DNA from: Thermus sediminis
Lineage (GTDB): Bacteria > Deinococcota > Deinococci > Deinococcales > Thermaceae
Direction: 5' to 3'
DNA length: 64,000 bases
Assembly (NCBI RefSeq): GCF_003426945.1
Contig: NZ_QURO01000004.1
Coordinates: 1,302,001-1,366,000 of the forward strand
How positions within the stretch are numbered: position 1 is the stretch's first letter; each line of letters opens with the position of its first letter. Shown piece by piece: positions 1 to 64,000 of this stretch. The notes under the pieces are model-generated. The model saw only the letters and a list, made by a program, of their open reading frames with translations. It did no database searches and was not told the DNA's origin. A program made the position numbers and the translations under genes.

Positions 1-401
1 CTTTCCCGGCCGGTCACGTCGGCCACGTAGGCCTGGGCCGTGGGCAGGGTGGCGGAGCTGAAGGCCCCCCCCAGGAGGCGGGAAAAAAGGAGAAGGGCGA
101 AGAGGAGGTCCTGGGGGAGGAGGCCCTTTTGCCCCAAAAGGGCAACGAGGCCAAAGAGGAAAAAGCTCAGGGCAAATCCCAGGATGCCCAGGAGGAGGAT
201 GGGCTTCCTTCCCCCCTCGCTCCGCCTGCCCCAGTAGGGGGAGAGGAGAAACTGCATGAGGGCGTAGCCCGTGGAGAAGAGGCCCACCTGGACTTCGCTT
301 AGGCCCAGTTCCCGGCCCAAAGGCCCCAGGATGGGGAAGAGGATGGAAAGCCCCAGGACGCTGTTGAAGAGGGTGAGGAAGAGGAGGCCCAGGGGGGACA
401 T
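1..401 (-). CDS. MFS transporter, N-terminal part (cut by window edge)
   Basis: The first ~133 residues of a major facilitator superfamily permease run off the left edge. The ATG at 401 opens a hydrophobic segment, and a loop of the form [12 protein letters not shown] after the second membrane segment matches the MFS loop 2-3 signature (G-x-x-x-D/E-R-x-G-R-R/K). A later stretch, [20 protein letters not shown], looks like the usual fourth or fifth segment. It starts 10 bases after pstB stops, on the same strand, so it may be the last gene of the phosphate operon. The substrate cannot be told; drug or sugar efflux is the default for this family. Confidence 0.75.
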
Positions 402-411
402 CCCCCAGAGT

Positions 412-1227
412 CTAACCGAAGCGCCCGGTGATGTAGGCTTCGGTGTAGGGGTGTTTGGGTTTGGTGAACAGCTCCTCGGTGGGGCCCTCCTCCACCAGGA
501 CCCCCAGGTGCATGAAAAGGGTGCGGTCAGAGACCCGTGCGGCCTGTTGCATGTTGTGGGTGACGATGATCACCGTGTAGCGGCTTTTGAGTTCCAGGAT
601 AAGGTCCTCTATGGCCTGGGTGGAGATGGGATCCAGGGCGCTGGTGGGCTCGTCCATGAGGAGGAGGGGCGGCTCCACGGCGATGGCCCGGGCGATGCAG
701 AGCCGCTGCTGCTGCCCACCAGAAAGCCTCAGGCCGCTCTGCTTCTTGTAGATGTCCTGGACCTCCTCCCAGAGGGCTGCCCGCTTCAGGGCCTCCACCA
801 CCCGGTCTTCCAGCTCGCTTCCCTTTACCCCCATGAGGCGGAGGCCGAAGGCGACGTTCTCAAAGATGGTCTTGGGGAAGGGGTTTGGCTTTTGGAAGAG
901 CATGCCGATGTGCCGCCGCACCGCCACCGGGTCCACCCGGGGGTCGTAGATGTTTATCCCTTCGTAGAGGACCTCCCCCGTGATCCGCACTCCAGGGATG
1001 AGGTCGTTCATCCGGTTGAGGGCGCGGAGGAGGGTGCTCTTACCGCACCCCGAGGGGCCGATGATGGCGGTCACCTGCCTTTTGGGGAAGCGGACGTTGA
1101 TGTCAAAGAGGGCCTGCTTGTTCCCGTAGAAAAGGCTGAGGTTGCGGACGTCCACCAGGGCTTCGGCCTCGGGTACGGGCGCGGTGCGAACCGTCTGGTG
1201 ATCTTGCAATATCTCCAGTTTCACCAT
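412..1227 (-). CDS. pstB: Phosphate ABC transporter ATP-binding protein PstB
   Basis: Cytoplasmic ATPase that powers the PstCA phosphate channel. In 271 residues it has Walker [10 protein letters not shown] (57-65), the ABC signature LSGGQQQR (168-175) and Walker B ending [10 protein letters not shown] (~191-200), all intact. The length fits PstB plus a ~20-residue N-terminal extension. The ATG at 1227 has AGGAGG just upstream and overlaps the pstA stop by 7 bases, so translation is probably coupled. It is the fourth gene of pstSCAB. No phoU follows; an MFS gene does. Confidence 0.96.
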
Positions 1228-2435
1228 TCCCTCCTGAAGCGGTTCCTCAGGTAAAGGGCGGCCAGGTAGAGGCCGGAGAGGACCAAGAGCATGGCCAGGA
1301 TGCCCGCTGCGGCCACCCGGGCGAACTCGACCTGGGGTTGGCTGACCCAGAGGTAGATCTGGACGGGGATGACCGTGTATTCGGAAAGGGGGCCCGAAGG
1401 GTAGAAGGGGACGAAGGCGGCTGCCCCCACCAGGAGCAGGGGAGCGGCCTCCCCAATGAGGCGGGCGGCGGAGAGGATGACCCCGGTGACCACCCCGGGG
1501 AGGGCGGCGGGAAAGACCACCCGGAAGACCACCTGGCTACGGGTAGCCCCCAGGGCGAAGGCCGCCTGGCGGATTGAGTCGGGCACGGCCCTCAGGGCCT
1601 CCCTGGCCGTCACGGTGATCACGGGGATGCCCAGAAGGGCCAGGGTCATGGCAGCCGCCAGGATGGTGGGCCCCAGCCCGAACTCCCGCACAAAAAGGGC
1701 CAGGCCCAGGAGCCCGTAGACGATGGAGGGTACCCCGGCCAGGTTGCGGAGGTTGACCTCGAGGACCCGGTTGAGCCGCCCCTCCCGCAGGTACTCCTCC
1801 AGGAGGATGGCCGTCCCTACCCCCACGGGGATGGCGATGAGGAGGGCCAAGGTGAGGACCCAGACCGTGCCGGCCACGGCCACCCCGATCCCGGCAACGA
1901 GGGGGTTGCGGGAGGGGAAACGGGAGAAGAAGGTCTGGTCCAGCCAGGGATTGAGGACCAGCCTTTCCCCTTCTCCAAGCTCGGCCTTGAGCTCCTCCCA
2001 GCGCCTCAGGCCCTCGAGGAGAGGCAAGTCCAGGATACGGTCGTCCCACGAGTTCGTGACCACATAGCGCAAAGGCCCCTCGTGGGTGTTCCACATGAGC
2101 TCCACCCGGTTCTGGTTGAGGAGGACGCTGAGCTCCCTAGGGTCTTGGAGCAGGGCCTCGGCCTCCTCCTCCGTATAGCCCTCCTGAAGGAGGGCCACCC
2201 TCAGGGCTTCCTGCCAGGGGGTGCCCAGGGGGAAGGTTTGGGAAAGACCCACGTCGGAGCGCACCACCTGTACGGAAAAGCTCCGGTAGGTGGTGTCCAG
2301 GAGGAGCCAGGAGAGGAGGGCCAGCGCCAGGATGAGGGGAAGGACCAGGGCGCGGGCGAAGACCCGGTCTATCCGCGCCTTCCAAGGGTCTTGGCCCGCG
2401 GCCTTGCCTAATACGCGCTCACTCATCTCACTCAT
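1221..2435 (-). CDS. pstA: Phosphate ABC transporter permease PstA with a large extra domain
   Basis: Inner-membrane half of the phosphate channel. The C-terminal ~220 residues are a normal binding-protein-dependent permease ([17 protein letters not shown] carries the EAA-type loop). The protein is 404 residues, whereas PstA is usually about 280-300. The excess, roughly residues 52-180, lies between the first and second membrane segments, is hydrophilic and rich in Glu, Leu and Trp, and should face outside. It overlaps pstC by 8 bases and pstB by 7. The role of the insertion is unknown; it might contact PstS. Confidence 0.92.
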
Positions 2436-3342
2436 ACCGCTCCCTGTAGCGCTCCACCACGTACTGGGCCAGGATGTTGAGGCCTAGGGTCATGAGGAAG
2501 AGGGTAGCCCCCACGGCGAAGAGGGACAAGGAGGCGGTGGAGCCCGCGGGCTGGTCCCCGGTGGCTGCCTGGACGATGAAGCTGGTCATGGTGGCGATGG
2601 TCTCCCTGGGGTCCAGGGTTAGGGTGGGGCGCTGCCCCGCGGCGATGGCCACGATCATGGTCTCCCCGATGGCCCGGCTGGTGGCCAGGATGATGGCGGC
2701 GATGATCCCGGAGATGGCGGCGGGGAAGACCACCCTCAGGGCCACCTCGTAGGGCCTGCCCCCTAGGGCATAGGCGGCCTCCCGGATAGCCCGGGGCACG
2801 GATTGCATGGCGTCTGCGGCTACGTTGGACACGTAGGGGATGATGGCGAAGCCCATGACGATGCCCGCCGAAAGGGGGTTGAAGAGCTGCAACCCGGGGA
2901 TGAACTGCTGGAGGAAGGGGGTCACGGTGAGGAGGGCGAAGTAGCCGAAGACCACGGTGGGGATGCCTTCAAAAAGCTCCAGGACCCCCATGATGCGGGC
3001 CCGCACCCCATGGGGGGCCAGCTCGGAGAGGTAGACGGCCAGGGCCAGCCCCAAGGGAACGGCCACGGTCAGGGCGATGAACGTGACCAACAGGGTGCCG
3101 GTGATGAGGGGGGCGACGCCGTAGCGGGGTTCAGCAAAGAGGGGGGTCCACTCCCGGGCGAAGAGGAACTCCGTCAAGGGTACCCGGCGGAAGAACTCCA
3201 ACACCTCCTCCAGGAGGCTTAGGACCACCCCCAAGGTGGTGAGAAGGGTCACAGAGGCAAGGAGGAGGAGGAGGACGAAGGCGGAGATATCCCTGGGGTT
3301 GCGGGAAGGGCGCTGGCGTAGGAGGTCCATATCCTTGTTCAT
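2428..3342 (-). CDS. pstC: Phosphate ABC transporter permease PstC
   Basis: Second membrane subunit of the phosphate importer, 304 residues, about six membrane segments. Residues around ELFEGIPTVVFGYFALL and the later loop DAMQSVPRAIREAAYALG are typical of PstC, the latter being the coupling helix that docks on PstB. The ATG at 3342 comes ~55 bases after the pstS stop, and a strong stem-loop lies in that gap. The downstream overlap with pstA suggests coupled translation of the two permeases in equal amounts. Confidence 0.95.
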   Translation of the reverse strand: MNKDMDLLRQRPSRNPRDISAFVLLLLLASVTLLTTLGVVLSLLEEVLEFFRRVPLTEFLFAREWTPLFAEPRYGVAPLITGTLLVTFIALTVAVPLGLALAVYLSELAPHGVRARIMGVLELFEGIPTVVFGYFALLTVTPFLQQFIPGLQLFNPLSAGIVMGFAIIPYVSNVAADAMQSVPRAIREAAYALGGRPYEVALRVVFPAAISGIIAAIILATSRAIGETMIVAIAAGQRPTLTLDPRETIATMTSFIVQAATGDQPAGSTASLSLFAVGATLFLMTLGLNILAQYVVERYRERYE

Positions 3343-3360
3343 TTCTATTCTGTGGATAAG

Positions 3361-3383
3361 GGGTGGGGGCGACCCCCACCCCC
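3361..3383 (-). terminator. Strong stem-loop between pstS and pstC
   Basis: GGGGTGGGGG, a 3-base loop and the perfect complement CCCCCACCCC form a 10-bp stem in the short gap between pstS and pstC. No T-tract follows on the transcribed strand, so a partial terminator or an RNA stabiliser is more likely than a full stop. Such hairpins after binding-protein genes are a known way to make more binding protein than permease. Confidence 0.6.
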
Positions 3384-3397
3384 TTTCCCCAGTCAGT

Positions 3398-4369
3398 TTA
3401 CCGCAGCTCCCTCCTCAGCTCCTCCACGAACCTGGACAGGGGAGTGGCCGGAGGAAGGTCCATGAAGAAGGTGCCGGTCCTCCTGCGGTTCACCAGTTCC
3501 TGACCGAGGCTGTAGACGTCGGCGGGGAGATCCACGTAACCCGTGGCCCGGATGGCCCGGCGGGCCTGGGGGGAGAGGTAGAAGTTTAGGAAGTCCTGGA
3601 CCTCCCTGCGCTCCAGGCTCCGCACGTTCACATAGATGAAGAGGGGCCGGGCCAGGGGCTGGTAGGTTCCGTCCAGCACGCTCTCGCGAGAGGGCGCCAC
3701 GCAGCCCCTGCCGTTGTCGATGCTCACCGACTTGACCTTGCCCTTGTTCTCCTCGTAGTAGGCGAAGCCAAAGTAGCCCAGGGTGTAGGGGCCCGCCGCT
3801 ACCCCACGGAGGATGATGTTGTCGTCTTCAGAAGGGAAGAAGTCCGTGCGCGAGGCTCCCGACCGGCCCATGATGGCCTCGGTGAAGTAGTCAAAGGTGC
3901 CGGAGTCGGTGCCGGGGCCGTAGAGGACGATGCGGGCCCTGGGCCACTCCCTCCGCACATCGGACCAGAGGGTCACCCTGGAGTTGGGCTCCCAGATGGC
4001 CTTGAGCTCGCTGGTCCTCAGGCAGGTGGCCCAGGTGTTCCGGTTGCTCACGACCACGGTAAGGGCATCGTAAGCGATGGGAATCTCAATGAACCGGATC
4101 CCGTTCCTCTCGCACTCCTCCAGCTCGGACTTCCTGATGGGGCGGCTGGCGTTTTGGATATCGGTCTCCCCGCGGCAGAACTTCCTGAACCCGCCCCCGG
4201 TGCCGGAGAAGGCCACGGCGATCCTAACCCCCGGGTTCCTCTGGATGTACTCCTCCGCCACCGCCTGGGTGATGGGGTAGACCGTGGAGGAGCCATCTGC
4301 GCGGATCTGGGCCAAGCCCGTTCCCGCTACCGCCAAGACCGCCAGTCCTAACGTCCATTTCTTGCTCAT
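3398..4369 (-). CDS. pstS: Phosphate-binding periplasmic protein PstS
   Basis: Captures phosphate outside the inner membrane and delivers it to PstCA. 323 residues with a signal peptide (cleavage likely after GTGLA, residue 20) and then [10 protein letters not shown] (25-34), the phosphate-coordinating first loop of the PstS/PBP-like family. [12 protein letters not shown] near the middle supplies the second ligand loop. The ATG at 4369 has GGGAGGG a few bases upstream. It is the first gene of the operon and sits directly after a Pho-box-like operator at 4403-4445. Confidence 0.95.
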
Positions 4370-4390
4370 CGCAACCCTCCCACCGTAAGG

Positions 4391-4445
4391 ATGGCAGCCT
4401 CGTGTCAGGAGAATGTCAAGGTATCCTTTGTCAAGGTAGGGTCAA
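4391..4445 (-). promoter_or_regulatory. Candidate PhoP/PhoB operator and promoter of pstSCAB
   Basis: On the pstS strand the hexamers TTGACC, TTGACA, TTGACA and CTGACA occur with starts 11, 15 and 11 bases apart (plus-strand positions 4440, 4429, 4414, 4403). Paired repeats of this kind at 11-bp spacing are the hallmark of Pho boxes. The third hexamer could also serve as a -35, with TGCCAT (4391-4396) 17 bases further on as a weak -10. Most of the array lies inside the last codons of mnmA. Confidence 0.65.
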
Positions 4446-5520
4446 GGCCGGCCAGATTGTAAAGCCCCCGGCGGATCACCGCCCCCCCGAGAAGCCTCTC
4501 CCCCCGGTAGAAGGCGGCGCTCTGCCCCGGGGTCACGGCGAAGACAGGGCTCCTGAAGCGGAGGCGAAGGGGGTTTAGGGACTCCACCTTGGCCCAAACG
4601 GGAGGTGTGCGGTAGCGCACCTGGACCTCCACCTCCTCGCCCAGCCCGGCCAGGAGGTTTACCTCCTCCCCCTCCATCCCCCCGAAGAGGGCGGCCTCCT
4701 TGGGCCCCACGTAGACCACGTTCCCCTCCACGTCCAGGCCCACCACGTAGCGCTCCAGGTGGCTCTTCCGGAGGCCTAGGCCCTTCCGCTGGCCCAGGGT
4801 GTAGAGGCCCGCCCCCTCGTGCTCCCCCACCACCTCCCCAGTGAGGGCGTCCACCAGGGGGCCGGGCCTTACCTTCAGGCGCTCCTTCAGGAAGCCCTTC
4901 AGGTCCCCGGCCACGAAGCAGAGGTTCTGGCTCTCCGGCTTCTTGGCTGTGGGCAGGCCCGCCCGCTCGGCGATCTGGCGCACCTCCTTCTTGGTGAGGT
5001 GCCCCACGGGGAAGAGGAGGTGGGGGAGGGCCTCCTTGGGGGTGCCCCAGAGGAAGTAGCTCTGGTCCTTTTGGGGGTCCAGGCCCCTTAGGAGGGCCTC
5101 CCCCTCCCTCCTGACGTAGTGCCCGGTGGCCACGTAGTCCAGGCCAAGCCTCCTTGCCTGCCTGAGGAGGGCCCCGAACTTCACGAAGGTGTTGCAGCGG
5201 GCGCAGGGGTTGGGGGTGCGCCCCCGGGCATAGCCCTCTAGGAAGGGGGCGATGATGGCCTCCTCAAAGACCTCCCGGTAGTCCAAGAGGTAGAAGGGGA
5301 TGCCGAGGAGGTCCGCCACCCGCCTCGCCTCGTAGGCGGCGTCCGGGGTGCAGCAGCTCTCCCAGGCCCGGCCCCCTTCCCCCTCGAGGCTCATGGGGGG
5401 CAGGTCGGGCCAGAAGCGCATCATGGCCCCCGCCACCTCGTAGCCTGCCTCCTTAAGGAGGTAGGCGGAGACGGAGGAGTCCACCCCTCCGGACATGGCC
5501 ACGAGGACGCTTCCCCTCAT
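4405..5520 (-). CDS. mnmA: tRNA 2-thiouridylase MnmA
   Basis: Adenylates and thiolates U34 of tRNAs for Lys, Glu and Gln. In 371 residues it shows the PP-loop SGGVDSS (10-16), the PNPCARCN motif (C106, C109) and the SQNLCF cysteine C201. The catalytic pair is expected to be C106 and C201. An ATGA overlap (4 bases) with the upstream DUF1385 gene suggests the two are co-transcribed. Its last ~13 codons double as the pst operator. In Thermus this thiolation supports heat tolerance of tRNA. Confidence 0.95.
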   Translation of the reverse strand: MRGSVLVAMSGGVDSSVSAYLLKEAGYEVAGAMMRFWPDLPPMSLEGEGGRAWESCCTPDAAYEARRVADLLGIPFYLLDYREVFEEAIIAPFLEGYARGRTPNPCARCNTFVKFGALLRQARRLGLDYVATGHYVRREGEALLRGLDPQKDQSYFLWGTPKEALPHLLFPVGHLTKKEVRQIAERAGLPTAKKPESQNLCFVAGDLKGFLKERLKVRPGPLVDALTGEVVGEHEGAGLYTLGQRKGLGLRKSHLERYVVGLDVEGNVVYVGPKEAALFGGMEGEEVNLLAGLGEEVEVQVRYRTPPVWAKVESLNPLRLRFRSPVFAVTPGQSAAFYRGERLLGGAVIRRGLYNLAGLDPTLTKDTLTFS

Positions 5521-6401
5521 GCCACCACCTTCTCCCCCACCGCTGCCTCCGTACTCCGGATGGCCACCTCCACCATGTCCGGGGTGGGCTCGGCCACGGT
5601 GAGGGCCTGGAAGCGGAAGCCGAGCTCCCTCAAGAGGCGGGAGATGGGGTCCTCGTGACGGGCGGAGAAGTAGAGGAGCTCAAAGGCCAGGGCCGCCACC
5701 AGGGGCAGGAAGAGGACCCTGGCCAAGAGCCGCCACCAGAGGACCTCGGGGGCGGGGATGAGGCTGTAGACCAGGACCGAGACCGCGATGACGAAGGCGA
5801 TAAAGGTGGTGCCGCACCGGGGGTGGAAGCGGGGCTGGGCCATGACGTTCTCCACGGTGAGGGGAAGCCCCTTCTCGTAGGCGTGGATGGCCTTGTGCTC
5901 CGCCCCGTGGTACATGAAGAAGCGGCGGATCTCCGGCATGCGCCCGATGAAGAGGAGGTAGCCCACCAGGATGCCCACCTTGATGAGGCCCGCCAGGAGG
6001 TTGTAGAGGACGGGGTAGCGGGCGGGATCCAGGAGAAGCCCAGAAAGGAAGCCGGGAAGCACGATGAAGAGGGCGATGCCCAGGAGGAGACTGAAGAGGA
6101 TGGTACCCCAGAGGGCTCCCTTGGGCATCTCCTCCTCTCCCCCCACCAGCTCTGCGCTCCGGGCCAAGGCCCGGTAGCTCACGGAAAGGGCGTCCACAAG
6201 GGCCACCACCCCGCGGAGGAGGGGAAGCCTGGCCCAGGGGTAGCGCGTGCTCAGGGCCTTTTCCTCGTGGCGCTCCACGTGGACCTGGCCATCGGGGAGG
6301 CGCACCGCCAGGGCCCAGGCCCAGGGGGCCTTCATCACGACCCCCTCGAGGGCCGCCGCCCCCCCGAGGGTCGCCTGCTTGGAGAGGAGGAAAAGCCGCA
6401 T
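5517..6401 (-). CDS. DUF1385 family membrane protein (YqhQ-like)
   Basis: Function unknown. The 294-residue protein carries the family hallmarks: GGAAALEGVVMKAP near the start, LLRGVVALVDAL, the segment HGAEHKAIHAYE and PRFHPRCGTTF before a run of membrane helices. I place the start at the ATG at 6401, preceded by GGAAGG, instead of the longer in-frame ATG at 6440. It overlaps mnmA by 4 bases, and the next gene, pepA, points the other way 42 bases away. Confidence 0.85.
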   Translation of the reverse strand: MRLFLLSKQATLGGAAALEGVVMKAPWAWALAVRLPDGQVHVERHEEKALSTRYPWARLPLLRGVVALVDALSVSYRALARSAELVGGEEEMPKGALWGTILFSLLLGIALFIVLPGFLSGLLLDPARYPVLYNLLAGLIKVGILVGYLLFIGRMPEIRRFFMYHGAEHKAIHAYEKGLPLTVENVMAQPRFHPRCGTTFIAFVIAVSVLVYSLIPAPEVLWWRLLARVLFLPLVAALAFELLYFSARHEDPISRLLRELGFRFQALTVAEPTPDMVEVAIRSTEAAVGEKVVA

Positions 6402-6430
6402 CCTTCCTATTCTGCCACGGGGAGGCGTGG

Positions 6431-6436
6431 TATAAC
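6431..6436 (+). promoter_or_regulatory. -10 element of pepA (leaderless type)
   Basis: TATAAC ends 7 bases before the GTG start of pepA, so the transcript would begin at or next to the start codon. No Shine-Dalgarno is present and no clear -35 was found. Confidence 0.6.
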
Positions 6437-6443
6437 CCAAGGT

Positions 6444-7832
6444 GTGATCACGCTCTCCCGCACCGAGGCTTCCCTGGCCGAAGGCGAGGCCCCCCTCAAG
6501 GTGGTCTGGGTGAAGGAGGGGAGGCTCCTTCCCCAGGGGGAGGCCCTGGACGCCCGCCTAGGGGGGGCCCTTAGGCGGGCCTTGGAGGGGGTCTCCCTCA
6601 AGGAGGGGGAGAGCCTTCTCCTGGCCACCCCGGAGGGCCAGGTCCTCCTCTTTGGCCTAGGGGAGGACGCCAGGGGTAGCGGGGGGAGGCTCGCCCAGGC
6701 CCTCCAGAGGCTTCGCTTCCCCGGGGCCCTGGTGGAGCCCCTGGAGGAGGCCTACCCCCTGGTGGAGGGGCTTCTCCTAGGGGCCTACCGCTTCCACCGC
6801 CACAAGTCGGAAAGGGAGGAAAGGCCCCTCACCCTCCACCTCCCCGGGGTGGAGGAGGCGGTTTTGGAGAGGGCCAGGAAGGTGGCCCAAGGGGTCTACC
6901 TGGCCCGGGACCTGGTGAACGAGCCCCCAAACCTCCTCACCCCGGAGGCCCTGGCGGAAAGGGCCCTGGAGCTTAGGGCCTTGGGGGTTGAGGTGGAGGT
7001 CCTGGACGAGGAGGCCATCGCCCGCCTGGGCATGGGGGCCTTCTTGGCCGTGGCCCAGGGCTCGGCCAACCCGCCCCGCTTCATCCAGCTCCGCTACGCT
7101 CCCCCTGGGGCCAAGGCCCGGCTGGACCTGGTGGGCAAGGGCCTCACCTTTGACTCCGGGGGCTACTCCCTCAAGCCCACGGAGGGCATGGCCACCATGA
7201 AGGGCGACATGGCGGGGGCCGCCGCCGTCATGGGAGCCGTGAAGGCCGCTGCCCTCCTGGGCATCCCTGTGGAGCTCAAGGGCTACATCGCCGCCTGCGA
7301 GAACATGATCTCAGGCCGGGCCTACCGGGTGGGGGACGTGCTCAAGACCCTTTCCGGCAAGACGGTGGAGGTGATGAACACCGACGCCGAGGGCCGCCTC
7401 ACCCTGGCGGACGCCCTTTTCTACGCGGAGAGGGAGGGGGCGGAGCGCATCCTGGAGCTTTCCACCCTCACGGGGGCTGCGGTGGTGGCCCTGGGGGAGG
7501 AGGTGGCGGCCCTCTTCGCCACGGAGCCCTCCTGGGGAGGCCTGGTCCAGGAGGCGGCGGGGAGGGCGGGGGAGAAGGTCTGGCCCCTGCCCCTGGAAAG
7601 CGCCTACCGGGAGAAGCTGAAAAGCCCCGTGGCCGACCTGAAGAACGTAGGGGACCGAAACGGCGGGGCCATCACCGCCGCCTTATTCCTTTCGGAGTTC
7701 GTGAAGGTGCCCCTGGTCCACCTGGACATCGCCGGGCCCGCCTTCGCCAAAAAGGGCCACGCCCTGGGCCCCGAGGGGGGGACGGGATTCGGGGTGCGGA
7801 CGATCCTGGAAGTAGCCCAGTCCCTGCGATAG
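6444..7832 (+). CDS. pepA: Leucyl aminopeptidase (M17 family)
   Basis: Cytosolic metallopeptidase that removes N-terminal residues from peptides. 462 residues from a GTG start; translation upstream of it is only antisense shadow of the DUF1385 gene. The catalytic domain contains VGKGLTFDSGG, MKGDMAGAAAV and the signature NTDAEGRL, which supply the two-metal site. Length matches M17 enzymes. The start is fixed by a TATAAC element 7 bases upstream. It is transcribed alone and convergent with a Fur gene, with a GC-rich hairpin between them. Confidence 0.95.
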   Translation: MITLSRTEASLAEGEAPLKVVWVKEGRLLPQGEALDARLGGALRRALEGVSLKEGESLLLATPEGQVLLFGLGEDARGSGGRLAQALQRLRFPGALVEPLEEAYPLVEGLLLGAYRFHRHKSEREERPLTLHLPGVEEAVLERARKVAQGVYLARDLVNEPPNLLTPEALAERALELRALGVEVEVLDEEAIARLGMGAFLAVAQGSANPPRFIQLRYAPPGAKARLDLVGKGLTFDSGGYSLKPTEGMATMKGDMAGAAAVMGAVKAAALLGIPVELKGYIAACENMISGRAYRVGDVLKTLSGKTVEVMNTDAEGRLTLADALFYAEREGAERILELSTLTGAAVVALGEEVAALFATEPSWGGLVQEAAGRAGEKVWPLPLESAYREKLKSPVADLKNVGDRNGGAITAALFLSEFVKVPLVHLDIAGPAFAKKGHALGPEGGTGFGVRTILEVAQSLR

Positions 7833-7834
7833 AG

Positions 7835-7860
7835 GGGCCCGGGGAAGCCCCCCCGGGCCC
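7835..7860. terminator. GC-rich hairpin between convergent pepA and fur-like gene
   Basis: GGGGCCCGGGG, a short AAGC loop and CCCCCCCGGGCCC form a very stable hairpin in the 42-base gap. No good T-tract follows on either side, so termination in both directions is only inferred. Confidence 0.45.
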
Positions 7861-7874
7861 TCCTCACCGTTGGG

Positions 7875-8318
7875 TTACTTCTGGCAGCTGGGGCACCGGC
7901 CCCGAAACTCCAGCCGGAACCCCTCTAGCGCCCAGCCCGCCCGCTCCGCAGCGGCCTGGAGGGCGGGGTTCACGTCCAACTCGGGGAGGTTCTTCAGGAG
8001 GAGGTCCTCCACCTTGCCGCAGGCGATGCAGACCAGGTGGGCGTGGGGCTCGTTGTAGCCGTCGTAACGGGTGTAGCCCTTGGGGTCCTTGAACTCGTAG
8101 ATGAGCCCGTGCTCCCGGAGGACGTGCAGGTTGAGATAGACGGTGGAGAGGCCGATGTCGTAGCCCCGCCTCTTCAGCCCCTGGTAGAGCTCCTCAGGGG
8201 TGGGGTGGACGTTCTTGCGGTCCAGGAAGCTCAGGATCCGCTCCCGCGGCAGGGTATGCCGCAGGCCCACCGCCTTCAGCCGCGTCCGGTAGTTCTCCTT
8301 TTCCTTGGTCCTTGGCAT
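7875..8318 (-). CDS. Fur-family metal-dependent repressor (first copy)
   Basis: DNA-binding repressor of 147 residues with an N-terminal winged helix (TPEELYQGLKRRGYDIGLSTVYLN) and a dimerisation domain with two CxxC pairs, C97/C100 and C142/C145, which bind structural zinc. The PHAHLVC stretch supplies the usual His ligands. Whether it senses iron, zinc, manganese or peroxide cannot be told from sequence. I start it at the ATG at 8318 with AGGAGA upstream, not at 8372. A palindrome at 8385-8395 may be an autoregulatory site. Confidence 0.88.
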   Translation of the reverse strand: MPRTKEKENYRTRLKAVGLRHTLPRERILSFLDRKNVHPTPEELYQGLKRRGYDIGLSTVYLNLHVLREHGLIYEFKDPKGYTRYDGYNEPHAHLVCIACGKVEDLLLKNLPELDVNPALQAAAERAGWALEGFRLEFRGRCPSCQK

Positions 8319-8341
8319 GGCTTCTCCTTCCTTACGGTTCC

Positions 8342-8395
8342 AGTATACACCCAGGGCGGGCTGATGCAACACCCCTCGGACGGTCTGTCAGACAG
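8342..8395 (-). promoter_or_regulatory. Promoter and palindrome upstream of the first fur-like gene
   Basis: On the minus strand TATACT (8342-8347) is a good -10, with TTGCAT 16 bases further upstream as a weak -35. CTGTC-A-GACAG (8385-8395) is a perfect inverted repeat just upstream. The rest of the 190-base gap 8319-8508 shows nothing else clear apart from the promoter of the next plus-strand gene. Confidence 0.45.
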
Positions 8396-8493
8396 GCCAC
8401 GATCCCCCGCCCTCTGCGCCTCTCTGCACCCATTTCCCCTCGGCTTTCCCCTTTGATTTCGGAGCGCATCCCTGGTTTTCTGGTGGGCCATGG

Positions 8494-8499
8494 TACAAT
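8494..8499 (+). promoter_or_regulatory. -10 element of the FtsB/DivIC-like gene
   Basis: TACAAT lies 9 bases before the TTG at 8509. No ribosome-binding site is visible, which fits a leaderless or nearly leaderless message. Confidence 0.5.
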
Positions 8500-8508
8500 A
8501 AGACCGCT

Positions 8509-8772
8509 TTGGAAAGGCCCATCTACCGCATCCTCCATCTGGTCTTCGCCCTGGGGTTGGCCCACGCCCTTTTCCTCCTGGCCCAGGAGGGGGTGCGGGC
8601 CCGAAAGCTCTCCCAGGAACGGGCCCGCCTCGAGGCCGAGCTGGAAAAAAAGGAGGCGGCGGTGGCCCGCCTCGAGGCTCTGGTGGCTGCGGCCAAGGAC
8701 CCCGCCCATCTGGAGGCTCTGGCCCGCAGGCTAGGCCTGGTGCACTCGGAGGAGGTACTGAAGAGGCGATGA
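8509..8772 (+). CDS. FtsB/DivIC-like septum formation initiator
   Basis: 87 residues: a short cytoplasmic start, one membrane helix (~residues 9-26) and then a charged heptad-rich coiled coil (~28-65). This is the layout of FtsB/DivIC proteins, which bridge FtsL and FtsQ at the division site. It starts with TTG after a TACAAT box. The next ORF overlaps by 4 bases (ATGA). The match is to architecture more than to a fixed motif, so the family call is moderate. Confidence 0.65.
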   Translation: MERPIYRILHLVFALGLAHALFLLAQEGVRARKLSQERARLEAELEKKEAAVARLEALVAAAKDPAHLEALARRLGLVHSEEVLKRR

Positions 8773-9026
8773 GGGAAGATCCCGCCCGCCTCCTCTTGGA
8801 AGACGAGGCCCTTACCGATGGCCTCACCGATGAGGAAGCCCAAGTCCTCCTTGACTGGCTTCTAGGCATGATCGAGGATATGGACCCCGCCCAGCTTTCC
8901 CATCTGCGCCGCCTGGGGCATGGGATCACCCGCCTCTCCCGGGACTACGGGGTCCCTGTGGGGGATCTGATCGGCCTGGTGGAACTGGCCTGGGGCGGGG
9001 ACGAGATGCCAGGCCTCAAGGGCTAA
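8769..9026 (+). CDS. Small acidic protein of unknown function
   Basis: 85 residues, acidic, predicted mainly helical, no cysteines, signal peptide or membrane segment. No family recognised. It overlaps the FtsB-like gene by ATGA, so the two are probably translated together. That makes a helper role at the division site conceivable, but this rests on position only. Confidence 0.6.
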   Translation: MREDPARLLLEDEALTDGLTDEEAQVLLDWLLGMIEDMDPAQLSHLRRLGHGITRLSRDYGVPVGDLIGLVELAWGGDEMPGLKG

Positions 9027-9108
9027 GGGGCCCCTCCTTGGCCCTTCCGCGCGGTGGAACGCTCGGGGCCTTGGGCGTGGTATCCCTGGGCCCCCACCCT
9101 GGGGATGC

Positions 9109-9966
9109 TCAGGGGGCCCAGGACCCGAGAAGCCCCCGCACCTCGGCGAGCCTAGGGGGTGGGGGTTCCTTGCGGTAGATGAGGGAAACCTGTAGGGCAG
9201 GCTCCTCCGCCAGGGGCTTTAGAACCGTTCCTGGATGGGGGTAGACCCGATAGGGGGCCAGCGTGAGGTGAATCCCCACCCCAGCGGCCACTAGGCTGAC
9301 CGCCTGGGGAAAGCGGGCCACCTCCCGCACCACCTTGGGGGTGAAGCCCGCCTGGCGGAAGACCTCGAGAAAGGCTTCGTGCAAAGGGGGTAGGGTCTCC
9401 CTGGGCAGGAGGAGGAAGGGTTCCTCCCTCAGGGCCCGTAGGGGCACCCGTTCCTCCTGGGCCAAGGGGTGGTTCTCGGGCAGGAGGGCCACGATGGGCA
9501 CCTTGAAAAGGGGCTCTGCCCCGATGTCCGGGTCCTCCACCTTGAGCCCGGCCAGGCCGTAGTCCAGGCGGTCCTCCTTCAGGGCCTTGACCTGCTCGGG
9601 GGTGTGCATCTCCAAGACCTCCACCGCCTCCCCCAGGCCCCGGCGTAAGTGGTCCAGGAGGGGCATGAGGTCGGGCAGGAGATTCTCCGGCACCCCAAAC
9701 CGCAGGCTCTCCCGCCCCGCCCGGCGCACCCTTTCCTTCAGGGCCTCCACCTCCAGGAGGAGCCGCTCTCCCTCCCGCCTCAGCGCCTCCCCTGCCGGGG
9801 TCAGGCGGAAGGGGCGGCGCTCCAGGAGCCTCACCCCTAGCTCCCGCTCCAGGGCCTTTATCTGCTGGGAGAGGGCCGGCTGGGAGAGGTAGGCCCTTTC
9901 CGCCGCCCGGTGGAAGTTCCTCTCTTCCGAGAGGAGGAGGAAAAGGCGCAGGCGCCGCAGGTTCAT
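9109..9966 (-). CDS. LysR-family transcriptional regulator
   Basis: 285 residues. The N-terminal winged helix has the classic LysR form (LRLFLLLSEERNFHRAAE followed by LSQPALSQQI), and the rest is a two-lobed effector domain. The effector is unknown. The gene is divergent from the pyruvate dehydrogenase operon (aceE starts 111 bases away), a layout in which LysR proteins often control the neighbour. The start ATG has no ribosome-binding site; a TAAGAT box and an inverted repeat sit directly before it. Confidence 0.9.
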   Translation of the reverse strand: MNLRRLRLFLLLSEERNFHRAAERAYLSQPALSQQIKALERELGVRLLERRPFRLTPAGEALRREGERLLLEVEALKERVRRAGRESLRFGVPENLLPDLMPLLDHLRRGLGEAVEVLEMHTPEQVKALKEDRLDYGLAGLKVEDPDIGAEPLFKVPIVALLPENHPLAQEERVPLRALREEPFLLLPRETLPPLHEAFLEVFRQAGFTPKVVREVARFPQAVSLVAAGVGIHLTLAPYRVYPHPGTVLKPLAEEPALQVSLIYRKEPPPPRLAEVRGLLGSWAP

Positions 9967-9983
9967 GATAGGGAAATCTTATC
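9967..9983 (-). promoter_or_regulatory. Leaderless promoter and LysR-type operator
   Basis: GATA-N9-TATC is an inverted repeat that also fits the LysR T-N11-A rule. On the minus strand TAAGAT (9976-9981) inside it is a -10 nine bases from the lysR ATG. Bound regulator would cover its own -10 and start point, so autorepression is the simplest reading. Confidence 0.5.
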
Positions 9984-10077
9984 GCTTTGGGCACCCCTTC
10001 GCTATTGGACAAACCCCCCCTTCTGCCCGAAACTAAAGGGTGAGTCGGTGTAGTGTATTTTCGCCCAAGGGGGAAGC

Positions 10078-12795
10078 ATGACGGAAAGGGAGCTCAAGGA
10101 AGCCTGGGAAAGCCTCTCCCCGGAGGAGCTGGCCAGGCTTCGGGAGACGGAGAACCAGGAGTGGCGGGAGTCCCTGGAGTACGTGCTCCAGGTGGAAGGC
10201 CCCGAGCGGGTGGAGGAGCTTCTGCGTCACCTGGACGAATACCTCTACCTCCGGGGCTTCTTTCCCCAGAACCGCCTCAACAGCCCCTACCTGAACACCA
10301 TCCCCAAGGAGCTGGAGCCCCCCTACCCCGGGGACCTGGAGCTGGAGCGCCGCATCGCCAACATCCTGCGCTGGAACGCGGCCATGATGGTCGCCCGGGC
10401 CAACAAGAAGGCGGACGGGATCGGGGGGCACATCTCCACCTACGCCTCCATCGCCGAGCTTTACGAGGTGGGCTTCCACCACTTCTTCCGCGGGCCAGAG
10501 GCGGGTCTGGACCGGGACCTGGTCTTCTTTCAGGGGCACTCTTCCCCAGGCAACTACGCCCGCGCCTTCCTGGAGGGGAGGCTTTCCGAAAAGGATCTGG
10601 AGAACTTCCGCCGGGAGGTCCACCCCCCCGTGGCGGGGGGGCGGGGGCTTTCCAGCTACCCTCACCCTTGGCTCATGCCGGACTTCTGGGAGTTCCCCAC
10701 GGTCTCCATGGGCCTGGGGCCCATCCAGGCCATCTACCAGGCCCGCTTCATACGCTACCTGGAGGACCGGGGCCTAAAGCCCAAGGGCTCCGCCAAGGTC
10801 TGGGCCTTCCTGGGGGATGGGGAGCACGACGAGCCCGAGACCGTGGGGGCCTTGCACCTCGCCGCTCGGGAGGGGCTGGACAACCTCATCTTCGTGGTGA
10901 ACTGCAACCTCCAGCGCCTGGACGGGCCCGTGCGCGGCAACTCCAAGATCATCCAGGAGCTGGAGAGGCTCTACCGGGGGGCGGGTTGGCGGGTCATCAA
11001 GCTGGTCTGGGGCTCGGCCTGGGACAGGCTCTTGGCCAAGGAGCAGGAGGGGCACCTCCTCCGCCGCTTTGAGGCCCTGGTGGACGGGGAAAGCCAGCGC
11101 TACGCCGCCTTCGGGGGTAAGGAGCTCAGGGAGCGCTTCTTCAACACCCCGGAGCTCAAGGGGCTTATCGAGGGCATGGCGGATGAGGAGCTCACCGAGC
11201 TCACCCGGGCCCGGGGTGGGCATGACCTCGGGAAGATCTACGCCGCCTACAAGGCCGCGGTGGAGCACCGGGGGAGCCCGGTGGTCATCCTGGCCCGAAC
11301 CATCAAGGGCTACGGTATGGGGCCCACGGCCATGGCCAAGAACGTGGCCCACCAGGTGAAGAAGCTCACCGAGGAGGACCTCAAGGAGGCCCGGGCCTTC
11401 CTGGGGATCCCCATCCCCGAGGAGAAGCTTGGGGAGCTCCCTTACTACCACCCGGGGCCGGACTCCCCTGAGGTGCGCTACCTCCTGGAGCGCAGGAGGG
11501 CCTTGGGCGGCTTCGTGCCCGAGAGGCGGGTGCGCTTCAAGGGGGGCCTCGAGGTCCCGGGGGAGGAGTTCTTCCGGGAGTTCTACGAGGGCTCGGGAGG
11601 GCGGGAGATCTCCACCACCATGGCCTTCGTGCGCATCCTGGCCAAGATGCTCCGCCACCCGGTGATCGGGAAGCTCATCGTGCCCATCGTCCCCGACGAG
11701 GCCAGGACCTTCGGCATGGAGGCCCTGATCGCCCAGGTGGGCATCTACTCCCCCCAGGGCCAGCTCTACATCCCCGTGGACGCGGGCACCCTCACCGCCT
11801 ACAAAGAGAGCAAGGAGGGGCAGATCCTGGAGGAGGGCATCACCGAGGCCGGGGCCATGGCCGAGTTCATCGCTGCGGGCACCGCCTACGCCCACTGGGG
11901 CACCCCCACCATCCCCTTCTTCATCACCTACTCCATGTTCGGCCTGCAACGGATCGGCGACCTGGTCTGGGCCGCTGCCGACCAGCGCACCCGGGGCTTC
12001 CTCTTGGGGGCCACGGCGGGGCGCACCACCTTGGAGGGGGAGGGCCTGCAGCACCAGGACGGCCAGAGCCACCTCTACGCCTTGGCCCCCCCCAACCTCC
12101 TGGCCTACGACCCCGCCTTTGCCTACGAGTTCGCCGTGGTCCTAGAGGATGGCCTAAGGCGCATGTACCGGGAGGGGGAGGACGTCTTCTACTACATCAC
12201 CATAGAGAACGAGAACTACCCCCACCCCCCCATGCCCGAGCCCAGGGAGGCGGTTAGGGAGGGCATCCTCAGGGGGATTTACCTCTTCCGCCAGGGGGAG
12301 GGGAAGGGCAAGAGGGTCCAGCTCTTCGGCACCGGCCCCGTTCTCAGAGAGGCCCTGAAGGCCCAGGAGCTCCTTAGGGACCATGGGGTGGTGGCCGACG
12401 TCTGGAGTGTTACCAGTTACAAAGCCCTCTATCTGGATGCCGTGGAGGCGGAAAGGGAGCGGCGGCTTCTGGGCAAGGCCAGGAAGCCCTACGTGGCCCA
12501 GGTCCTCGAGGGCCACGAGGGCCCGGTGGTGGCGGCCACCGACTACCTCAAGGCCCTGCCCAGCCTAGTGCGGGACCACGTGGGCCGCCCCTTCTGCGCC
12601 CTGGGCACCGACGGCTTCGGCCGCTCCGACACCCGGGAGGCCCTGCGGGACTTCTTTGAGGTGGACGCCCGGCACATCGCCTACGCAGCCTTGGCCCTCC
12701 TTGTGGAGGGGGGGGAGCTTTCCCAAAAGGTGCTCAAGGAGGCCAAGGAAGGCCTTAGGCTTAGCCTGGGGGAGACGCCCCCCCACAGGCGGTAG
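10078..12795 (+). CDS. aceE: Pyruvate dehydrogenase E1 component, homodimeric type
   Basis: Thiamine-diphosphate enzyme that decarboxylates pyruvate and passes the acetyl group to the lipoyl arm of E2. 905 residues, the length of the single-chain (E. coli-type) E1, not the split alpha/beta kind. The ThDP motif GDGEHDEPE lies near residue 243, and [18 protein letters not shown] is a typical transketolase-fold C-terminal stretch. AAGGGGGA precedes the ATG. aceF follows 11 bases later with its own GGAGGAGG. No lipoamide dehydrogenase gene is in the window. Confidence 0.95.
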
Positions 12796-12806
12796 GAGGA
12801 GGCGGG

Positions 12807-14066
12807 ATGGAGCTCAGGATTCCCGAACTGGGCGACAACGTGGCCCTGGCCACGGTGGTGGGGGTTCTGGTCAAGGAGGGGGACCAGGTGGCCCCCGGCC
12901 AGCCCCTTTTGGAGCTAGAGACGGACAAGGCGGTCATGGAGGTGCCCGCCGAGGCGGGCGGGGTGGTGCGGCGGGTCCTGGTCAAGGTGGGGGACGAGGT
13001 CCGGCCGGGCCAAACCTTCTTGGAGCTGGAGGCCGAAGCCGTTCCCGCAAGCCCTGAAGAAGCGGCGCCCCAAAGGGAGGCGCTACCCGAAGAGGTCCCC
13101 GAGGGGAAGGCCCCTCGCCAGCCTCCGGCGGCCGTTCCCGCCCCTGCCAAACCCCAGGAGGCCCCCCGCCTCGTCCCCGCTGCCCCCTCGGTTAGGCGGC
13201 TGGCCCGGGAGCTGGGGGTGGAGATAAGGGAGGTCCGGGGTACGGGGCTTGCCGGCCGCATCACCGCGGAGGACGTGCGCCGGGCGGCGGCCCAGGTCCT
13301 GGCCCCGGCGGCCCCCGAGGCCCCACCCCCTACGCCCAGGCTCCCCGACTTCAGCCGGTGGGGCCCGGTGCGCGCCGAGCCCATGGGCGGCGTGCGGAAG
13401 GCCACCATGAGGGCCATGGCCCAGGCCTGGGCCCAGGTGCCCATGGTCACCCACTTTGACGAGGCGGACATCACCGACCTCGAGGCCTTGCGCAAGGCTT
13501 ACGCCAAGAGGGCAGAGGAGGGGGGTTTCCGCCTCACCCTGACCGCTTTCCTGCTCAAGGCCCTGGCCCTTACCCTCAAGGCCTTCCCCAAGTTCAACGC
13601 CTCCCTTGACGCGGAGAGGCAGGAGGTCATCTACAAGGACTACGTCCACATCGGCGTGGCCGTGGACACCCCCCATGGCCTCCTGGTCCCCGTGATCCGG
13701 GACGTGGACAAAAAGGGAGTCCTGGCCCTGGCCAAGGCGCTCCAGGAGATCTCCGAAAGGGCCCGGGAGCGGAAGCTCACCCCGGAGGAGATGCAGGGGG
13801 GCACCTTCAGCCTCTCCAACCTGGGAGGGATTGGGGGGACGGGCTTCACCCCCATCGTCAACTGGCCCGAGGTGGCCATCCTGGGGGTCTCCCGCTCCCA
13901 GATGAAGCCCGTTTGGGATGCGGAGAAGGAGGCCTTTTTGCCCAGGCTCTACATGCCCTTCAGCCTCACCTACGACCACCGCGTCATCGACGGGGCCGAG
14001 GCCGCCCGCTTCTGCCGCCACCTGGCCGGGCTTCTGGAAGACCCCTTGGGCCTGGCCTTGGCGTAG
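12807..14066 (+). CDS. aceF: Dihydrolipoyl acyltransferase E2 of pyruvate dehydrogenase
   Basis: Core of the complex. 419 residues in three parts: one lipoyl domain (~1-76; ETDKAVMEV with the lipoylated lysine K41), a Pro/Ala/Glu-rich linker, a peripheral subunit-binding domain (~127-160; SVRRLARELG), a second linker and the acetyltransferase domain with H391 and D395 in DHRVIDG. Only one lipoyl domain is present, versus three in E. coli. It follows aceE closely and shares its operon. Confidence 0.94.
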   Translation: MELRIPELGDNVALATVVGVLVKEGDQVAPGQPLLELETDKAVMEVPAEAGGVVRRVLVKVGDEVRPGQTFLELEAEAVPASPEEAAPQREALPEEVPEGKAPRQPPAAVPAPAKPQEAPRLVPAAPSVRRLARELGVEIREVRGTGLAGRITAEDVRRAAAQVLAPAAPEAPPPTPRLPDFSRWGPVRAEPMGGVRKATMRAMAQAWAQVPMVTHFDEADITDLEALRKAYAKRAEEGGFRLTLTAFLLKALALTLKAFPKFNASLDAERQEVIYKDYVHIGVAVDTPHGLLVPVIRDVDKKGVLALAKALQEISERARERKLTPEEMQGGTFSLSNLGGIGGTGFTPIVNWPEVAILGVSRSQMKPVWDAEKEAFLPRLYMPFSLTYDHRVIDGAEAARFCRHLAGLLEDPLGLALA

Positions 14067-14085
14067 GTTTCCCAAGTTTCTCGTG

Positions 14086-14091
14086 TAGTAT
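14086..14091 (+). promoter_or_regulatory. -10 element of hemC (leaderless type)
   Basis: TAGTAT is 8 bases before the hemC ATG and no ribosome-binding site is present, so hemC probably has its own leaderless promoter in the gap after aceF. Confidence 0.5.
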
Positions 14092-14099
14092 GGGAAAGT

Positions 14100-15011
14100 A
14101 TGCGCGTCATCGTGGTGGGAACCCGGGGTAGCGCCTTGGCCCTGGCCCAGACCCGGTGGGTGGTGGAGCGCCTCAAGGAGAGCTGGCCCGAGGCCGAGTT
14201 CAAGGTGAAGACCGTGAGGACCCGGGGGGACCAGGGAGCAGACCCCAAGGAGCAGGCCATCTTCGTCAAGGAGCTTCAGGAGGCCCTCCTTTCCCGGGAA
14301 ATCGACATCGCCGTCCACTCCCTGAAGGACCTTCCCACCGAGGAGCCCAAAGGCCTCAAGATCGCCGCCATCCCCAGGCGCCAAGACCCCAGGGATACCT
14401 TCCTGGGCAAGGCCTTTAAGCGCCTGGAGGACCTCCCCAAGGGGGCGGTGGTGGGCACCAGCTCCATCAGGCGCAAGGCCCAGCTCCTCGCCCACCGCCC
14501 GGACCTTTTGGTCAAGGACCTCCGGGGCAATGTGGACACCCGCTTGGCGGCCCTGGGGGGCGGGGAGTACGACGCCATCGTCCTGGCGGCGGCGGGGCTC
14601 ATCAGGCTGGACTTAAGGAACCGCATAGACCAGTTCCTGGAGCCCGAGGTCATGCTCCCCGCCCCGGGGCAGGGGGCCTTGGCCCTGGAGGTGCGCCAGG
14701 GGGACGATTTGGCGGAGGAGCTCAGCTACGCCCTGCACCACCACGCCTCCCACGACCGGGTGCGGGCGGAGCGGGCCTTCCTCAGGGGCCTTGGGGCAGG
14801 GTGCCTGGCCCCCGTGGGAGCCTTGGCCCAGGTGGGCGAGGACGGCACCCTGCTCCTGGAGGGGGGGCTCTTTTCCCCCGACGGCAAGAGCTTCATCCGG
14901 GCGGAGATAGAGGGAGAGGCCTCTGAAGCGGAGGAGCTAGGTCTGGAGCTGGCCCAGGACATCCTGGACCAGGGGGGGCGGGAGATTATGGCCCTAACCC
15001 GACCGCTTTAG
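14100..15011 (+). CDS. hemC: Hydroxymethylbilane synthase
   Basis: Polymerises four porphobilinogen units in haem and cobalamin synthesis. 303 residues; the N-terminus has [11 protein letters not shown], the substrate loop [10 protein letters not shown] (71-80) is intact, and GAGCLAPVG carries the dipyrromethane-binding cysteine C235. The other hem genes are not in the window. It lies between the pyruvate dehydrogenase genes and a Fur-type regulator, and a Fur gene next to a haem gene would make regulatory sense. Confidence 0.95.
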
Positions 15012-15034
15012 TGGAGTTTCCGCCCCTTTTGAGC

Positions 15035-15040
15035 TATAGT
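15035..15040 (+). promoter_or_regulatory. -10 element of the second fur-like gene
   Basis: TATAGT sits 7 bases before the ATG at 15048. This spacing favours that ATG over the GTG at 15039, which would overlap the hexamer. Confidence 0.55.
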
Positions 15041-15047
15041 GGGGGCG

Positions 15048-15443
15048 ATGGCGCTGAAGCGCTTGACCCGCCAGCGTAGGGCTGTCCTCCAGGTGGTGCA
15101 AAGGGCCCACCACCACCCGGATGCCGCCTGGATCTACCAGGAGGTGCGCAAGAGCGTGCCCCGGGTCAGCCTGGCCACCGTCTACCGCACCCTCGAGGCC
15201 CTGGTGGCGGAAGGTTACCTCGTCCCCATCACCAAGGCGGGGGAGGCCACCCGGTACGACGCCAACCTCCATCCCCACCTCCACCTCGTCTGCGAGGGGT
15301 GCGGGGGCATCGTGGACCTGGAGGTGCCCCTCCCCGACCTCTTAGGCCCCGCCCAGAAGGCCCACCCCGGGGTGGAGGTGCGGGGTGTGGAGGTGACCTA
15401 TAGGGGCCTCTGCCCCCGGTGCAAGGCGGCTCCCAAAGGATAG
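15048..15443 (+). CDS. Fur-family metal-dependent repressor (second copy)
   Basis: 131 residues. Winged-helix part with SLATVYRTLEALVAEGYL, then the metal domain with HPHLHLVCEGCG and a terminal CPRC, giving the two CxxC pairs of structural zinc. It differs clearly from the copy at 7875-8318, so the two probably sense different metals or peroxide (Fur, Zur, PerR or Mur cannot be separated here). folC begins at the base right after its stop codon. Confidence 0.88.
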   Translation: MALKRLTRQRRAVLQVVQRAHHHPDAAWIYQEVRKSVPRVSLATVYRTLEALVAEGYLVPITKAGEATRYDANLHPHLHLVCEGCGGIVDLEVPLPDLLGPAQKAHPGVEVRGVEVTYRGLCPRCKAAPKG

Positions 15444-16688
15444 ATGGACCCCCTCGCCTGGCTCTACGCCCGCCAGGAGGTGGTGACCCCTGGCCTGGAG
15501 CGCATCTGGGCCCTCCTCACCCGCCTGGGCCACCCGGAGGAGGCCTACCCCGCCGTTCTCGTGGGGGGGACCAACGGCAAGGGGAGCGTAGCCCGGACCC
15601 TGGCCGCCCTCCTGGAGGAGGCGGGGCTAAGGGTGGGGCTTTACACCAGCCCCCACCTGGTGGAGTTTTCCGAGCGCATCCAGGTTTCCGGCAGGCCCAT
15701 TCCCGAAGGGAGGCTAAAGGCCCTCCTCGAGGAGGTCCGGCCCCACGCCGAGGTCCTGGGGGCGAGCTTCTTTGAGATCGCCACCGCCACCGCCCTCCTC
15801 CACTTCGCCCGGGAGGGGGTGGAGTTCGCCGTCCTGGAGGTGGGCCTGGGCGGCCGGCTGGACGCCACCAACGCCGCCGAGCCCCTGCTCTCCGTGGTCA
15901 CCAACATCGGCCACGACCACCTGGAGGTCCTGGGCCCCACCCTAAAGGACGTGGCCCGGGAGAAGGCGGGGATCTTCCGAATGGGCGTCCCCGCCCTCAC
16001 CGCCGCTAGGGGGGAGGGGCTTCTGGCCCTTCGCGAGGAGGCCCAAGCCCGGGGAGCCCCCCTTTGGGTCCTGGGGGAGGATTTCCAGGTGGAGGGGGTA
16101 AAGCCCTTTTCCAAAGGGCTTGGCTTCACCCTGCGCCTTCCCAAGACGGGGGAGTTCCGCCCTCTGAGGACGGGCCTCCTCGGCCCCCACCAGGCGGAGA
16201 ACCTGGCCCTTTCGGCCCTTTCGGGCCGCCTCCTTGGGGCCTCCTGGGAGGCGGTGGAACGGGGCCTCCTCAAGGCGGAAAACCCCGGGCGGCTCCAGCG
16301 CCTCTCCCATGGGCGAGGGGAGCTCATCCTGGACGGGGCCCACAACCCCGAAGGGGCCTTTGCCCTGAGGGAGGCCCTCCGCTTCCACGGGCTTCTCCCC
16401 GCCGCTTTTGTCCTCGCCTTCTCCCGGGAGAAGGACCACGCCGCCATGGCCGAGGCCCTGAGGGGCCTGGGCCCCGTGGTCCTCACCCGCTACGCCTCCC
16501 CCCGAAGCCAGGACCCGAGGGCCCTCCTTCCCCTCTTTCCCGGGGCCTGGTTGGAGGAAGACTCCCTCCGGGCCATAGAGCGGGCCTTTGGGCTTGCGGG
16601 GCGGGTGGTGGTGGCGGGAAGCCTCTACCTGGTGGGGGAGGTCCTCCGGGGCCTGAGGGGCCTCCCCCCGGAGGAGCGGTGGCAGTAG
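15444..16688 (+). CDS. folC: Folylpolyglutamate synthase / dihydrofolate synthase
   Basis: Adds glutamate to folates. 414 residues with the Mur-ligase P-loop GGTNGKGS (41-48), EVGLGGRLDATNA, NIGHDHLEVLG and the C-terminal LDGAHNPEG. The ATG follows directly on the stop of the second Fur gene, with AAAGGA as ribosome-binding site, so the two are co-transcribed. Whether it has both activities or only polyglutamylation cannot be read off. Two other folate genes, folP and folB, lie at 37-38 kb. Confidence 0.93.
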   Translation: MDPLAWLYARQEVVTPGLERIWALLTRLGHPEEAYPAVLVGGTNGKGSVARTLAALLEEAGLRVGLYTSPHLVEFSERIQVSGRPIPEGRLKALLEEVRPHAEVLGASFFEIATATALLHFAREGVEFAVLEVGLGGRLDATNAAEPLLSVVTNIGHDHLEVLGPTLKDVAREKAGIFRMGVPALTAARGEGLLALREEAQARGAPLWVLGEDFQVEGVKPFSKGLGFTLRLPKTGEFRPLRTGLLGPHQAENLALSALSGRLLGASWEAVERGLLKAENPGRLQRLSHGRGELILDGAHNPEGAFALREALRFHGLLPAAFVLAFSREKDHAAMAEALRGLGPVVLTRYASPRSQDPRALLPLFPGAWLEEDSLRAIERAFGLAGRVVVAGSLYLVGEVLRGLRGLPPEERWQ

Positions 16689-16697
16689 ACTGTTCTC

Positions 16698-18377
16698 GTG
16701 CTCCGCACCCTTGGGGGGCTCAGGCTGGAGGGGACTTCCTTTAGCAAGAGGAAGCCCCTCATCCTAGCGGCCTTTCTGGCCCTCGAGGGCCCCAAGTCCC
16801 GCCGCTACCTCCAAGAGCTCTTCTGGCCCCGGGCCGAGGACCCCCAGAACAGCCTCTCCGTGGCCCTTTCCCAGCTCAAGCGGGCCGGGGTGGGGGTCGC
16901 TGGGGGCGAGGTCCTGGAGGCCCGGGTGGCCTGCGACGCCCTCCTCCTCAAGGAGGCCCTGGGCCGAGGCCAGTTGGAGGAGGCCCGGGCCCTTTACCGG
17001 GGCCGGTTTCTGGAGGGGGCGGACGAGGACCTTTCCGAGGAACTGGAGGAATGGGTTTGGTCCACGCGGGAGGCCTTGGCCCAGGCCCTGTACGAAGCCC
17101 ACCGCAAGGAGACCGAGAAACGCTTCGCCCTGGGGCTTAAGGAGGAGGGGGAGGCCCTTTTGCGGAAGGTACTCGCCCTGCCCGGGGTGGCCGAGGTGGC
17201 CGAGGAGGAGCCTGAACGCAGGCCCCTCCCTGAGGAGGTCCGCTTGGCCTTTTACGGGTTGGCCTTCCTAGGGCCGGTCCGGGCCGGTGAGGTCCTAAGG
17301 GTTAGCGCGGACTCCTTGGAAATACTCTGGCGAAGAGGACTCCTTACCCCCACGGGGGAGCCCACCTTCCTTCCCCCGCCCACCCTCGAGGCCCGCCGGG
17401 TGGCCTTGGAACTGGCCCGGAGGCTTCCCCTCTCCGAGGCCGCCCCTTACTACCGCTTAAGCCTTCCCCTCTGGCAGGAGGGGGATGCTTCCCGGGGGAA
17501 AAGGGCCCTTCTGGACCTGGCCCGCAGGGAGGTGGAGGAAAACCCCAGGGAGGCCTTGGCCCTTCTCCAGGACCTGGCCCCAGATCCCGAGGTCCTCCTC
17601 CTCAGGGCGCGGGCTCTAGAGCGCCTGGGGCGGTATGCCGAGGCCTTGGCCCTGTTGGAGGAGGTGCCCGAGGACCCAAGAAAAAGCGCCCTCAAAGGAG
17701 TTCTCTGCTTCCGTATGGGGGAGAAAACCAGGGCCAGGGAGGAGGCGGAGAAGGCCCTCCAGGGGGACCCTTACAGCCAGGGGGAGGGGTGGAACCTTCT
17801 GGGCCTCCTCCTCTTGGGGGAAGGGCGTTTCCAAGAGGCGGCCGAGGCCTTCAGCCGGGCAGCGGTGCGCTTCCTCCTCTCTGGGGAGCGGGTCCGCCAC
17901 CTGGGGGCCTTGGGCAACCGGGCCGTGGCCCTGGCCGAGCTGGGCCAGGGAGAAGAGGCCTTCCAGGAGGTCCTCGAGGCTACGGAGGGCCATCCCCTCC
18001 TTCAGGCCCGCTTCCTCCTGAACCTAGGGGTGGTGAAGGAGCGCCAAGGCCTTTCCCAGGAGGCGGAAGGGCTATACCAGAGGGCCCTGGCCCTGGCGGA
18101 GGGGGTGGGGAACCTCGAGGCCGTGGGCCGGGCCTGGAACAACCTGGGGGCCCTCTACCACCGCCAAAGGAGGAAAGAGGAAGCCCAAGCGGCTTACGAG
18201 AAGGCCCTAGAACTGGCGCGACAGGCTGGGGAACGGCTTCTCCTGGCTGCAGCCCTGGCCAACTGGGCGGAGCTCCGGGGGGACCGGGCCGCCTTGGAGG
18301 AGGCCATAAGGGTCTTGGAGGAGGCAGGGCACCAGGCCCTGGCCCAGCGTTATCGGGCACGGCTAGGGGAAGCCTAG
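16698..18377 (+). CDS. SARP/BTAD-family transcriptional regulator with TPR repeats
   Basis: 559 residues. Residues ~1-70 are the winged helix of SARP activators (FLALEGPKSRRYLQELFWP, then NSLSVALSQLKRA), ~75-160 the helical BTAD domain, and from ~280 to the end a long run of TPR repeats (for example AWNNLGALYHRQRRKEEAQA). It has no central ATPase, unlike AfsR. SARPs bind direct repeats of one helical turn next to the -35 and recruit polymerase. Repeats of exactly that kind precede the two downstream transcription units. GTG start with TAGACT six bases upstream. The signal it reads is unknown. Confidence 0.85.
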   Translation: MLRTLGGLRLEGTSFSKRKPLILAAFLALEGPKSRRYLQELFWPRAEDPQNSLSVALSQLKRAGVGVAGGEVLEARVACDALLLKEALGRGQLEEARALYRGRFLEGADEDLSEELEEWVWSTREALAQALYEAHRKETEKRFALGLKEEGEALLRKVLALPGVAEVAEEEPERRPLPEEVRLAFYGLAFLGPVRAGEVLRVSADSLEILWRRGLLTPTGEPTFLPPPTLEARRVALELARRLPLSEAAPYYRLSLPLWQEGDASRGKRALLDLARREVEENPREALALLQDLAPDPEVLLLRARALERLGRYAEALALLEEVPEDPRKSALKGVLCFRMGEKTRAREEAEKALQGDPYSQGEGWNLLGLLLLGEGRFQEAAEAFSRAAVRFLLSGERVRHLGALGNRAVALAELGQGEEAFQEVLEATEGHPLLQARFLLNLGVVKERQGLSQEAEGLYQRALALAEGVGNLEAVGRAWNNLGALYHRQRRKEEAQAAYEKALELARQAGERLLLAAALANWAELRGDRAALEEAIRVLEEAGHQALAQRYRARLGEA

Positions 18378-18378
18378 G

Positions 18379-18412
18379 CGTTCAGGCTCCGTTCAGACCC
18401 TTGCCGTATTCT
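18379..18412 (+). promoter_or_regulatory. Candidate SARP operator and promoter for the subtilase unit
   Basis: CGTTCAG occurs at 18379 and 18390, exactly 11 bp apart, and is followed 10 bases later by TATTCT (18407-18412) as -10. No usual -35 is present; the repeats take its place, as at SARP-activated promoters. The -10 is 6 bases before the ATG of a 19-codon ORF. Confidence 0.55.
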
Positions 18413-18418
18413 CCCTTC

Positions 18419-18478
18419 ATGCCCATGAGCCTTTGGGACCTGGACGGCCATAGCTTTCCCGCGGAGGTGAAGCCGTGA
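18419..18478 (+). CDS. 19-residue ORF overlapping the subtilase start
   Basis: MPMSLWDLDGHSFPAEVKP is read from an ATG 6 bases after the TATTCT box. Its TGA overlaps the GTG of the subtilase gene (GTGA). On a leaderless message this ORF would be the first thing translated, so it may serve to load ribosomes for the protease. A secreted or signalling peptide is possible but has no signal sequence to support it. Too short to be certain that it is a gene. Confidence 0.4.
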   Translation: MPMSLWDLDGHSFPAEVKP

Positions 18479-19772
18479 GAAAGGCTTTGTGGATCATTCT
18501 CCTGCTTGTGGCCTGCGCTCCCGGGCCCCTGCAGGTGGAGCTTTCGCCCAAGAGGGCCCTGGTGGGGGAGGAAGTGGCGGCTACCCTCACTGGGGCGGGA
18601 GCGGTGGGGGCCAGGGTCCGGGTGGGGGGCGTGGAGGCCGAGGTGGTGCGGGCCTCGGGGAACACCCTGGTCTTCCGGGTGCCGGAGGTGCCGGGAGGGC
18701 CAAGGGCGGTGGAGGTCCAGACCCCCAGGGGCGCTGCCACCGCCACCCTGGGGGTCTTGGGCCAGGTGGCCCGGGACCGGGTCCTCCTACGCCTGCCACC
18801 GGGCCAGTCCCCGGGGGCCCTGCCCCGGGGCTTCTCCCTCCTCCGGAGGGATGACCTTGCGGCCTGCGGCTTCGCCCTAGCGGAGCTGGGCTACACCGGG
18901 GAGGCCCTGGGGCGCGCCCTGGAGGAGCTCGAGGGCCTGGACCCCAGCTATAAGGCCGACCCGGAAAGCCTCTGGAGCCTGGATCGCTGGGGAGCGGAGG
19001 CCATAGGGGCCTTCCGGGCCCACCGGCGGGGCCTTTCTGGGAGGGGGGTGGCCGTGGCCGTCCTGGACACCGGGGTGGACCCCGTCATCCCCCAGCTTCC
19101 CGGCTACGACTTCGTGGAGGAGGACGACATCCCCCAGGACGCCTTCCCCGGGGGCCACGGCACCGGGGCCGCGGGCCTGGTGAAGGAGGTGGCCCCTGGG
19201 GCCGATATCCTCCTGGTGCGGGTCTGCGACGAAGGGGGGGTCTGCCGCGCGAGCCGGGTGGTGCGGGGGGTGTGCTGGGTGGTGGAAAACCGCCAGGGCC
19301 CCACGGTCCTCAACCTGAGCCTGGGGGCGATACCCCAGTGGAGGCCCTGAGGCTGGCCCTAGAGGCGGCCCTTTCCCAGGGCATCCCGGTGGCCGCTGCC
19401 GCGGGCAACCAGGGGAACCAGGGAAGCCCCGCCCACTACCCTGCTGCCCTGGACCTGCCGGGCCTGGTAGCGGTGGCGGCCCTGGAGAGGGATCTCAGCC
19501 CGGCCCCCTACAGCACCCGCGGGGCCTACGTGGACCTCTCGGCCCCGGGCACCGGCCTGGAGTGCCTGACCCCAGGGGGCGGGCAAGGCCTCTGCACTGG
19601 CACCTCCTTAGCCACCCCCCTGGTGGCCGGGGCCATGGCCCTTTGGTTAGAGAAGGACCCTGCTCTCACCCCGGCCCAGCTCCAGCAGCGCCTGGAGGAG
19701 AACGCCCGTTCCTTGCCCTTCTCCCCCCAGGAGGTGGGGAAGGGGATGCTGGACCTCTCCCAGAAGCCTTGA
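18475..19772 (+). CDS. Subtilisin-like serine protease lipoprotein, frameshifted
   Basis: S8-family protease with a lipoprotein signal (LLVAC, C14), a short IPT/TIG-like beta domain (~20-95), a prodomain-like part (~100-165) and the catalytic domain: Asp in DTGVD (D198), His in GGHGTG (H228) in the first frame, and Ser in GTSLATP in the next frame. The reading frame breaks at the G run 19323-19327; one added G joins NLSLGG to DTPVEALR. So the catalytic Ser is cut off as written. It is translationally coupled to the 19-codon ORF. Either a base-call error or a true, perhaps phase-variable, break. Confidence 0.82.
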
Positions 19773-19788
19773 AGCCCTCCCTCCCTAG

Positions 19789-19818
19789 CCCCCGGGGAAG
19801 CCTTTCCCCGGGGGTTTT
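19789..19818 (+). terminator. Rho-independent terminator after the subtilase gene
   Basis: CCCCCGGGGAA, a short loop and TTCCCCGGGGG form an 11-bp stem followed by TTTT. It separates the protease unit from the LamG-like unit. Confidence 0.8.
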
Positions 19819-19830
19819 GCCCTCTTGGGG

Positions 19831-19876
19831 CGTTCATCCCCCGTTCAGGGTCCGTTAAGAAGGCTCATGCTACCTT
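19831..19876 (+). promoter_or_regulatory. Candidate SARP operator upstream of the LamG-like lipoprotein
   Basis: CGTTCAT, CGTTCAG and CGTTAAG start at 19831, 19842 and 19853, each exactly 11 bp apart, and TACCTT (19871-19876) follows as a likely -10. The heptamer, the period and the distance to the -10 match the site at 18379, so both units are likely controlled by the same protein. About 75 bases of leader remain before the ATG. Confidence 0.55.
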
Positions 19877-19951
19877 TAGTTTTGAGGCCAGCTTAAGGCA
19901 AAACTTCCTTCCCCCAAAACCTGCCCTAAGCCCCTCAGAAGGGAGCAGGTC

Positions 19952-20713
19952 ATGAGTAAATGGACGGCTTTTGGTGTTCTTCTGGTCATCGTCCTTCCAG
20001 CTTGCACGGGACCGCAACAGGTCTGCAACACGCCCACCTGCCCCATCGCCCACTGGCCTATGAACGAAGGGAACGGGGCGACCCAGGTGCAGGACACGGT
20101 GACCAGCCCCATCTTCAACCACGGCATGCCCAAGCCTGGGCCTGTGGTGGCCTGGCCCGGCTTTACCGGGCCCACCTCGGTTACTGGTCAGATGAACGGG
20201 GCCCTCTACTTCCCAGGTAGCGGGGCCACTTACGTGGAGGTGCCCTCCACTCCCGACCTTAACCTGGGGTATGGGAGCTTCTACCTGGAGGCCTACGTAG
20301 CTCCCGTTCAGTGTGGGCCGGGATTTTACTACCCCATCCTGGACAAGTGGGACGCTGCTAGTCAGAATGGTTACACCTTCTTCCTGGAAGGGGTAGGGCC
20401 AGGGCAAGTGCGGGCAGCCCTCAGGCTTGGTGGAGCAACCTTTACCTCCAGCGCAAACTTCACCGCCAACTTCCAGCCCCCCGCCACGGGTACCTGGACC
20501 AGGGTGGCGGTAAAGGTAGACGGGGGGAACGGGGTTTTCTACGTGAATGGAAACCCGGCTGGTACCTTCACCGCCCCTTCTGGGAGCACCACCAACACCC
20601 TTCCCCTTTGGCTTGGCGCCCTGCACACTCCGCCCAGCAGGCTTTTCCACTGCGAGATCGGCCTGGACGAGGTAAAAATTGAAAAAATCAACCCGGCCTT
20701 CAGCACGCCTTAA
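19952..20713 (+). CDS. LamG / concanavalin-like surface lipoprotein
   Basis: 253 residues. A lipobox LPAC near residue 18 marks an exported lipoprotein. The rest is a beta sandwich of LamG type: IAHWPMNEGNG at the start, GALYFPGSG, VEVPSTPDLNLG, a central strand FYLEAYVAP and GTWTRVAVKVDG before the last strands. LamG domains bind sugars or proteins on surfaces. GGGAGCAGG precedes the ATG. The next lipoprotein gene starts 11 bases after its stop. Partner or ligand unknown. Confidence 0.78.
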   Translation: MSKWTAFGVLLVIVLPACTGPQQVCNTPTCPIAHWPMNEGNGATQVQDTVTSPIFNHGMPKPGPVVAWPGFTGPTSVTGQMNGALYFPGSGATYVEVPSTPDLNLGYGSFYLEAYVAPVQCGPGFYYPILDKWDAASQNGYTFFLEGVGPGQVRAALRLGGATFTSSANFTANFQPPATGTWTRVAVKVDGGNGVFYVNGNPAGTFTAPSGSTTNTLPLWLGALHTPPSRLFHCEIGLDEVKIEKINPAFSTP

Positions 20714-20723
20714 GGAGGAAACC

Positions 20724-21968
20724 ATGAAAGGCCTGAAGCTCTTTGCCCCTCTTTTCTTGGTTCTGGCCGCTTGCAGCGGCGGTCCCCAGACCCTGAACGT
20801 GAGCCTAGTGGATGGCCTCGGGGAGCCCCTACAGCCCCTGGCCGCGGCCTGGCGTATCGGGCCCAGCTCGGGTAATCCCTGGGTTGCCCTGCCCGCGGGG
20901 CAGTCCAACTGGTCCCTCCCCATCCCCTCGGGGGCCCGCTTCCAGGTAGCTTTCCGTTGCCCAGACGTTGGCACCACCCAGTTCTACGTGAGCCTGGACT
21001 TGAGGCGGAGTGAGCTGGGGTCTAACCTTGTGGTGCGGTGCCCCTCGGCCTATGCCAGCCCTACGGCGCTTGTGGATGGAGGTGTAAATCCTTCCCTAAG
21101 CTCTGGCAGTGCCTTCTCGGCCAGGGGAACAGTGGCTGTTGCCAACTCCATTTTCGGAACATCATACTCCTCCTTGGTTGCGCCAACGGGAACCGGGCGG
21201 GAAGTGGCTGTTTTTGGGGTTTCATCAGGAAACCACTACTTCGGTCGGACTGGCCTTGTGAATATCCCACCCGGTGGAGGTACCTTCCATGTTTTTCCCA
21301 TAGTTGCAGGTACCCTAAACGTCGTGACTCCCCACATCACTTCTTATGCGGGCTTGGTTCTCCGCTCCTCGGTTCCAGTGGACCTGGCCAACCTGTTGGG
21401 GCCCGGGTCCCATTCTGTAGCCCGCCCCACCAACCTGGGCCCGGGTGACCTCTTCCAGTTCTGGACCTGCCATAGCTCCTGCTGTGGCATCCACCGCAGG
21501 GATGCTATGGACCCTGCGGTAGCCTCCGGGAGTAACTTCCCCCTTCCTGTGGTGCCCAACCTATTCCTTACAGTTAACGAAACCCACAACCCCACCAGCC
21601 TACCCACGTTTACCTTCTCTACTACGGGATCCTCTAGTGCATCGCTAAGCGCCTTGGGCTATGCCCTCTTCCTGGCAGAACCAGGGGTGCGCTACTGGCG
21701 GCACTTCGTGAGCCCTGGCGCACTGGGAAGTGCCGCCAACTACTATGTGGACGTGGAAAGCGCTTCGGGGTTTAGCGGTATCCTTCCCAACTCGGGAGCA
21801 TCCGTTCAGCTAAATGCAACGATCTTCTTCGGTGACAAGCCCCTGAGCACCCTTTTTGCCGCCAGGCCCATTCCTGAGGAAACCCACGCGGCCTATACCC
21901 TTTTCCTGGACCGGATGCTGCCGGTGCGCTTGGAGGCCTTCTTCTACCAAACTTCCTTCACCTGGTGA
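20724..21968 (+). CDS. Large surface lipoprotein of unknown function
   Basis: 414 residues from the ATG at 20724, which has AAGGAGG upstream. The signal peptide ends in LAAC. The mature part is rich in Ser, Thr, Asn, Gly and Pro with beta-strand-like alternation and contains a Cys-Cys pair in SSCCGIHRRD. No family recognised. Base composition is visibly less GC-rich and codon choice less strict than in the neighbours, which suggests recent acquisition or relaxed selection. It is the last gene of the SARP-linked cluster and overlaps the convergent aminotransferase gene by 11 bases. Confidence 0.75.
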   Translation: MKGLKLFAPLFLVLAACSGGPQTLNVSLVDGLGEPLQPLAAAWRIGPSSGNPWVALPAGQSNWSLPIPSGARFQVAFRCPDVGTTQFYVSLDLRRSELGSNLVVRCPSAYASPTALVDGGVNPSLSSGSAFSARGTVAVANSIFGTSYSSLVAPTGTGREVAVFGVSSGNHYFGRTGLVNIPPGGGTFHVFPIVAGTLNVVTPHITSYAGLVLRSSVPVDLANLLGPGSHSVARPTNLGPGDLFQFWTCHSSCCGIHRRDAMDPAVASGSNFPLPVVPNLFLTVNETHNPTSLPTFTFSTTGSSSASLSALGYALFLAEPGVRYWRHFVSPGALGSAANYYVDVESASGFSGILPNSGASVQLNATIFFGDKPLSTLFAARPIPEETHAAYTLFLDRMLPVRLEAFFYQTSFTW

Positions 21969-23091
21969 GAGCCTCCTGGAGGACCTGGGCGGCCTTTAGG
22001 AGCTCCTCCAGGGGCCGCACCAGGGCGAGGCGCACGAAGCCCCTGCCCCCGGGCCCGAAGCCCCGCCCGGGGGCCAGGGCTACGCCCCGTTCCACCAGGC
22101 CCAGGGCGAACGCCAGGTCGTCCACCCCCTCGGGGAGCCTCCCCCAGAGGTACATGGTGGCCCTGGGGGGAAGGAGGTCCAGGGCCCCCCTTAGGGCCTC
22201 GGCCAGGGCCAGGGCCCGATCCCGGTAGACCCTAGCGTGGCCCCGGAGGACCTCCCTGGGGGTCCTCAGGGCCTCCACCCCCATGCGCAGGATGCCCGCG
22301 TACTGGTTGAAGTCTATGACCCCCTTCACCCGCTCCAGCCTGGCCATGGCCTCCTCGTTCCCCAGGGCGAAGCCCAGGCGGAAGCCCGCCAGGTTGTAGC
22401 TTTTGGAGAGGGAGAAGAGCTCCACCACCCGCTCCTTCCCCCTGGGGAGGGCCAGGGGGGAGGGGACCTCCCCCTGGTAGACCTGGTCCACGTAGGGGTT
22501 ATCGTGGACCAGCCAGAGCCCGTGCCTTCCCGCCAGGGCCAGGGCCTCCTCAAAGTAGCCCCAGTCGGCCACGGCCCCCGTGGGGTTGTTGGGGTAGTTG
22601 AGGAGGAGGACCCGGGCCCTTCGCCAGACCTCCTCCGGGACCTGGGAGAGGTCCGCCAGGCCGTCCTCCCGCAGGGGGATGTAGAAGGTTTCCAGGGAGG
22701 CCACCCGGGCGGCCCCGAAGTAGCTGGGGTAGGCCACGGCGGGGAGGAGGAGGAGATCCCCTGGCTCGGTGAGGGCCAGGAGGAGGTGGGCCAGGCCCTC
22801 CTGGCTTCCCACCAGGGCCAGGGCCTCCCGCCTGGGGTCCAGCCTTATCCCGTACCTTCCCTCATACCAGCGGCAGGCCTCTTCCAGGAAGGGGAGGGTG
22901 CAGCTTTTGAGGCAGTAGCCGTAGGTGCTGGGGTCCTCGAGGGCCCCCTTTAGGGCCTCCAGGGGGGCCTTGGGGGGGAGGAGGTCGGTGGAGCCGATGG
23001 AGAGGTCGATGAGGGGAAGGCCCCGCTCCCGGGCCCTCCGCTTGGCCTCGTCCACCACTAGGAAGACGGAGGCCTCCGGGACCCTACTCAT
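21958..23091 (-). CDS. Class I/II PLP-dependent aminotransferase
   Basis: 377 residues, fold type I. The pyridoxal-phosphate lysine is K230 in SLSKSYN, NYPNNPTGA (165-173) holds the cofactor-binding Asn, and HDNPY the next ligand. The closest groups by feel are aspartate or LL-diaminopimelate aminotransferases, but the substrate cannot be fixed. It overlaps the MoaB-like gene upstream by 8 bases, so both are likely on one message. Confidence 0.85.
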   Translation of the reverse strand: MSRVPEASVFLVVDEAKRRARERGLPLIDLSIGSTDLLPPKAPLEALKGALEDPSTYGYCLKSCTLPFLEEACRWYEGRYGIRLDPRREALALVGSQEGLAHLLLALTEPGDLLLLPAVAYPSYFGAARVASLETFYIPLREDGLADLSQVPEEVWRRARVLLLNYPNNPTGAVADWGYFEEALALAGRHGLWLVHDNPYVDQVYQGEVPSPLALPRGKERVVELFSLSKSYNLAGFRLGFALGNEEAMARLERVKGVIDFNQYAGILRMGVEALRTPREVLRGHARVYRDRALALAEALRGALDLLPPRATMYLWGRLPEGVDDLAFALGLVERGVALAPGRGFGPGGRGFVRLALVRPLEELLKAAQVLQEALTR

Positions 23092-23577
23092 GGTGCCCCT
23101 CCCGCCAGGCCTTGCCCGTCACCAGGCTGAGGGCGTGGGGCAGGGCGGGGAGGACGGCCTCCAGGGACTCCCGGGCCCCCTTGGGGCTTCCCGGGAGGTT
23201 CAGGATCAGGGTCCTTCCCCTGACCCCCGCTACCCCCCGGGAGAGGGCGGCCATGGGGGTCCTCTCCAGGCCCTTGAGGCGCATGAGCTCGGCGAGGCCG
23301 GGCGCCTCCCGCTCCAGGACCTCCCGGGTGGCCTCGGGGGTGCGGTCCCGGGGGCGAGGCCCGTGCCCCCGTTGGTGAGGATGAGGTCCAACCCCTCCCG
23401 GTCCGCCCAGAGCCTGAGGACCCGCTTGATCATGGGGGGTTCGTCGGGGACCACCTCGTAGAGGGCCACCTCGTAGGGCCCCCCCTTCAGGGCCTCCCGG
23501 ATGGCCAGGTGGGTGGTGTCCTCCCGCTCCCCTCGGTAGCCCTTGTCGGAGATGGTGAGGATGCCCACGCGGAACAT
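23084..23577 (-). CDS. MoaB/MogA-like molybdopterin biosynthesis protein, frameshifted
   Basis: MoaB/MogA proteins adenylate molybdopterin before molybdate is inserted. The start FRVGILTISDKGYRGERED and LTNGGTGLAP are read in one frame, and MRLKGLERTPMAALSRG through LNLPGSPKGA in another. The break lies in the G run at 23350-23354 (plus strand), where one more base would restore a full ~163-residue protein. The molybdopterin oxidoreductase at 27.9 kb and moaC at 45 kb would be pathway partners. ATG at 23577 has TAGGCT seven bases upstream. Confidence 0.78.
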
Positions 23578-23600
23578 TGCCCTTAGCCTATCACGCCCCC

Positions 23601-23697
23601 CGTAATACCACCCCATGCTGGCTTGCGCCAGCATGGGGGCCCCGGAAGAAGGTTCTCGGAAGGCTTTTCTGAGCTAGCAGGGCGAAGGAAACAGTAA
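23601..23697 (-). repeat. Dispersed hairpin repeat, copy A
   Basis: Roughly 97-base element read on the minus strand. Its core is a perfect 12-bp inverted repeat CCCCATGCTGGC / GCCAGCATGGGG (23611-23638) around a 4-base loop (GCAA in this orientation). The upstream arm with CAGAAAAGCC is shared with copy C. Its first bases encode the last codons and the stop of the M28 peptidase gene. Confidence 0.8.
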
Positions 23698-24726
23698 GAC
23701 CCTTTCCAGAAGGCTTCGGGCGTAGGCCAGGGTCTGGGCCAAGGCCTCTTCGTCCAGGCGGGCGAAGGTGTCCGTGGGCCAGTGCCAGTCCGGGGGGACG
23801 CCCCCCTCGAGGCGGATTAGGGTCAGGCAGGGGAAGCCCCTTTGCGTGAGGGGCAGGGTGTCGAAGTAGGCCAGGCGGTAGCGGAGGGGCCTGGCCCCCG
23901 GGGTCTTCCGCGCCGCCCCCAGGAGGGGCCCCCGATAGGGGAAGTAAAGGAGCATCCCCTCCCCTTCCGCAAAGAAGAGCTCCCCTCGGCCCACGTTGTC
24001 CAGGTTGAGGACCAGGGCGCCAGGGGGGAGGTGGGGGAGGAGGGCCTTGGCCCCCAAGGCCCCCACCTCCTCGCACCCCGTCAGGGCCAAGCTAAGGCGC
24101 CACCCGGGAGGGGGCTTGGTCTCCAGAAAGAGGGCGGTGGCCAGGGCCACCCCGCTCCCGTTATCGTTGCTGCCCTCCACGTAAGGGGCCAAGAGCTCCC
24201 GGTGGAGGAGGAGGGCGGCCTGAAGGAGGAAGTAGAGGCCTAGGGGCCACTTCAGGGGAGTGAAGGCGAGAAGGGGGGCCAGGAAGGCCAGGCCCGCGTT
24301 CAGCAAAAAGGCCCGCCGGAAGCCCTTGACCCTTTGGGGGTGGTAGAAGAAGTAGGTCTTGGCCGTGTCCACGTGGGCCATGAGCACCAGGGCCCTTTCC
24401 CCTTCCCCCTTCCAGGCCAGGAGGTTCTGGGAGGGGTAGCGGTCCAGGAGGAAGCCCCAGGGGCGCACCCCCTGGAAGTAGAGGAAAAACCCCAAGGCTC
24501 CCAGGAGGGGGAAGAGGGGGGAAAGGGGGCTTAAGGCTAGGAGGAGGCTTATGGCCAGAAGCTCCCACCCGTAGCTGGGCACTCCCCGGAAGGGAATCTC
24601 CTCGGAAACCACGCCCCTTGCCTCCAGAAAGGCCTTCAGGCGGCGGAAGGCTTGCCGCTCCATAGGGGTGGTGCTCCCCCGGTGGGGGAGGTGGAGGAGG
24701 GCCAGCACCGTTTTCACCGCGTCCAC
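23674..24726 (-). CDS. M28-family zinc aminopeptidase with membrane segments
   Basis: 350 residues. Metal-site motifs of M28 peptidases are present: AHVDTA (H118), SNDNGSG (D188), TGCEEVG (E219/E220) and NLDNVG, with DWHWPTDTF near the end for the last His. Unusually, two hydrophobic segments (~53-84 and ~139-175) interrupt the fold, so it is probably a membrane-bound enzyme. The GTG start is 20 bases from the divergent GNAT gene. Its last codons (LLFPSPC) come from the hairpin repeat, so the native C-terminus may have been replaced. Confidence 0.8.
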   Translation of the reverse strand: MDAVKTVLALLHLPHRGSTTPMERQAFRRLKAFLEARGVVSEEIPFRGVPSYGWELLAISLLLALSPLSPLFPLLGALGFFLYFQGVRPWGFLLDRYPSQNLLAWKGEGERALVLMAHVDTAKTYFFYHPQRVKGFRRAFLLNAGLAFLAPLLAFTPLKWPLGLYFLLQAALLLHRELLAPYVEGSNDNGSGVALATALFLETKPPPGWRLSLALTGCEEVGALGAKALLPHLPPGALVLNLDNVGRGELFFAEGEGMLLYFPYRGPLLGAARKTPGARPLRYRLAYFDTLPLTQRGFPCLTLIRLEGGVPPDWHWPTDTFARLDEEALAQTLAYARSLLERVLLFPSPC

Positions 24727-24732
24727 CTCCCG

Positions 24733-24740
24733 AGCATAAT
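24733..24740. promoter_or_regulatory. Bidirectional overlapping -10 (M28 peptidase / GNAT)
   Basis: CATAAT (plus, 24735-24740) and TATGCT (minus, 24738-24733) share four bases. Each lies 6 bases before its start codon (ATG 24747, GTG 24726). The entire intergenic space is 20 bp. Confidence 0.6.
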
Positions 24741-24746
24741 GGCCCC

Positions 24747-25358
24747 ATGTGGTCCTTCCCCCCAGCCTTCCAGGGGCGGTACGTGGCCCTGGAGCCCCTT
24801 GCCCTGGCCCACCTGCCCGAGTTTCTGGCCCGGTTTGACCCCGAGGTCTACCGCTACCTGAGCCGGGGCCCCAAGGAGGCCACGGCGGAGGCCCTGGCGG
24901 CCCACCTGGAGGCCCTACTCGCCGAGCCCGGACGGGTCAACTGGGCCATCCGCCCCACGCCCGCCCTCCTGGCCCTGAGGCCCTTTCCCGGCCTGGTGGG
25001 CAGGATCTCGGTGATCGCCCCGGACCCGGAAAACGCCAGGCTGGAGCTGGGCACCATGATCTTCAGGCCCTTCTGGGGTAGCCCCGCCAACAAGGAGGCC
25101 AAGTACCTTCTTCTCCGCCAAGCCTTTGAGGCCCTCCTGGCGGAGCGGGTCCAGTTCAAGGTGGACCTGAGGAACGAAAGGAGCCAGAGGGCCTTGGAGG
25201 CCCTGGGGGCGGTGCGGGAGGGGGTCTTGAGGCGAAACCGCAAGCTTCCCGATGGCACCTTTCGCGACGACGTGGTCTATAGCCTCCTCAAGGAGGAATG
25301 GCCTGGGGTAAAGGCCCGGCTAGAGAGCAGGCTCTATGGACCCCTGGGCCGCCCTTAG
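24747..25358 (+). CDS. GNAT-family N-acetyltransferase (RimJ/RimL-like)
   Basis: 203 residues. The pattern VGRISVIAPDPENARLELG, then FRPFWGSPANKEAKYLLLRQAF, then LRNERSQRALEALGAVREG is that of the RimJ/RimL branch of GNATs, where the middle stretch binds acetyl-CoA. The acceptor is unknown. The last 23 bases overlap the anion permease gene. The start is fixed by the -10 six bases upstream. Confidence 0.82.
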   Translation: MWSFPPAFQGRYVALEPLALAHLPEFLARFDPEVYRYLSRGPKEATAEALAAHLEALLAEPGRVNWAIRPTPALLALRPFPGLVGRISVIAPDPENARLELGTMIFRPFWGSPANKEAKYLLLRQAFEALLAERVQFKVDLRNERSQRALEALGAVREGVLRRNRKLPDGTFRDDVVYSLLKEEWPGVKARLESRLYGPLGRP

Positions 25359-26526
25359 CCTCCTCATCGTCCTCCTCACCTACCTGGGCCTGGCCCTGGG
25401 GGGGTTTCCCGGCTACCGCATGAACCGGGCCGGGGTGGCCCTGGTGGGGGCAAGCTTTCTCGTCCTCCTGGGAATCCTGGACCTCGAGGCCGCCTGGGAG
25501 GCCCTGGACGCCCATACTCTGGTCTTCCTCTTCGGGGTCATGGTCCTGAACGCTCAGCTCTCCTACGCGGGCTTCTTCGCCCTGGCGGTCCAGGGGCTCT
25601 TGCGCCTGGCCAGGACCCCCTTGGCCCTCCTTGTCCTCCTCACCTTCGGGGCCGGGGGGCTTTCCGCCCTCTTCCTCAACGACACCATGGCCCTCCTCCT
25701 CACCCCCCTCCTCCTGCAGATTGCGCGCTTCCTCGGCCTGAACCCCACCCCCTACCTCCTCGCCCTCATGGGGGCGGTGAACACGGGAAGCCTCATGACC
25801 CCCACGGGCAACCCCCAGAACATCCTGGTGGCGAGCCTCTCGGGGATCTCCTACCTGGGCTTCCTGGGAGCGCTTTGGCCGGTGGCCCTCTTTGGCCTCG
25901 CCTCCCAGGTCCTCCTCCTCGCCCTCCTCTACCCCGAGGTCAGGAGCCTGAGGCCCCTCCCGCCCCTTCGCCCCGTGCGGGCCAGGGTCCACCCCGCCCT
26001 CCTCCGCAAGGGGCTCCTGGTGACCCTGGCCCTCCTTTTGGCCTTCCTCCTGGGCTACCCCATGGCCCAGGCGGCCCTGGTGGCGGCGGGGGTTCTCCTC
26101 TTCACCCGGAGGTTGCGCTCGGAGCGCTTTTTCCTCAGGGTGGACTGGGAGCTCCTCGTGATGTTCGCCGGCCTTTTCATGGTGACGGAGGGGGTGAGGC
26201 GGCTGGGGCTCGCCGAGGGGCTCCTTTCCCTGGCCCAGAGCCCCTTGGGGCTCCTCCTCTCCGCCACCCTCCTCTCCCTCCTCCTCTCCAACGTGCCCGC
26301 CGTCCTCCTCCTGGCCCAAGGCGTGGAGGGCGAGGCCCTTTGGCTCCTCCTCGCCGGGGGGAGCACCCTGGCGGGGAACCTCACGCTGCTTGCCAGCGTG
26401 GCCAACCTCATCGTGGCCGAGGGGGCGGGGAAGGAGGGGGTGAGGGTGGGCTTCGGGGAGCACCTCCGCTTCGGCCTCCCCCTAACTCTTCTCACCCTAG
26501 CCTTCCTCTACCTCTGGCTCACCTAA
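25336..26526 (+). CDS. ArsB/NhaD/SLC13-type anion permease
   Basis: 396 residues, about 10-11 membrane helices. The half-repeats LSALFLNDTMALLLTPLLLQ and LLSNVPAVLLLA, together with NTGSLMTPTGNPQNILVA, are the ion-transporter superfamily hairpins that line the substrate site. Members move dicarboxylates, arsenite or Na+/H+; which one is not decidable here. It overlaps the GNAT gene by 23 bases and the convergent amidase by 8. Confidence 0.8.
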   Translation: MDPWAALSLLIVLLTYLGLALGGFPGYRMNRAGVALVGASFLVLLGILDLEAAWEALDAHTLVFLFGVMVLNAQLSYAGFFALAVQGLLRLARTPLALLVLLTFGAGGLSALFLNDTMALLLTPLLLQIARFLGLNPTPYLLALMGAVNTGSLMTPTGNPQNILVASLSGISYLGFLGALWPVALFGLASQVLLLALLYPEVRSLRPLPPLRPVRARVHPALLRKGLLVTLALLLAFLLGYPMAQAALVAAGVLLFTRRLRSERFFLRVDWELLVMFAGLFMVTEGVRRLGLAEGLLSLAQSPLGLLLSATLLSLLLSNVPAVLLLAQGVEGEALWLLLAGGSTLAGNLTLLASVANLIVAEGAGKEGVRVGFGEHLRFGLPLTLLTLAFLYLWLT

Positions 26527-27823
26527 GGCGGGCCTCGAGCCAGCCCCCGATGGCGAGCACCCTCCCGTCCTCGGCGTAGGGGCCCACCACCTGGAGGCCC
26601 ACGGGCATCCCCTCCACCCTGGCGAAGGGGAGGGTGAGGGTGGGCACCCCCAGGAGGCTGAAGGGGAGGGTCAGGATGATGAAGGCCTCCCGGTGGCCCT
26701 TCTTCCCGGACTCCAGCTCCACCTCCTCCGTGCCCAAAGGGGGGGCGGGGAGGGGCTGGGTGGGGAGGAGGAGGGCGTCCACCCCTCTCAGGGCCTTCAC
26801 CAGCTCCAGCCTCAGGACCTCCCGCTCGGCCACGGCGTCCCGGTAGTCCTTCTCCGTGAGGGCAAGCCCCGCCAGGAGGGCCTCCCGCACCTGGGAGGAG
26901 AAGCCCTCGGGGTGCTCCTTCAGGGCCTTCTCGTGGATGCGGGCCGCCTCGTAGCGCACCAGGCGGGTGTAGACCTCGTAGGCCCCTTTGAGGGGCAGGG
27001 AGACCTCCTTGACCTCGGCCCTGAGGCCCGGGAGGTCCTCAAGAAGCCTCTGGAAGCCCCTCCTCACCCCCAGGCCGAGCCGCCCCTCCAAAAAGTCCAG
27101 GGGGACGCCGAAAGTGGGGTTCTGGGGGCCCTCCAAGGGGATGCTCTCCCCGGCCAGGATCTCCGTGAGGAGGTGGGCGTCCCGCACCGTCTTGGCCAGG
27201 GGCCCCCCGTGGTCCGTGGAGCGGGAGAGGGGAAGGGCCCCCTCGAGGCCCACCCGGCTGTAGGAGGGCTTGAAGCCCACCACCCCGTTGAAGGCGGCGG
27301 GGATGCGGATGGACCCCCCGGTGTCCGAGCCCAAGGAGGCGAGGCCGATCCCCAGGGCCACGGCCACGGCGCTGCCGCTGCTGGAACCCCCGGCCTGGCG
27401 GGTGGGGTCAATGGCGTTTCGCACTGGGCCGGTCCAGGGGTTCTCCCCGGTGATGCCCAGGGCGATCTCGTGCATGTTGGTCTTGGCGAAGAGGAGGGCC
27501 CCGGCTTCCTTTAGGCGGCGCACCGCCAGGGCCTCCTCGGAAAGGGGAGGGAGGGGGGCCTGGGTCCCGGCCCGGGTGGGCATCCCCCTCACCGGGAAGA
27601 GGTCCTTCACCGTGAGGGGAAGGCCGTGGAGGGGGCCCCGCGTCCTCCCCCCTTTCAGCTCCTCCGTGAGGCGAAGGGCCTCCTCCCTAGCCCCTTCCTC
27701 GTCCAAGTAGGCCAGGGCGTTCCGGTCCTCGTGGGCCTTGGCCCGCTCCAGGGCCTCTTCCAGGAGGGCCAGGGGGGTGGTCTTGCCCGTTTCCAGGAGG
27801 TGCTTGGCCTCAAGCAGGTCCAT
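26519..27823 (-). CDS. Amidase signature family enzyme
   Basis: 434 residues. The Ser-cisSer-Lys triad is visible: K73 in LTVKDLFP, S147/S148 in AGGSSSGSA and S171 in DTGGSIRIPA. This family includes GatA of the Glu-tRNA(Gln) amidotransferase and general amidases. No gatB or gatC is near, and the C-terminal half is not clearly GatA-like, so a general amidase is preferred. Transcribed alone from a TATAAT five bases before the ATG. Confidence 0.85.
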   Translation of the reverse strand: MDLLEAKHLLETGKTTPLALLEEALERAKAHEDRNALAYLDEEGAREEALRLTEELKGGRTRGPLHGLPLTVKDLFPVRGMPTRAGTQAPLPPLSEEALAVRRLKEAGALLFAKTNMHEIALGITGENPWTGPVRNAIDPTRQAGGSSSGSAVAVALGIGLASLGSDTGGSIRIPAAFNGVVGFKPSYSRVGLEGALPLSRSTDHGGPLAKTVRDAHLLTEILAGESIPLEGPQNPTFGVPLDFLEGRLGLGVRRGFQRLLEDLPGLRAEVKEVSLPLKGAYEVYTRLVRYEAARIHEKALKEHPEGFSSQVREALLAGLALTEKDYRDAVAEREVLRLELVKALRGVDALLLPTQPLPAPPLGTEEVELESGKKGHREAFIILTLPFSLLGVPTLTLPFARVEGMPVGLQVVGPYAEDGRVLAIGGWLEARLR

Positions 27824-27828
27824 GCTCC

Positions 27829-27834
27829 ATTATA
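27829..27834 (-). promoter_or_regulatory. -10 element of the amidase gene (leaderless type)
   Basis: A perfect TATAAT on the minus strand is 5 bases before the ATG at 27823. There is no room for a ribosome-binding site. Confidence 0.65.
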
Positions 27835-27886
27835 AAAGCGTGCCGCACGGCCCGCTCCAGGGCCTGCCGTCCTGGCGGGTGGCCTT

Positions 27887-29890
27887 CTAGGCCAGGCGGA
27901 GGGGCTCCACCTCCACCGGGGTGCTGTGGAAGGTGCTCCCGCCCCCTAGGTCCGTGAGCCTTTCCGAGGTGAGGTGGTTCACCCCCTTGCCATCCGGGGC
28001 CCACCTTTCCCACCAGGTGCCCTCGAGGACCACCGTCCCCGGGATGGGGGCCTCGGCCACCACCGCCCTCCGGGTGATCCGGCCCCAAGGGGAGCGGATG
28101 TGGACCAGCATCCCGCTTTGGACCCCCCGGGCCAGGGCGTCCTCGGGGTGGATGAGGAGCCTGGGCTCCCCCCCTTCGGCCTCCAGTAGGGCCTCCACGT
28201 TCCCGTAGGTGGTGTTCAAGAAGCGGTGGGCTGGGGGGGTGAGGAGGATCAGGGGGTAGTCCGGGAGGGGCTCGGTGGGGAGGACCTCCGGCGGGGGGCT
28301 AAAGCGCACCTTCCCTTGGGCGAAGGGGAGGAAGGGCTTGGGGAGGTTGAGCTTCACGAACCCTTCCCGCTTGAGCCTCTCCAGGGTGATGCCCTGGAGG
28401 AAGGGGTGGTCGGTTTGGAGGAGGCTCCTCGCCACCTCCTCCGCCGTCCAGTAGAGGGTGGGCTCCTCCAGGCCAAGCCGCTTCGCCAGCTCCCGGAAGA
28501 CCCAGGTGTTGGGCCTAGCCTCCCCTTCCGGCTCGGCCAGAGGCTCGTTCCAGGAGAGGTAGTAGTGGCCGTAGCTCAGGTAGAGGTCCGGGTGCTCGTA
28601 GAAGAGGGTGGCGGGGAGGAGGTAGTCGGCGTAGAGGGCGGTTTCCGTCCTCACCTGTTCCAGGACCACGGTGAAGAGGTCCTCCCGTTCTAACCCCGCC
28701 TTCACCCTCCCCGTATGGGGGGCCACCACCAAGGGGTTGCTGTTGAAGACGAAAAGGGCCCTGATGGGGGGCTTGAGCTGCGTGAGGGCCGTGCCCAGCT
28801 GGTTCATGTTCACCGCCCTGGCCTGGGGGTTGGGGCGGAAGTAGCCCTCGTGGGGATGGCCCCCCTCCAGAAGGTGCCGCCCCCCCAGGAAGCGCCGGTT
28901 CAGGAAGAAGGCCCCGCTGGTGGAGAGCATGGCCCCGCACCCGGGGTAGCGCCAGGCCCCGAGGAGGGCGGGGAGGAGGATGGCGGCCCTTAGGGCGTTC
29001 CCGCCCCCCGGGTGGCGGGTCATGCCGTAGCCCACCCGGAGGAAGACCCTTTTTCGCTCCCCCATCTCCCGGGCCAGGCGGAGGATGGCCTCCTCCGGGA
29101 CCCCGGTGAGGGCGCTGGCCCTTTCGGGGGGCCACCCTTCCGCCTCCTTCCGGTAGGCCTCGAGGCCCACCGCCGCCCTTTCCAAGTAATCCCAGTCCAC
29201 TAGGCCCTCCCGGAAGAGGACGTGGGACAAGGCGTAAGCCAGGGCGGCGTCCGTGCCGGGCCGGATTTTGATGTGCCAGTCGGCGAAGCGGCTCGTCAGG
29301 TTCTCGTAGGGGTCGATGTGGACGATTTTGGCTCCCCGCTTTCTCGCCTCCTTGAGGAAGGGGGTGAGGTGGCTATTCGTGGCGAGGCTGTTGATGCCCC
29401 AAAGGACGATGTAGCGGGCCTCCGGGACCTCCTCGGGGTCCGGGGCTAGGCGGGGGCCGTAGGTCATCTCCCAGGCGGCGCTTCCCGCGCTGGCGCAGAT
29501 GGTCTCCAAAAGCTCCGAAGCCCCGATGGCCCGGAAGAAGGCCAGGGGGTGCTGGTTCTCGATGAGGCCCATGGTCCCGGCGTAGTGGTAGGGGAGGACA
29601 GCCTCGCCCCCTTCCCGGTCCAGGACCTCCATGAGCCTCTGGGCGATCTCCTCCAGGGCCTCCTCCCAGGAGACCCGGCTAAAGCGCCCCTCCCCCTTCC
29701 GCCCCACCCGGCGCAGGGGGTAGAGGAGCCTCTCCCGGACCCTTTCCGGATAGCGGTAGGTCTTGGCGCAGGCGAAGCCCCGGGTGATGGGGTGGCGGGG
29801 GTCCCCCTTCACCTCCTGAAGCCTTCCCCCCTGGAAGGTGAGGCGGAGGCTGCAGGCGTCGGGGCAGTCCAAGGGGCAGGTGGCCCGCAT
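27887..29890 (-). CDS. Molybdopterin-dependent oxidoreductase (formate dehydrogenase-like)
   Basis: 667 residues. The N-terminal CPLDCPDAC with a later CAKTYR (C5, C9, C13, C41) binds a [4Fe-4S] cluster. The large DMSO-reductase-type Mo domains follow, with a cofactor-binding C-terminal domain (GNVEALLEAEGG onward). No Tat signal, so it acts in the cytoplasm. No electron-transfer subunit is adjacent, and the substrate is unknown. I start it at the ATG at 29890, which has TACTAT six bases upstream, inside the end of the esterase gene. It needs the Mo cofactor made by MoaB/MoaC. Confidence 0.87.
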   Translation of the reverse strand: MRATCPLDCPDACSLRLTFQGGRLQEVKGDPRHPITRGFACAKTYRYPERVRERLLYPLRRVGRKGEGRFSRVSWEEALEEIAQRLMEVLDREGGEAVLPYHYAGTMGLIENQHPLAFFRAIGASELLETICASAGSAAWEMTYGPRLAPDPEEVPEARYIVLWGINSLATNSHLTPFLKEARKRGAKIVHIDPYENLTSRFADWHIKIRPGTDAALAYALSHVLFREGLVDWDYLERAAVGLEAYRKEAEGWPPERASALTGVPEEAILRLAREMGERKRVFLRVGYGMTRHPGGGNALRAAILLPALLGAWRYPGCGAMLSTSGAFFLNRRFLGGRHLLEGGHPHEGYFRPNPQARAVNMNQLGTALTQLKPPIRALFVFNSNPLVVAPHTGRVKAGLEREDLFTVVLEQVRTETALYADYLLPATLFYEHPDLYLSYGHYYLSWNEPLAEPEGEARPNTWVFRELAKRLGLEEPTLYWTAEEVARSLLQTDHPFLQGITLERLKREGFVKLNLPKPFLPFAQGKVRFSPPPEVLPTEPLPDYPLILLTPPAHRFLNTTYGNVEALLEAEGGEPRLLIHPEDALARGVQSGMLVHIRSPWGRITRRAVVAEAPIPGTVVLEGTWWERWAPDGKGVNHLTSERLTDLGGGSTFHSTPVEVEPLRLA

Positions 29891-29894
29891 ATGG

Positions 29895-31379
29895 CTATAG
29901 TAGCCCAAGCCGCTCCAGGAGGCTGCACCTTTCCTCGTAGGGGTCTTGGAGGAGGCCTATGGGGTCGTCCAGGCGGAGGACCAGGCCCTCCCGGTAGAGG
30001 GGCCATGTGGGCCAGCCCCCACGCTCCCCCTGGGCGAAGCCCACCCAGTAGCGGCGCATCCTCTTCCCCAGGGCCTCCGCCCTCTCCCGGGCCTCCTGGG
30101 TCAGGAAGAGGGGGAGGAAGGGCATCTCCCAGAGGTTCCCGAAGAGGGGGGCCAGGTCCAGGCCGTGGAAGGCCCCCAAGGCCTCCAATCCGGGGACGCG
30201 GAAGGTGAAGAGGTAGGCGTAGGTGGGGGCGAAGGGGCTTTGGGCCCGGGCCGCCTTCAGGGTGGGGCAGAGGAGGGTGCGCTCCGTTTGGTAGGCGGCG
30301 TAGGCCCGCCTGGGGTCAGGGAAGCGGCTTCGGTAGTGCCCTAGGAGGGCCTCCCGCACCCCAGGCCTCTCCCCCCTAAGGGCTTCCCTGAACCCCTCCC
30401 AGCTCCTGGGGCCTTCCCCCGGGGGCACCTCCTCCGCCGTGGCCCCGGCCAGGAGGGGAATCCCCCGGGCCTCCCCGGCCAGGAGGGCCTCCAGGGGCCT
30501 CCCAGGCAGGAGGCGGGGGTTCAGGTGGGGCTTGAAGGGGGAGGAGAGGAAGGAGGCGGCCTCGAGGCTTCCCCCGCCCCCGGGGATGAGGTCCCTCAGG
30601 GGAGCCCGCCGCAGGCAGGCCAGGTCCTGGGGGTCGCAGCCGGCCTTCCGGGCCACCCCCTCCCCTACCCGGAAGTCCCCCTCCAGGGGGCGCACCTCGG
30701 CGCACCCGCCGGACTGGAGGATGGCCTTCTGGACAAGCCCCCGGGCCTCGGGCAGGGCCAAGAGGGTGCAGGCCAGCATGCTCCCCGCCGACTGGCCGAA
30801 GAGGGTGAGGTTTTCGGGGTTTCCCCCAAAGTAGGGGGCCATCTTCCTGGCGAAGCGGAGGGCCAAAAGGGCATCCAGAAGGCCGTAGTTGCCCACGGCC
30901 ACGGGGTCTTCCCTCTGGAGGGCGGGGAGGGCCAGAAACCCCAAGGCCCCCAGGCGGTAGTTGGGGAGGAAGACCACCGCCCCCTCCCGGGCCAGCCGCC
31001 AGGCGGCGTAGATGGGCTCGGCCCCGCTTCCCGAGAGGAAGCTCCCCCCGTGGAGGAAGACCATCACCGGAAAGCCCCCCTTGGGCGGCGCCTCCAAGGG
31101 GAAGTAGACCTGGACCTGGAGGCAGTCCTCCTCCTGGGGCGGCACATACCCCCCGAACCGGGCTGTGAGCCCTGGGGGCTGGGGGCAGGCCCGCACCGGC
31201 TTCTGCTTGAGGCCCTCCACGGGCCTGGGAGCGGTGAAGCGCTCCGCATGGGCGTAGACCAGACCAAAGACCGCCCCCACCCCGTCCCGGCCCACTCCCC
31301 TCAAGGGGCCTTCCGGGGTGAAGAGGAAGAGCTCCGCCGCCAGGGCGGGGGAGAGGAGGAAAAGGAGGAGCCAGACCAT
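29895..31379 (-). CDS. Secreted type-B carboxylesterase
   Basis: 494 residues with a signal peptide (WLLLFLLSPALA) and the alpha/beta hydrolase fold of COesterase proteins: the oxyanion hole HGGSF (110-114) and the nucleophile elbow GQSAGS (Ser ~197). The substrate is likely a short-chain ester; the sequence does not say more. The ATG at 31379 faces rnhB across only 20 bp. The -10 of the next gene lies in its last codons. Confidence 0.87.
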   Translation of the reverse strand: MVWLLLFLLSPALAAELFLFTPEGPLRGVGRDGVGAVFGLVYAHAERFTAPRPVEGLKQKPVRACPQPPGLTARFGGYVPPQEEDCLQVQVYFPLEAPPKGGFPVMVFLHGGSFLSGSGAEPIYAAWRLAREGAVVFLPNYRLGALGFLALPALQREDPVAVGNYGLLDALLALRFARKMAPYFGGNPENLTLFGQSAGSMLACTLLALPEARGLVQKAILQSGGCAEVRPLEGDFRVGEGVARKAGCDPQDLACLRRAPLRDLIPGGGGSLEAASFLSSPFKPHLNPRLLPGRPLEALLAGEARGIPLLAGATAEEVPPGEGPRSWEGFREALRGERPGVREALLGHYRSRFPDPRRAYAAYQTERTLLCPTLKAARAQSPFAPTYAYLFTFRVPGLEALGAFHGLDLAPLFGNLWEMPFLPLFLTQEARERAEALGKRMRRYWVGFAQGERGGWPTWPLYREGLVLRLDDPIGLLQDPYEERCSLLERLGLL

Positions 31380-31384
31380 GGGCT

Positions 31385-31391
31385 TATAATC
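31385..31391. promoter_or_regulatory. Bidirectional overlapping -10 (carboxylesterase / rnhB)
   Basis: TATAAT (plus, 31385-31390) serves rnhB 9 bases away. GATTAT on the minus strand (31391-31386) serves the esterase 6 bases away. The start codons are 20 bp apart. Confidence 0.6.
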
Positions 31392-31399
31392 CCACAAAG

Positions 31400-32005
31400 A
31401 TGGAGGGCCTCGAGGCGGGCTTCTGGGCCCAGGGCCTGAGGGTGGCCGGGGTGGACGAGGCGGGCCGGGGGGCCTGGGCTGGGCCCATCGTGGTGGGGGC
31501 AGTGGTCCTCCCCCCGGGGCGTCATCCCTTTAAGGACTCCAAGCTCCTTTCTCCTAGGGCCCGGGAGGCCCTGGCGGAGGAGGTGCGGCGGGTGGCCCTG
31601 GCCTACGCCCTAGGCCTGGCCGAGGCGGAGGAGGTGGACCAGCTCGGGGTCTTAGGGGCTACCCTCCTGGCGGCGGAGAGGGCCTTGGCCCTCCTGTCCC
31701 TTCCCCCGCAGGCCCTAGTGACGGACTACCTCCCCCTAAAGACCCCCCTTCCCCTCCTCTCCCCGCCCAAAGCGGACCAGCAAAGCCCCAGCGTGGCCGC
31801 GGCCAGCATCCTGGCCAAGGTCCACCGGGACCGCCTCATGGCCCATTGGGACCGCCTCTACCCCGGCTACGGCTTCGCCCGGCACAAGGGCTACGGCACC
31901 CCCGAGCACCAGGAGGCCCTCCTTGCCCTAGGGCCTTCCCCTGTCCACAGGCGGCGCTTCGTCCCCGTGGCCCAGGCTCCCTTAAGGTTTTCTCAAGACC
32001 CCTAA
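31400..32005 (+). CDS. rnhB: Ribonuclease HII
   Basis: Cuts RNA in RNA-DNA hybrids and removes single ribonucleotides from DNA. 201 residues; GVDEAGRG (D19, E20) with FKDSKLLSP and the later HKGYGTPEH match RNase HII, and the remaining acidic residues are in the usual places. Starts at an ATG 9 bases after a perfect TATAAT, without a ribosome-binding site. Confidence 0.94.
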   Translation: MEGLEAGFWAQGLRVAGVDEAGRGAWAGPIVVGAVVLPPGRHPFKDSKLLSPRAREALAEEVRRVALAYALGLAEAEEVDQLGVLGATLLAAERALALLSLPPQALVTDYLPLKTPLPLLSPPKADQQSPSVAAASILAKVHRDRLMAHWDRLYPGYGFARHKGYGTPEHQEALLALGPSPVHRRRFVPVAQAPLRFSQDP

Positions 32006-32034
32006 GCCTCTTCGGGGTTAGGCTAGGGGGCGAG

Positions 32035-32514
32035 ATGCCCATGCGGCTATTGTGGGTTCTTCTCGCTGGCCTTCTTTCCGCCTGCACCCTCACCCTGCAG
32101 GGTCTGACCCTCTCCTACCGCCTGGACCTCACCCCCGCCCTCCTGCGCTTTGAGCCCGACCGGGGGCCTGGGGCTACCTACTTCGTGGGGGAGGAGATCC
32201 GCTTCCTCCTCACCTTGGACCGCCCCGGCTGGGTGAGCCTGGTGGTGGTAGACCCCGACGGGCGCACCTACGAGCTGGACCGCTTCTACCTGGAGCGGGG
32301 CACCCACCTCCTGCCCCGAGGGGCCTACCGCTACCGCCTGGTGCCCCCTAGGGGCCTCCACCGGGTGCGGGCGGTCTACACCGAGGCCCCCCCGCCCGCC
32401 CGGGTGCGGCTGGAGGGTGTGTACACAGACTGGGACGCCGGGCTTCGGGTCTACCTGGAGGCCTCCGGGTCCCGGGGGTACGGGGTGGCGGAGACCCACT
32501 TCTACCTCTACTGA
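32035..32514 (+). CDS. Small lipoprotein with DUF4384-like domain
   Basis: 159 residues. The signal peptide ends in LLSAC, so it is a lipoprotein. The body (YFVGEEIRFLLTLDRPGWVSL, VVDPDGRTYELD, RGAYRYRLVPPRG) has the strand pattern of DUF4384 domains, often seen in secreted or envelope proteins. Function unknown. GGGGG sits just before the first ATG; the ATG two codons later is an alternative start. Confidence 0.7.
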   Translation: MPMRLLWVLLAGLLSACTLTLQGLTLSYRLDLTPALLRFEPDRGPGATYFVGEEIRFLLTLDRPGWVSLVVVDPDGRTYELDRFYLERGTHLLPRGAYRYRLVPPRGLHRVRAVYTEAPPPARVRLEGVYTDWDAGLRVYLEASGSRGYGVAETHFYLY

Positions 32515-32538
32515 CCCGTAACTTTATTCCCGAGGGGC

Positions 32539-32569
32539 TTGTCAAGGCCCCTGGGTGCTAGGGTATAAT
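32539..32569 (+). promoter_or_regulatory. Promoter of dctP
   Basis: TTGTCA and TATAAT are separated by 19 bases, slightly longer than ideal. The dctP ATG is 26 bases further on with AAAGGAGG, so this message has a normal leader. Confidence 0.55.
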
Positions 32570-32595
32570 CCCCTCGGACCGCAAAGGAGGTCACA

Positions 32596-33675
32596 ATGAA
32601 GCGGCGTGACTTTTTGAAGAAGGCAGGCATCGGCGTGGCGGCTAGCGCGGCTTTTGGACCCGTGTTCGCCCAGGCGAGCCCCACGGTGCGCTGGCGCTTG
32701 GCCTCTAGCTTCCCCAGGAGCCTGGACACCATCTACGGGGCGGCGGAGGACCTGGCCAAGAGGGTTTCCGAGCTGACGGGGGGGCGCTTCCAGATCCGCC
32801 CCTTCCAAGCCGGAGAGATCGTACCCGCTCTCCAGGTGATGGACGCTGTGCAACAGGGCACGGTGCAGGTGGGGCACACCGCCAGCTACTACTTCGTGGG
32901 CAAGGCCCAGGTCCTAGCCTACGATACCTCGGTACCCTTTGGCCTCACCGCCCGGCAACAGAACGCCTGGATGTACTACGGGGGGGGCATTGAGCTCTTC
33001 CGCTCCATCTTCGCCGACTTCGGCATCATCCAGTTCCCCGGGGGGAACACTGGGACCCAGATGGGGGGCTGGTTCCGCCGGGAGATCAACAGCCTGGCGG
33101 ACCTGAGGGGCCTCAAGATGCGCATCCCCGGCCCCGGCGGCCAGGTGATGAGCCGGCTCGGCGTGGTGCCCCAGGTCATAGCGGGCGGGGACATCTACCC
33201 TGCCCTGGAGCGGGGTGTGGTGGACGCCGCCGAGTGGGTGGGCCCTTACGACGACGAGAAGCTGGGCTTCCAAAGGGTGACCCGGTTTTACTACTACCCC
33301 GGCTGGCACGAGCCCTCCGCCATGCTCTCTTTCTACGTGAACCTAAGGGAGTGGCAACGGCTTCCCAAGGAGTACCAGCAGGCCTTTGAGGTGGCCGCCG
33401 CCGAGGCCAACCTGGCCATGATGGCCAAGTACGACCAGGTGAACCCGCCCGCCCTCCAGCGCCTCCTCAGGGCCGGGGTCCGGCTCCGGAAGTGGCCCGC
33501 GGAGGTGATGCGGGCGGCCCAGAAGGCAGCCTTTGACTGGTACGAGGAGGAGGCGGCCAAGGATGCCACCTATCGCAGGGTCTACACCGCCTGGAAGACC
33601 TTCCGGGAGGAGCAGTACCGCTGGTTTGGGGTGGCGGAGTTGGGCTACGGGCAGTTCGCTTTCCCCACCGTCTAG
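32596..33675 (+). CDS. dctP: TRAP transporter substrate-binding protein DctP, Tat-exported
   Basis: 359 residues with a twin-arginine signal (RRDFLKK at 3-9, then an Ala-rich stretch). The mature part is a DctP/TakP-like solute receptor, probably for a 2-oxo acid or other carboxylate; WRLASSFPRSLDTIYGAAE and the arginine in LKMRIPG are typical. Its membrane partners dctQM lie just downstream but on the opposite strand, which is unusual for TRAP genes. A shared terminator separates them. Confidence 0.9.
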   Translation: MKRRDFLKKAGIGVAASAAFGPVFAQASPTVRWRLASSFPRSLDTIYGAAEDLAKRVSELTGGRFQIRPFQAGEIVPALQVMDAVQQGTVQVGHTASYYFVGKAQVLAYDTSVPFGLTARQQNAWMYYGGGIELFRSIFADFGIIQFPGGNTGTQMGGWFRREINSLADLRGLKMRIPGPGGQVMSRLGVVPQVIAGGDIYPALERGVVDAAEWVGPYDDEKLGFQRVTRFYYYPGWHEPSAMLSFYVNLREWQRLPKEYQQAFEVAAAEANLAMMAKYDQVNPPALQRLLRAGVRLRKWPAEVMRAAQKAAFDWYEEEAAKDATYRRVYTAWKTFREEQYRWFGVAELGYGQFAFPTV

Positions 33676-33687
33676 GCGGGGCTAGTG

Positions 33688-33717
33688 GAAAGCCCCCGGG
33701 TTTGCCCGGGGGCTTTT
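33688..33717. terminator. Bidirectional terminator between dctP and dctM
   Basis: AAAGCCCCCGGG, a short loop and CCCGGGGGCTTTT form a stem flanked by A-tract on the left and T-tract on the right, so it can work in both directions between the convergent genes. Confidence 0.85.
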
Positions 33718-33727
33718 CCCGGGTTCC

Positions 33728-35221
33728 TTAGCCGCCCGTGGCAAACCGCAAAATGGGCTCCCGCAGGAAGTAAACCAGGAGCAAGACCAGAAGCTGGAGG
33801 AGGATGAAGGGGATGCCTGCCAGGTAAATGTCCCCCGTCTTTACCTCCTTGGGGGCCACGTTCCGGAGGTAGAAGAGGGCGAAGCCGAAGGGGGGGGTGA
33901 GGAAGGAGGTCTGGAGGTTCACCCCCACCAGGAGGCCGAACCAGAGCTTGTCAATGCCCAAGGCCTCGGCCCCGATGGCCAGGAGGGGCAGGGCGATGAA
34001 GGCGATCTCAAAGAAATCAATGAAGAAGCCCAGGAGGAAGACCAGGACCATGACGAAGAGGATGAAGCCCGCCTCACCCCCGGGAAGCCCCGTGAAGAAG
34101 CCCTCCACCCAAAGGTCCCCGTCCACCCCCCGGAAGACCAGGCTGAAGAGGGTGGAACCGATGAGGATGAAGATCACGAAGGCGGTGAGGGTGGCCGTCT
34201 GCTCCATGGCCTGGTAGAGAACCCGGAGGGAGAGGCGGCGGTTCAGGGCGGCCAGCGCCAAAGCCCCCACCACCCCCATGGCCCCCGCCTCCGTGGGGGT
34301 GGCCACCCCCAGGAGGACCGTGCCCAGGACCAGGAAAATGAGAACCAGGGGGGGAACCATGGAGAGGAGGGCCCGCCGGAGGAGGGGGTTTCTCCGGATG
34401 CGGGGGAGGAGGACGAGGGTCCACAGGGCAAGGGCCAGGAGGACCTCGAGGCCCTCCAGCCAGCCAGGCAGGCGCAGGAACTCCCCTAGCCTCCAGGCCC
34501 CCACGCCCACCAGGAGGTAGGAGAGGAGGGCGAAGGCGGTCTCCGCCTCCTTGCCCGCCTCGGGGCGGGCCTCAAGGGGAAGGGTTGGGGCCCACTTTGG
34601 CCGGAAGAGGGCCACGTAGACCACGTAGAGGAAGTAAAGGCCCACGGTGAGGCCTGCGGGGATCAGGGCCGCCCGGTACATGTCCCCCACGCTTACCCCA
34701 AGCTGGTCCGCCAGGACGATGAGGACCACGCTGGGGGGGATGATCTGGGCCAGGGTGGCGGAACCCAGGATCACCCCGCTGGCGAAGCGGGGATTGTAGC
34801 CATACTTGAGCATGACGGGCAGGGAGATGATGCCCATGGCCATGACGCTGGCGGCCACCACCCCCGTGGTGGCCGCCAGGATGGCCCCCACGAAGACCAC
34901 GCTCAGGGCGAGGCCCCCCCTAAGGGGCCCGAAGAGCTGGCCCATGGTGTCCAAGAGGTCCTCCGCCAGGCCGCTCCGCTCCAAGATGATGCCCATGAGG
35001 GTGAAGAAGGGGATGGCCAGGAGGAGCTGGTTGGACATGATGCCGAAGATGCGGTCGGGCATGGCCCGGAGGAGGGCTGGAGGGAAGAGGTCCAGGGCGA
35101 TGCCCAGGAAGCCGAAGACGATGCCCACCGCTCCCAGGGCGAAGGCCACCGGGTAGCCGGAGAGGAGGAAGAGGATGAGGGCCAAAAACATCAAGGGGGG
35201 CATGAGGGCGTAGAGGTCCAC
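33728..35221 (-). CDS. dctM: TRAP transporter large permease DctM
   Basis: 497 residues, about 12 membrane helices. Two hallmark hairpins: the stretch with FFTLMGIILERSGLAEDLLD and LGSATLAQIIPPSVVLIVLA, and in the second half GVATPTEAGAMGVVGA and NLQTSFLTPPFGFALFYLR. It carries Na+-driven uptake of the DctP-bound solute. The GTG start overlaps the dctQ stop (TAGTG), so translation is coupled; the longer upstream reading is shadow of dctQ. Confidence 0.92.
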   Translation of the reverse strand: MDLYALMPPLMFLALILFLLSGYPVAFALGAVGIVFGFLGIALDLFPPALLRAMPDRIFGIMSNQLLLAIPFFTLMGIILERSGLAEDLLDTMGQLFGPLRGGLALSVVFVGAILAATTGVVAASVMAMGIISLPVMLKYGYNPRFASGVILGSATLAQIIPPSVVLIVLADQLGVSVGDMYRAALIPAGLTVGLYFLYVVYVALFRPKWAPTLPLEARPEAGKEAETAFALLSYLLVGVGAWRLGEFLRLPGWLEGLEVLLALALWTLVLLPRIRRNPLLRRALLSMVPPLVLIFLVLGTVLLGVATPTEAGAMGVVGALALAALNRRLSLRVLYQAMEQTATLTAFVIFILIGSTLFSLVFRGVDGDLWVEGFFTGLPGGEAGFILFVMVLVFLLGFFIDFFEIAFIALPLLAIGAEALGIDKLWFGLLVGVNLQTSFLTPPFGFALFYLRNVAPKEVKTGDIYLAGIPFILLQLLVLLLVYFLREPILRFATGG

Positions 35222-35760
35222 TACTCCACCACCCCCTTTTCCCCTTCCTCCAGGAGGTGCAGCCCCAGGAGGAAGGCCAACCGCTTGATGAGCTCGGAAA
35301 GGGCCTGGAGGGCGAGGAGGGCGAAGCCCACCAGGAGGGCCAGCTTGATGGGCCAACGGGGGAGGCCCCCCACGTCGGGGGAGGCTTCCCGGACCGCCAG
35401 GCTGCTCATGGCCCAGGGCCAGGCCAGGTAGAGGACCCCGAGGGCCATGGGGATGAGGAAGAGGACGGTGCCCAGGAGGTCTATCCAGGCCCGGGCCCTT
35501 GGGGTGAGGCGGCCGTAGATGAGGTCAATGCGCACGTGGGCGTTCCGCTTCAGGGCGTAGGCCCCCCCGAGGAGGAAGATGAGGCTGAACATGTACCACT
35601 GGGCCTCGAGGTAGGCGTTGGAGCTGTAGCTGAAGCCGTAGCGCATGAGGGCATTCCCCGCGGAAAGGAGGGCCATCAAGAGGGCCAGCCAGGCGATCAC
35701 CCGACCCACCCCTTCGCTTAGGGCGTCTATACCTTTGGCTAGGGCGAGGAGCGTTCGCAT
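35221..35760 (-). CDS. dctQ: TRAP transporter small permease DctQ
   Basis: 179 residues with four membrane helices. The segment LGGAYALKRNAHVRIDLIYGRL carries the NAHVRID motif of DctQ proteins. ATG at 35760 is preceded by GGAGGGG. It opens the dctQM operon and has its own promoter with direct repeats (35786-35832). The split from dctP means receptor and membrane parts are controlled separately. Confidence 0.9.
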   Translation of the reverse strand: MRTLLALAKGIDALSEGVGRVIAWLALLMALLSAGNALMRYGFSYSSNAYLEAQWYMFSLIFLLGGAYALKRNAHVRIDLIYGRLTPRARAWIDLLGTVLFLIPMALGVLYLAWPWAMSSLAVREASPDVGGLPRWPIKLALLVGFALLALQALSELIKRLAFLLGLHLLEEGEKGVVE

Positions 35761-35785
35761 TTTTCCCCTCCGGAAAACCTGCCCT

Positions 35786-35832
35786 ATCCTAAACGAGGGG
35801 GAATGAAGCGTCAATAACGAGGGAGAACGAAG
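35786..35832 (-). promoter_or_regulatory. dctQM promoter with two 19-bp direct repeats
   Basis: On the minus strand TTGACG (35814-35809), 17 bases and TAGGAT (35791-35786) make a good promoter. Two similar 19-bp blocks (CTTCATTCCCCCTCG... and CTTCGTTCTCCCTCG...) lie 24 bases apart, one filling the spacer and one just upstream of the -35. This suggests an operator for a dimer or tandem regulator. Confidence 0.6.
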
Positions 35833-35873
35833 TGCCAATCCAGCGTTTCGGAGGGATGCGGGAACGCGTGTCC

Positions 35874-37091
35874 CTACCGGGCCCGCTGGATGCCCGCCAC
35901 CAAGAAGGCCCCCAGGAGGAAGAAGAGCCCGGCCAAGAGGAAGAGGACGGTGTAGCCCAGGCCGGGGCTTTCCGCATTCAGAAGGTCCAAGGGGCGGCCA
36001 AAGGCCCCGGCCAGCACCTGGGGCACCACGATGGAGGTCTGCCACAGGCCCATGTCCGTGGCGTGGGCCTTGGGGTCCTTGAGGACATCGGCCACCAGGG
36101 CCCAGTCCGCCGCCAGGTAGATCCCGTAGAAAAGGCCGAAGAAGAGGGCGAGGAAAAGGAGAAGGTCGTAGCGGGGATAGAGGAGGATGAAGGGCATCAG
36201 GAAGCCCAGCCCTGCCCCCGAAAGGTAGATGAGGGGCTTCCGCCCTAGCCTATCCGAGGCCCGGCCTGCGGGCACGCTGGCCAAGGCTGCCCCCAAGGAG
36301 ATGAGGAGGCCCAGGAGGGCCACCGCCTGGAAGGCCTCCTCCGTGAGGGTGCGGCCCAGGGCCCCGAAGACCTGCACCACGTCGGCTAGGAAGTACTGCA
36401 GGTAAGTTTGGGCCAGGTAGAAGCCCAGCATCACCAGGAAGCGGGTGAGGTAGACCAGGAAGAAGTCCCAGTCCTTCCAGGGGGCGGCCATGGCCGTGAG
36501 GAAGGGGCGGAGGTTAGCCTTGGGCAGGCGGTCTGGCATCAGGGAAAGGCTAAGGGCGGCCCCCAGGAGGTTCAAAAGGGCAGCCAGGTAGGCCTGGGGC
36601 TCAAGGGGGAGGAGGAAGCCCACGACTCCCCCCAGGACCTGCCCCGAAACCTGGAGTAGGCCCATGTACCCCGAGGCCCTGCCCCGCTCCTCCCTGGGTA
36701 CCAGGTCGGGGATAAGGGCTGAGTAGGGGCCGGTGGCCAGGTCGTCCGCCACCTGCAGGAGGAGGTAGGCGAGGAGGAGGAGGGCGTAGCTTGGGGCGTG
36801 GACCAGGAGGAGGAGGGCTAGGGCGGTGAGGAGGCTTCCCCAGAGCAAGAAGGGCCGCCTCCGCCCCAGGCGATCGGAGAGGTAGCCCATAATGGGGGGG
36901 CCCAGGATGGCCATCACCGCACCCAGGCCGAAGAGGAGGCCCAGCCGGGTGGCCCTCTCCTCGAGGGGGGAGAGCTCGGCCACCTTGGCGGGGAGGAGGA
37001 CCAGGAGGACTAGGAACCACTTGAAGCTGGTGCCAAACCAGTAGGCGGAAAGGCGGAGGAACCACCCGGGCCCGCGGTCCATGGGGCCCAC
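35874..37091 (-). CDS. MFS transporter, sugar-type
   Basis: 405 residues with 12 membrane helices. MGYLSDRLGRRRPFLLWG is the MFS loop 2-3 motif, and GRASDRLGRKPLIYLSG repeats it in the second half. The DLATGPYSALIPDLVPREERGRASG stretch resembles glycoside-pentoside-hexuronide and sucrose permeases. The start could be the GTG at 37091 or the ATG at 37082; TGATAAGG lies just upstream. Substrate unknown. Confidence 0.82.
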   Translation of the reverse strand: MGPMDRGPGWFLRLSAYWFGTSFKWFLVLLVLLPAKVAELSPLEERATRLGLLFGLGAVMAILGPPIMGYLSDRLGRRRPFLLWGSLLTALALLLLVHAPSYALLLLAYLLLQVADDLATGPYSALIPDLVPREERGRASGYMGLLQVSGQVLGGVVGFLLPLEPQAYLAALLNLLGAALSLSLMPDRLPKANLRPFLTAMAAPWKDWDFFLVYLTRFLVMLGFYLAQTYLQYFLADVVQVFGALGRTLTEEAFQAVALLGLLISLGAALASVPAGRASDRLGRKPLIYLSGAGLGFLMPFILLYPRYDLLLFLALFFGLFYGIYLAADWALVADVLKDPKAHATDMGLWQTSIVVPQVLAGAFGRPLDLLNAESPGLGYTVLFLLAGLFFLLGAFLVAGIQRAR

Positions 37092-37189
37092 CTTATCAGA
37101 ACCGGCCCCGGGGATCCCTGGAGGCAGGGGAGCTGGGTTCCCCTAGGCTCTTTCCCCGTTTGGGACGGCAGCCGCCCCTCCGGGCCCGC

Positions 37190-37195
37190 TATAAT
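37190..37195 (+). promoter_or_regulatory. -10 element of folP (leaderless type)
   Basis: A perfect TATAAT lies 7 bases before the GTG start of folP. No ribosome-binding site is visible. Confidence 0.65.
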
Positions 37196-37202
37196 CCGAG
37201 GC

Positions 37203-38021
37203 GTGCTCTGGCTTCGCGGTCATGCCTTGGACCTCTCCCGCCCCCGGATCGTGGGGATCCTCAACCTCACCCCGGACTCCTTCTCGGATGGCGGTCTCTA
37301 CCTGGACCCAGAGAAGGCCCTCCTAAGGGCCAAGGAGATGGTGGCCGAGGGGGCGGACCTCCTGGACCTGGGGGCGGAGTCCACCCGCCCCGGGGCCGAG
37401 CCCGTGCCCGTGGAAGAGGAGAGGAGAAGGCTTCTTCCCGCCCTCGAGGCCGTCCTCTCCCTGGGGGTCCCCGTCTCCGTGGACACCCGCAAGCCCGAGG
37501 CGGCCGAGGAGGCCCTTAGGCTTGGGGCCCATCTCCTGAACGACGTGACGGGGCTGAGGGACGAGCGCATGGTGGCCCTGGCAGCCCGGTACGGGGTCCC
37601 GGCGGTGATCATGCACATGCCCGTCCCCGACCCCAAGGCCATGATGGCCCACGCCCGCTACGGGGACGTGGTGGCCGAGGTCAGGTCCTTCCTCGAGGCC
37701 CAGGCGGAAAGGGCCCTGAGGGCTGGGGTGCCCCAGGTGGTCTTGGACCCGGGGTTTGGCTTCGGGAAGCTTCTCCCCCACAACCTGGCCCTCCTCCGCC
37801 ACCTGGAGGCCATCGTGGAGCTAGGCCACCCCGTCCTCGTGGGGCTTTCCCGCAAGCGCATGATCGGGGAGCTCACGGGGGTGGAGGTGCCCAAGGACCG
37901 GGTCCACGGCTCCGTGGCTGCCCACCTCTACGCCGCCATGAAGGGGGCGAGGCTCCTTCGGGTCCACGACGTGAGGGCCCACCGGGAGGCCCTTTCGGTC
38001 TGGAACGCCCTCTGGGGGTAG
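37203..38021 (+). CDS. folP: Dihydropteroate synthase
   Basis: Joins p-aminobenzoate to the pterin diphosphate, the target of sulfonamides. 272 residues from GTG; GILNLTPDSFSDGG, GAESTRPGAEPV, SVDTRKPE and LDPGFGFGKLLPHNL are the conserved loops. folB follows 2 bases after the stop, so they form a folate operon. folC is ~21 kb away. Confidence 0.95.
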   Translation: MLWLRGHALDLSRPRIVGILNLTPDSFSDGGLYLDPEKALLRAKEMVAEGADLLDLGAESTRPGAEPVPVEEERRRLLPALEAVLSLGVPVSVDTRKPEAAEEALRLGAHLLNDVTGLRDERMVALAARYGVPAVIMHMPVPDPKAMMAHARYGDVVAEVRSFLEAQAERALRAGVPQVVLDPGFGFGKLLPHNLALLRHLEAIVELGHPVLVGLSRKRMIGELTGVEVPKDRVHGSVAAHLYAAMKGARLLRVHDVRAHREALSVWNALWG

Positions 38022-38023
38022 GG

Positions 38024-38380
38024 ATGGGGGAGATCGCCCTCTTGGGCCTAGAGTTCTACGGGCGGCACGGGGTCATGCCCGAGGAGGGGCGGCTTGGGGC
38101 CCGGTTCGTGGTGGACCTTTGGCTGGAGGTGGCCTTTGAGGGCAAGGGAGACCGCCTCCAGGAGACCGTGGACTACGCCCAGGTCTACGCCCTGGTGGAG
38201 GAGTTGGTGCGCCACCGCCGCTTCTACCTCATCGAGGCCCTGGCGGACCACCTGGCGGACGCCCTCCTCCAGGCCTTTCCCCGGCTTCAGGCGGTGCGGG
38301 TGCGGGTGCACAAGCCCCACGCCCCCATCCCCGGGGTCTTCCGCGACGTGTACGCGGAAACGCGAAAAACCCGCTCCTAG
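38024..38380 (+). CDS. folB: Dihydroneopterin aldolase
   Basis: 118 residues, the standard small aldolase of folate synthesis. EFYGRHGVMPEE is the N-terminal signature, and QETVDYAQVYALVEELV, the FYLIEALAD helix with the pterin-binding Glu, and RVHKPHAPIPG close the fold. Coupled to folP. No folK fusion is present. Confidence 0.92.
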   Translation: MGEIALLGLEFYGRHGVMPEEGRLGARFVVDLWLEVAFEGKGDRLQETVDYAQVYALVEELVRHRRFYLIEALADHLADALLQAFPRLQAVRVRVHKPHAPIPGVFRDVYAETRKTRS

Positions 38381-38401
38381 GCGGGGTTCCCCGTGCTCAT
38401 C

Positions 38402-38430
38402 TTGCACTCACGGGAAGGCCGTGGTAGCAT
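38402..38430 (+). promoter_or_regulatory. Promoter of the NYN-domain gene leader
   Basis: TTGCAC, exactly 17 bases and TAGCAT (38425-38430) form a plausible promoter. Transcription would start near 38437 and produce a leader of ~118 bases, unlike the many leaderless genes around it. Confidence 0.5.
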
Positions 38431-38436
38431 AAGCGC

Positions 38437-38492
38437 GCCCGAAAGGGCCAAAAGGGTATATCCCTTCCCCCACCGCTCCTGTGAGCGGTGGG
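38437..38492 (+). ncRNA. Structured leader with three tandem hairpins
   Basis: From the predicted start point the RNA would fold into GCCC-GAAA-GGGC (38437-38448), AAGGG-TATAT-CCCTT (38452-38466) and CCCACCGCT-N6-AGCGGTGGG (38469-38492). All three stems are perfect. No known riboswitch was recognised. It may act as an attenuator, a protein-binding site or a cleavage target for the NYN nuclease itself. Whether a separate RNA is made is not known. Confidence 0.4.
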
Positions 38493-38554
38493 CTATAAAC
38501 CTTCTCATCCCTCTGGGCTAGACTAAGGGAGCCCGGGGAAGGGGCGGGTCGGTT

Positions 38555-39100
38555 ATGGAAAGGGTAGCCATATTTATCGACGGCTCCAACCTCTACAAGG
38601 GGTTGGTGCAGCATCTGGGCTCGGATTACCGGCTGAACTTTGTGGAGTTCGTCACCCTCCTCACCGCGGGCAGGAGGCTCCTTCGCGCCTACTACTACAA
38701 CGCCCCCCTCCCTCCGGAGGATGCTGCAGCCAAGGCCCACCAGAGCTTCCTCAACTACCTGAAGCGGGTCCCCTACGTGACCGTGCGCCTGGGGAGGCTG
38801 GAGAGGCGGGCCGAGGGGTTCGTGGAGAAGGGGGTGGACATCCAGATCGCCGTAGACATCCTGCGCCTGGCCTTCGTGAACGCCTACGATATCGCCGTCT
38901 TGGTCTCGGGGGACGGGGACTTTGCCGAGGTGGTGCGGGTGGTGCAGGACATGGGCAAGCAGGTGGAGAACACCACATTCCACGCCCTCTCCTCCCACCG
39001 CCTGGCCCAACAGGCGGACCGCTTCTACCCCCTGGACGACTTTCCCTGGGAGCGCCTCCGGGCCGCCACCCCGCCCCAACCTCCCGAGGCCGAAGGCTAG
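38555..39100 (+). CDS. NYN-domain (PIN-like) putative ribonuclease
   Basis: 181 residues. Conserved acidic residues of the NYN/LabA fold are present: D9 and N12 in FIDGSNLY, D95 and D101 around [11 protein letters not shown]120 and D122 in SGDGDF. Such proteins are metal-dependent RNases or DNA/RNA-binding relatives. The ~12 C-terminal residues are Pro-rich. The gene follows a ~170-base gap with hairpins and meets ndk tail to tail with a 4-base overlap. rtcB, which ligates RNA ends, is ~1.5 kb away, but no direct link is shown. Confidence 0.85.
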
Positions 39101-39510
39101 AGGAGTTCCTCTGGGCGGAAGAAGAGGGCGATCTCCCGCTTGGCGTCCTCCGGGTTTGCTGAGCTGTGGATCACGTTTTCGTCGATGGTGGTGGCGTAGT
39201 CCCCGCGGATGGTGCCGGGCTGGGCGTCCTTGGGGTGGGTGGCCCCCACCATCTTGCGCACCTCGGCCACCGCGTTCGGGCCCTCCAAGACCAAGGCCAC
39301 CACCGGGCCCGAGGTGATGAAGCCCACCAGGGAGGGGAAGAAGGGCTTCTCCCGGTGCTCCGCGTAGTGCCTCTCCGCAAGCTCCTGGGAGATCCTCAGG
39401 GCTTTCAGGCCTGCGATGCGGAGGCCCTTGCGCTCAAAGCGGGCGAGGATCTCGCCCACCAGGCCGCGCCGGAAGCCGTCGGGTTTCACCATCACAAAGG
39501 TGCGCTCCAT
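39097..39510 (-). CDS. ndk: Nucleoside diphosphate kinase
   Basis: Balances NTP pools by passing phosphate through a histidine. 137 residues; [15 protein letters not shown] at the start and [16 protein letters not shown] with the phospho-histidine H115 are conserved, and all NDK loops are present. Convergent with the NYN gene. Confidence 0.96.
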
Positions 39511-39532
39511 ACTTCTGGGAGTCTAGCAGATC

Positions 39533-40459
39533 TCAGGGGCGGAGGTAACCCAGAAGGATGTAGGCCACCACCACGACCCAGAGGAGGATGAGGAGTACGT
39601 CCCGCCAGCCCACCCGGGGACGCTCTTTGAGTTCCAGCACCTGGGTAGGGAGCTCCTCAGGCTCCTCCCCTAGATGGAGGCGCACGGGGGCGCCTCCTGC
39701 CGCTTCCAGGGGCAGGGCGTAGGGCCTGGTGCCCTGGGGGAGTTCCTGGGGTGGGCGGACCACGGCCACGCTCACGTTGTCGGGCCCGCCCCACTCGTTG
39801 GCGAGCTCCACCAGCCTCCTCGTCGCCTCCTCGGGGGGGAAGTTCCTCAGCGCCTCCTTCAGCGTGCGGTCCTCTAGCACCCCGGAAAGCCCATCGGTGC
39901 AGAGGAGGAGGGTGTCCCCCGGCTGAAGCTTTAGACCCAAGAGGTCCACCCGGGCCTGGGGAAAGGAGCCCAGGGCGTTGGTGATCACGTTGCGCCAGCG
40001 GTGGACCCTGGCCTCCTCGGCGGTAAGGAGGCCCTGGCGTACCCTTTCCGCCACCCAGGAGTGGTCCTGGGTGAGGAGGGCGAGCTCCTCCCCCCTCAGG
40101 AGGTAGGCCCGGGAGTCCCCCACGTGGGCGATGAGGGCGTAGGGGAGGTCCAGGAGGAGGCAGGTGGCCGTGGTGCCCATGCCTCGGTTCTCGGGGCGCA
40201 GGGCCTCTTGATAGATGCGGGCGTTGGCCCGCTCAAAGGCTTCCAGGAGCGCCTTGGGCGAGGGCTCGGCCTCCTTCAGGTGCTCCAGGATGGTCTCCAC
40301 TGCCAGGCGGGAGGCCACCTCTCCCGTGCGGTGCCCTCCCATGCCGTCCGCCACGATGAAGACCCCGCCCCAGGGCGTGAGGAGGTGGCCCACCGCATCC
40401 TCGTTCTTGGGGCGTTTCAAGCCGGGGTGGGTCCGAAGGGCAAAGCTGAGGCTGGACAC
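39533..40459 (-). CDS. PP2C-type protein phosphatase with C-terminal membrane anchor
   Basis: 308 residues. PPM motifs: RPKNEDAVG (D21), VADGMGGHRTGEVAS (D38), AHVGDSRAYLL and GGPDNVSVAVV supply the metal site. The last ~20 residues (DVLLILLWVVVVAYILLGYL) form one membrane helix, so it is anchored with its catalytic part in the cytoplasm. Such Stp-like enzymes reverse Ser/Thr kinases; no kinase gene is in the window. GTG start with TAAAAT six bases upstream. Confidence 0.88.
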   Translation of the reverse strand: MSSLSFALRTHPGLKRPKNEDAVGHLLTPWGGVFIVADGMGGHRTGEVASRLAVETILEHLKEAEPSPKALLEAFERANARIYQEALRPENRGMGTTATCLLLDLPYALIAHVGDSRAYLLRGEELALLTQDHSWVAERVRQGLLTAEEARVHRWRNVITNALGSFPQARVDLLGLKLQPGDTLLLCTDGLSGVLEDRTLKEALRNFPPEEATRRLVELANEWGGPDNVSVAVVRPPQELPQGTRPYALPLEAAGGAPVRLHLGEEPEELPTQVLELKERPRVGWRDVLLILLWVVVVAYILLGYLRP

Positions 40460-40465
40460 GCGGGG

Positions 40466-40471
40466 ATTTTA
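40466..40471 (-). promoter_or_regulatory. -10 element of the PP2C gene (leaderless type)
   Basis: TAAAAT on the minus strand is 6 bases before the GTG at 40459. Confidence 0.5.
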
Positions 40472-40512
40472 ATCCACCTGGGGCGGTTCCGTCCCGGGGG
40501 AGCCTGCATGAC

Positions 40513-40600
40513 TTGACGCATACCGCATCCTGGGGTAGCGTGAACCTACGCCCGGGCCGGGAGCCCGATTGTTTTGGTGAGAGCCTGATCGTTTTGGGGG
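40513..40600 (+). promoter_or_regulatory. rtcB promoter with a 20-bp tandem repeat in the leader
   Basis: TTGACG (40513-40518), 17 bases and TAGCGT (40536-40541) form a promoter. In the leader a 20-bp block (GAGCCCGATTGTTTTGGTGA) is repeated directly and immediately at 40581-40600 with four changes. Two helical turns per unit suggests a protein operator or an RNA-level binding site. GGGAGGG then precedes the rtcB ATG. Confidence 0.6.
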
Positions 40601-40609
40601 GAGGGTAGC

Positions 40610-42040
40610 ATGCGCTTTGAGAAAGTCGCCCCCTACGTCTACCGTATCCCCCGGCAGGGGAAGATGCGGGTGGACGGGGTCTTCTTCGCCTTGGAGGAGA
40701 TCTTAAAGGACCTCGAGGCCGAGGGTTACGCCTCCTTGCAGCAGCTCGTGAACGTGGCCACCCTGCCCGGCATCGTGGAGCCCGCCCTGGCCATGCCCGA
40801 CATCCACTGGGGCTACGGCTTTCCCATTGGGGGGGTGGCGGCCTTTGACCCGGAGGCAGGGGGCGTGGTGAGCCCGGGCGGGGTGGGTTTTGACGTCAAC
40901 TGTGGGGTCCGGCTCCTGGCCTCGAGCCTCACCCTTCAGGACCTCCTCCCCAAACAGCGGGAGCTGGCGGACACCCTCTACCGCCTGGTCCCCTCGGGGG
41001 TGGGGAGCGAGCGGCGGGACGTGCGCTTCAGCAAGGGGGACCTCAAGGAGATCCTTAAGGAGGGGGCCGGGTGGCTCGTCCGCCGAGGCTTTGGCTACCC
41101 CGAGGACCTCCGCTTCATCGAGTCCGAGGGCCGCCTCCCTTGGGCCAACCCCGAAAAGGTCTCGGAGAGGGCCTTTGAGCGGGGCGCCCCCCAGATCGGC
41201 ACCCTGGGGAGCGGGAACCACTTCCTGGAGGTGCAGTACGTGGACGAGGTCTACGATCAGGGGGCTGCTGAGGCCTTTGGCCTTTTCCCCGGTCAGGTCG
41301 CCGTCCTCATCCATACGGGAAGCCGGGGCCTGGGGCACCAGGTCTGCCAGGACTACGTGGAGCGCTTCCTCAAGGCGGCCCCCCGCTACGGGATTGAGCT
41401 TGTGGACAAGCAGCTGGCCGCAGCTCCCATAAGGAGCCCCGAGGGGGAGGACTACCTCCAGGCCATGGCCGCCGCCGCCAACTTCGCCTTCGCCAACCGC
41501 CAGCTCATCGCCCACTTCGTGCGGGAGGCCTTTGAGGCCGTGGGCTTCCCCCCGAGGGACCACGGCCTCAGGGTCCTCTACGACCTGGCCCACAACAACG
41601 CCAAGTTTGAGGAGCACGGGGGGAGGCGGGTCCTGGTCCACCGCAAGGGGGCCACCCGGGCCTTTGGCCCTGGAAGCGCGGAGATCCCCCCCGAGTACCG
41701 CAAGGTGGGGCAGCCCGTCCTGGTGCCCGGGGACATGGGCCGCTACTCCTACGTGTTGGCGGGCACAGAGAGGGCCATGGAGGTCTCCTTCGGCAGTAGC
41801 TGCCACGGGGCGGGGCGCAAGATGAGCCGCCACCAGGCCAAAAAGGTGGCCCGGGAGCGGAACCTGGTCAAGGAGCTTGCGGAAAGGGGCATCCTGGTGC
41901 GGGCCGCCACCCGGGCCACGGTGGACGAGGAGATGCCCGAGGCCTACAAGGACGTCTCGGTGGTGGTGGAGGCGGTCCACGGGGCGGGGATCGGGAGGAA
42001 GGTGGCCCGGCTCAGGCCCCTGATCGTGGTCAAGGGCTGA
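40610..42040 (+). CDS. rtcB: RtcB RNA-splicing ligase
   Basis: Joins 2',3'-cyclic phosphate ends to 5'-OH ends of RNA with GTP and Mn2+. 476 residues; GVGFDVNCGVR holds D95 and C98 of the metal site, HTGSRGLGHQ and DLAHNNAKFEEH add His ligands, and SSCHGAGR holds the His that is expected to become guanylylated (H399). No intein and no archease gene nearby. An unusual tandem repeat lies in its leader. A role in RNA repair after stress is likely, as in other bacteria. Confidence 0.95.
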   Translation: MRFEKVAPYVYRIPRQGKMRVDGVFFALEEILKDLEAEGYASLQQLVNVATLPGIVEPALAMPDIHWGYGFPIGGVAAFDPEAGGVVSPGGVGFDVNCGVRLLASSLTLQDLLPKQRELADTLYRLVPSGVGSERRDVRFSKGDLKEILKEGAGWLVRRGFGYPEDLRFIESEGRLPWANPEKVSERAFERGAPQIGTLGSGNHFLEVQYVDEVYDQGAAEAFGLFPGQVAVLIHTGSRGLGHQVCQDYVERFLKAAPRYGIELVDKQLAAAPIRSPEGEDYLQAMAAAANFAFANRQLIAHFVREAFEAVGFPPRDHGLRVLYDLAHNNAKFEEHGGRRVLVHRKGATRAFGPGSAEIPPEYRKVGQPVLVPGDMGRYSYVLAGTERAMEVSFGSSCHGAGRKMSRHQAKKVARERNLVKELAERGILVRAATRATVDEEMPEAYKDVSVVVEAVHGAGIGRKVARLRPLIVVKG

Positions 42041-42083
42041 GGGGCCGCCCCTCCTCCAGAAAACCCCCACCGAGCCCCTGCCC

Positions 42084-42111
42084 AGGCGCCCTCCCCGCCC
42101 CCAGGGCGCCT
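42084..42111 (+). terminator. Hairpin after rtcB
   Basis: AGGCGCCCT and AGGGCGCCT form a perfect 9-bp stem with a 10-base loop, ~45 bases after the rtcB stop. The following sequence is C/T-rich, not a true T-tract, so terminator strength is uncertain. Confidence 0.5.
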
Positions 42112-42147
42112 AAGCCCCTTCTCACCCCTTTCTGCTTTCATGAGGGG

Positions 42148-43608
42148 ATGAGGTTTCTTGCCCTCCTCCTCTTCCTCTCCACCGCCTTGGGCCAGACCCT
42201 CCTTCCTGCAGCCACCTTCGGCCTTCGCTTCCGGGAGGAGGCTGGGGCCTTGGTGTACGAGGGGGAAGGGGTGCGCCTGGTCTACGTGCCCGGGGTGGGC
42301 TGGGTGGAGCCTTTGGCGGACCTCCCGCCCCCGGAAGGGGAAAGGCTTCCCCTCGAGGCCCTGAAGGCCCTGGGCTACTTCCAGGTCCCCGAGGCGGGGG
42401 TGCGCTTCGGCGGCCAGGGGGGAGCCTTCCGGGTGGTCCTGGACCTCCCCACCTCCCACCTGGGGGCTCCGGAGGAGGGGGTGGGGAAAGGGGTTTTGCA
42501 GGTGCGCCTCCCCTACCTGGCCCCGGGCCTCCTCAAGGCCCCCTGGCCCAGGGGCCTTTCCGCCGAGGTGCGCCTCCTCCCCGGGGGGACCCACCTTAGC
42601 CTAAAGGCTCCCGGGAGCCTCCTGAGGCACCGCCTCTTCGCCCTGGCGAACCCCCCTAGGCTGGTCCTGGACCTCCACCTCCTCCTGCCCGAGGTGGAGG
42701 AGGCCCTAGCCCCCGGGGTGCGCTACCGGGAGGTCTACGCCTTCGCCCCCGAACCCTTGCGGCTTTACCTGGTGGAGGCGGAAAGGGGCCGCCTCCTCCC
42801 CGTGGGGACCCCCTTAAGGCGGGCCTTGCCCCGGGACCTGGCCCCGGACGCCCTGGCCGTCCTCAACGGCGGGTACTTTGACCCCAGGACGGGGGCGCCC
42901 ATCGGGCTTTGGGTACAGGACGGGGTCACGGTCTCTTACCCCTTCGCCCGGGTGGCCGTGATGTGGGACGCCTTCCAGTTCTTCCTGGGGTTTCCCCGGT
43001 TTGAGGCGGTGGTGGCGGGGCCCAGGGGGGAGCGGGTGCGGGTGGGGACAAACGCCTCCCGGGCCCGCCACACGGCCCACACCGTGCCCGGGCCCGTGGG
43101 CTGGGAGGGGGAGGAGGTGGCCCTGGTGGTGGGGAACCGGGTCCAGGCCCTCGGGCCCGCCCCCTTGGAGCTTCCCCCCGGGGCCTGGGCCCTCACCTTC
43201 CCCCGGGGGCTTCCCCCCTTTCCCCTGGGGGTAGGGGACCGCCTCTCCCTCTATGGAAGGCTGGACCCTCCCTTCCGCTACGCCCTCGAGGGGGGGCCCC
43301 TCCTGGTGAGGGAGGGGCAGTACGCCTTTGACCCTGAACGGGAGAACTTTCGGGACCCGAGGCCCCTCCAGGCGGTGGCCCCCCAGGCGGCCGTGGCCTG
43401 GACGAGGGAAGGAAGGCTATGGCTCCTCGTCTCTGAGCCCACCACCCCAGGGGTCCTGGCCCGGGGCCTCCTCGCCCTGGGGGCCTGGAACGCCCTCCGC
43501 ATGGACGGGGGCGGCTCGGCCCAGCTCTGGGTGAAGGGGAGGTTAAGAAACCCCTACCAGGGCAACCCTAGGCCGGTGGTGAGCGCCCTGGCCCTCTATG
43601 CTCCATAA
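42148..43608 (+). CDS. Secreted phosphodiester glycosidase-family protein
   Basis: 486 residues with a short signal peptide (LALLLFLSTALG). The C-terminal ~260 residues match the NAGPA/DUF2233 fold: VLNGGYFDPRTGAP, the middle part RARHTAHTVP, and MDGGGSAQLW near the end. The eukaryotic member removes GlcNAc from phosphate; bacterial members likely act on cell-wall or exopolysaccharide phosphodiesters. The N-terminal ~190 residues are a separate beta-rich region of unknown type. It overlaps the next gene by 11 bases. Confidence 0.78.
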   Translation: MRFLALLLFLSTALGQTLLPAATFGLRFREEAGALVYEGEGVRLVYVPGVGWVEPLADLPPPEGERLPLEALKALGYFQVPEAGVRFGGQGGAFRVVLDLPTSHLGAPEEGVGKGVLQVRLPYLAPGLLKAPWPRGLSAEVRLLPGGTHLSLKAPGSLLRHRLFALANPPRLVLDLHLLLPEVEEALAPGVRYREVYAFAPEPLRLYLVEAERGRLLPVGTPLRRALPRDLAPDALAVLNGGYFDPRTGAPIGLWVQDGVTVSYPFARVAVMWDAFQFFLGFPRFEAVVAGPRGERVRVGTNASRARHTAHTVPGPVGWEGEEVALVVGNRVQALGPAPLELPPGAWALTFPRGLPPFPLGVGDRLSLYGRLDPPFRYALEGGPLLVREGQYAFDPERENFRDPRPLQAVAPQAAVAWTREGRLWLLVSEPTTPGVLARGLLALGAWNALRMDGGGSAQLWVKGRLRNPYQGNPRPVVSALALYAP

Positions 43609-44668
43609 TGGCCTTGTGGGGCCCGGCTTCCACCTCCGCTACGCCGGGAGGCTGGCCTGGCGCTACCGGCTCCTTCTGGCCCTGGGCTTCGCCCTTTTGG
43701 GTCTCCTCCACCCGGGGTTCGCCCTGGCCTCGCCTTTGGCCCTCCTCCTCCCCAGCCGGCTCTTCGCGGGCCGGGCCCTGAAGGAGATCTCCCGGGTAAG
43801 CCTGGCCTACCCCACCGCCTTGGCCTTCGGGGAGGAGCGGCTTTGGGCCGAGGCCAGGCGGGTCCGCTTGGAGCCCCCCCCTTTTCCCTGGGGGCTCCTC
43901 CTGGCCTACGCCCTGGTCCTCCTCCTCCTTTTGGTCCTGGCCGCCTGGCGGACGGGAGGAGGCGGGGATCCGTGGAGCCTCCCTGGGTTGGAGCGGCCCC
44001 TCGAGCCCCGGGGCGGGGAGGAGGCCCGCCCCCTGGAAGGGGCCCCAGAGGGGGGTGAGGGGCAGGCGGGCCCCCAGGACGGGACCCCGGTGGGTCGGGG
44101 GGGGGATGCGGTGCCGCAAGACCCACGGGAGGGGCAGCCGGTTCAAGGGGAGGGGGGCGCCTCGGCGGGCGACCGGCCGGGCGCCGGGGAGCCGACCCGC
44201 CAAGGGGCCTTGGGGGGCCAGGGGGAAGGCCCCGAAGGCCCTGCCCCTGGGGCCCGAGGGGATGAGGGGGGTCCTCCTGCCCCGGGCGCCGGAGCCCCGC
44301 CCCGAGGGGAGCCTGGGGAAGGGGCAAGAGGGGGGGAAGGCGCCGGCGGCCCCGATCCCCTAGCGGCGGAGGCCGGCGAGGCCTCCTCCCCTGGGGGCCA
44401 GGACCAGGGGGGCGGCCTCCGGCCGGGCGGGGAAGGGCCCGCCCCGGCGCTGGGCGAGGCCGGGGAAGTACCCCCGATCCCCCTGGAGGGCTCGGGCCAG
44501 GGCCTCCTCACCCCAGGAGGGGAGGGCGGGGAGGAGGCCCTTCCTTCCCCTTGGGCCGGGGGGAGGCCCCCCGAGAGGGTGCAACGGGGGGCCGAGGTCT
44601 ACCTGGAGCGCACCCCCCTTTCCCCGGAGGCCCGGGAGCTCCTCAGGCGGTATTTCGGCGTGCCCTGA
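43598..44668 (+). CDS. Membrane protein with long Gly/Pro/Glu-rich disordered tail
   Basis: 356 residues. Two or three membrane helices (~25-52 and ~100-118) are followed by ~220 residues of low-complexity Gly, Pro, Glu and Ala with almost no hydrophobic residues. It ends in a short ordered helix (VYLERTPLSPEARELLRRYF). No family recognised. The third-position GC bias fits this frame, but such G-rich DNA is open in several frames, so the middle part is less certain. Coupled to the glycosidase-like gene. Confidence 0.6.
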   Translation: MLHNGLVGPGFHLRYAGRLAWRYRLLLALGFALLGLLHPGFALASPLALLLPSRLFAGRALKEISRVSLAYPTALAFGEERLWAEARRVRLEPPPFPWGLLLAYALVLLLLLVLAAWRTGGGGDPWSLPGLERPLEPRGGEEARPLEGAPEGGEGQAGPQDGTPVGRGGDAVPQDPREGQPVQGEGGASAGDRPGAGEPTRQGALGGQGEGPEGPAPGARGDEGGPPAPGAGAPPRGEPGEGARGGEGAGGPDPLAAEAGEASSPGGQDQGGGLRPGGEGPAPALGEAGEVPPIPLEGSGQGLLTPGGEGGEEALPSPWAGGRPPERVQRGAEVYLERTPLSPEARELLRRYFGVP

Positions 44669-44972
44669 GCCTCTCCAGGGCCTCGGCCACGCTCACGGGG
44701 CCCGCCTCGAGGCGGTCCGCCATGGGCAAGGCCCCCATGGACCCCCCGTGGCCAAACCGGGCCCCTACCCTCAGGTCCACGTCCTTTAGGAGCTCCCGCA
44801 TGAGCTCGTGCTTGTTCCCCCCCTTCATGGCGGCGTAGGGGTTCTCCCGCACCTCCAGGAAGCGAGTCCCCTCCTCCCCCACCTCGTAGATGGCGAAGCG
44901 GGGGGCGTGGCCAAAGGGGCCGGGGTAGACCTTCTCCGGATCGTCCTTGGCGAGGGCGATGGCCAGGCGCAT
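44643..44972 (-). CDS. NifX/NafY-like dinitrogenase cofactor domain protein
   Basis: 109 residues resembling the small RNase-H-like domain of NifX, NafY and the C-terminus of NifB (FGHAPRFAIYEVGEEGTRFLEVRENP, then a helix and GARFGHGGSMG). In organisms without nitrogenase such proteins are thought to handle iron-sulfur or molybdenum clusters. No nif genes are here; moaC is the next gene upstream on the same strand, which hints at metal-cofactor work. The start is marked by TATACT seven bases upstream (44980-44985). Confidence 0.65.
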   Translation of the reverse strand: MRLAIALAKDDPEKVYPGPFGHAPRFAIYEVGEEGTRFLEVRENPYAAMKGGNKHELMRELLKDVDLRVGARFGHGGSMGALPMADRLEAGPVSVAEALERLRARRNTA

Positions 44973-44999
44973 GTTCTTAAGTATACGCCCGGGGTACCT

Positions 45000-45470
45000 T
45001 CAGGCCCGCCGCCACTCCCCGCTCTTGCCCCCCGCCTTGTGGAGGAGGCGCACCTCCCGGATGGAAAGGCCCTTGGAGGCGGCCTTGAGCATGTCGTAGA
45101 CGGTGAGGGCGGCTATGGCGCAGGCGGTGAGGGCCTCCATCTCCACCCCGGTTTCCGCCTTGGTGCGGACCGTGGCCTCGATGCGCACCTGCCCTTCCTC
45201 CCGCAGGAGCTCCACCTTGACCTCCACCCCCGTGAGGGGCAGGGGGTGGCAGAGGGGGATGAGCTCGGCGGTCTTCTTGGCGGCCATGATGCCCGCCAGC
45301 TGGGCCACGCTAAGGGGGTCCCCCTTGCCCACCCCTCCCTCCTCCAGGGCCTTCAGGGCCTCCTCGGTGAGCTCCACGAAGGCCTCGGCGGTGGCGGTGC
45401 GGAAGGTGGTGGGCTTTTCCGTCACGTCCACCATGTGGGGCTTGCCGTCCTTGAAGTGGGTGAGGTCCAT
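45000..45470 (-). CDS. moaC: Cyclic pyranopterin monophosphate synthase MoaC
   Basis: Second step of molybdenum cofactor synthesis. 156 residues from the ATG at 45470; MVDVTEKP at the start, the active-site stretch [11 protein letters not shown], and [20 protein letters not shown] are conserved. The longer ATG at 45497 is unlikely because TACACT (45477-45482) lies six bases before 45470. Divergent from the FAD oxidoreductase. Confidence 0.94.
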
Positions 45471-45497
45471 GGCCCTAGTGTAGTAGCCTGGGGGCAA

Positions 45498-46781
45498 ATG
45501 CCGGCCAACCCCGAGGTCTTGGTGGTGGGGGCGGGGATCCTGGGGCTTTCCGCCGCCTATTTTCTAGCGGAGAAGGGGCTTCGGGTGGCGATCCTGGAGC
45601 GGGAGGCCCCTTTGGCCTGCACCAGCGACAAGTCCACGGAGTGCTGCCGGGTCTTCTGGCCGGGGGACGAGGCCCTGGCCGCCTTGGTGGCCCGGAGCTT
45701 GGAGCTTATCGGGATGTTTGCCCCTTTGGTCCATCCCAACTGCCGGGGCTACCTCTACGTGGGGGAGGAGGAGTCCCTTTTCCTCATGGCCCAGGAGGCA
45801 GCCCACGCCGGGCCCCTGCGGGTGCACCGGGGGGCGAGCACCTACCCCAAGGAGGCGGCCTGGGGTCTGGACCTGGTGCGGCCCGAGGCCTTAGGGGAGG
45901 TCTTTCCCTACCTGGGGCACCTCCGGGGGAGGGCCGCTCTGCACGTGCGCCCCGCGGGGTGGTTCTCCGCCCAAGGGCTAGGCATGGGCCTCCTCGAGGG
46001 CCTCCGCCAAAAGGGGGGAAGGCTGGTCCGGGGGGAGTTTCTGGGGCTGGAGCGGGAGGGGGGGCGGCCCCGCTCCGCCCGGGTCCGCCTGGGAGAAGGG
46101 GAGGCGCTTTGGCCCTTCGCCCTTCTGGTCCTGGCCCCTGGTCCCGGGCTTCCTGGGCTCCTTGGGGCCCTGGGCCTGGAGCTTCCCGTGGTGGCCCAGC
46201 CCCACTTCAAGGCCTGGTTCCCCGACCCCCTGGGCCTCTTTCCCCGGGAGGCCCCCCTGCTCATCTGGAACGAACCCCAGGAGCTCTTCACCCCTGAGGA
46301 AAGGGCCCTTTTGCAGGAGGAGGCCGGGCTTATCCCCCTTCTCGGGCCCCTGCCTCCGGGGGCCCATGGGCGGCCGGAAGGGGAGGGTTTTTTGGCCCTC
46401 TACAACCCCTTCCCGGCAGAGGAGGTTCCCCAGGGATGCCTTCCCACGCCCCCACCCTGGGCGGGGGAGGTGGCCTTGAGGGGGCTTTTCCCCCTCCTGC
46501 CCCGCCTTTTGGGCTACCTGGGGGTGCGGCCCCGGGTGGACGGGGGGTACTACGCCCGTACCCCGGAGAACCGCCCCCTCCTGGGGCCCCTGGAGGAGGG
46601 GGTCTTTCTGGCGGGGGCCTTCTCCGGCTACGGGGTCATGGCCGCCCTAGGGGCGGGGGAGGTCCTGGCCCGGTGGGCCCTAGGGGAAGACCTGCCCTCC
46701 TGGGCCCAGACCCTGGCTCCCAGCCGCTTCCAAAACCCCGGCTACCGGCCCAGCTGGGCCGCCGCCAAGGCCCAGCTCTAG
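45498..46781 (+). CDS. FAD-dependent oxidoreductase (DAO family)
   Basis: 427 residues. [26 protein letters not shown] is the FAD Rossmann motif, and [19 protein letters not shown] the C-terminal FAD contact. The family includes glycine and sarcosine oxidases and D-amino acid dehydrogenases. The stretch [15 protein letters not shown] replaces the usual loop and is Cys-rich. Substrate unknown. The ATG at 45498 is the first in the frame after the moaC shadow, 27 bases from moaC. It overlaps korB by 4 bases. Confidence 0.8.
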
Positions 46782-47692
46782 AGGGCGAACTCCTTGAGGA
46801 GGCCTTCGAGGTCCAAGGCCTCTCTTTGCCCCTGGGCGGGGTAGGCCTCGGGGTAGCGGGGGAGGTAAGCCCCCAGGCGCTCCTCAAAGGTGGACGCCTC
46901 CGCCTTCCAGAAGACCCCCACGGGGATGCGCTCCCCCCACTCCAGGGCCTTCTCCTGGAAGAGGGCCATCTTCCGGTCCAGCGCCTCCGGGGGAAGGCCC
47001 TGGGGCACCTGGGGGTCGTACCCCTCCTCCTGGAGCCGGTAGAGCCTGGGGGCGAACCACTCCTTGGTGTGGAGGTCGTTGTAGGTGGGGCAGGGCTGGA
47101 GGACGTGGAGGAAGGCCAGGCCCTGGTGGGCGATCCCCTCCTTGATGAGCTCCTTCAGCCCCTTCACGTCGTAGGCGTAGCCCCGGCCGATCCAGGTGTA
47201 CCCGGCGGCGAAGGCCAGGAGGAGGGGGTTGAGGCGGCCTTGGGGGTTGGGCTTGGGCAGGCTCTTGGTCTTCTCCCCCAGGCCCAGGGTGGGCCCCGCC
47301 TGCCCCTTGGTGAGGCCGTAGACCTCGTTGTCGTAGAGGATGTAGAGCATGTCCACGTTCCTCCGGCCCGCGGCCACGAAGTGCCCGGCCCCGATGCCAA
47401 GCCCATCCCCGTCCCCGCCCACGGCCACCACGGTGAGGTGGGGGTTGGCCAGCTTGGCCCCCTGGGCGATGGGCAGGACCCGGCCGTGCAGGGTGTGGAC
47501 CCCGTAGACGTTCAGGTAGTGGGGGGTCTTGGCCGAGCAGCCAATGCCCGAGAAGACCACCGTCTGCGAGGGGTCCTTCCTCAGCTCAAAGAGGGCCATC
47601 TGCAGGGCGGAGAGGATGCCGAAGTCCCCGCATCCTGGGCACCAGTCGGGCTGCTTTTCCGCCTTGTAGTCTGCAAGCCTGAGCTCCACCAT
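46778..47692 (-). CDS. korB: 2-oxoacid:ferredoxin oxidoreductase, beta subunit
   Basis: ThDP-binding half of an enzyme that oxidises 2-oxoacids (2-oxoglutarate or pyruvate) to acyl-CoA and reduced ferredoxin. 304 residues; WCPGCG (C18, C21) and GIGCSAKTP carry cluster cysteines, and GDGDGLGIGAGHF is the ThDP motif. It starts 1 base after the korA stop. The exact substrate is not certain from the sequence. Confidence 0.9.
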   Translation of the reverse strand: MVELRLADYKAEKQPDWCPGCGDFGILSALQMALFELRKDPSQTVVFSGIGCSAKTPHYLNVYGVHTLHGRVLPIAQGAKLANPHLTVVAVGGDGDGLGIGAGHFVAAGRRNVDMLYILYDNEVYGLTKGQAGPTLGLGEKTKSLPKPNPQGRLNPLLLAFAAGYTWIGRGYAYDVKGLKELIKEGIAHQGLAFLHVLQPCPTYNDLHTKEWFAPRLYRLQEEGYDPQVPQGLPPEALDRKMALFQEKALEWGERIPVGVFWKAEASTFEERLGAYLPRYPEAYPAQGQREALDLEGLLKEFAL

Positions 47693-47693
47693 G

Positions 47694-49544
47694 CTAAACC
47701 CCCTTCCTGAGCACCAGCTTTGCCGGGGCCTCTCCCCCAGCGATGGCCTTCAGGGCCTCCACCGCCTCGTCCAGGGTGATGGGGCGGCCGTTGTACTTCA
47801 CCACCCGGTGGTGGACCTTCTTTAGGGTTTCCTGCTGCACCAAGTCCGCCAGCTGGCCGGAGAAGTTGTGTTCCACCGTGACCAGCCGCTTGCCTTCCAA
47901 GAGGTGGGCGATTTTGGGGAAAGGCCAAAGGAGCCTGAGGTGCAAGTACCCCACCCCCTCCAGGTGGTCCAGGGCCTCCAGCATGGTCCCCTTCACCGTG
48001 CCGAAGCCCAGGACCAGGACCTCCCCGTCCCGAAGGAGGGTGTACTGGTCCTCCAGGGGGATCTCCTCCCGGGCGGTCTCCAGCTTCCGCATCCGCTTTT
48101 CCATCTGGTACTCCCGGAGGGCGGCGTCCTCGGTGATGTGGCCCTCGAGCTCGTGCTCGTCCGAGGTCATCCAGTAGAAGCCCCCCGGGGTGCCGAGGGG
48201 GACGAAGGGGGAGATCCCGTCCTCGCTTGGGGCGTAGCGCTCGTAGGGGCCGAACTCCTCCTGGGGGACGACGCGCCTTTCCCCGTCCAGGTTGAGGACC
48301 CGCAGGACCTCCTTGGGGAGGCTTTGGGCGCTGGAGGCGAGGAACTTGTCCAGGAGGTGGACCACCACCGTCTGGTAGCGCCAGGCCCAGGCCAGGGCCT
48401 TCTGGGCGTCCAGAAAGGCGTCCTGGATGTCCCCGGAGGCCAGGACGAGCCTGGGGTACTCCCCGTGCCCCCCCCGGATGGCGAAGAGGAGGTCCCCCTG
48501 CTCCGTGCGGGTGGGAAGCCCCGTGGAGGGGCCCCCCCGCTGGTAGAGGGTCACCACCAGGGGAGCCTCGATCATGCCGGCGAAGCCCATCCCCTCCGCC
48601 ATGAGGCTGAAGCCGGGGCCGCTGGTGGCGGTGGCCGCCTTGGCCCCGGTGAGGGCTGCCCCGATGGCCATGGTCACCGCGGCGATCTCGTCCTCGGTCT
48701 GGACCACGGCCACGTCGGCCCCCGGGAAGGCGGTGTGGGCCTCCAGGTAGACGGACTCGTCCGTGGCGGGGCTGATGGGGTAGTAGGTCTGGAAGCGGAG
48801 GCCTCCGGCGAGCTTCCCCAGGGCGGCGGCCTGGGCCCCGGTGAGGTAGACCCGGCCCGGCTCGTAGCCGTTCAGGTGCAGGCGGAAGGGGAGCGTGGGG
48901 ACCTCTTCCCGGTAGACGGCCTCGGCCACCTTCTGGTTCAACTCCAGGACCTTGCCCCTAAACTGCAGGGCCAAGGCCTCGAGGAGGGGCTCCAGGGGAT
49001 AGCCCAGGAAGTGGAGGCTTGCGGCCACGGCGATGGTGTTCAGGGTGCGCCGGGCCTGCAGGGAGGGCACCCCGAGCTCGGCCCCGATCCGGTCCGCCAC
49101 CTCTTCGTAGGGGTATGGCAGGGGCTGGACCCCGGCCTCCACGTAAGCCCCCAGGATGTCCTTGAGGCTCGGGTCCCGTTTGCCAAAGCGCTCCGAGAGG
49201 CCCTCCACCACCCGGTGGTCCAGCATGGGGAGCTTGCGGAGGGTGAGCTCCAAGACCTTGGGGTCGTAGAGGAGGACCCCCCCCTCCCGCACCTCCCCCA
49301 AGTGGCGGGCCAGGGTCTCCCCGTCCAGGGCCACCAGGAAGTCCACCTTTTCCCGGAAAGCCTGGACTGGTTTTCGCCCTAGCCGCACATCCAGGTAGGA
49401 GTGCCGCCCCATGATGTTGGAGTGGTACTCCCGCTTGGTGGCCACCCACCATCCCCCTTTGCCTATGGCCCGGGCGAAGAGGGTGGCCGCGGTCTCTATT
49501 CCACCCCCCTGGGGGCCGCCCACGCGCCAGGTGAAGTCATCCAT
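47694..49544 (-). CDS. korA: 2-oxoacid:ferredoxin oxidoreductase, fused gamma-alpha subunit
   Basis: 616 residues. The N-terminal ~190 residues are the gamma domain (VGGPQGGGIETAATLFARAI), the rest the alpha domain with FQTYYPISPATDESVYLE and TATSGPGFSLMAEGMGFAGM. Gamma-alpha fusions of this type go with korB-type beta subunits. I place the start at the ATG at 49544 with AAGGAGGG upstream; a longer ATG at 49610 lies in the hairpin repeat and is unlikely. Confidence 0.9.
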   Translation of the reverse strand: MDDFTWRVGGPQGGGIETAATLFARAIGKGGWWVATKREYHSNIMGRHSYLDVRLGRKPVQAFREKVDFLVALDGETLARHLGEVREGGVLLYDPKVLELTLRKLPMLDHRVVEGLSERFGKRDPSLKDILGAYVEAGVQPLPYPYEEVADRIGAELGVPSLQARRTLNTIAVAASLHFLGYPLEPLLEALALQFRGKVLELNQKVAEAVYREEVPTLPFRLHLNGYEPGRVYLTGAQAAALGKLAGGLRFQTYYPISPATDESVYLEAHTAFPGADVAVVQTEDEIAAVTMAIGAALTGAKAATATSGPGFSLMAEGMGFAGMIEAPLVVTLYQRGGPSTGLPTRTEQGDLLFAIRGGHGEYPRLVLASGDIQDAFLDAQKALAWAWRYQTVVVHLLDKFLASSAQSLPKEVLRVLNLDGERRVVPQEEFGPYERYAPSEDGISPFVPLGTPGGFYWMTSDEHELEGHITEDAALREYQMEKRMRKLETAREEIPLEDQYTLLRDGEVLVLGFGTVKGTMLEALDHLEGVGYLHLRLLWPFPKIAHLLEGKRLVTVEHNFSGQLADLVQQETLKKVHHRVVKYNGRPITLDEAVEALKAIAGGEAPAKLVLRKGV

Positions 49545-49609
49545 AAGCCCTCCTTCGTTCCCTGATAGGCTACTCCTTTTGGGTTCCCCTTGGCTAGGGG
49601 CACCCGTCA

Positions 49610-49681
49610 TACCCTTTCTTCCTGTTTCCTCCGCCTACCGGGGCCCCCATGCTGGCGCAAGCCAGCATGGGGTGGTCTCAC
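49610..49681 (+). repeat. Dispersed hairpin repeat, copy B (shortened)
   Basis: The same 12-bp inverted repeat and GCAA loop as copy A (49645-49672), here on the plus strand. The start TACCCTTTCTTCC matches copy C, but ~30 bases of the middle are missing. It lies between the HD gene and korA, both on the minus strand; its TCA (49678-49680) supplies the TGA stop of the HD gene. Confidence 0.78.
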
Positions 49682-50145
49682 TCTTCCCGGTCCGCTTGGT
49701 GCAGCCTCCTTCCCCAGAGGCTTTGCGGGGCGTGGTGCTCCAGGACTAGGGCCCGAACCAGGGGATCCCTTATGCGCTCTGCCCCGTATAGGGGGTGGTG
49801 GCGGCGCACCTGCAGGGCCCCCAAAACCCCCCGCCGCAGGGGGTAGGGGGGGACGGAAAAGGAGACCAGGCCCACCAGAACCCTCTCCCAGGGGCGGTAG
49901 GGCCTCAAGGCCTTGCCCACGTCGTGGAGGAGGGCGGCCCGCACGGCAAAACCAGGGGCCTCGGGGTAGAGGGCGAGGAGCCTCTTGGCCACCCGCACCC
50001 CATGGGCCCGGTCCCGGGGGTCCATGGCCAGGTAGAGCGCCCTCTCCTCCCCCTGCAAGAACCCTAGGGCGAAGGCGTCGTCCGGGGCTTCTTTGGCGAA
50101 GAGGGCGCGGGCCAGGCGGAGGGTGCGCCCCCGAAGCCTACGCAT
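49678..50145 (-). CDS. HD-domain phosphohydrolase
   Basis: 155 residues. HDVGKAL holds the HD pair, preceded by RDRAHGVRVAKRLL, and followed by RRHHPLYGAERI and EHH as further metal ligands. This is the pattern of small HD-superfamily nucleotide or dinucleotide hydrolases; the substrate is unknown. Its stop codon is provided by the hairpin repeat. It starts directly after the csoR-like stop and is probably co-transcribed with it. Confidence 0.82.
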   Translation of the reverse strand: MRRLRGRTLRLARALFAKEAPDDAFALGFLQGEERALYLAMDPRDRAHGVRVAKRLLALYPEAPGFAVRAALLHDVGKALRPYRPWERVLVGLVSFSVPPYPLRRGVLGALQVRRHHPLYGAERIRDPLVRALVLEHHAPQSLWGRRLHQADREE

Positions 50146-50427
50146 CTAGATGAACTTCTTCAGCATGTTGGCGATCTCCTCAGGCTTCTTGGGGTCCACC
50201 TTGCCTTCGGAGACCTCGGCGGCGCATATGTTCAGGAACTCGTGCAGGATCAGGGTGGCCGCCGCCTCCATGGCCTTTTTGGTGGCGGTCATCTGGGTGA
50301 GGACCTCGTCGCAGGGGCGGCCCTCGGCCACCATCTTCTGCAGGCCCCGCACCTGGCCTTCAATGCGCCGAAGCCGCTTTAGGATGTTCTCCACGGTGTC
50401 TTTTCCCAGCTCGGTCGTCCTGGTCAT
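50146..50427 (-). CDS. CsoR/RcnR-family repressor with changed metal site
   Basis: 93 residues, all helical, DUF156 family (LKRLRRIEGQVRGLQKMV). The sensing positions are C39 and C68, but the His expected four residues before C68 is F64, with a His two residues earlier (H62). Copper-sensing CsoR uses Cys-His-Cys or Cys-His-His, so a Cys-x-Cys protein is closer to the persulfide sensor CstR or a formaldehyde-type FrmR. The promoter overlaps the dnaX stop and contains TACCCCCTAT, a typical family operator core. Confidence 0.8.
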   Translation of the reverse strand: MTRTTELGKDTVENILKRLRRIEGQVRGLQKMVAEGRPCDEVLTQMTATKKAMEAAATLILHEFLNICAAEVSEGKVDPKKPEEIANMLKKFI

Positions 50428-50433
50428 AGGAGC

Positions 50434-50455
50434 ATTATATACGAGTACCCCCTAT
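50434..50455 (-). promoter_or_regulatory. csoR-like promoter with GC-tract operator
   Basis: TATAAT on the minus strand (50439-50434) lies 6 bases before the ATG. Immediately upstream, TACCCCCTAT (50446-50455) matches the A/T-flanked C5 tract bound by CsoR-family repressors. The site overlaps the end of dnaX. Confidence 0.55.
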
Positions 50456-52053
50456 GTCCTTTTCGCTCACGGGTTCCTCAGCCTCGAGGGCCTTGGGCCC
50501 CTTCACCCAAAGGAGCCGGGCCCCCAGGATCCGGGCCAGGCGGGCGAGCTCTTGGGAAGGGTCTTCTCCCCTTCCCACCTCTCCTACCCCCGGGGCCTCC
50601 TCCGGCTCTGCCCCGGGTATCCCCACCGGCTCCCAAGGGGGGTTTAGGGGGGGGCTTCCTGGGGTGGGCTTTGCCGGAGCCTGGGAGGGGTTAGCCCCGT
50701 TCGGGGTTTTTTTTTCCAGGAGGAAGGCCAGCTCCTCCACCCCGAACTGGGCCCGGGCCAGGGGGAGGAGGGCTTCCTTCTGCCCCTCCGCCTTCCTTTG
50801 GTGAAAGGCCATGGTCTCGGGGAAGCGGAGGATCAGGGTGGTCCCTTCCAGCTGGGGCCTGGCCTCTCGCAAGAAGGCCCTCAGGGTGGGCTTCAGGGCC
50901 TCCAGGAAGGCCCGCCACCTTTCCGAAAGGTCCCCGGGGCCCGCTTCATCTGGGGCTTGGGCAGGGGGCCCTTGGGGGCCGGGAGGGAAGGCGGGGCCAG
51001 GAGGCGGGGGTCGGGGAGGGGCATCTCCTGGGCCCTGGGGGCGAGGGCGGAGAGGAGGGCGGCCTCGAGGGCCAGGAGATCCGAGCGCCTGGCCAGGCGT
51101 TCCAGGGCCTCGTCCAGCCGGGTGAGGGCCAGAAGCAGGGTTTCCGCAGGGGCGGGCAGGGCCCACCCCCCGAGTCCGTAGGCGGCGTAAAGCCCCTCCC
51201 TTAGGATCTCCATGAGCCCCCCCACCAGGCTCCTCGGGGCGAAGCCCAGGCCATAGAGCCGCCTGGCCTCTTCCAGGGCTTCGGGGACCTGCCCCTGAAG
51301 GAGGGCCTGGGCCAACCGGTAGAGGGCCTCCCTGGGGGGGAGGCCCAGGGCCTCCTCCACCTTGGCTCGCGTGAGGGGATCTTCCAGGAGGAGCATGCGG
51401 TCCAGGAGGCTTTCCGCGTCCCGCATGGCCCCGTCCGCCAGGCGGGCCAGGAGGAGGAGGGCCTCCTCTTCGGCCTCACGTCCGGCCTCCTCCAGGATGC
51501 GCTTGAGCTTGAAGGCGATCTCCTCCTCCTTGAGGCGCCGGAAGCGGTAGTGCTGGACCCGGGAGAGGATGGTGGGGGGCATCCTCTCCGGCTCGGTGGT
51601 GGCGAAGACGAAGAGGACGTGGGGCGGGGGCTCCTCCAGGGTCTTGAGGAGGGCGTTGAAGGCGCTTTTGGAGAGCATGTGGGCCTCGTCCAGGATGAAG
51701 ACCTTCTTGGGGGCGGAGAGAGGGGCCAGAAGGATCCTTTCCCTCAGCTCCCGCACGTCCTCCACGGAGTTGTTGCTGGCTGCGTCGATCTCCACCACGT
51801 CGGGGTGGGTTCCCTTCTGCACCGCCTGGCAGTGGGGGCAGACCCCGCAGGGGCGCTCCTCCCCCTCGCACCCCACGGCCATGGCCAGGAGGCGGGCGGT
51901 GGTGGTCTTGCCCACCCCCCGGGGGCCGGAGAAGAGGTAGGCGTGGAAAAGCCTCCCCTCCCGTATGGCCCGCATGAGGGGCTCCTTCACGTGCTCCTGG
52001 CCCACCACCTCCCCGAAGGTGGGGGGGCGGGCCCGGCGGTAAAGGGCGCTCAC
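50435..52053 (-). CDS. dnaX: DNA polymerase III tau/gamma subunit, with apparent frameshift
   Basis: Clamp-loader ATPase. The N-terminal part has Walker A GPRGVGKTT (43-51), zinc cysteines C62, C69, C72, C75 and FILDEAHMLSKSAFNALLKTLE. The tau part (WRAFLEALKPTLRAF onward) is one frame off; adding one base in the C4G4 run at 50932-50939 joins KRAPG to DLSERW as in known Thermus DnaX. Since dnaX is essential, a sequencing error is likeliest. Further down, A9 (50707-50715) is the slippage site that makes gamma. GTG start at 52053, TATACT seven bases upstream. Confidence 0.9.
50707..50715 (-). promoter_or_regulatory. A9 slippage site in dnaX
   Basis: Nine A residues on the coding strand within codons for EKKTP. 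In T. thermophilus dnaX a run of the same length is known to cause transcriptional slippage that yields the shorter gamma product. Here it is in the tau frame, as expected. Confidence 0.75.
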
Positions 52054-52059
52054 AAGGGC

Positions 52060-52066
52060 TAGTATA
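52060..52066. promoter_or_regulatory. Bidirectional overlapping -10 (dnaX / unknown gene)
   Basis: TAGTAT (plus, 52060-52065) and TATACT (minus, 52066-52061) overlap by five bases. They lie 8 bases from the GTG at 52074 and 7 bases from the dnaX GTG at 52053; those starts are 20 bp apart. Confidence 0.6.
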
Positions 52067-52073
52067 GGGGTTG

Positions 52074-52562
52074 GTGCGGGGCTTTCTCTCCTTTCACGTG
52101 AAGGCCCCCTTGGAGGAGGTGGCGGCCTTCGCAAAGGGGCGGACGGAGGGGGCCGGGGTTTACCTGGTTCCCGATCCCCCTTGGACGGGCCTCTACCACG
52201 AGGCCCTCGAGGCCCAAGAGGACCTGGAGGGGATCAGGGCCTTCCTCGAGGGGCTTTCCCACCTGGGGGAGGCCCTGGCCTTCTTCGTCCAGGAGGAGGA
52301 AAACCTCCTCTTCCTCCTGGGGGAAGGGGGGAGGGTGCGGGCGGAGCTCAGGGTAGGCCCGGAGCTGGGGGAGGCCCTTTGGGGCCCGGAGGAGGTCTTG
52401 CCCCTCCTCGCTGTGGCCAGGGCCATGCCCCCGGTGAGCGCCGCAAAGGCCCTTGCGGCCCACTTCGGCCTCCACCCGGACCACGCCGCCCTGGGCTTCT
52501 TGGACCTCCTGGAGGCCGAGGAGGAGGGGGACCTGCCCGAGGAGGTGGTCTACCTTGAGTGA
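52074..52562 (+). CDS. Protein of unknown function upstream of argB
   Basis: 162 residues, acidic, mixed helix and strand, no signal or membrane segment. A segment near the middle (LAFFVQEEENLLFLLGEGGRV) looks like a beta meander; the rest is helical. No family recognised. The start could be the GTG at 52074 or the TTG at 52071. Its stop overlaps the argB start region, so it is co-transcribed with argB. Confidence 0.7.
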   Translation: MRGFLSFHVKAPLEEVAAFAKGRTEGAGVYLVPDPPWTGLYHEALEAQEDLEGIRAFLEGLSHLGEALAFFVQEEENLLFLLGEGGRVRAELRVGPELGEALWGPEEVLPLLAVARAMPPVSAAKALAAHFGLHPDHAALGFLDLLEAEEEGDLPEEVVYLE

Positions 52563-53307
52563 GCCCCTTTTGGTCAAGGTGGGGGGAAGCCTGAGGGCCC
52601 CGGGGGCCCTCCTGGAGGAGCTGGCCCGTTACCCGGGCCCCCTGGTCCTGGTGCACGGCGGGGGGCCGGAGATCGGGGCGTGGCTCGCCCGCCTGGGCCT
52701 GGAAAGCCGCTTCCAGGATGGGCTCAGGGTCACGCCCCCGGAGGGGATGGAGGTGGTGGAGATGGTCCTCACCGCCATCGGCAAGCGCCTTTCTGGGGGG
52801 CTTTCCCGAAGAGGGCGAAAGGCCCTCGCCCTCTCGGGCCAGGACGCCCTCCTCCTCAAGGGGAGGGCCCTTCCCGGGCTGGGCCGGGTGGGGGAGGTGG
52901 TGGGGGTGGAGAAGGGGCTCCTTCTGGACCTCCTGGAGAAGGGGTACACCCCGGTCCTAAGCCCCGTCGCCCTGGACGAGGAGGGGGCCTTGAACGTGAA
53001 CGCCGACACCGCCGCCGGGGCGGTGGCCGGGGCCCTGGGTTGGCCTGCCCTCTTCCTCACCGACGTGGAGGGGGTCTACCGGGACCCCAAGGACCCCGAG
53101 ACCCGCTTCCCCCGCCTCACCCCGGAGGAGGCCGCCCGCCTCAGGGCGGAGGGGGTGGTCCAGGGGGGGATGGTCCCCAAGGTGGAGGCCGCCCTCTTCG
53201 CCCTCCGCCAGGGGGCCCCTTGGGCGGCCATCGCCAAGGGGCGGCGGGGAATCCTTAAGGAGGTCCTCGCTGGGAAGGCCGGGACGCTCTTCAGGAAAGA
53301 AGCCTGA
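52555..53307 (+). CDS. argB: Acetylglutamate kinase
   Basis: Second step of arginine synthesis. 250 residues; LLVKVGGSL and LVHGGGPEIGAWL bind phosphate and the substrate, and NVNADTAAGAVAGALG and TDVEGVYRDP are typical of the amino-acid kinase fold. It is unlike the Thermus lysine-pathway kinase LysZ as I remember it, which supports ArgB. Start is a TTG overlapping the upstream stop by 8 bases. No other arg genes are in the window. Its end overlaps pfpI by 17 bases, tail to tail. Confidence 0.9.
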   Translation: MSEPLLVKVGGSLRAPGALLEELARYPGPLVLVHGGGPEIGAWLARLGLESRFQDGLRVTPPEGMEVVEMVLTAIGKRLSGGLSRRGRKALALSGQDALLLKGRALPGLGRVGEVVGVEKGLLLDLLEKGYTPVLSPVALDEEGALNVNADTAAGAVAGALGWPALFLTDVEGVYRDPKDPETRFPRLTPEEAARLRAEGVVQGGMVPKVEAALFALRQGAPWAAIAKGRRGILKEVLAGKAGTLFRKEA

Positions 53308-53788
53308 GGAAGGCCCCCATGAAGGCGGGGAGGTCCTTGGGGCCTTGGGCGGTGACCAGGGGCCCGTCCACCACCACCCCCGCCTCCTGGTAAAGCCCTC
53401 CGGCGTTCAGGAGGTCGTCCCGGATGGAGGGGAAGCCCGTCACCTTCCGGCCCCGCACGAGCCCGGCGCTAATGAGGACCCAGGGGCCGTGGCAGATGGC
53501 CCCGAGGGGCCTTCCCCTCTCCCCCACCCCCTTCACCAGGGCCAGGACCTCGGGGCTCCGCCTCAGGTAGTCGGGGGCGAACCCCCCGGGGATGAGGAGG
53601 CCAAAGAGCTCCCCCGCCTCCTCAGGGGTGGCCTCCGCCCTCCAGGCGAAGCCCGACTTGGCCCGGTACTCCTTGGCCTCGGGGCCGATGACCACGGGGG
53701 TAAGGCCCGCCTCCAGGACCCGGTAGTAGGGGTAGATGAACTCCCGCTCGTCAAAGAGGTCCGCTAGCAGAATCCCGATGCGCCGCAC
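53291..53788 (-). CDS. DJ-1/PfpI-family protein
   Basis: 165 residues. The nucleophile elbow GAICHGPW has C99 followed by H100, as in PfpI/YhbO proteases and deglycases, and E15 in DEREF is the usual acidic partner. Likely a protein or nucleotide deglycase or stress chaperone. GTG start with GGAGG upstream, overlapping the Nudix gene by 38 bases. Confidence 0.88.
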   Translation of the reverse strand: MRRIGILLADLFDEREFIYPYYRVLEAGLTPVVIGPEAKEYRAKSGFAWRAEATPEEAGELFGLLIPGGFAPDYLRRSPEVLALVKGVGERGRPLGAICHGPWVLISAGLVRGRKVTGFPSIRDDLLNAGGLYQEAGVVVDGPLVTAQGPKDLPAFMGAFLRLLS

Positions 53789-54341
53789 GCCACACCTCCA
53801 GGAACTCCCTTAGGATATTCCCCGTGACCCCCCAGATGTCCACCCCCCGCCAGGGGAAGTGCCAAACCTGCCTCCCCAGGCGGACCTCGCGCCAAGGCAC
53901 CACCCGCAGGAGCTCCTCTAGGGGGGCGAGGAGGACCTCGGCCACCTCCTCGGGGTTGGGCCTTAGGGGGGAAAGGTCAGGGCGGTAGACCACCACGGGC
54001 TGGATCAGGAAGCCCTGGGGGGAGAGGGTGGGGGAGAGGAAGCCCAAAGGTTCCACCCCCCCTAGCCCCACCTCCTCCCAGGCCTCCCTCAGGGCGGCCT
54101 CCACCACGCCCTCCCCCGGCTCCACCACCCCGCCCGGGAAGCTCACCTGCCCCGCATGGGTGGGGAGGCGGGGGCTCCTTAGGGTGAAGAGGAGGTGTTC
54201 CCCCAGGAGGGGCAGGGCCACCGCCGCCAGCCGGAAGCCCGGGGGGGGCTCTAGATCTTCCGGCAGGCCCTGAGGGAGCGCCGCCTTAAGGCGCTCTCGG
54301 GATCCTCTCCCTTCTCCACGAAAAGCCCCACCAGATGCCAA
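53751..54341 (-). CDS. Nudix hydrolase, CoA pyrophosphatase-like
   Basis: 196 residues as read from the ATG at 54341. The Nudix box runs from GGVVEPGEG to REAWEEVG (~70-92), and the LPTHAGQVSFPGG just before it is the UPF0035 hallmark of CoA diphosphatases. As read it overlaps mazG by 91 bases; no better start is visible, although the fold need not begin before about residue 15. It is the middle gene of a mazG-nudix-pfpI trio that may clean nucleotide and metabolite pools. Confidence 0.8.
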   Translation of the reverse strand: MASGGAFRGEGRGSRERLKAALPQGLPEDLEPPPGFRLAAVALPLLGEHLLFTLRSPRLPTHAGQVSFPGGVVEPGEGVVEAALREAWEEVGLGGVEPLGFLSPTLSPQGFLIQPVVVYRPDLSPLRPNPEEVAEVLLAPLEELLRVVPWREVRLGRQVWHFPWRGVDIWGVTGNILREFLEVWRAAHRDSASGPL

Positions 54342-54844
54342 AGCGCCTCCTCGAGGTCCCCCTTTTCCAAAGCCTGCCTAAGCCCCTCCTCGCTCCCCCG
54401 GTCCAGGCCCCTCTTCTGGAGGTTATAGGCCCGGAGGAGGGTGGGCAGGGCCTTGGGGCCGCAGGGGTCTTCCTCCTTCCCCTCTCCCGCTTTGAGCTCG
54501 TCCCAGCGGGCCTTGACCTCCTCCGGGGTCTCGGCCCTGGCCTCCCCAAAGACGTGGGGGTGGCGGCGGATGAGCTTTTCCACGATGCGCCTCTCCACCT
54601 CGGCGTAGGTGAAGGTGCCCTCCTCCTCGGCGATGGCGCTGTGGAAGGCCACCTGGAGGAGGACGTCCCCAAGCTCCTCCGCCACCGCCTCCGGGTCCCC
54701 CTTCAGGATGGCGTCCGCCGCCTCCCCCGCCTCCTCCAGGAGGTAGGGGACCAGGCTCTCGTGGGTCTGGGCCCGGTCCCAGGGGCATCCCCCGGGGCCC
54801 CGCAGGCGGCGCATGACCTCAAGAAGCCGCTCCATCCCTCCCAT
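54251..54844 (-). CDS. mazG: Nucleoside triphosphate pyrophosphohydrolase MazG
   Basis: 197 residues. CPWDRAQTHESL, EEAGEAADAI (37-46) and EELGDVLLQVAFH (56-68) form the EExxE-12-28-ExxD MazG motif. It is shorter than the two-domain E. coli protein; the second half is a diverged helical domain. It hydrolyses non-canonical NTPs. GAGGGAGA precedes the ATG. Overlaps the upstream membrane-protein gene by 26 bases. Confidence 0.9.
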   Translation of the reverse strand: MGGMERLLEVMRRLRGPGGCPWDRAQTHESLVPYLLEEAGEAADAILKGDPEAVAEELGDVLLQVAFHSAIAEEEGTFTYAEVERRIVEKLIRRHPHVFGEARAETPEEVKARWDELKAGEGKEEDPCGPKALPTLLRAYNLQKRGLDRGSEEGLRQALEKGDLEEALWHLVGLFVEKGEDPESALRRRSLRACRKI

Positions 54845-55274
54845 TCTCCCTCAAGAGGAGCCCCCCCGCCAGGGAGAGGCCCACCAGGAGGAGGGAGAGG
54901 GGATCCAGGGGGGCCCTTTCCAGGACCAGCCCCCCCTCCCCAGGGGCGGGGAGGCCCGTGGTCCGGGTGAGGAGGAAGAGGAGCAAGAGCACCCCGACCA
55001 GGTACCGCCCCGCCCTGGGCCATCCCGGCCCCAGGCGCACCTCCAGAAGGGGCAGGAGGAGGAGGGCGAGGCCATAGCCCAGCTGGAGGGCCAGGAGGAC
55101 CATGAAGAGGAGGCCGTACCAAAAGCCCGGGCTAATGAGGGCCAGGGCCGGGTCCCTTTGGCGGAAGAGCTCCCCGCAAAGCCCCCCGCCCAAGGGGGTC
55201 TCCCCCAGGCCCAGAAGCTGGAGGAAAAAGGGGAGGATGAGGAGCAGGGCAGCCAGGCGGTGCACCCTCGCCAT
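54819..55274 (-). CDS. Small membrane protein of the nos-type cluster
   Basis: 151 residues, four membrane helices, two cysteines in the first loop region (GGGLCGELF). No family recognised. It starts 1 base after the nosY-like gene and overlaps mazG, so it belongs to the same message and may serve the copper system. Confidence 0.6.
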   Translation of the reverse strand: MARVHRLAALLLILPFFLQLLGLGETPLGGGLCGELFRQRDPALALISPGFWYGLLFMVLLALQLGYGLALLLLPLLEVRLGPGWPRAGRYLVGVLLLLFLLTRTTGLPAPGEGGLVLERAPLDPLSLLLVGLSLAGGLLLRENGRDGAAS

Positions 55275-55275
55275 A

Positions 55276-56025
55276 CTACCGGTCCCGCCGGGCGAAGACC
55301 AGGGCGGCCAGAAGGGTCAAGAGAACCCCGGAGAGGGCGAGGTGGAGGAGGCCCACGAGGGCCCCCACCGTCCCCAGCCTCTCCGCCACCAGATGGCCCA
55401 CAGGCCCGGTGAGGACCGGGGCGTTCAGGCCTGCGAGGAGGCCCACCCGGTGGACCTCCTGGGGGTTCAGGAGGAGGGCCAGGGTGAGGAGGCCCTCGAG
55501 GGGGTAGTCCCTAAGCCGCACGGCCAAGGCCACCACCAAGGGGCCGTAGAGGACGTTCAAGAGGCCAAAGAGGCCGAAGCCCAAGGCCAGGGCCCGCCTT
55601 TCCTCCAGGAGGAGGGCGGCGAGGAGGGCGCTCACCCCCAGCCAGAAGAGGAGGAGGCCCGCCCCGGAAAGGAGGAGCCAAAGGCCCGCCCCGGGGGAGA
55701 GGCCCAGGAGCCCCGCCCCTAGGAGGAGGCCGAGGAGAAGGGGCGGAAAGAGGCCCAGGAAGACCCCCAGGGTCCCTTCCAGGAGGGCCCTGAAGGGCCG
55801 GGCGGGGAGGCCGAGGAGGAAGGCCCACTCCTCCCGGGAGGCCAAGAGGGGCACCGAGAGGGCCAAGACCAGGGGGGGAAGGAGGAGGGAAAGCCCCGAG
55901 TAGAGGCCCACCAGCCCCACCCCCTCTCCCCGGCCCTGGAACCCCAGGGCCAGGAGGGGCGGCAGGAGGAGGAGGCCCGCGGTCCAGGGGTTGCGGGCCA
56001 CCTCCTTGAGGAAGAGGGGGGTCAT
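55276..56025 (-). CDS. nosY: ABC transporter permease, NosY-like
   Basis: 249 residues, six membrane helices, ABC-2 type (FLKEVARNPWTAG at the start). It is the likely partner of the NosF-like ATPase at 57827-58507 and, by analogy, moves a sulfur species or helps NosD in copper-centre assembly. The ATG at 56025 comes at the edge of hairpin repeat copy C, which separates it from the nosL gene upstream. SD is weak (GAAAGAG). Confidence 0.7.
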   Translation of the reverse strand: MTPLFLKEVARNPWTAGLLLLPPLLALGFQGRGEGVGLVGLYSGLSLLLPPLVLALSVPLLASREEWAFLLGLPARPFRALLEGTLGVFLGLFPPLLLGLLLGAGLLGLSPGAGLWLLLSGAGLLLFWLGVSALLAALLLEERRALALGFGLFGLLNVLYGPLVVALAVRLRDYPLEGLLTLALLLNPQEVHRVGLLAGLNAPVLTGPVGHLVAERLGTVGALVGLLHLALSGVLLTLLAALVFARRDR

Positions 56026-56122
56026 ACTCTTTCTTCGCTCTGCCAGCTTAGAAAAGCCTCCCAGGAACACCCTCTGCCGGTGCCCCCATGCTGGCCCAAG
56101 CCAGCATGGGGTGGTATCACGG
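56025..56122 (+). repeat. Dispersed hairpin repeat, copy C
   Basis: Full-length copy on the plus strand. The core inverted repeat (56084-56111) is identical in its 12-bp arms to copies A and B but with a CCAA loop. The left arm (CTTTCTTCGCTCTGCCAGC, AGAAAAGCC) aligns with copy A. It lies between nosL and nosY, both minus strand, and provides the nosL stop codon and the bases just upstream of the nosY start. Confidence 0.8.
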
Positions 56123-56626
56123 CTTAGGGGGAGGGGGGAAGAAGTCCGTGGGGACCCAGGTGCGCTTCTCCCCCTCCTTCAGGGCCTCCCTCCAGGTGAG
56201 GACCCGGCCGCCCCGCCTCTCCGGGCGCTCCTTGAGGTGCCGTTCCAGATTTTCCCGGCTCTTGAAGGCCAAAAGCCCCGAGCCCATGGGGGTGCGGATC
56301 TGGGGGTTGTGGTAGAGGAGGGCCTTGTCCGCCTCCACCCAACGGGGCTGGGTCCGGGTGCTTTCCAGGAAGTCCACCAGGTAGACCTCCTTGGCCTTGA
56401 GCTCGGGCCCGCCCCAGCCGTTGAGCTGGTCCAGGAGGCAGGCGGGGTCGTCGTAGAAGAAGGCCTTGCCCTGGGGGTTCACTGCCTGGGCGGCGTAGCG
56501 GGCGTCCAGGATGGTCATGAAGCAGTAGGGGCAGGCCTCCACCCCCACCCTGAGGGCCCTAGGGGCAGAAAGGGCCTTCGGGAGGAGGGGGAGGGCCAGG
56601 AGGGCCAAAAAGCGGCGGCGTTCCAT
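56117..56626 (-). CDS. nosL: NosL-type copper chaperone, first copy
   Basis: 169 residues with an RRR-FLALLALPLL signal that could be Tat- or Sec-dependent. The copper motif EACPYCFMTI (C32, C35, M37) matches NosL, which delivers Cu(I) to the NosZ centre. The end is Pro-rich and its stop comes from the hairpin repeat. A second NosL-like gene lies at 57142-57846. Confidence 0.8.
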   Translation of the reverse strand: MERRRFLALLALPLLPKALSAPRALRVGVEACPYCFMTILDARYAAQAVNPQGKAFFYDDPACLLDQLNGWGGPELKAKEVYLVDFLESTRTQPRWVEADKALLYHNPQIRTPMGSGLLAFKSRENLERHLKERPERRGGRVLTWREALKEGEKRTWVPTDFFPPPPKP

Positions 56627-56651
56627 GGGTTCACCTCCACTCTACCAAGAA

Positions 56652-56679
56652 GGCCACCCCGGAAGGTCCCGGGGTGGCC
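56652..56679 (-). terminator. Hairpin between the His-starting protein and nosL
   Basis: GGCCACCCCGG and CCGGGGTGGCC form a perfect 11-bp stem with a 6-base loop in the short gap. No T-tract follows on the minus strand, so it may tune expression inside the operon more than end it. Confidence 0.5.
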
Positions 56680-56689
56680 CAAGATCGGG

Positions 56690-57130
56690 TCAGCGTCCCT
56701 TGGGAACGGTGTATTCCCTGGGGTCAAGGACGGCTTCCTTGGAGTGGAAGAACTTGGAGAAGGTTTCGTTGATCTCCAAATCGCCTATCTTGCCCCGCAC
56801 CCTCCAGACGTAGTTCCCGCTCACCCCGGGGATGAACCAGCCCCGGTAGTACCCGGGCTGGCGGTGAGCCGGCCGCAGGTCCACCTGGAAAGCCTCCCCG
56901 TTGGGGGCGATGATCTCCACGATGAGGGTCTTTTCTAACCCTTCCGCAGGCTTGTCCCCTTCCGTGACCCTAAGGTCCAAGGAGTTGGGAAAGCCGGCGA
57001 AGGCGGGGTTGTAGAGGAAGCCGATCACGATCCTGTAAGGTCCCACTTGACGGCTCTCGTGGGCCAGAACCGAGGTGGCCAGGGCCACGAGGAGAACGAT
57101 CAAGAACCCCTTAAGGTAGGAGATGTGCAT
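56690..57130 (-). CDS. Periplasmic CopC/YtkA-like protein with N-terminal histidine
   Basis: 146 residues. Signal peptide LIVLLVALATSVLA, with cleavage predicted right before His24 (LA-HESRQVG). The mature protein is a small beta sandwich (LDLRVTEGDKPAEG, GYYRGWFIPGVSG, YVWRVRGKIGD) like CopC or YtkA domains. A free N-terminal His is the first ligand of the copper histidine brace. Other His residues (HRQPGYY, FFHSKEA) could complete a site. It lies between two nosL genes, so copper handling is likely. Confidence 0.6.
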   Translation of the reverse strand: MHISYLKGFLIVLLVALATSVLAHESRQVGPYRIVIGFLYNPAFAGFPNSLDLRVTEGDKPAEGLEKTLIVEIIAPNGEAFQVDLRPAHRQPGYYRGWFIPGVSGNYVWRVRGKIGDLEINETFSKFFHSKEAVLDPREYTVPKGR

Positions 57131-57141
57131 GAGGACCCTTC

Positions 57142-57846
57142 TTAGTGGCTATGGTCGTGCCCGTGGTCTCCCTTCCCTCCCAAAAGCCCCGCATGCCGGG
57201 CCAGGAGGGCGACCAGGTTGGCCTCGGGCAGGGGGGCGAGGTCTAAGAGGGTCTGGAAGGTGAAGAAGTTCTGCCTGCCGTGCTGGGCCCTGTGGGCCTC
57301 GGCGAAGGCCCGGGCCCGGTCGGGGTCCCTGAAGGCTAGGAGGCGGGCGTTCATCACCACCATCAACCTCTCCCCCCAGTAGAAGGTGGCCTGCCGGGCG
57401 GGGACCAGGCGCACGCTCCCCTGGGGGTTCTGGGGATCGTAGCCCCCCCGGTCCGTGACGTAGAAGGTGGTCCCTTCCCCGTCCTTCAGGCCGTGGACCC
57501 AGGCGTAGTTCACCATGCAGGCGATGCTCTCAAAGTGCAGGGCCTCCACGGTCTCCTTGGGGTTGTGGGGGGCGGGCCTTTTCTCCTTGAAGGCGATCTG
57601 GCTGTAGGTCTGCTCAAAGAAGCCCTTAGGGAAGGTGCGGCCCCGCCACTGCCCCTCGGGGGTCTTGATGGGCATCTCGCAAAAGCCGCAGGCGCCCGCG
57701 TCCCAGGGAATGGGCTTGGGGGGGACCAGGTCGGCCCCGGAGGCCATCCCCCCGGGGCTCCCGTGCCCTCCGTGGTGGGCCAGGGCTTGCGGGGCCAGGA
57801 CCAGACCGCCCAAAACCGCCAAAACCTCACGCCGCGTCTTCGCCAT
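57142..57846 (-). CDS. NosL-family copper protein with His-rich ends, second copy
   Basis: 234 residues with a Tat-like signal (RREVLAVLGGLVL). The mature start has HHGGHG, then the NosL motif GACGFCEMPI (C53, C56, M58), and the C-terminus ends GDHGHDHSH. The His clusters look like copper-buffering sites. It is longer than normal NosL. It overlaps nosF by 20 bases. Confidence 0.72.
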   Translation of the reverse strand: MAKTRREVLAVLGGLVLAPQALAHHGGHGSPGGMASGADLVPPKPIPWDAGACGFCEMPIKTPEGQWRGRTFPKGFFEQTYSQIAFKEKRPAPHNPKETVEALHFESIACMVNYAWVHGLKDGEGTTFYVTDRGGYDPQNPQGSVRLVPARQATFYWGERLMVVMNARLLAFRDPDRARAFAEAHRAQHGRQNFFTFQTLLDLAPLPEANLVALLARHAGLLGGKGDHGHDHSH

Positions 57847-58507
57847 AGACTACCTCCATTAGCCAGGGGAGGCGCTCTCCCCTTGGGCCCAAGACCTCTT
57901 CCGGGGGGCCTTCCTCCAAAAGCTTCCCCCCCTTGAGCAGGAAAAGCCGCTGGGTTAGGGAGGCCTCCTTCAGGTCGTGGAGGGCGAGGAGGGCCACCCC
58001 TTCCCCTTTGTCCCGTACCCAGTTCCAGAAGCGCTCCTGGCCCTTAGGGTCCAGGGCGGCGGTGGGCTCGTCCAGAAGCCAGATGGGAGGGTTCCCCATG
58101 AGGGCGGCGGCGATGGCCAGGCGCTTTTGCTGCCCTCCGGAAAGCTCCCCCACCCGTTTACCCAAAAGGGGCTCAATCCCCATCCGGAAGGCGGCCTCCT
58201 CCAGGGCACCCTGTCGCAGGCCCTTCACCCTCCTGGCCCCTTGGAGGACCTCGAGGGCCTTCAGGTGGGGGAGGAGCCTGGGGTTTTGCGGCAGGTAGGC
58301 CCTTAGGGCCAGGACCCCGGGGTCCCTGGGGGCTTTGCCCAGGAGGAGGGCCTTGCCCCCATCCGGCCGCAGCCTGCCGGCCAGAATGGCCAAGAGGGTG
58401 CTCTTCCCCGCCCCGTTGGGCCCGAAGAGGCCCACCACCCCCCTCTCCGCTTGGAGGCTTACCCCGAAGAGCCTTCCCCGCTTTTCTAAACCCTCCACCG
58501 CCACCAC
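57827..58507 (-). CDS. nosF: ABC transporter ATPase, NosF-like
   Basis: 226 residues. Walker A GPNGAGKS (29-36), signature LSGGQQKR, Walker B LLDEPTAALDP and the H-loop (LALHD) are intact. It likely energises NosY. The GTG start at 58507 overlaps the nosD stop by 22 bases; longer readings on this strand are shadow of nosD. Confidence 0.82.
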   Translation of the reverse strand: MVAVEGLEKRGRLFGVSLQAERGVVGLFGPNGAGKSTLLAILAGRLRPDGGKALLLGKAPRDPGVLALRAYLPQNPRLLPHLKALEVLQGARRVKGLRQGALEEAAFRMGIEPLLGKRVGELSGGQQKRLAIAAALMGNPPIWLLDEPTAALDPKGQERFWNWVRDKGEGVALLALHDLKEASLTQRLFLLKGGKLLEEGPPEEVLGPRGERLPWLMEVVYGEDAA

Positions 58508-59670
58508 AGGACACCTCCCAGGAGCCCCAGGAGAAGGGGGCCCACCCGGACTCCTTCTTCCCTCGGCAAGGGCTTGGGCTTGGGGTCGGCCAACGAGAGG
58601 AGCCTCAGGCCCGGGACCTGGCCCTCCACCCCCTCCCATAGCACCACCCCCGGGGAGAGGGCGAAGAGGGAGAGCTCCGGCTGCCGGGCCAGAAGGAGGG
58701 CGAAGCTGGAGGCGGGAAGGTGAGGAACGGGAAGGCCTGGGGCCCGGTCGTAGGCGTTGCCCTGGACCTCCGCCTTGGCCTCGGGGTCGTCCACCAGGAG
58801 GTCGTAGAGGTTCCCCAGGAAGGCGTTTTCCACCACCCGGGCCGAGTTCCCCCCCCGCTCCCGGGTGATGCGGAGGGCGGTGCCGTTTTGCCGGAAGCGG
58901 TTTCCCACCACCCTCACCCCTTGGGCGTCCATGAGGACCAGGCCCAGGGTGTTCCCGCCGAAGACGTTCGCCGCCACCTCCGTCTCCCGCTCGTCCTGGA
59001 GCAAAAGGCCGTAGCCGAGGGGGGTTTTGTGGTCCAGGAGCAGGTTCTTGACCACCCGGTTCCCTGCCCCGTGCATGACGGCGTTGCCCACGGCGTTCCC
59101 CTGGCTCAGGTTGCCCTCCACCCGCACCCCCCAGGAGAACATCACGTGGAAGCCGTAGCGGCCGTTGGCCTCCAGGAGGTTCTCCTGGATGCGCGCGCCG
59201 GGGCTGTACTCCACGTAGATGGCGTCCATGTAGCCCGAGAGGTGGCTTCCCTCCACCGCCGCCTCCTTGCTCCGGTAGAGGAGGACCCCGGGAGATTGGC
59301 CGAGGCCCTGGGCCCTCAGGCCCCGCACCAGGGCTCCGGGGGAGTCCTCCACCCGCACCGCCGCGGGGGCCTTTTCCACCTCCACGTCTTCCAGAAGGCA
59401 CCCCGCACACCCCTCCAGGTAGATGGCGGCGTGGGGCTCAAAGAAGTCGTCCTCTGGGCCTGCCCCCACCACCTTGAGGCCCCGCACCCGGATGCCCGGG
59501 GCCAGGAGGCTCAGGGTGTGCCCCCTTTCCCCGTAGAGCACCGCCCCCTTCCCTTCCACCAGGAGGCCTGGGGTGGTGAGGACCAGAGGGCCCCTCACCT
59601 CCCCGGAAAGCCTCAGGACCGGGCCGGCCGAGGCTAGGGCCAGGAGGGGCAGAAGGCCCAGGGTGCGCAT
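58486..59670 (-). CDS. nosD: Periplasmic NosD-like parallel beta-helix protein
   Basis: 394 residues. Signal peptide (LGLLPLLALASAG), then ~270 residues of NosD/CASH repeats (IYVEYSPGARIQENLLEANG, VVGNRFRQNGTALRI), and a single membrane helix at the end. NosD matures the NosZ Cu centre with NosF and NosY. First gene of the cluster; TACCTT eight bases before its ATG (59679-59684) is a likely -10. Confidence 0.85.
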   Translation of the reverse strand: MRTLGLLPLLALASAGPVLRLSGEVRGPLVLTTPGLLVEGKGAVLYGERGHTLSLLAPGIRVRGLKVVGAGPEDDFFEPHAAIYLEGCAGCLLEDVEVEKAPAAVRVEDSPGALVRGLRAQGLGQSPGVLLYRSKEAAVEGSHLSGYMDAIYVEYSPGARIQENLLEANGRYGFHVMFSWGVRVEGNLSQGNAVGNAVMHGAGNRVVKNLLLDHKTPLGYGLLLQDERETEVAANVFGGNTLGLVLMDAQGVRVVGNRFRQNGTALRITRERGGNSARVVENAFLGNLYDLLVDDPEAKAEVQGNAYDRAPGLPVPHLPASSFALLLARQPELSLFALSPGVVLWEGVEGQVPGLRLLSLADPKPKPLPREEGVRVGPLLLGLLGGVLWWRWRV

Positions 59671-59678
59671 ACACCCTC

Positions 59679-59775
59679 AAGGTAGGGGCGGGGGGTGGGA
59701 CTTTTGTACTTTTGCCCCTGGCCTCGGTGTCCCAGGATACAAAGAGTACATTCGTCCCTCGAGGCCCCGTAGACT
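59679..59775. promoter_or_regulatory. Divergent nosD / PCuAC control region
   Basis: TTTTGTACTTTTG (59702-59714) and CAAAGAGTACATT (59740-59752) form an imperfect inverted repeat; CCTGG...CCAGG pairs between them. TACCTT (minus, 59679-59684) is 8 bases from nosD, and TAGACT (plus, 59770-59775) is 7 bases from PCuAC. Neither promoter has a good -35, so an activator at the repeat is plausible. Confidence 0.5.
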
Positions 59776-59782
59776 GGTAGCT

Positions 59783-60202
59783 ATGAGGCGCCTCCTTCCC
59801 ATCTTCCTCCTTTTCCTCCCCGCCTGGGGCCAGGTGGTGGCGGAGCCAGGCTGGGTGCGCCTGTTGCCTCCGGTGGTGCGGGACACCGCAGCCTACCTCA
59901 CCCTGGAGAACCGGGGGAGGACCGCGGTAAGGCTCCTTGGGGCCGAAACGGAGGTGGCGGAGCGGGTCTCCTTGCACCGGGATCACAGGGAGCACAGGGG
60001 GGGGCATACCGTGCTGGGCATGCGCCCCCTGCCCTACGTGGAGATCCCTCCGGGGGGCCGGGTGGCCTTCAGGCCCGGGGGGTACCACCTGATGCTAGAA
60101 GGGCTAAAGCGGCCCCTGAAGGCGGGGGAGAGGGTGGAGATCGCCCTCCTTTTCCAGGGGGGCCTGAAGCTTAAGGTAACCCTGCCTGTGGAGATGCGAT
60201 GA
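59783..60202 (+). CDS. PCuAC-type periplasmic copper chaperone
   Basis: 139 residues with signal peptide (PIFLLFLPAWG). PCuAC proteins hold Cu(I) with H-(M)-x10-M-x21-H-x-M and load the CuA site of cytochrome oxidase, together with SCO. Here H68, M80, H102 and M104 fit, but the first Met is Arg and three more His surround it (H65, H71, H75). The start ATG has TAGACT seven bases upstream. SCO follows with a 4-base overlap. Confidence 0.85.
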   Translation: MRRLLPIFLLFLPAWGQVVAEPGWVRLLPPVVRDTAAYLTLENRGRTAVRLLGAETEVAERVSLHRDHREHRGGHTVLGMRPLPYVEIPPGGRVAFRPGGYHLMLEGLKRPLKAGERVEIALLFQGGLKLKVTLPVEMR

Positions 60203-60783
60203 GACGCTTTTTCCCGGTCCTTTTGGTCTTGGGGCTCCTCGCCTTGGGCTACTTTCTCCTGCCCAAGGGCCCCCACAGCTTCTTCGGCACCCGGCTCCTC
60301 AACCCCAGGCCCGTGGACTTTGTCCTGGAGGGGCCCAAGGGCCCCGTGCGCCTGGCGGACCTCCAGGAGGAGTTGGTCCTCATCTTCTTCGGATTCGTGC
60401 GTTGCCCGGACGTCTGCCCCACCACCATGCTGGCCCTCAGGCGGGCCTACGAGGCCCTTTCCCCCAGGGAGCGGGCCCGGGTCCAGGTGATCTTCATCAG
60501 CGTGGACCCCGACCGGGATCCCCCCCACATCGCCGACGAGTACGCCAAAGCCTTCCATCCCGACTTCCTGGGCCTTACGGGGAGCCCGGAGGCGGTCCGG
60601 GAGGTGGCCCGGAGTTTCGGGGTCTACTACCAGAAGACCCAGTTCCGGAGCCCCGAAGACTACCTGGTGGACCACACGGCCACCACCTTTGTGGTTCATG
60701 GGGGGAGGCTGGTGCTCCTCTTCAGCCCCGACAAGGTGGAGGCCACGGAGAGGGTGGTAGCGGACCTCCGCGCCCTCCTGTAG
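60199..60783 (+). CDS. SCO1/SenC copper protein
   Basis: 194 residues, anchored by one N-terminal helix (PVLLVLGLLALGYFLL). Thioredoxin fold with the copper motif RCPDVCPT (C69, C73) and the distant His in VDHTATTF. It works with PCuAC on the CuA centre; overlap of 4 bases supports joint translation. Oxidase genes are not in the window. Confidence 0.92.
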   Translation: MRRFFPVLLVLGLLALGYFLLPKGPHSFFGTRLLNPRPVDFVLEGPKGPVRLADLQEELVLIFFGFVRCPDVCPTTMLALRRAYEALSPRERARVQVIFISVDPDRDPPHIADEYAKAFHPDFLGLTGSPEAVREVARSFGVYYQKTQFRSPEDYLVDHTATTFVVHGGRLVLLFSPDKVEATERVVADLRALL

Positions 60784-60795
60784 CCTGGAGGCTAG

Positions 60796-61040
60796 ATGGA
60801 CTCCAAGGGGCTTGGGGAGAGGGGCGAGGAGGTGGCCCGATCGCTGGCCCAAGAGGCGGTTCAAGAAAGGGCGGCTAGCCCGATGCGGTGGAGAAGCGCC
60901 TGGAGGAGGCCAGGGGCCGCCCGGTGGAGCTGGACAAGGATGGCATTCCCGACGGGCTGAACAGGGTTTCCCAAGCCGCAGCTGCCAAGGCCAAGGGGGC
61001 GCCCCCCAAGGGACGCCCGAGCAGGGGCCAAGGGGCCTAG
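60796..61040 (+). CDS. Small protein of unknown function, frameshifted
   Basis: ATG at 60796 with GGAGG five bases upstream opens MDSKGLGERGEEVARSLAQE. Beyond ~60880 the natural continuation (VEKRLEEARGRPVELDKDG) is in another frame, which one added C would join, giving ~80 residues that end at 61040. Helical, charged, no family recognised. It may be a decayed gene next to the ZIP remnant or a base-call error. Confidence 0.45.
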
Positions 61041-61056
61041 GCGGCTGTCCATGGCC

Positions 61057-61676
61057 TTACTCCACCGTCCCGAAGGTGGATACGTCCCCGTTGCCCTCCC
61101 CCTGGCTTTCAGGAATGACCCCCTTTAGGGCCACGAAGACCATGGCCCCTGCGGCGAAGGCCATGGGGTAGGGGAGGAGGGCGGCACCCGGGTTACCCAA
61201 AGCCCTCCCTGGACTGCGCCGATGGGCCCCACGATGGGGGGGAGCTACCCGTAAAACCGGGCCGGGCCTGCCCTTACCCCTGCCCGCTTCAAGGGCCAGG
61301 CCACCGCCAAGCCCTTGGGGGTGTTGTGCAGGGTGATGGCCAGGACCTGCAGGGTAGCGCGCCGCCAGGGAACGCGCGTCCCCTCCCTGGCCTCCATGGG
61401 AAACCCCAGGTGCAGGTGGGGAAGGAGGTGGTCCAAAAGCCTCATGGTTACGCCCCCTGCCAGAGGCCCGACCGCAGCGGGAACCCAGGGGAGTCTGCAT
61501 TCCGGGGACCAGGGGGGAGAAGGCGCAGAAAGCATCACCCCGGCGGTGGAGCCCAGCATCCCGTCCATGGGCTTGCGGCTAGGCTCCTGGGTGAGGGAAG
61601 CGATGGCCGCCCCTAAGGCGGTGAACCCCCGGGCCAGGAGGCCGCCCAGAAGGGTGTAGGGCGGGGGATCTTCCAC
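61057..61676 (-). pseudogene. Decayed ZIP-family metal transporter
   Basis: Pieces of a ZIP (Zn/Fe/Mn) permease are found in two frames. The first (GTG at 61676) has LLGSTAGVML and LLDHLLPHLHLG and the metal helix as HNTPKGLAV, where HNxPEG is expected, and stops at ~61245. The second frame carries PYPMAFAAGAMVFVALKGVIPES and stops early at 61057, lacking the last helices. The second metal helix is gone. More than one lesion is present, so this is a true pseudogene. A palindromic operator still precedes it. Confidence 0.75.
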
Positions 61677-61683
61677 GGCGGGT

Positions 61684-61701
61684 ATTTAGGCAAGCCTAAA
61701 T
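61684..61701. promoter_or_regulatory. DtxR/MntR-type palindromic operator
   Basis: ATTTAGGC-AA-GCCTAAAT is a perfect 8-bp inverted repeat of the DtxR/IdeR/MntR type. It overlaps the -10 (TAAATA, 61688-61683, minus) of the ZIP remnant. It is ~40 bases upstream of prfA, whose promoter could also feel it. Confidence 0.65.
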
Positions 61702-61740
61702 CCTCCGTCAAGCCCCCCATGGAGTATCCTGGGATCAGGT

Positions 61741-62805
61741 ATGCTGGACAAGCTTTTGCGCTTGGAGGAGGAGTACCGTGAGCTGGAGGCGCTGCTCGCT
61801 GACCCGGAGGTCCTAAAGGACCCGAAGCGCTACCAGGCCCTTTCCCGGCGCTATGCCGAGATGGGGGAGGTCATCGCCCTCATCCGGGAGTACCGCAAGG
61901 TGCTCCAGGACCTGGAAGGGGTGGAAAGCCTCCTCGAGGACCCCGAGCTCCGCGAGGTGGCCAAGGCGGAGAAGGCCGAGCTGGAGGTCCGCAAGAAGGA
62001 GCTGGAGAAGGAACTGGAGCGCCACCTTCTGCCCAAGGACCCCATGGACGAGCGGGACGCCATCCTGGAGATCCGGGCCGGCACCGGCGGGGAGGAGGCC
62101 GCCCTCTTCGCCCGGGACCTCCTGGAGATGTACCTGCGCTTTGCCGAAGAGATGGGCTTTGAGACGGAGCTTCTGGACTCCAACCCCACGGACCTGGGGG
62201 GATTTTCCAAGGTGGTCTTTGAGGTGCGGGGCCCCGGGGCCTACGGCACCTTCAAGTACGAGAGCGGGGTCCACCGGGTACAGCGGGTCCCAGCCACGGA
62301 GACCCAGGGGCGCATCCACACCTCCACGGCCACGGTGGCCGTTCTGCCCAGGGCGGAGGAGGCCGACTTCCAGCTCAACATGGACGAGGTCCGCATCGAC
62401 GTGATGCGGGCCTCGGGGCCTGGGGGCCAGGGGGTGAACACCACGGACTCCGCCGTGCGGGTGGTCCACCTGCCCACGGGCATCATGGTTACCTGCCAGG
62501 ACTCAAGGAGCCAGATCAAAAATCGGGAGAAGGCCCTCATGATCCTCCGTAGCCGTCTCCTAGAGATGAAGCGGGCCGAGGAGGCGGAGAGGCTCCGCAA
62601 GACCCGACTCGCCCAGATCGGCACCGGGGAGCGCTCGGAGAAGATCCGCACGTACAACTTTCCCCAGTCCCGGGTCACGGACCACCGCATCGGCTTCACC
62701 ACCCACGACCTGGAAGGCGTCCTCTTGGGCAAGCTCCAGCCCCTTCTGGAGGCCCTGAAGCGGGCTGACCAGGAGCGCCAGCTGGAGGCCATGGCGGAAG
62801 CGTGA
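61741..62805 (+). CDS. prfA: Peptide chain release factor 1
   Basis: Ends translation at UAA and UAG. 354 residues; the stop-codon tripeptide PAT (184-186) is that of RF1 and the catalytic GGQ is at 228-230 in [10 protein letters not shown]. The sequence [25 protein letters not shown] is conserved in RFs. The Nudix gene follows with a TGATG overlap. Confidence 0.97.
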
Positions 62806-63272
62806 TGCGCCGGGAGATCCTGGTGGTGGCGGCCATCCTCCTGGACCGCCAGGGGCGGGTCCTCCTGGTGGGGAACGATTGGGGGCGGAAGGGCCTGGTG
62901 CGCTACACCCTCCCCGGGGGCACGGTGGAACCCGGGGAGACGGTCCCGGAGGCCTTGGTGCGGGAGGTGCGGGAGGAGACGGGCCTAAGGGTGAAGGCCA
63001 TTGAACACCTGGCCTATGTGATCCAGGTGGAGGACCGCCGCAGGAACGAGCGCACCCTCGCCTTGGCCTTTAGGGCCAGCTACGAGGGGCTCCTGAACCC
63101 GAGAGACCCCGACGGCCACATCGTGGAGGCCCGCTTCTTCACCCCACAGGAGGTGGCGGCCAGGCTTTCTAGCCACCGCCCCCTGCAAGAGCCCTTGCTG
63201 GACTACCTTCGGGGGGAAAGGGGCCGCTTCTACGCCTATCCCGGGTGGGGTGCCGAGGGGACGCGGGTCTAG
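62805..63272 (+). CDS. Nudix hydrolase
   Basis: 155 residues. The complete Nudix box starts at GGTVEPGE and ends with REVREETG (38-60). The rest is short, as in ADP-ribose or 8-oxo-dGTP pyrophosphatases; the substrate is open. The ATG overlaps the prfA stop, so it is co-translated. Its stop overlaps the convergent zinc-ribbon gene by 4 bases. Confidence 0.88.
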
Positions 63273-63934
63273 GGGCCAAGTTTGCGCTTCAGATAGGCCA
63301 TGAGCTCCTCCAGGGCTTTGCGGAGGGCCCTTTGCTCCTCGGCCAGGGCCTCGAGGGGGTCCTTGGGGAGGTCCAGGCCGGAGAAGGTCTTGAAGAGCAG
63401 GGTGGCGTTGCCGCACCGGGGGCAGGCGATGCCCTCGGGACGGACCGAGGGGGCGTAGAAGATCCGGGTGCTGCACCGGGGGCAGAGGAGGTACTTGGCC
63501 CCCAGGGCTTCTCCCCTGCGCACCTCTTGGGCCAGCTCCAGGGCTTCCTCGCGGGGAAAGCCCAGGAAGTGGTCTTCCCCTACCTTGATGGGGCCTGGGC
63601 TCTCCTCGGTAACCTTGAGGTCGCCCAGCCTGCCCTCGGGGACCTCCCAGGCGGAGCCATTCCAGCGAAAGTGGCGCAGGTGCTTCCTCCCTTCCTGGTC
63701 CTCGATCTCCACGATGAGCTGGAGCTTGGGGTCCTTGGGGTAGTAGTAAAAACGTACTGCCTGGACTCCAGAAAGGGCCTGGTTGCGGGGAAGGGTGTAG
63801 GCCAGGGGTCCCTCCCCCCGGGCGGGGTAGCCCACCAGGCGCTCCAGGTCATAGATGGTGAGGCCGGGGCGCTTTGCATCTCCATAGAGGAGGCGCTCCA
63901 AATACTTGAAGGCGGCCTCCAAACCTTGGTCCAT
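63269..63934 (-). CDS. Zinc-ribbon protein of unknown function
   Basis: 221 residues. The middle is mixed beta; from ~150 a zinc ribbon with [11 protein letters not shown] and IACPRCGN (four cysteines) follows, then a helical tail. No family recognised; the ribbon suggests nucleic-acid or protein contact. ATG with TAAACT six bases upstream (63941-63946). Confidence 0.75.
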
Positions 63935-63944
63935 AGCAAAAGTT

Positions 63945-63969
63945 TACCCTGGGAGAGGCTCCCAGGGTA
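63945..63969. promoter_or_regulatory. Perfect palindrome upstream of the zinc-ribbon gene
   Basis: TACCCTGGGAG and CTCCCAGGGTA form a perfect 11-bp inverted repeat with a 3-base centre, just before the -10 of the minus-strand gene. It may be an operator or the terminator hairpin of a gene beyond the right edge. Nothing else can be read in the last 31 bases. Confidence 0.5.
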
Positions 63970-64000
63970 GTTGAGCTAAGGCTTAGGGCCAGGCCACGCA

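Follow-up and report, generated by a model that had tools for sequence, protein, structure and literature searches.

A conserved array of 11-bp direct repeats as the predicted operator of a SARP-type activator at surface lipoprotein promoters of Thermus sediminis and other Thermaceae

Two promoters of Thermus sediminis carry head-to-tail arrays of the heptamer CGTTCAG close upstream of the -10 element, and these arrays are very likely the operators of an adjacent SARP-type activator that would replace the -35 element. The SARP family of activators is known chiefly for the control of antibiotics in Streptomyces. The heptamer is kept at a fixed distance before lipoprotein genes in dozens of relatives, which makes it very probably a landing site of this family. 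A sequence-only reading of the window (the whole stretch of 64,000 nucleotides analysed here) had proposed CGTTCAG arrays as the operator motif of a thermophile SARP, a prediction that the rarity of the motif, its conservation and its SARP neighbour support. It would provide a concrete, widely conserved operator and a surface-lipoprotein regulon, both predicted, for SARPs in Deinococcota, for which no SARP operator was found described in the literature searched.

Array 1 (CGTTCAG-GCTC-CGTTCAG, 18379..18396), which is conserved in relatives, begins 1 bp past the stop codon of the SARP gene, its heptamers occupying 18379-18385 and 18390-18396. Array 2 (CGTTCAT-CCCC-CGTTCAG-GGTC-CGTTAAG, 19831..19859) consists of three repeats, with heptamers at 19831, 19842 and 19853, and the same triple is present in the relative G005. 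All five heptamers lie on the + strand at an exact 11-bp period, their coordinates and period being as first described. On the same strand, the -10 of promoter 1 (TATTCT, 18407..18412) lies 10 bp past the last heptamer and that of promoter 2 (TACCTT, 19871..19876) 11 bp past it. The distance of 10-11 bases given by the sequence-only reading holds for both promoters and can be refined, in that the consensus is 11 bp and promoter 1 is a 1-bp exception, the gap being 11 bp at its counterpart in G005. Neither promoter has a -35, as had been claimed: among hexamers at a spacer of 15-19, the best match to TTGACA reached at most 2 of 6 positions at both, and a promoter scan found no sigma-70 promoter pair at either. 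A weak match at 20697 (CCTTCAGCACGCCTTAAG) was ruled out as an array, being without a -10 and overlapping a ribosome-binding site.

The pair CGTTCAGN4CGTTCAG with up to one mismatch has three matches in the window, all within arrays 1 and 2, and none in 100 dinucleotide shuffles, which bears out the earlier argument that two such arrays would seldom arise by chance; at up to three mismatches there were four matches against 3.5 expected, a threshold at which the scan is uninformative. A heptamer profile built from relatives found nothing else as strong as the two arrays in the 64 kb. Neither is the motif frequent at random genome positions: the whole T. sediminis genome holds a single further place with up to one mismatch (C4:1453639/1453650), a triple array followed by TACCCT after a gap of 11 bp. 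The pattern SGTTCAGN5GTTMAG was matched 52 times across 50 Thermaceae genomes, against 4 for the reversed pattern.

The neighbouring gene (16698..18377, + strand) starts with GTG 10 bp after folC and encodes a protein of 559 aa, comprising an OmpR-like winged helix (residues ~1-78, recognition helix 49-62), a BTAD domain (~80-160) and C-terminal TPR/helical repeats. Its BTAD scores 23.3 bits against PF03704 (cut-off 22.1), and 11 of 16 members match that profile at E up to 1. The model of the N-terminal part (pLDDT 94) follows the winged-helix order, and its only confident fold match in the PDB is AfsR in an initiation complex (8k60; probability 1.00, E 1.3e-3, next hit 0.6). By sequence, the Pfam Trans_reg_C/OmpR-type profile did not match the protein, and a PDB search with an N-terminal profile returned no SARP, fold comparison alone giving one; a fold search with the full-length protein returned TPR proteins only. 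With the BTAD above its cut-off, a TPR C-terminus and the AfsR fold match, the SARP label given to this gene earlier is therefore right, and the features of the family are present, namely an OmpR-type DNA-binding domain, a BTAD directly after it and direct repeats near the -10. No ATPase (NOD) domain was recognised in the protein and no receiver domain is present; against the AfsR family NF053617 of NCBIfam (SARP-NOD-TPR) it scores 33.1 bits versus a cut-off of 1430, in the TPR part only, so that it would work like AfsR but is not an AfsR.

Of 27 Thermus genomes, 18 have a homologue of this SARP at E up to 0.001, some of the weakest matching in the TPR part only. Full-length or related forms extend to all five Thermaceae genera covered, with carriers such as T. 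igniterrae, T. arciformis, T. brockianus, M. rufus, M. taiwanensis and Calidithermus roseus. Orthologues of all five genera have an array, usually directly behind the SARP gene, the motif being conserved alongside its presumed regulator. In clade A (Thermus, Meiothermus, Calidithermus and two further genera) it lies directly or within ~100 bp after almost every stop codon of the gene (SARP1), the stop codon often falling inside the second heptamer; in clade B (G014, G011, G012, G021 and G024) the array has three or four repeats and sits in the divergent promoter, and none is found downstream. Many arrays have three or four repeats, a refinement of the sequence-only reading, and the window's layout of two arrays ~1.5 kb apart recurs in G005, G006, G013, G014, G019 and G049. 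A longer paralogue in Calidithermus chliarophilus likewise carries CGTTCATGCGCCGTTAAG, immediately after the region that matched. Among the 50 Thermaceae genomes, the strict operator is present in 25 of the 29 with full-length SARP1 (G024, where the gene is interrupted, included) and in 3 of the 21 without (Fisher p 4e-7, a value that overstates the case because genomes and heptamers are kin by descent); for Thermus only, the counts are 11 of 14 with SARP versus 1 of 13 without. One of the three operator-positive SARP1-free genomes is only 65% complete. SARP genomes without the strict operator have variant arrays (G021, G024 and G048) or GTTAAG arrays (G016), and in G008 the SARP is cut to 247 aa and there is no array beside the gene.

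Fifty-five arrays were collected without requiring a -10, and TANNNT lies exactly 11 bp after the last heptamer in 45 of them, the next commonest offset accounting for 3 and the background being 0.5%; the arrays are not independent by descent, so we give the binomial significance of this proportion no weight. In a few apparent exceptions a degenerate third repeat 11 bp on, assigned by a fixed pattern, restores the 11-bp gap. The consensus consists of repeated (C)GTT(C/A)AG-N4 units, followed by N11 with GC at its end and by TANNNT. The first base of the heptamer covaries with residue 59 of the SARP, being C in 55 of 62 cases beside Gln59 SARPs against 2 of 25 beside Ala59 or Arg59 SARPs. We tentatively take this residue to correspond to Arg92 of AfsR, from an alignment guided by the residue numbers of PMC10936776. 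In AfsR, R92 and T88 contact bases (PMC10936776). Within one genome (G013), an Ala59 SARP goes with GGTTCAG arrays and its Gln59 paralogue with a CGTTCAG/CGTTAAG array, whereas the Ala59 SARP of G016 has mixed first heptamer bases. With few independent lineages (two or three) the correlation is only suggestive, and what it suggests is that each SARP may read the arrays beside its own gene. Such a genome, in which paralogous SARPs differ in their recognition residue and their operators differ to match, offers a natural specificity experiment.

At the afsS promoter of Streptomyces coelicolor, the afs box consists of two 11-bp repeats from -40 to -19, a poor -35 (TTCAGC, -38 to -33) lies inside the upstream repeat, and each repeat is occupied by one AfsR protomer, the neighbouring protomers carrying sigma region 4 (PMC10936776). 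When the -10 hexamer is counted as -12 to -7, the first base of array 1 falls at -40 and that of the consensus array at -41, and the register of the afs box and the Thermus arrays to the -10 is equal within ~1 bp. They share 11-bp direct repeats, a TTCAG core, overlap of the -35 position and a poor -35, and their proteins share the SARP fold and a C-terminal TPR domain. Besides the unrecognised NOD domain, the Thermus SARP differs in belonging to Thermaceae, not Actinobacteria, in its surface lipoprotein targets and in having Gln59 at the place tentatively aligned with Arg92; the arrays differ in having up to four repeats and in that an operator lies where the regulator gene ends (its 3' end). 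An AfsR-like mechanism would be the simplest reading of the Thermus arrays, and this likeness suggests that AfsR-type, -35-replacing activation may also work outside Actinobacteria. Two or more SARP protomers would line up along a single face of the DNA, bound to 11-bp units arranged head to tail, at a site upstream of the usual -35 place and overlapping it, and would serve sigma region 4 and the core of RNA polymerase as a protein landing site in lieu of a -35. With the SARP standing in for that element, the weak TANNNT -10 would be used solely while the SARP is active, the TPR domain presumably gating its activity on a signal. In the window, SARP activation of promoter 1 would switch on a secreted subtilase lipoprotein, and that of promoter 2 a unit encoding two more surface lipoproteins. 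Thermus-group RNA polymerase is well suited to structural work.

The strongest rival, itself improbable, assigns the arrays to another response regulator of the OmpR/PhoB type, which would read them as a Pho-box-like 11-bp repeat, with the SARP as bystander or site-sharer. Pho boxes are likewise 11-bp direct repeats read by OmpR-type domains, those of the response regulators PhoB and PhoP, which have a receiver domain where the Thermus SARP has none, and AfsR and PhoP overlap at Streptomyces promoters (PMC10936776). CGTTAAG-N4-CGTTAAG pairs are conserved before unrelated genes, also in SARP1-free genomes (among them the genes of a 358-aa membrane protein behind speA and of a HAD-type phosphatase, a CapD-like gene and a second SARP-like gene), hence the word alone does not identify the regulator and another OmpR-type regulator could read a similar one. 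However, the CGTTCAG type is nearly absent from SARP1-free genomes, arrays adjoin SARP1 genes of two clades in two gene arrangements, and array variants follow residue 59 of the neighbouring SARP. Somewhat less probable still is that the SARP acts as a repressor, or that the arrays bring it to membrane-protein genes for some other reason, in either case without activating in place of a -35; sequence does not reveal whether control is positive or negative, but the missing -35 at both promoters, the constant gap of 11 bp before the -10 in 45 arrays and the arrangement of the AfsR activator complex all speak for activation. That the repeats are due to chance in G+C-rich DNA, or conserved merely through overlap with the SARP 3' coding end (many relatives do have the stop codon within the second heptamer), has virtually no chance of being correct and is already refuted by the shuffle and reversed-pattern controls, by array 1 of the window, which begins after the SARP stop, and by second arrays and divergent clade-B arrays that do not overlap a SARP gene.

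As probable operators of the adjacent SARP, the arrays can also be set beside those of small SARPs and SARP-LAL regulators (ActII-4, RedD and PimR), which likewise have heptamers at an 11-bp period close upstream of the -10; the Thermus system is unlike these in its targets, its TPR extension and the 10-11 bp from heptamer end to -10. Target promoters of SARPs characteristically have direct repeats at 11 or 22 bp close to the -10. For the gap, the rule cited in PMC10936776 is that 8 bp separate the 3' repeat from the -10, a difference from 10-11 bp that depends on where the repeat end is set. DnrS of Thermus thermophilus, compared by its description in part of PMC5748679, is also a BTAD-containing activator in Thermus, but combines its BTAD with a GAF sensor and has denitrification targets; that part of the paper describes no operator of the CGTTCAG-array type for it. 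Our literature search found no paper naming SARP with Meiothermus and Thermus, and papers on Thermus and AfsR were off topic by title.

The first predicted target is an S8 (subtilase) lipoprotein gene (18475..19772, + strand) with a broken frame. Near 19330 it has one G fewer in a G run than the G005 orthologue, which breaks the frame; sequencing error, slippage and a genuinely broken gene cannot be told apart here. The second predicted target (19952..20713, + strand) encodes a lipoprotein with a LamG/concanavalin-like domain (Laminin_G_3) and is followed after 10 bp, in the same unit, by a likely third (20724..21968, + strand), also a lipoprotein, from a family that in G014 provides the target of the divergent array next to the clade-B SARP as well (33% identity, E 3e-32). 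Between the two units, a G+C-rich inverted repeat followed by TTTT (cccccggggaagcctttccccgggggtttt, 19790..19820, + strand), read by eye, is likely to be the terminator that parts them; an automated scan did not report one at this place. The expected enrichment before lipoprotein genes holds in relatives, where a lipobox is present in most array targets (38 with a narrow pattern and several more by eye) and the first target is in general either a subtilase lipoprotein or a lipoprotein with a glycine-rich N-terminus and no assigned family. Surface remodelling or nutrient capture would be a guess at the role of the regulon.

A small ORF of 19 aa (MPMSLWDLDGHSFPAEVKP, 18419..18478, + strand), conserved in relatives, has a stop that overlaps the start of the protease gene. 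An ORF of 19-20 aa (MP-x-SLW/LDL-x-G...) lies between operator and subtilase gene in 12 of 13 relatives examined, and in several relatives its frame continues into the subtilase gene, in the other frame. It is conceivable, but a long shot, that the whole forms a self-contained module in which the TPR domain reads a peptide (for example from the ORF MPxSLxDLxG or from subtilase products) and the SARP switches on the surface lipoproteins. If true, a SARP would here form the core of a peptide-sensing circuit, in place of the known TPR regulators of Gram-positive bacteria.

The third perfect array of the T. sediminis genome (C4:1453639; L083 2140-2168) and its -10 now face transposase-like ORFs. 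Its original target seems to have been lost or moved; in G020 a similar array precedes a Big-domain lipoprotein, which was not found within 7 kb here. CGTTAAG-N4-CGTTAAG pairs lie upstream of a second SARP-like gene (MKVRLPLYGPARAEGP...) at loci L061, L066 and L073 (G008, G003 and G022), possibly an autoregulated second SARP system; in G003 the divergent gene beside it has its own CGTTAAG pair. Directly upstream of the membrane-protein gene (358 aa in most, 356 aa in T. sediminis; L081, L062, L063, L067, L078 and others), such pairs stand ~20 bp from array to start codon, also in SARP1-free genomes. CGTTAA/CGTTCA pairs are likewise conserved ~30-40 bp upstream of the start codons of the CapD-like gene (L064, L069 and L077) and the HAD-type phosphatase gene (L065, L079 and L082), in several Thermus species, including some without SARP1.
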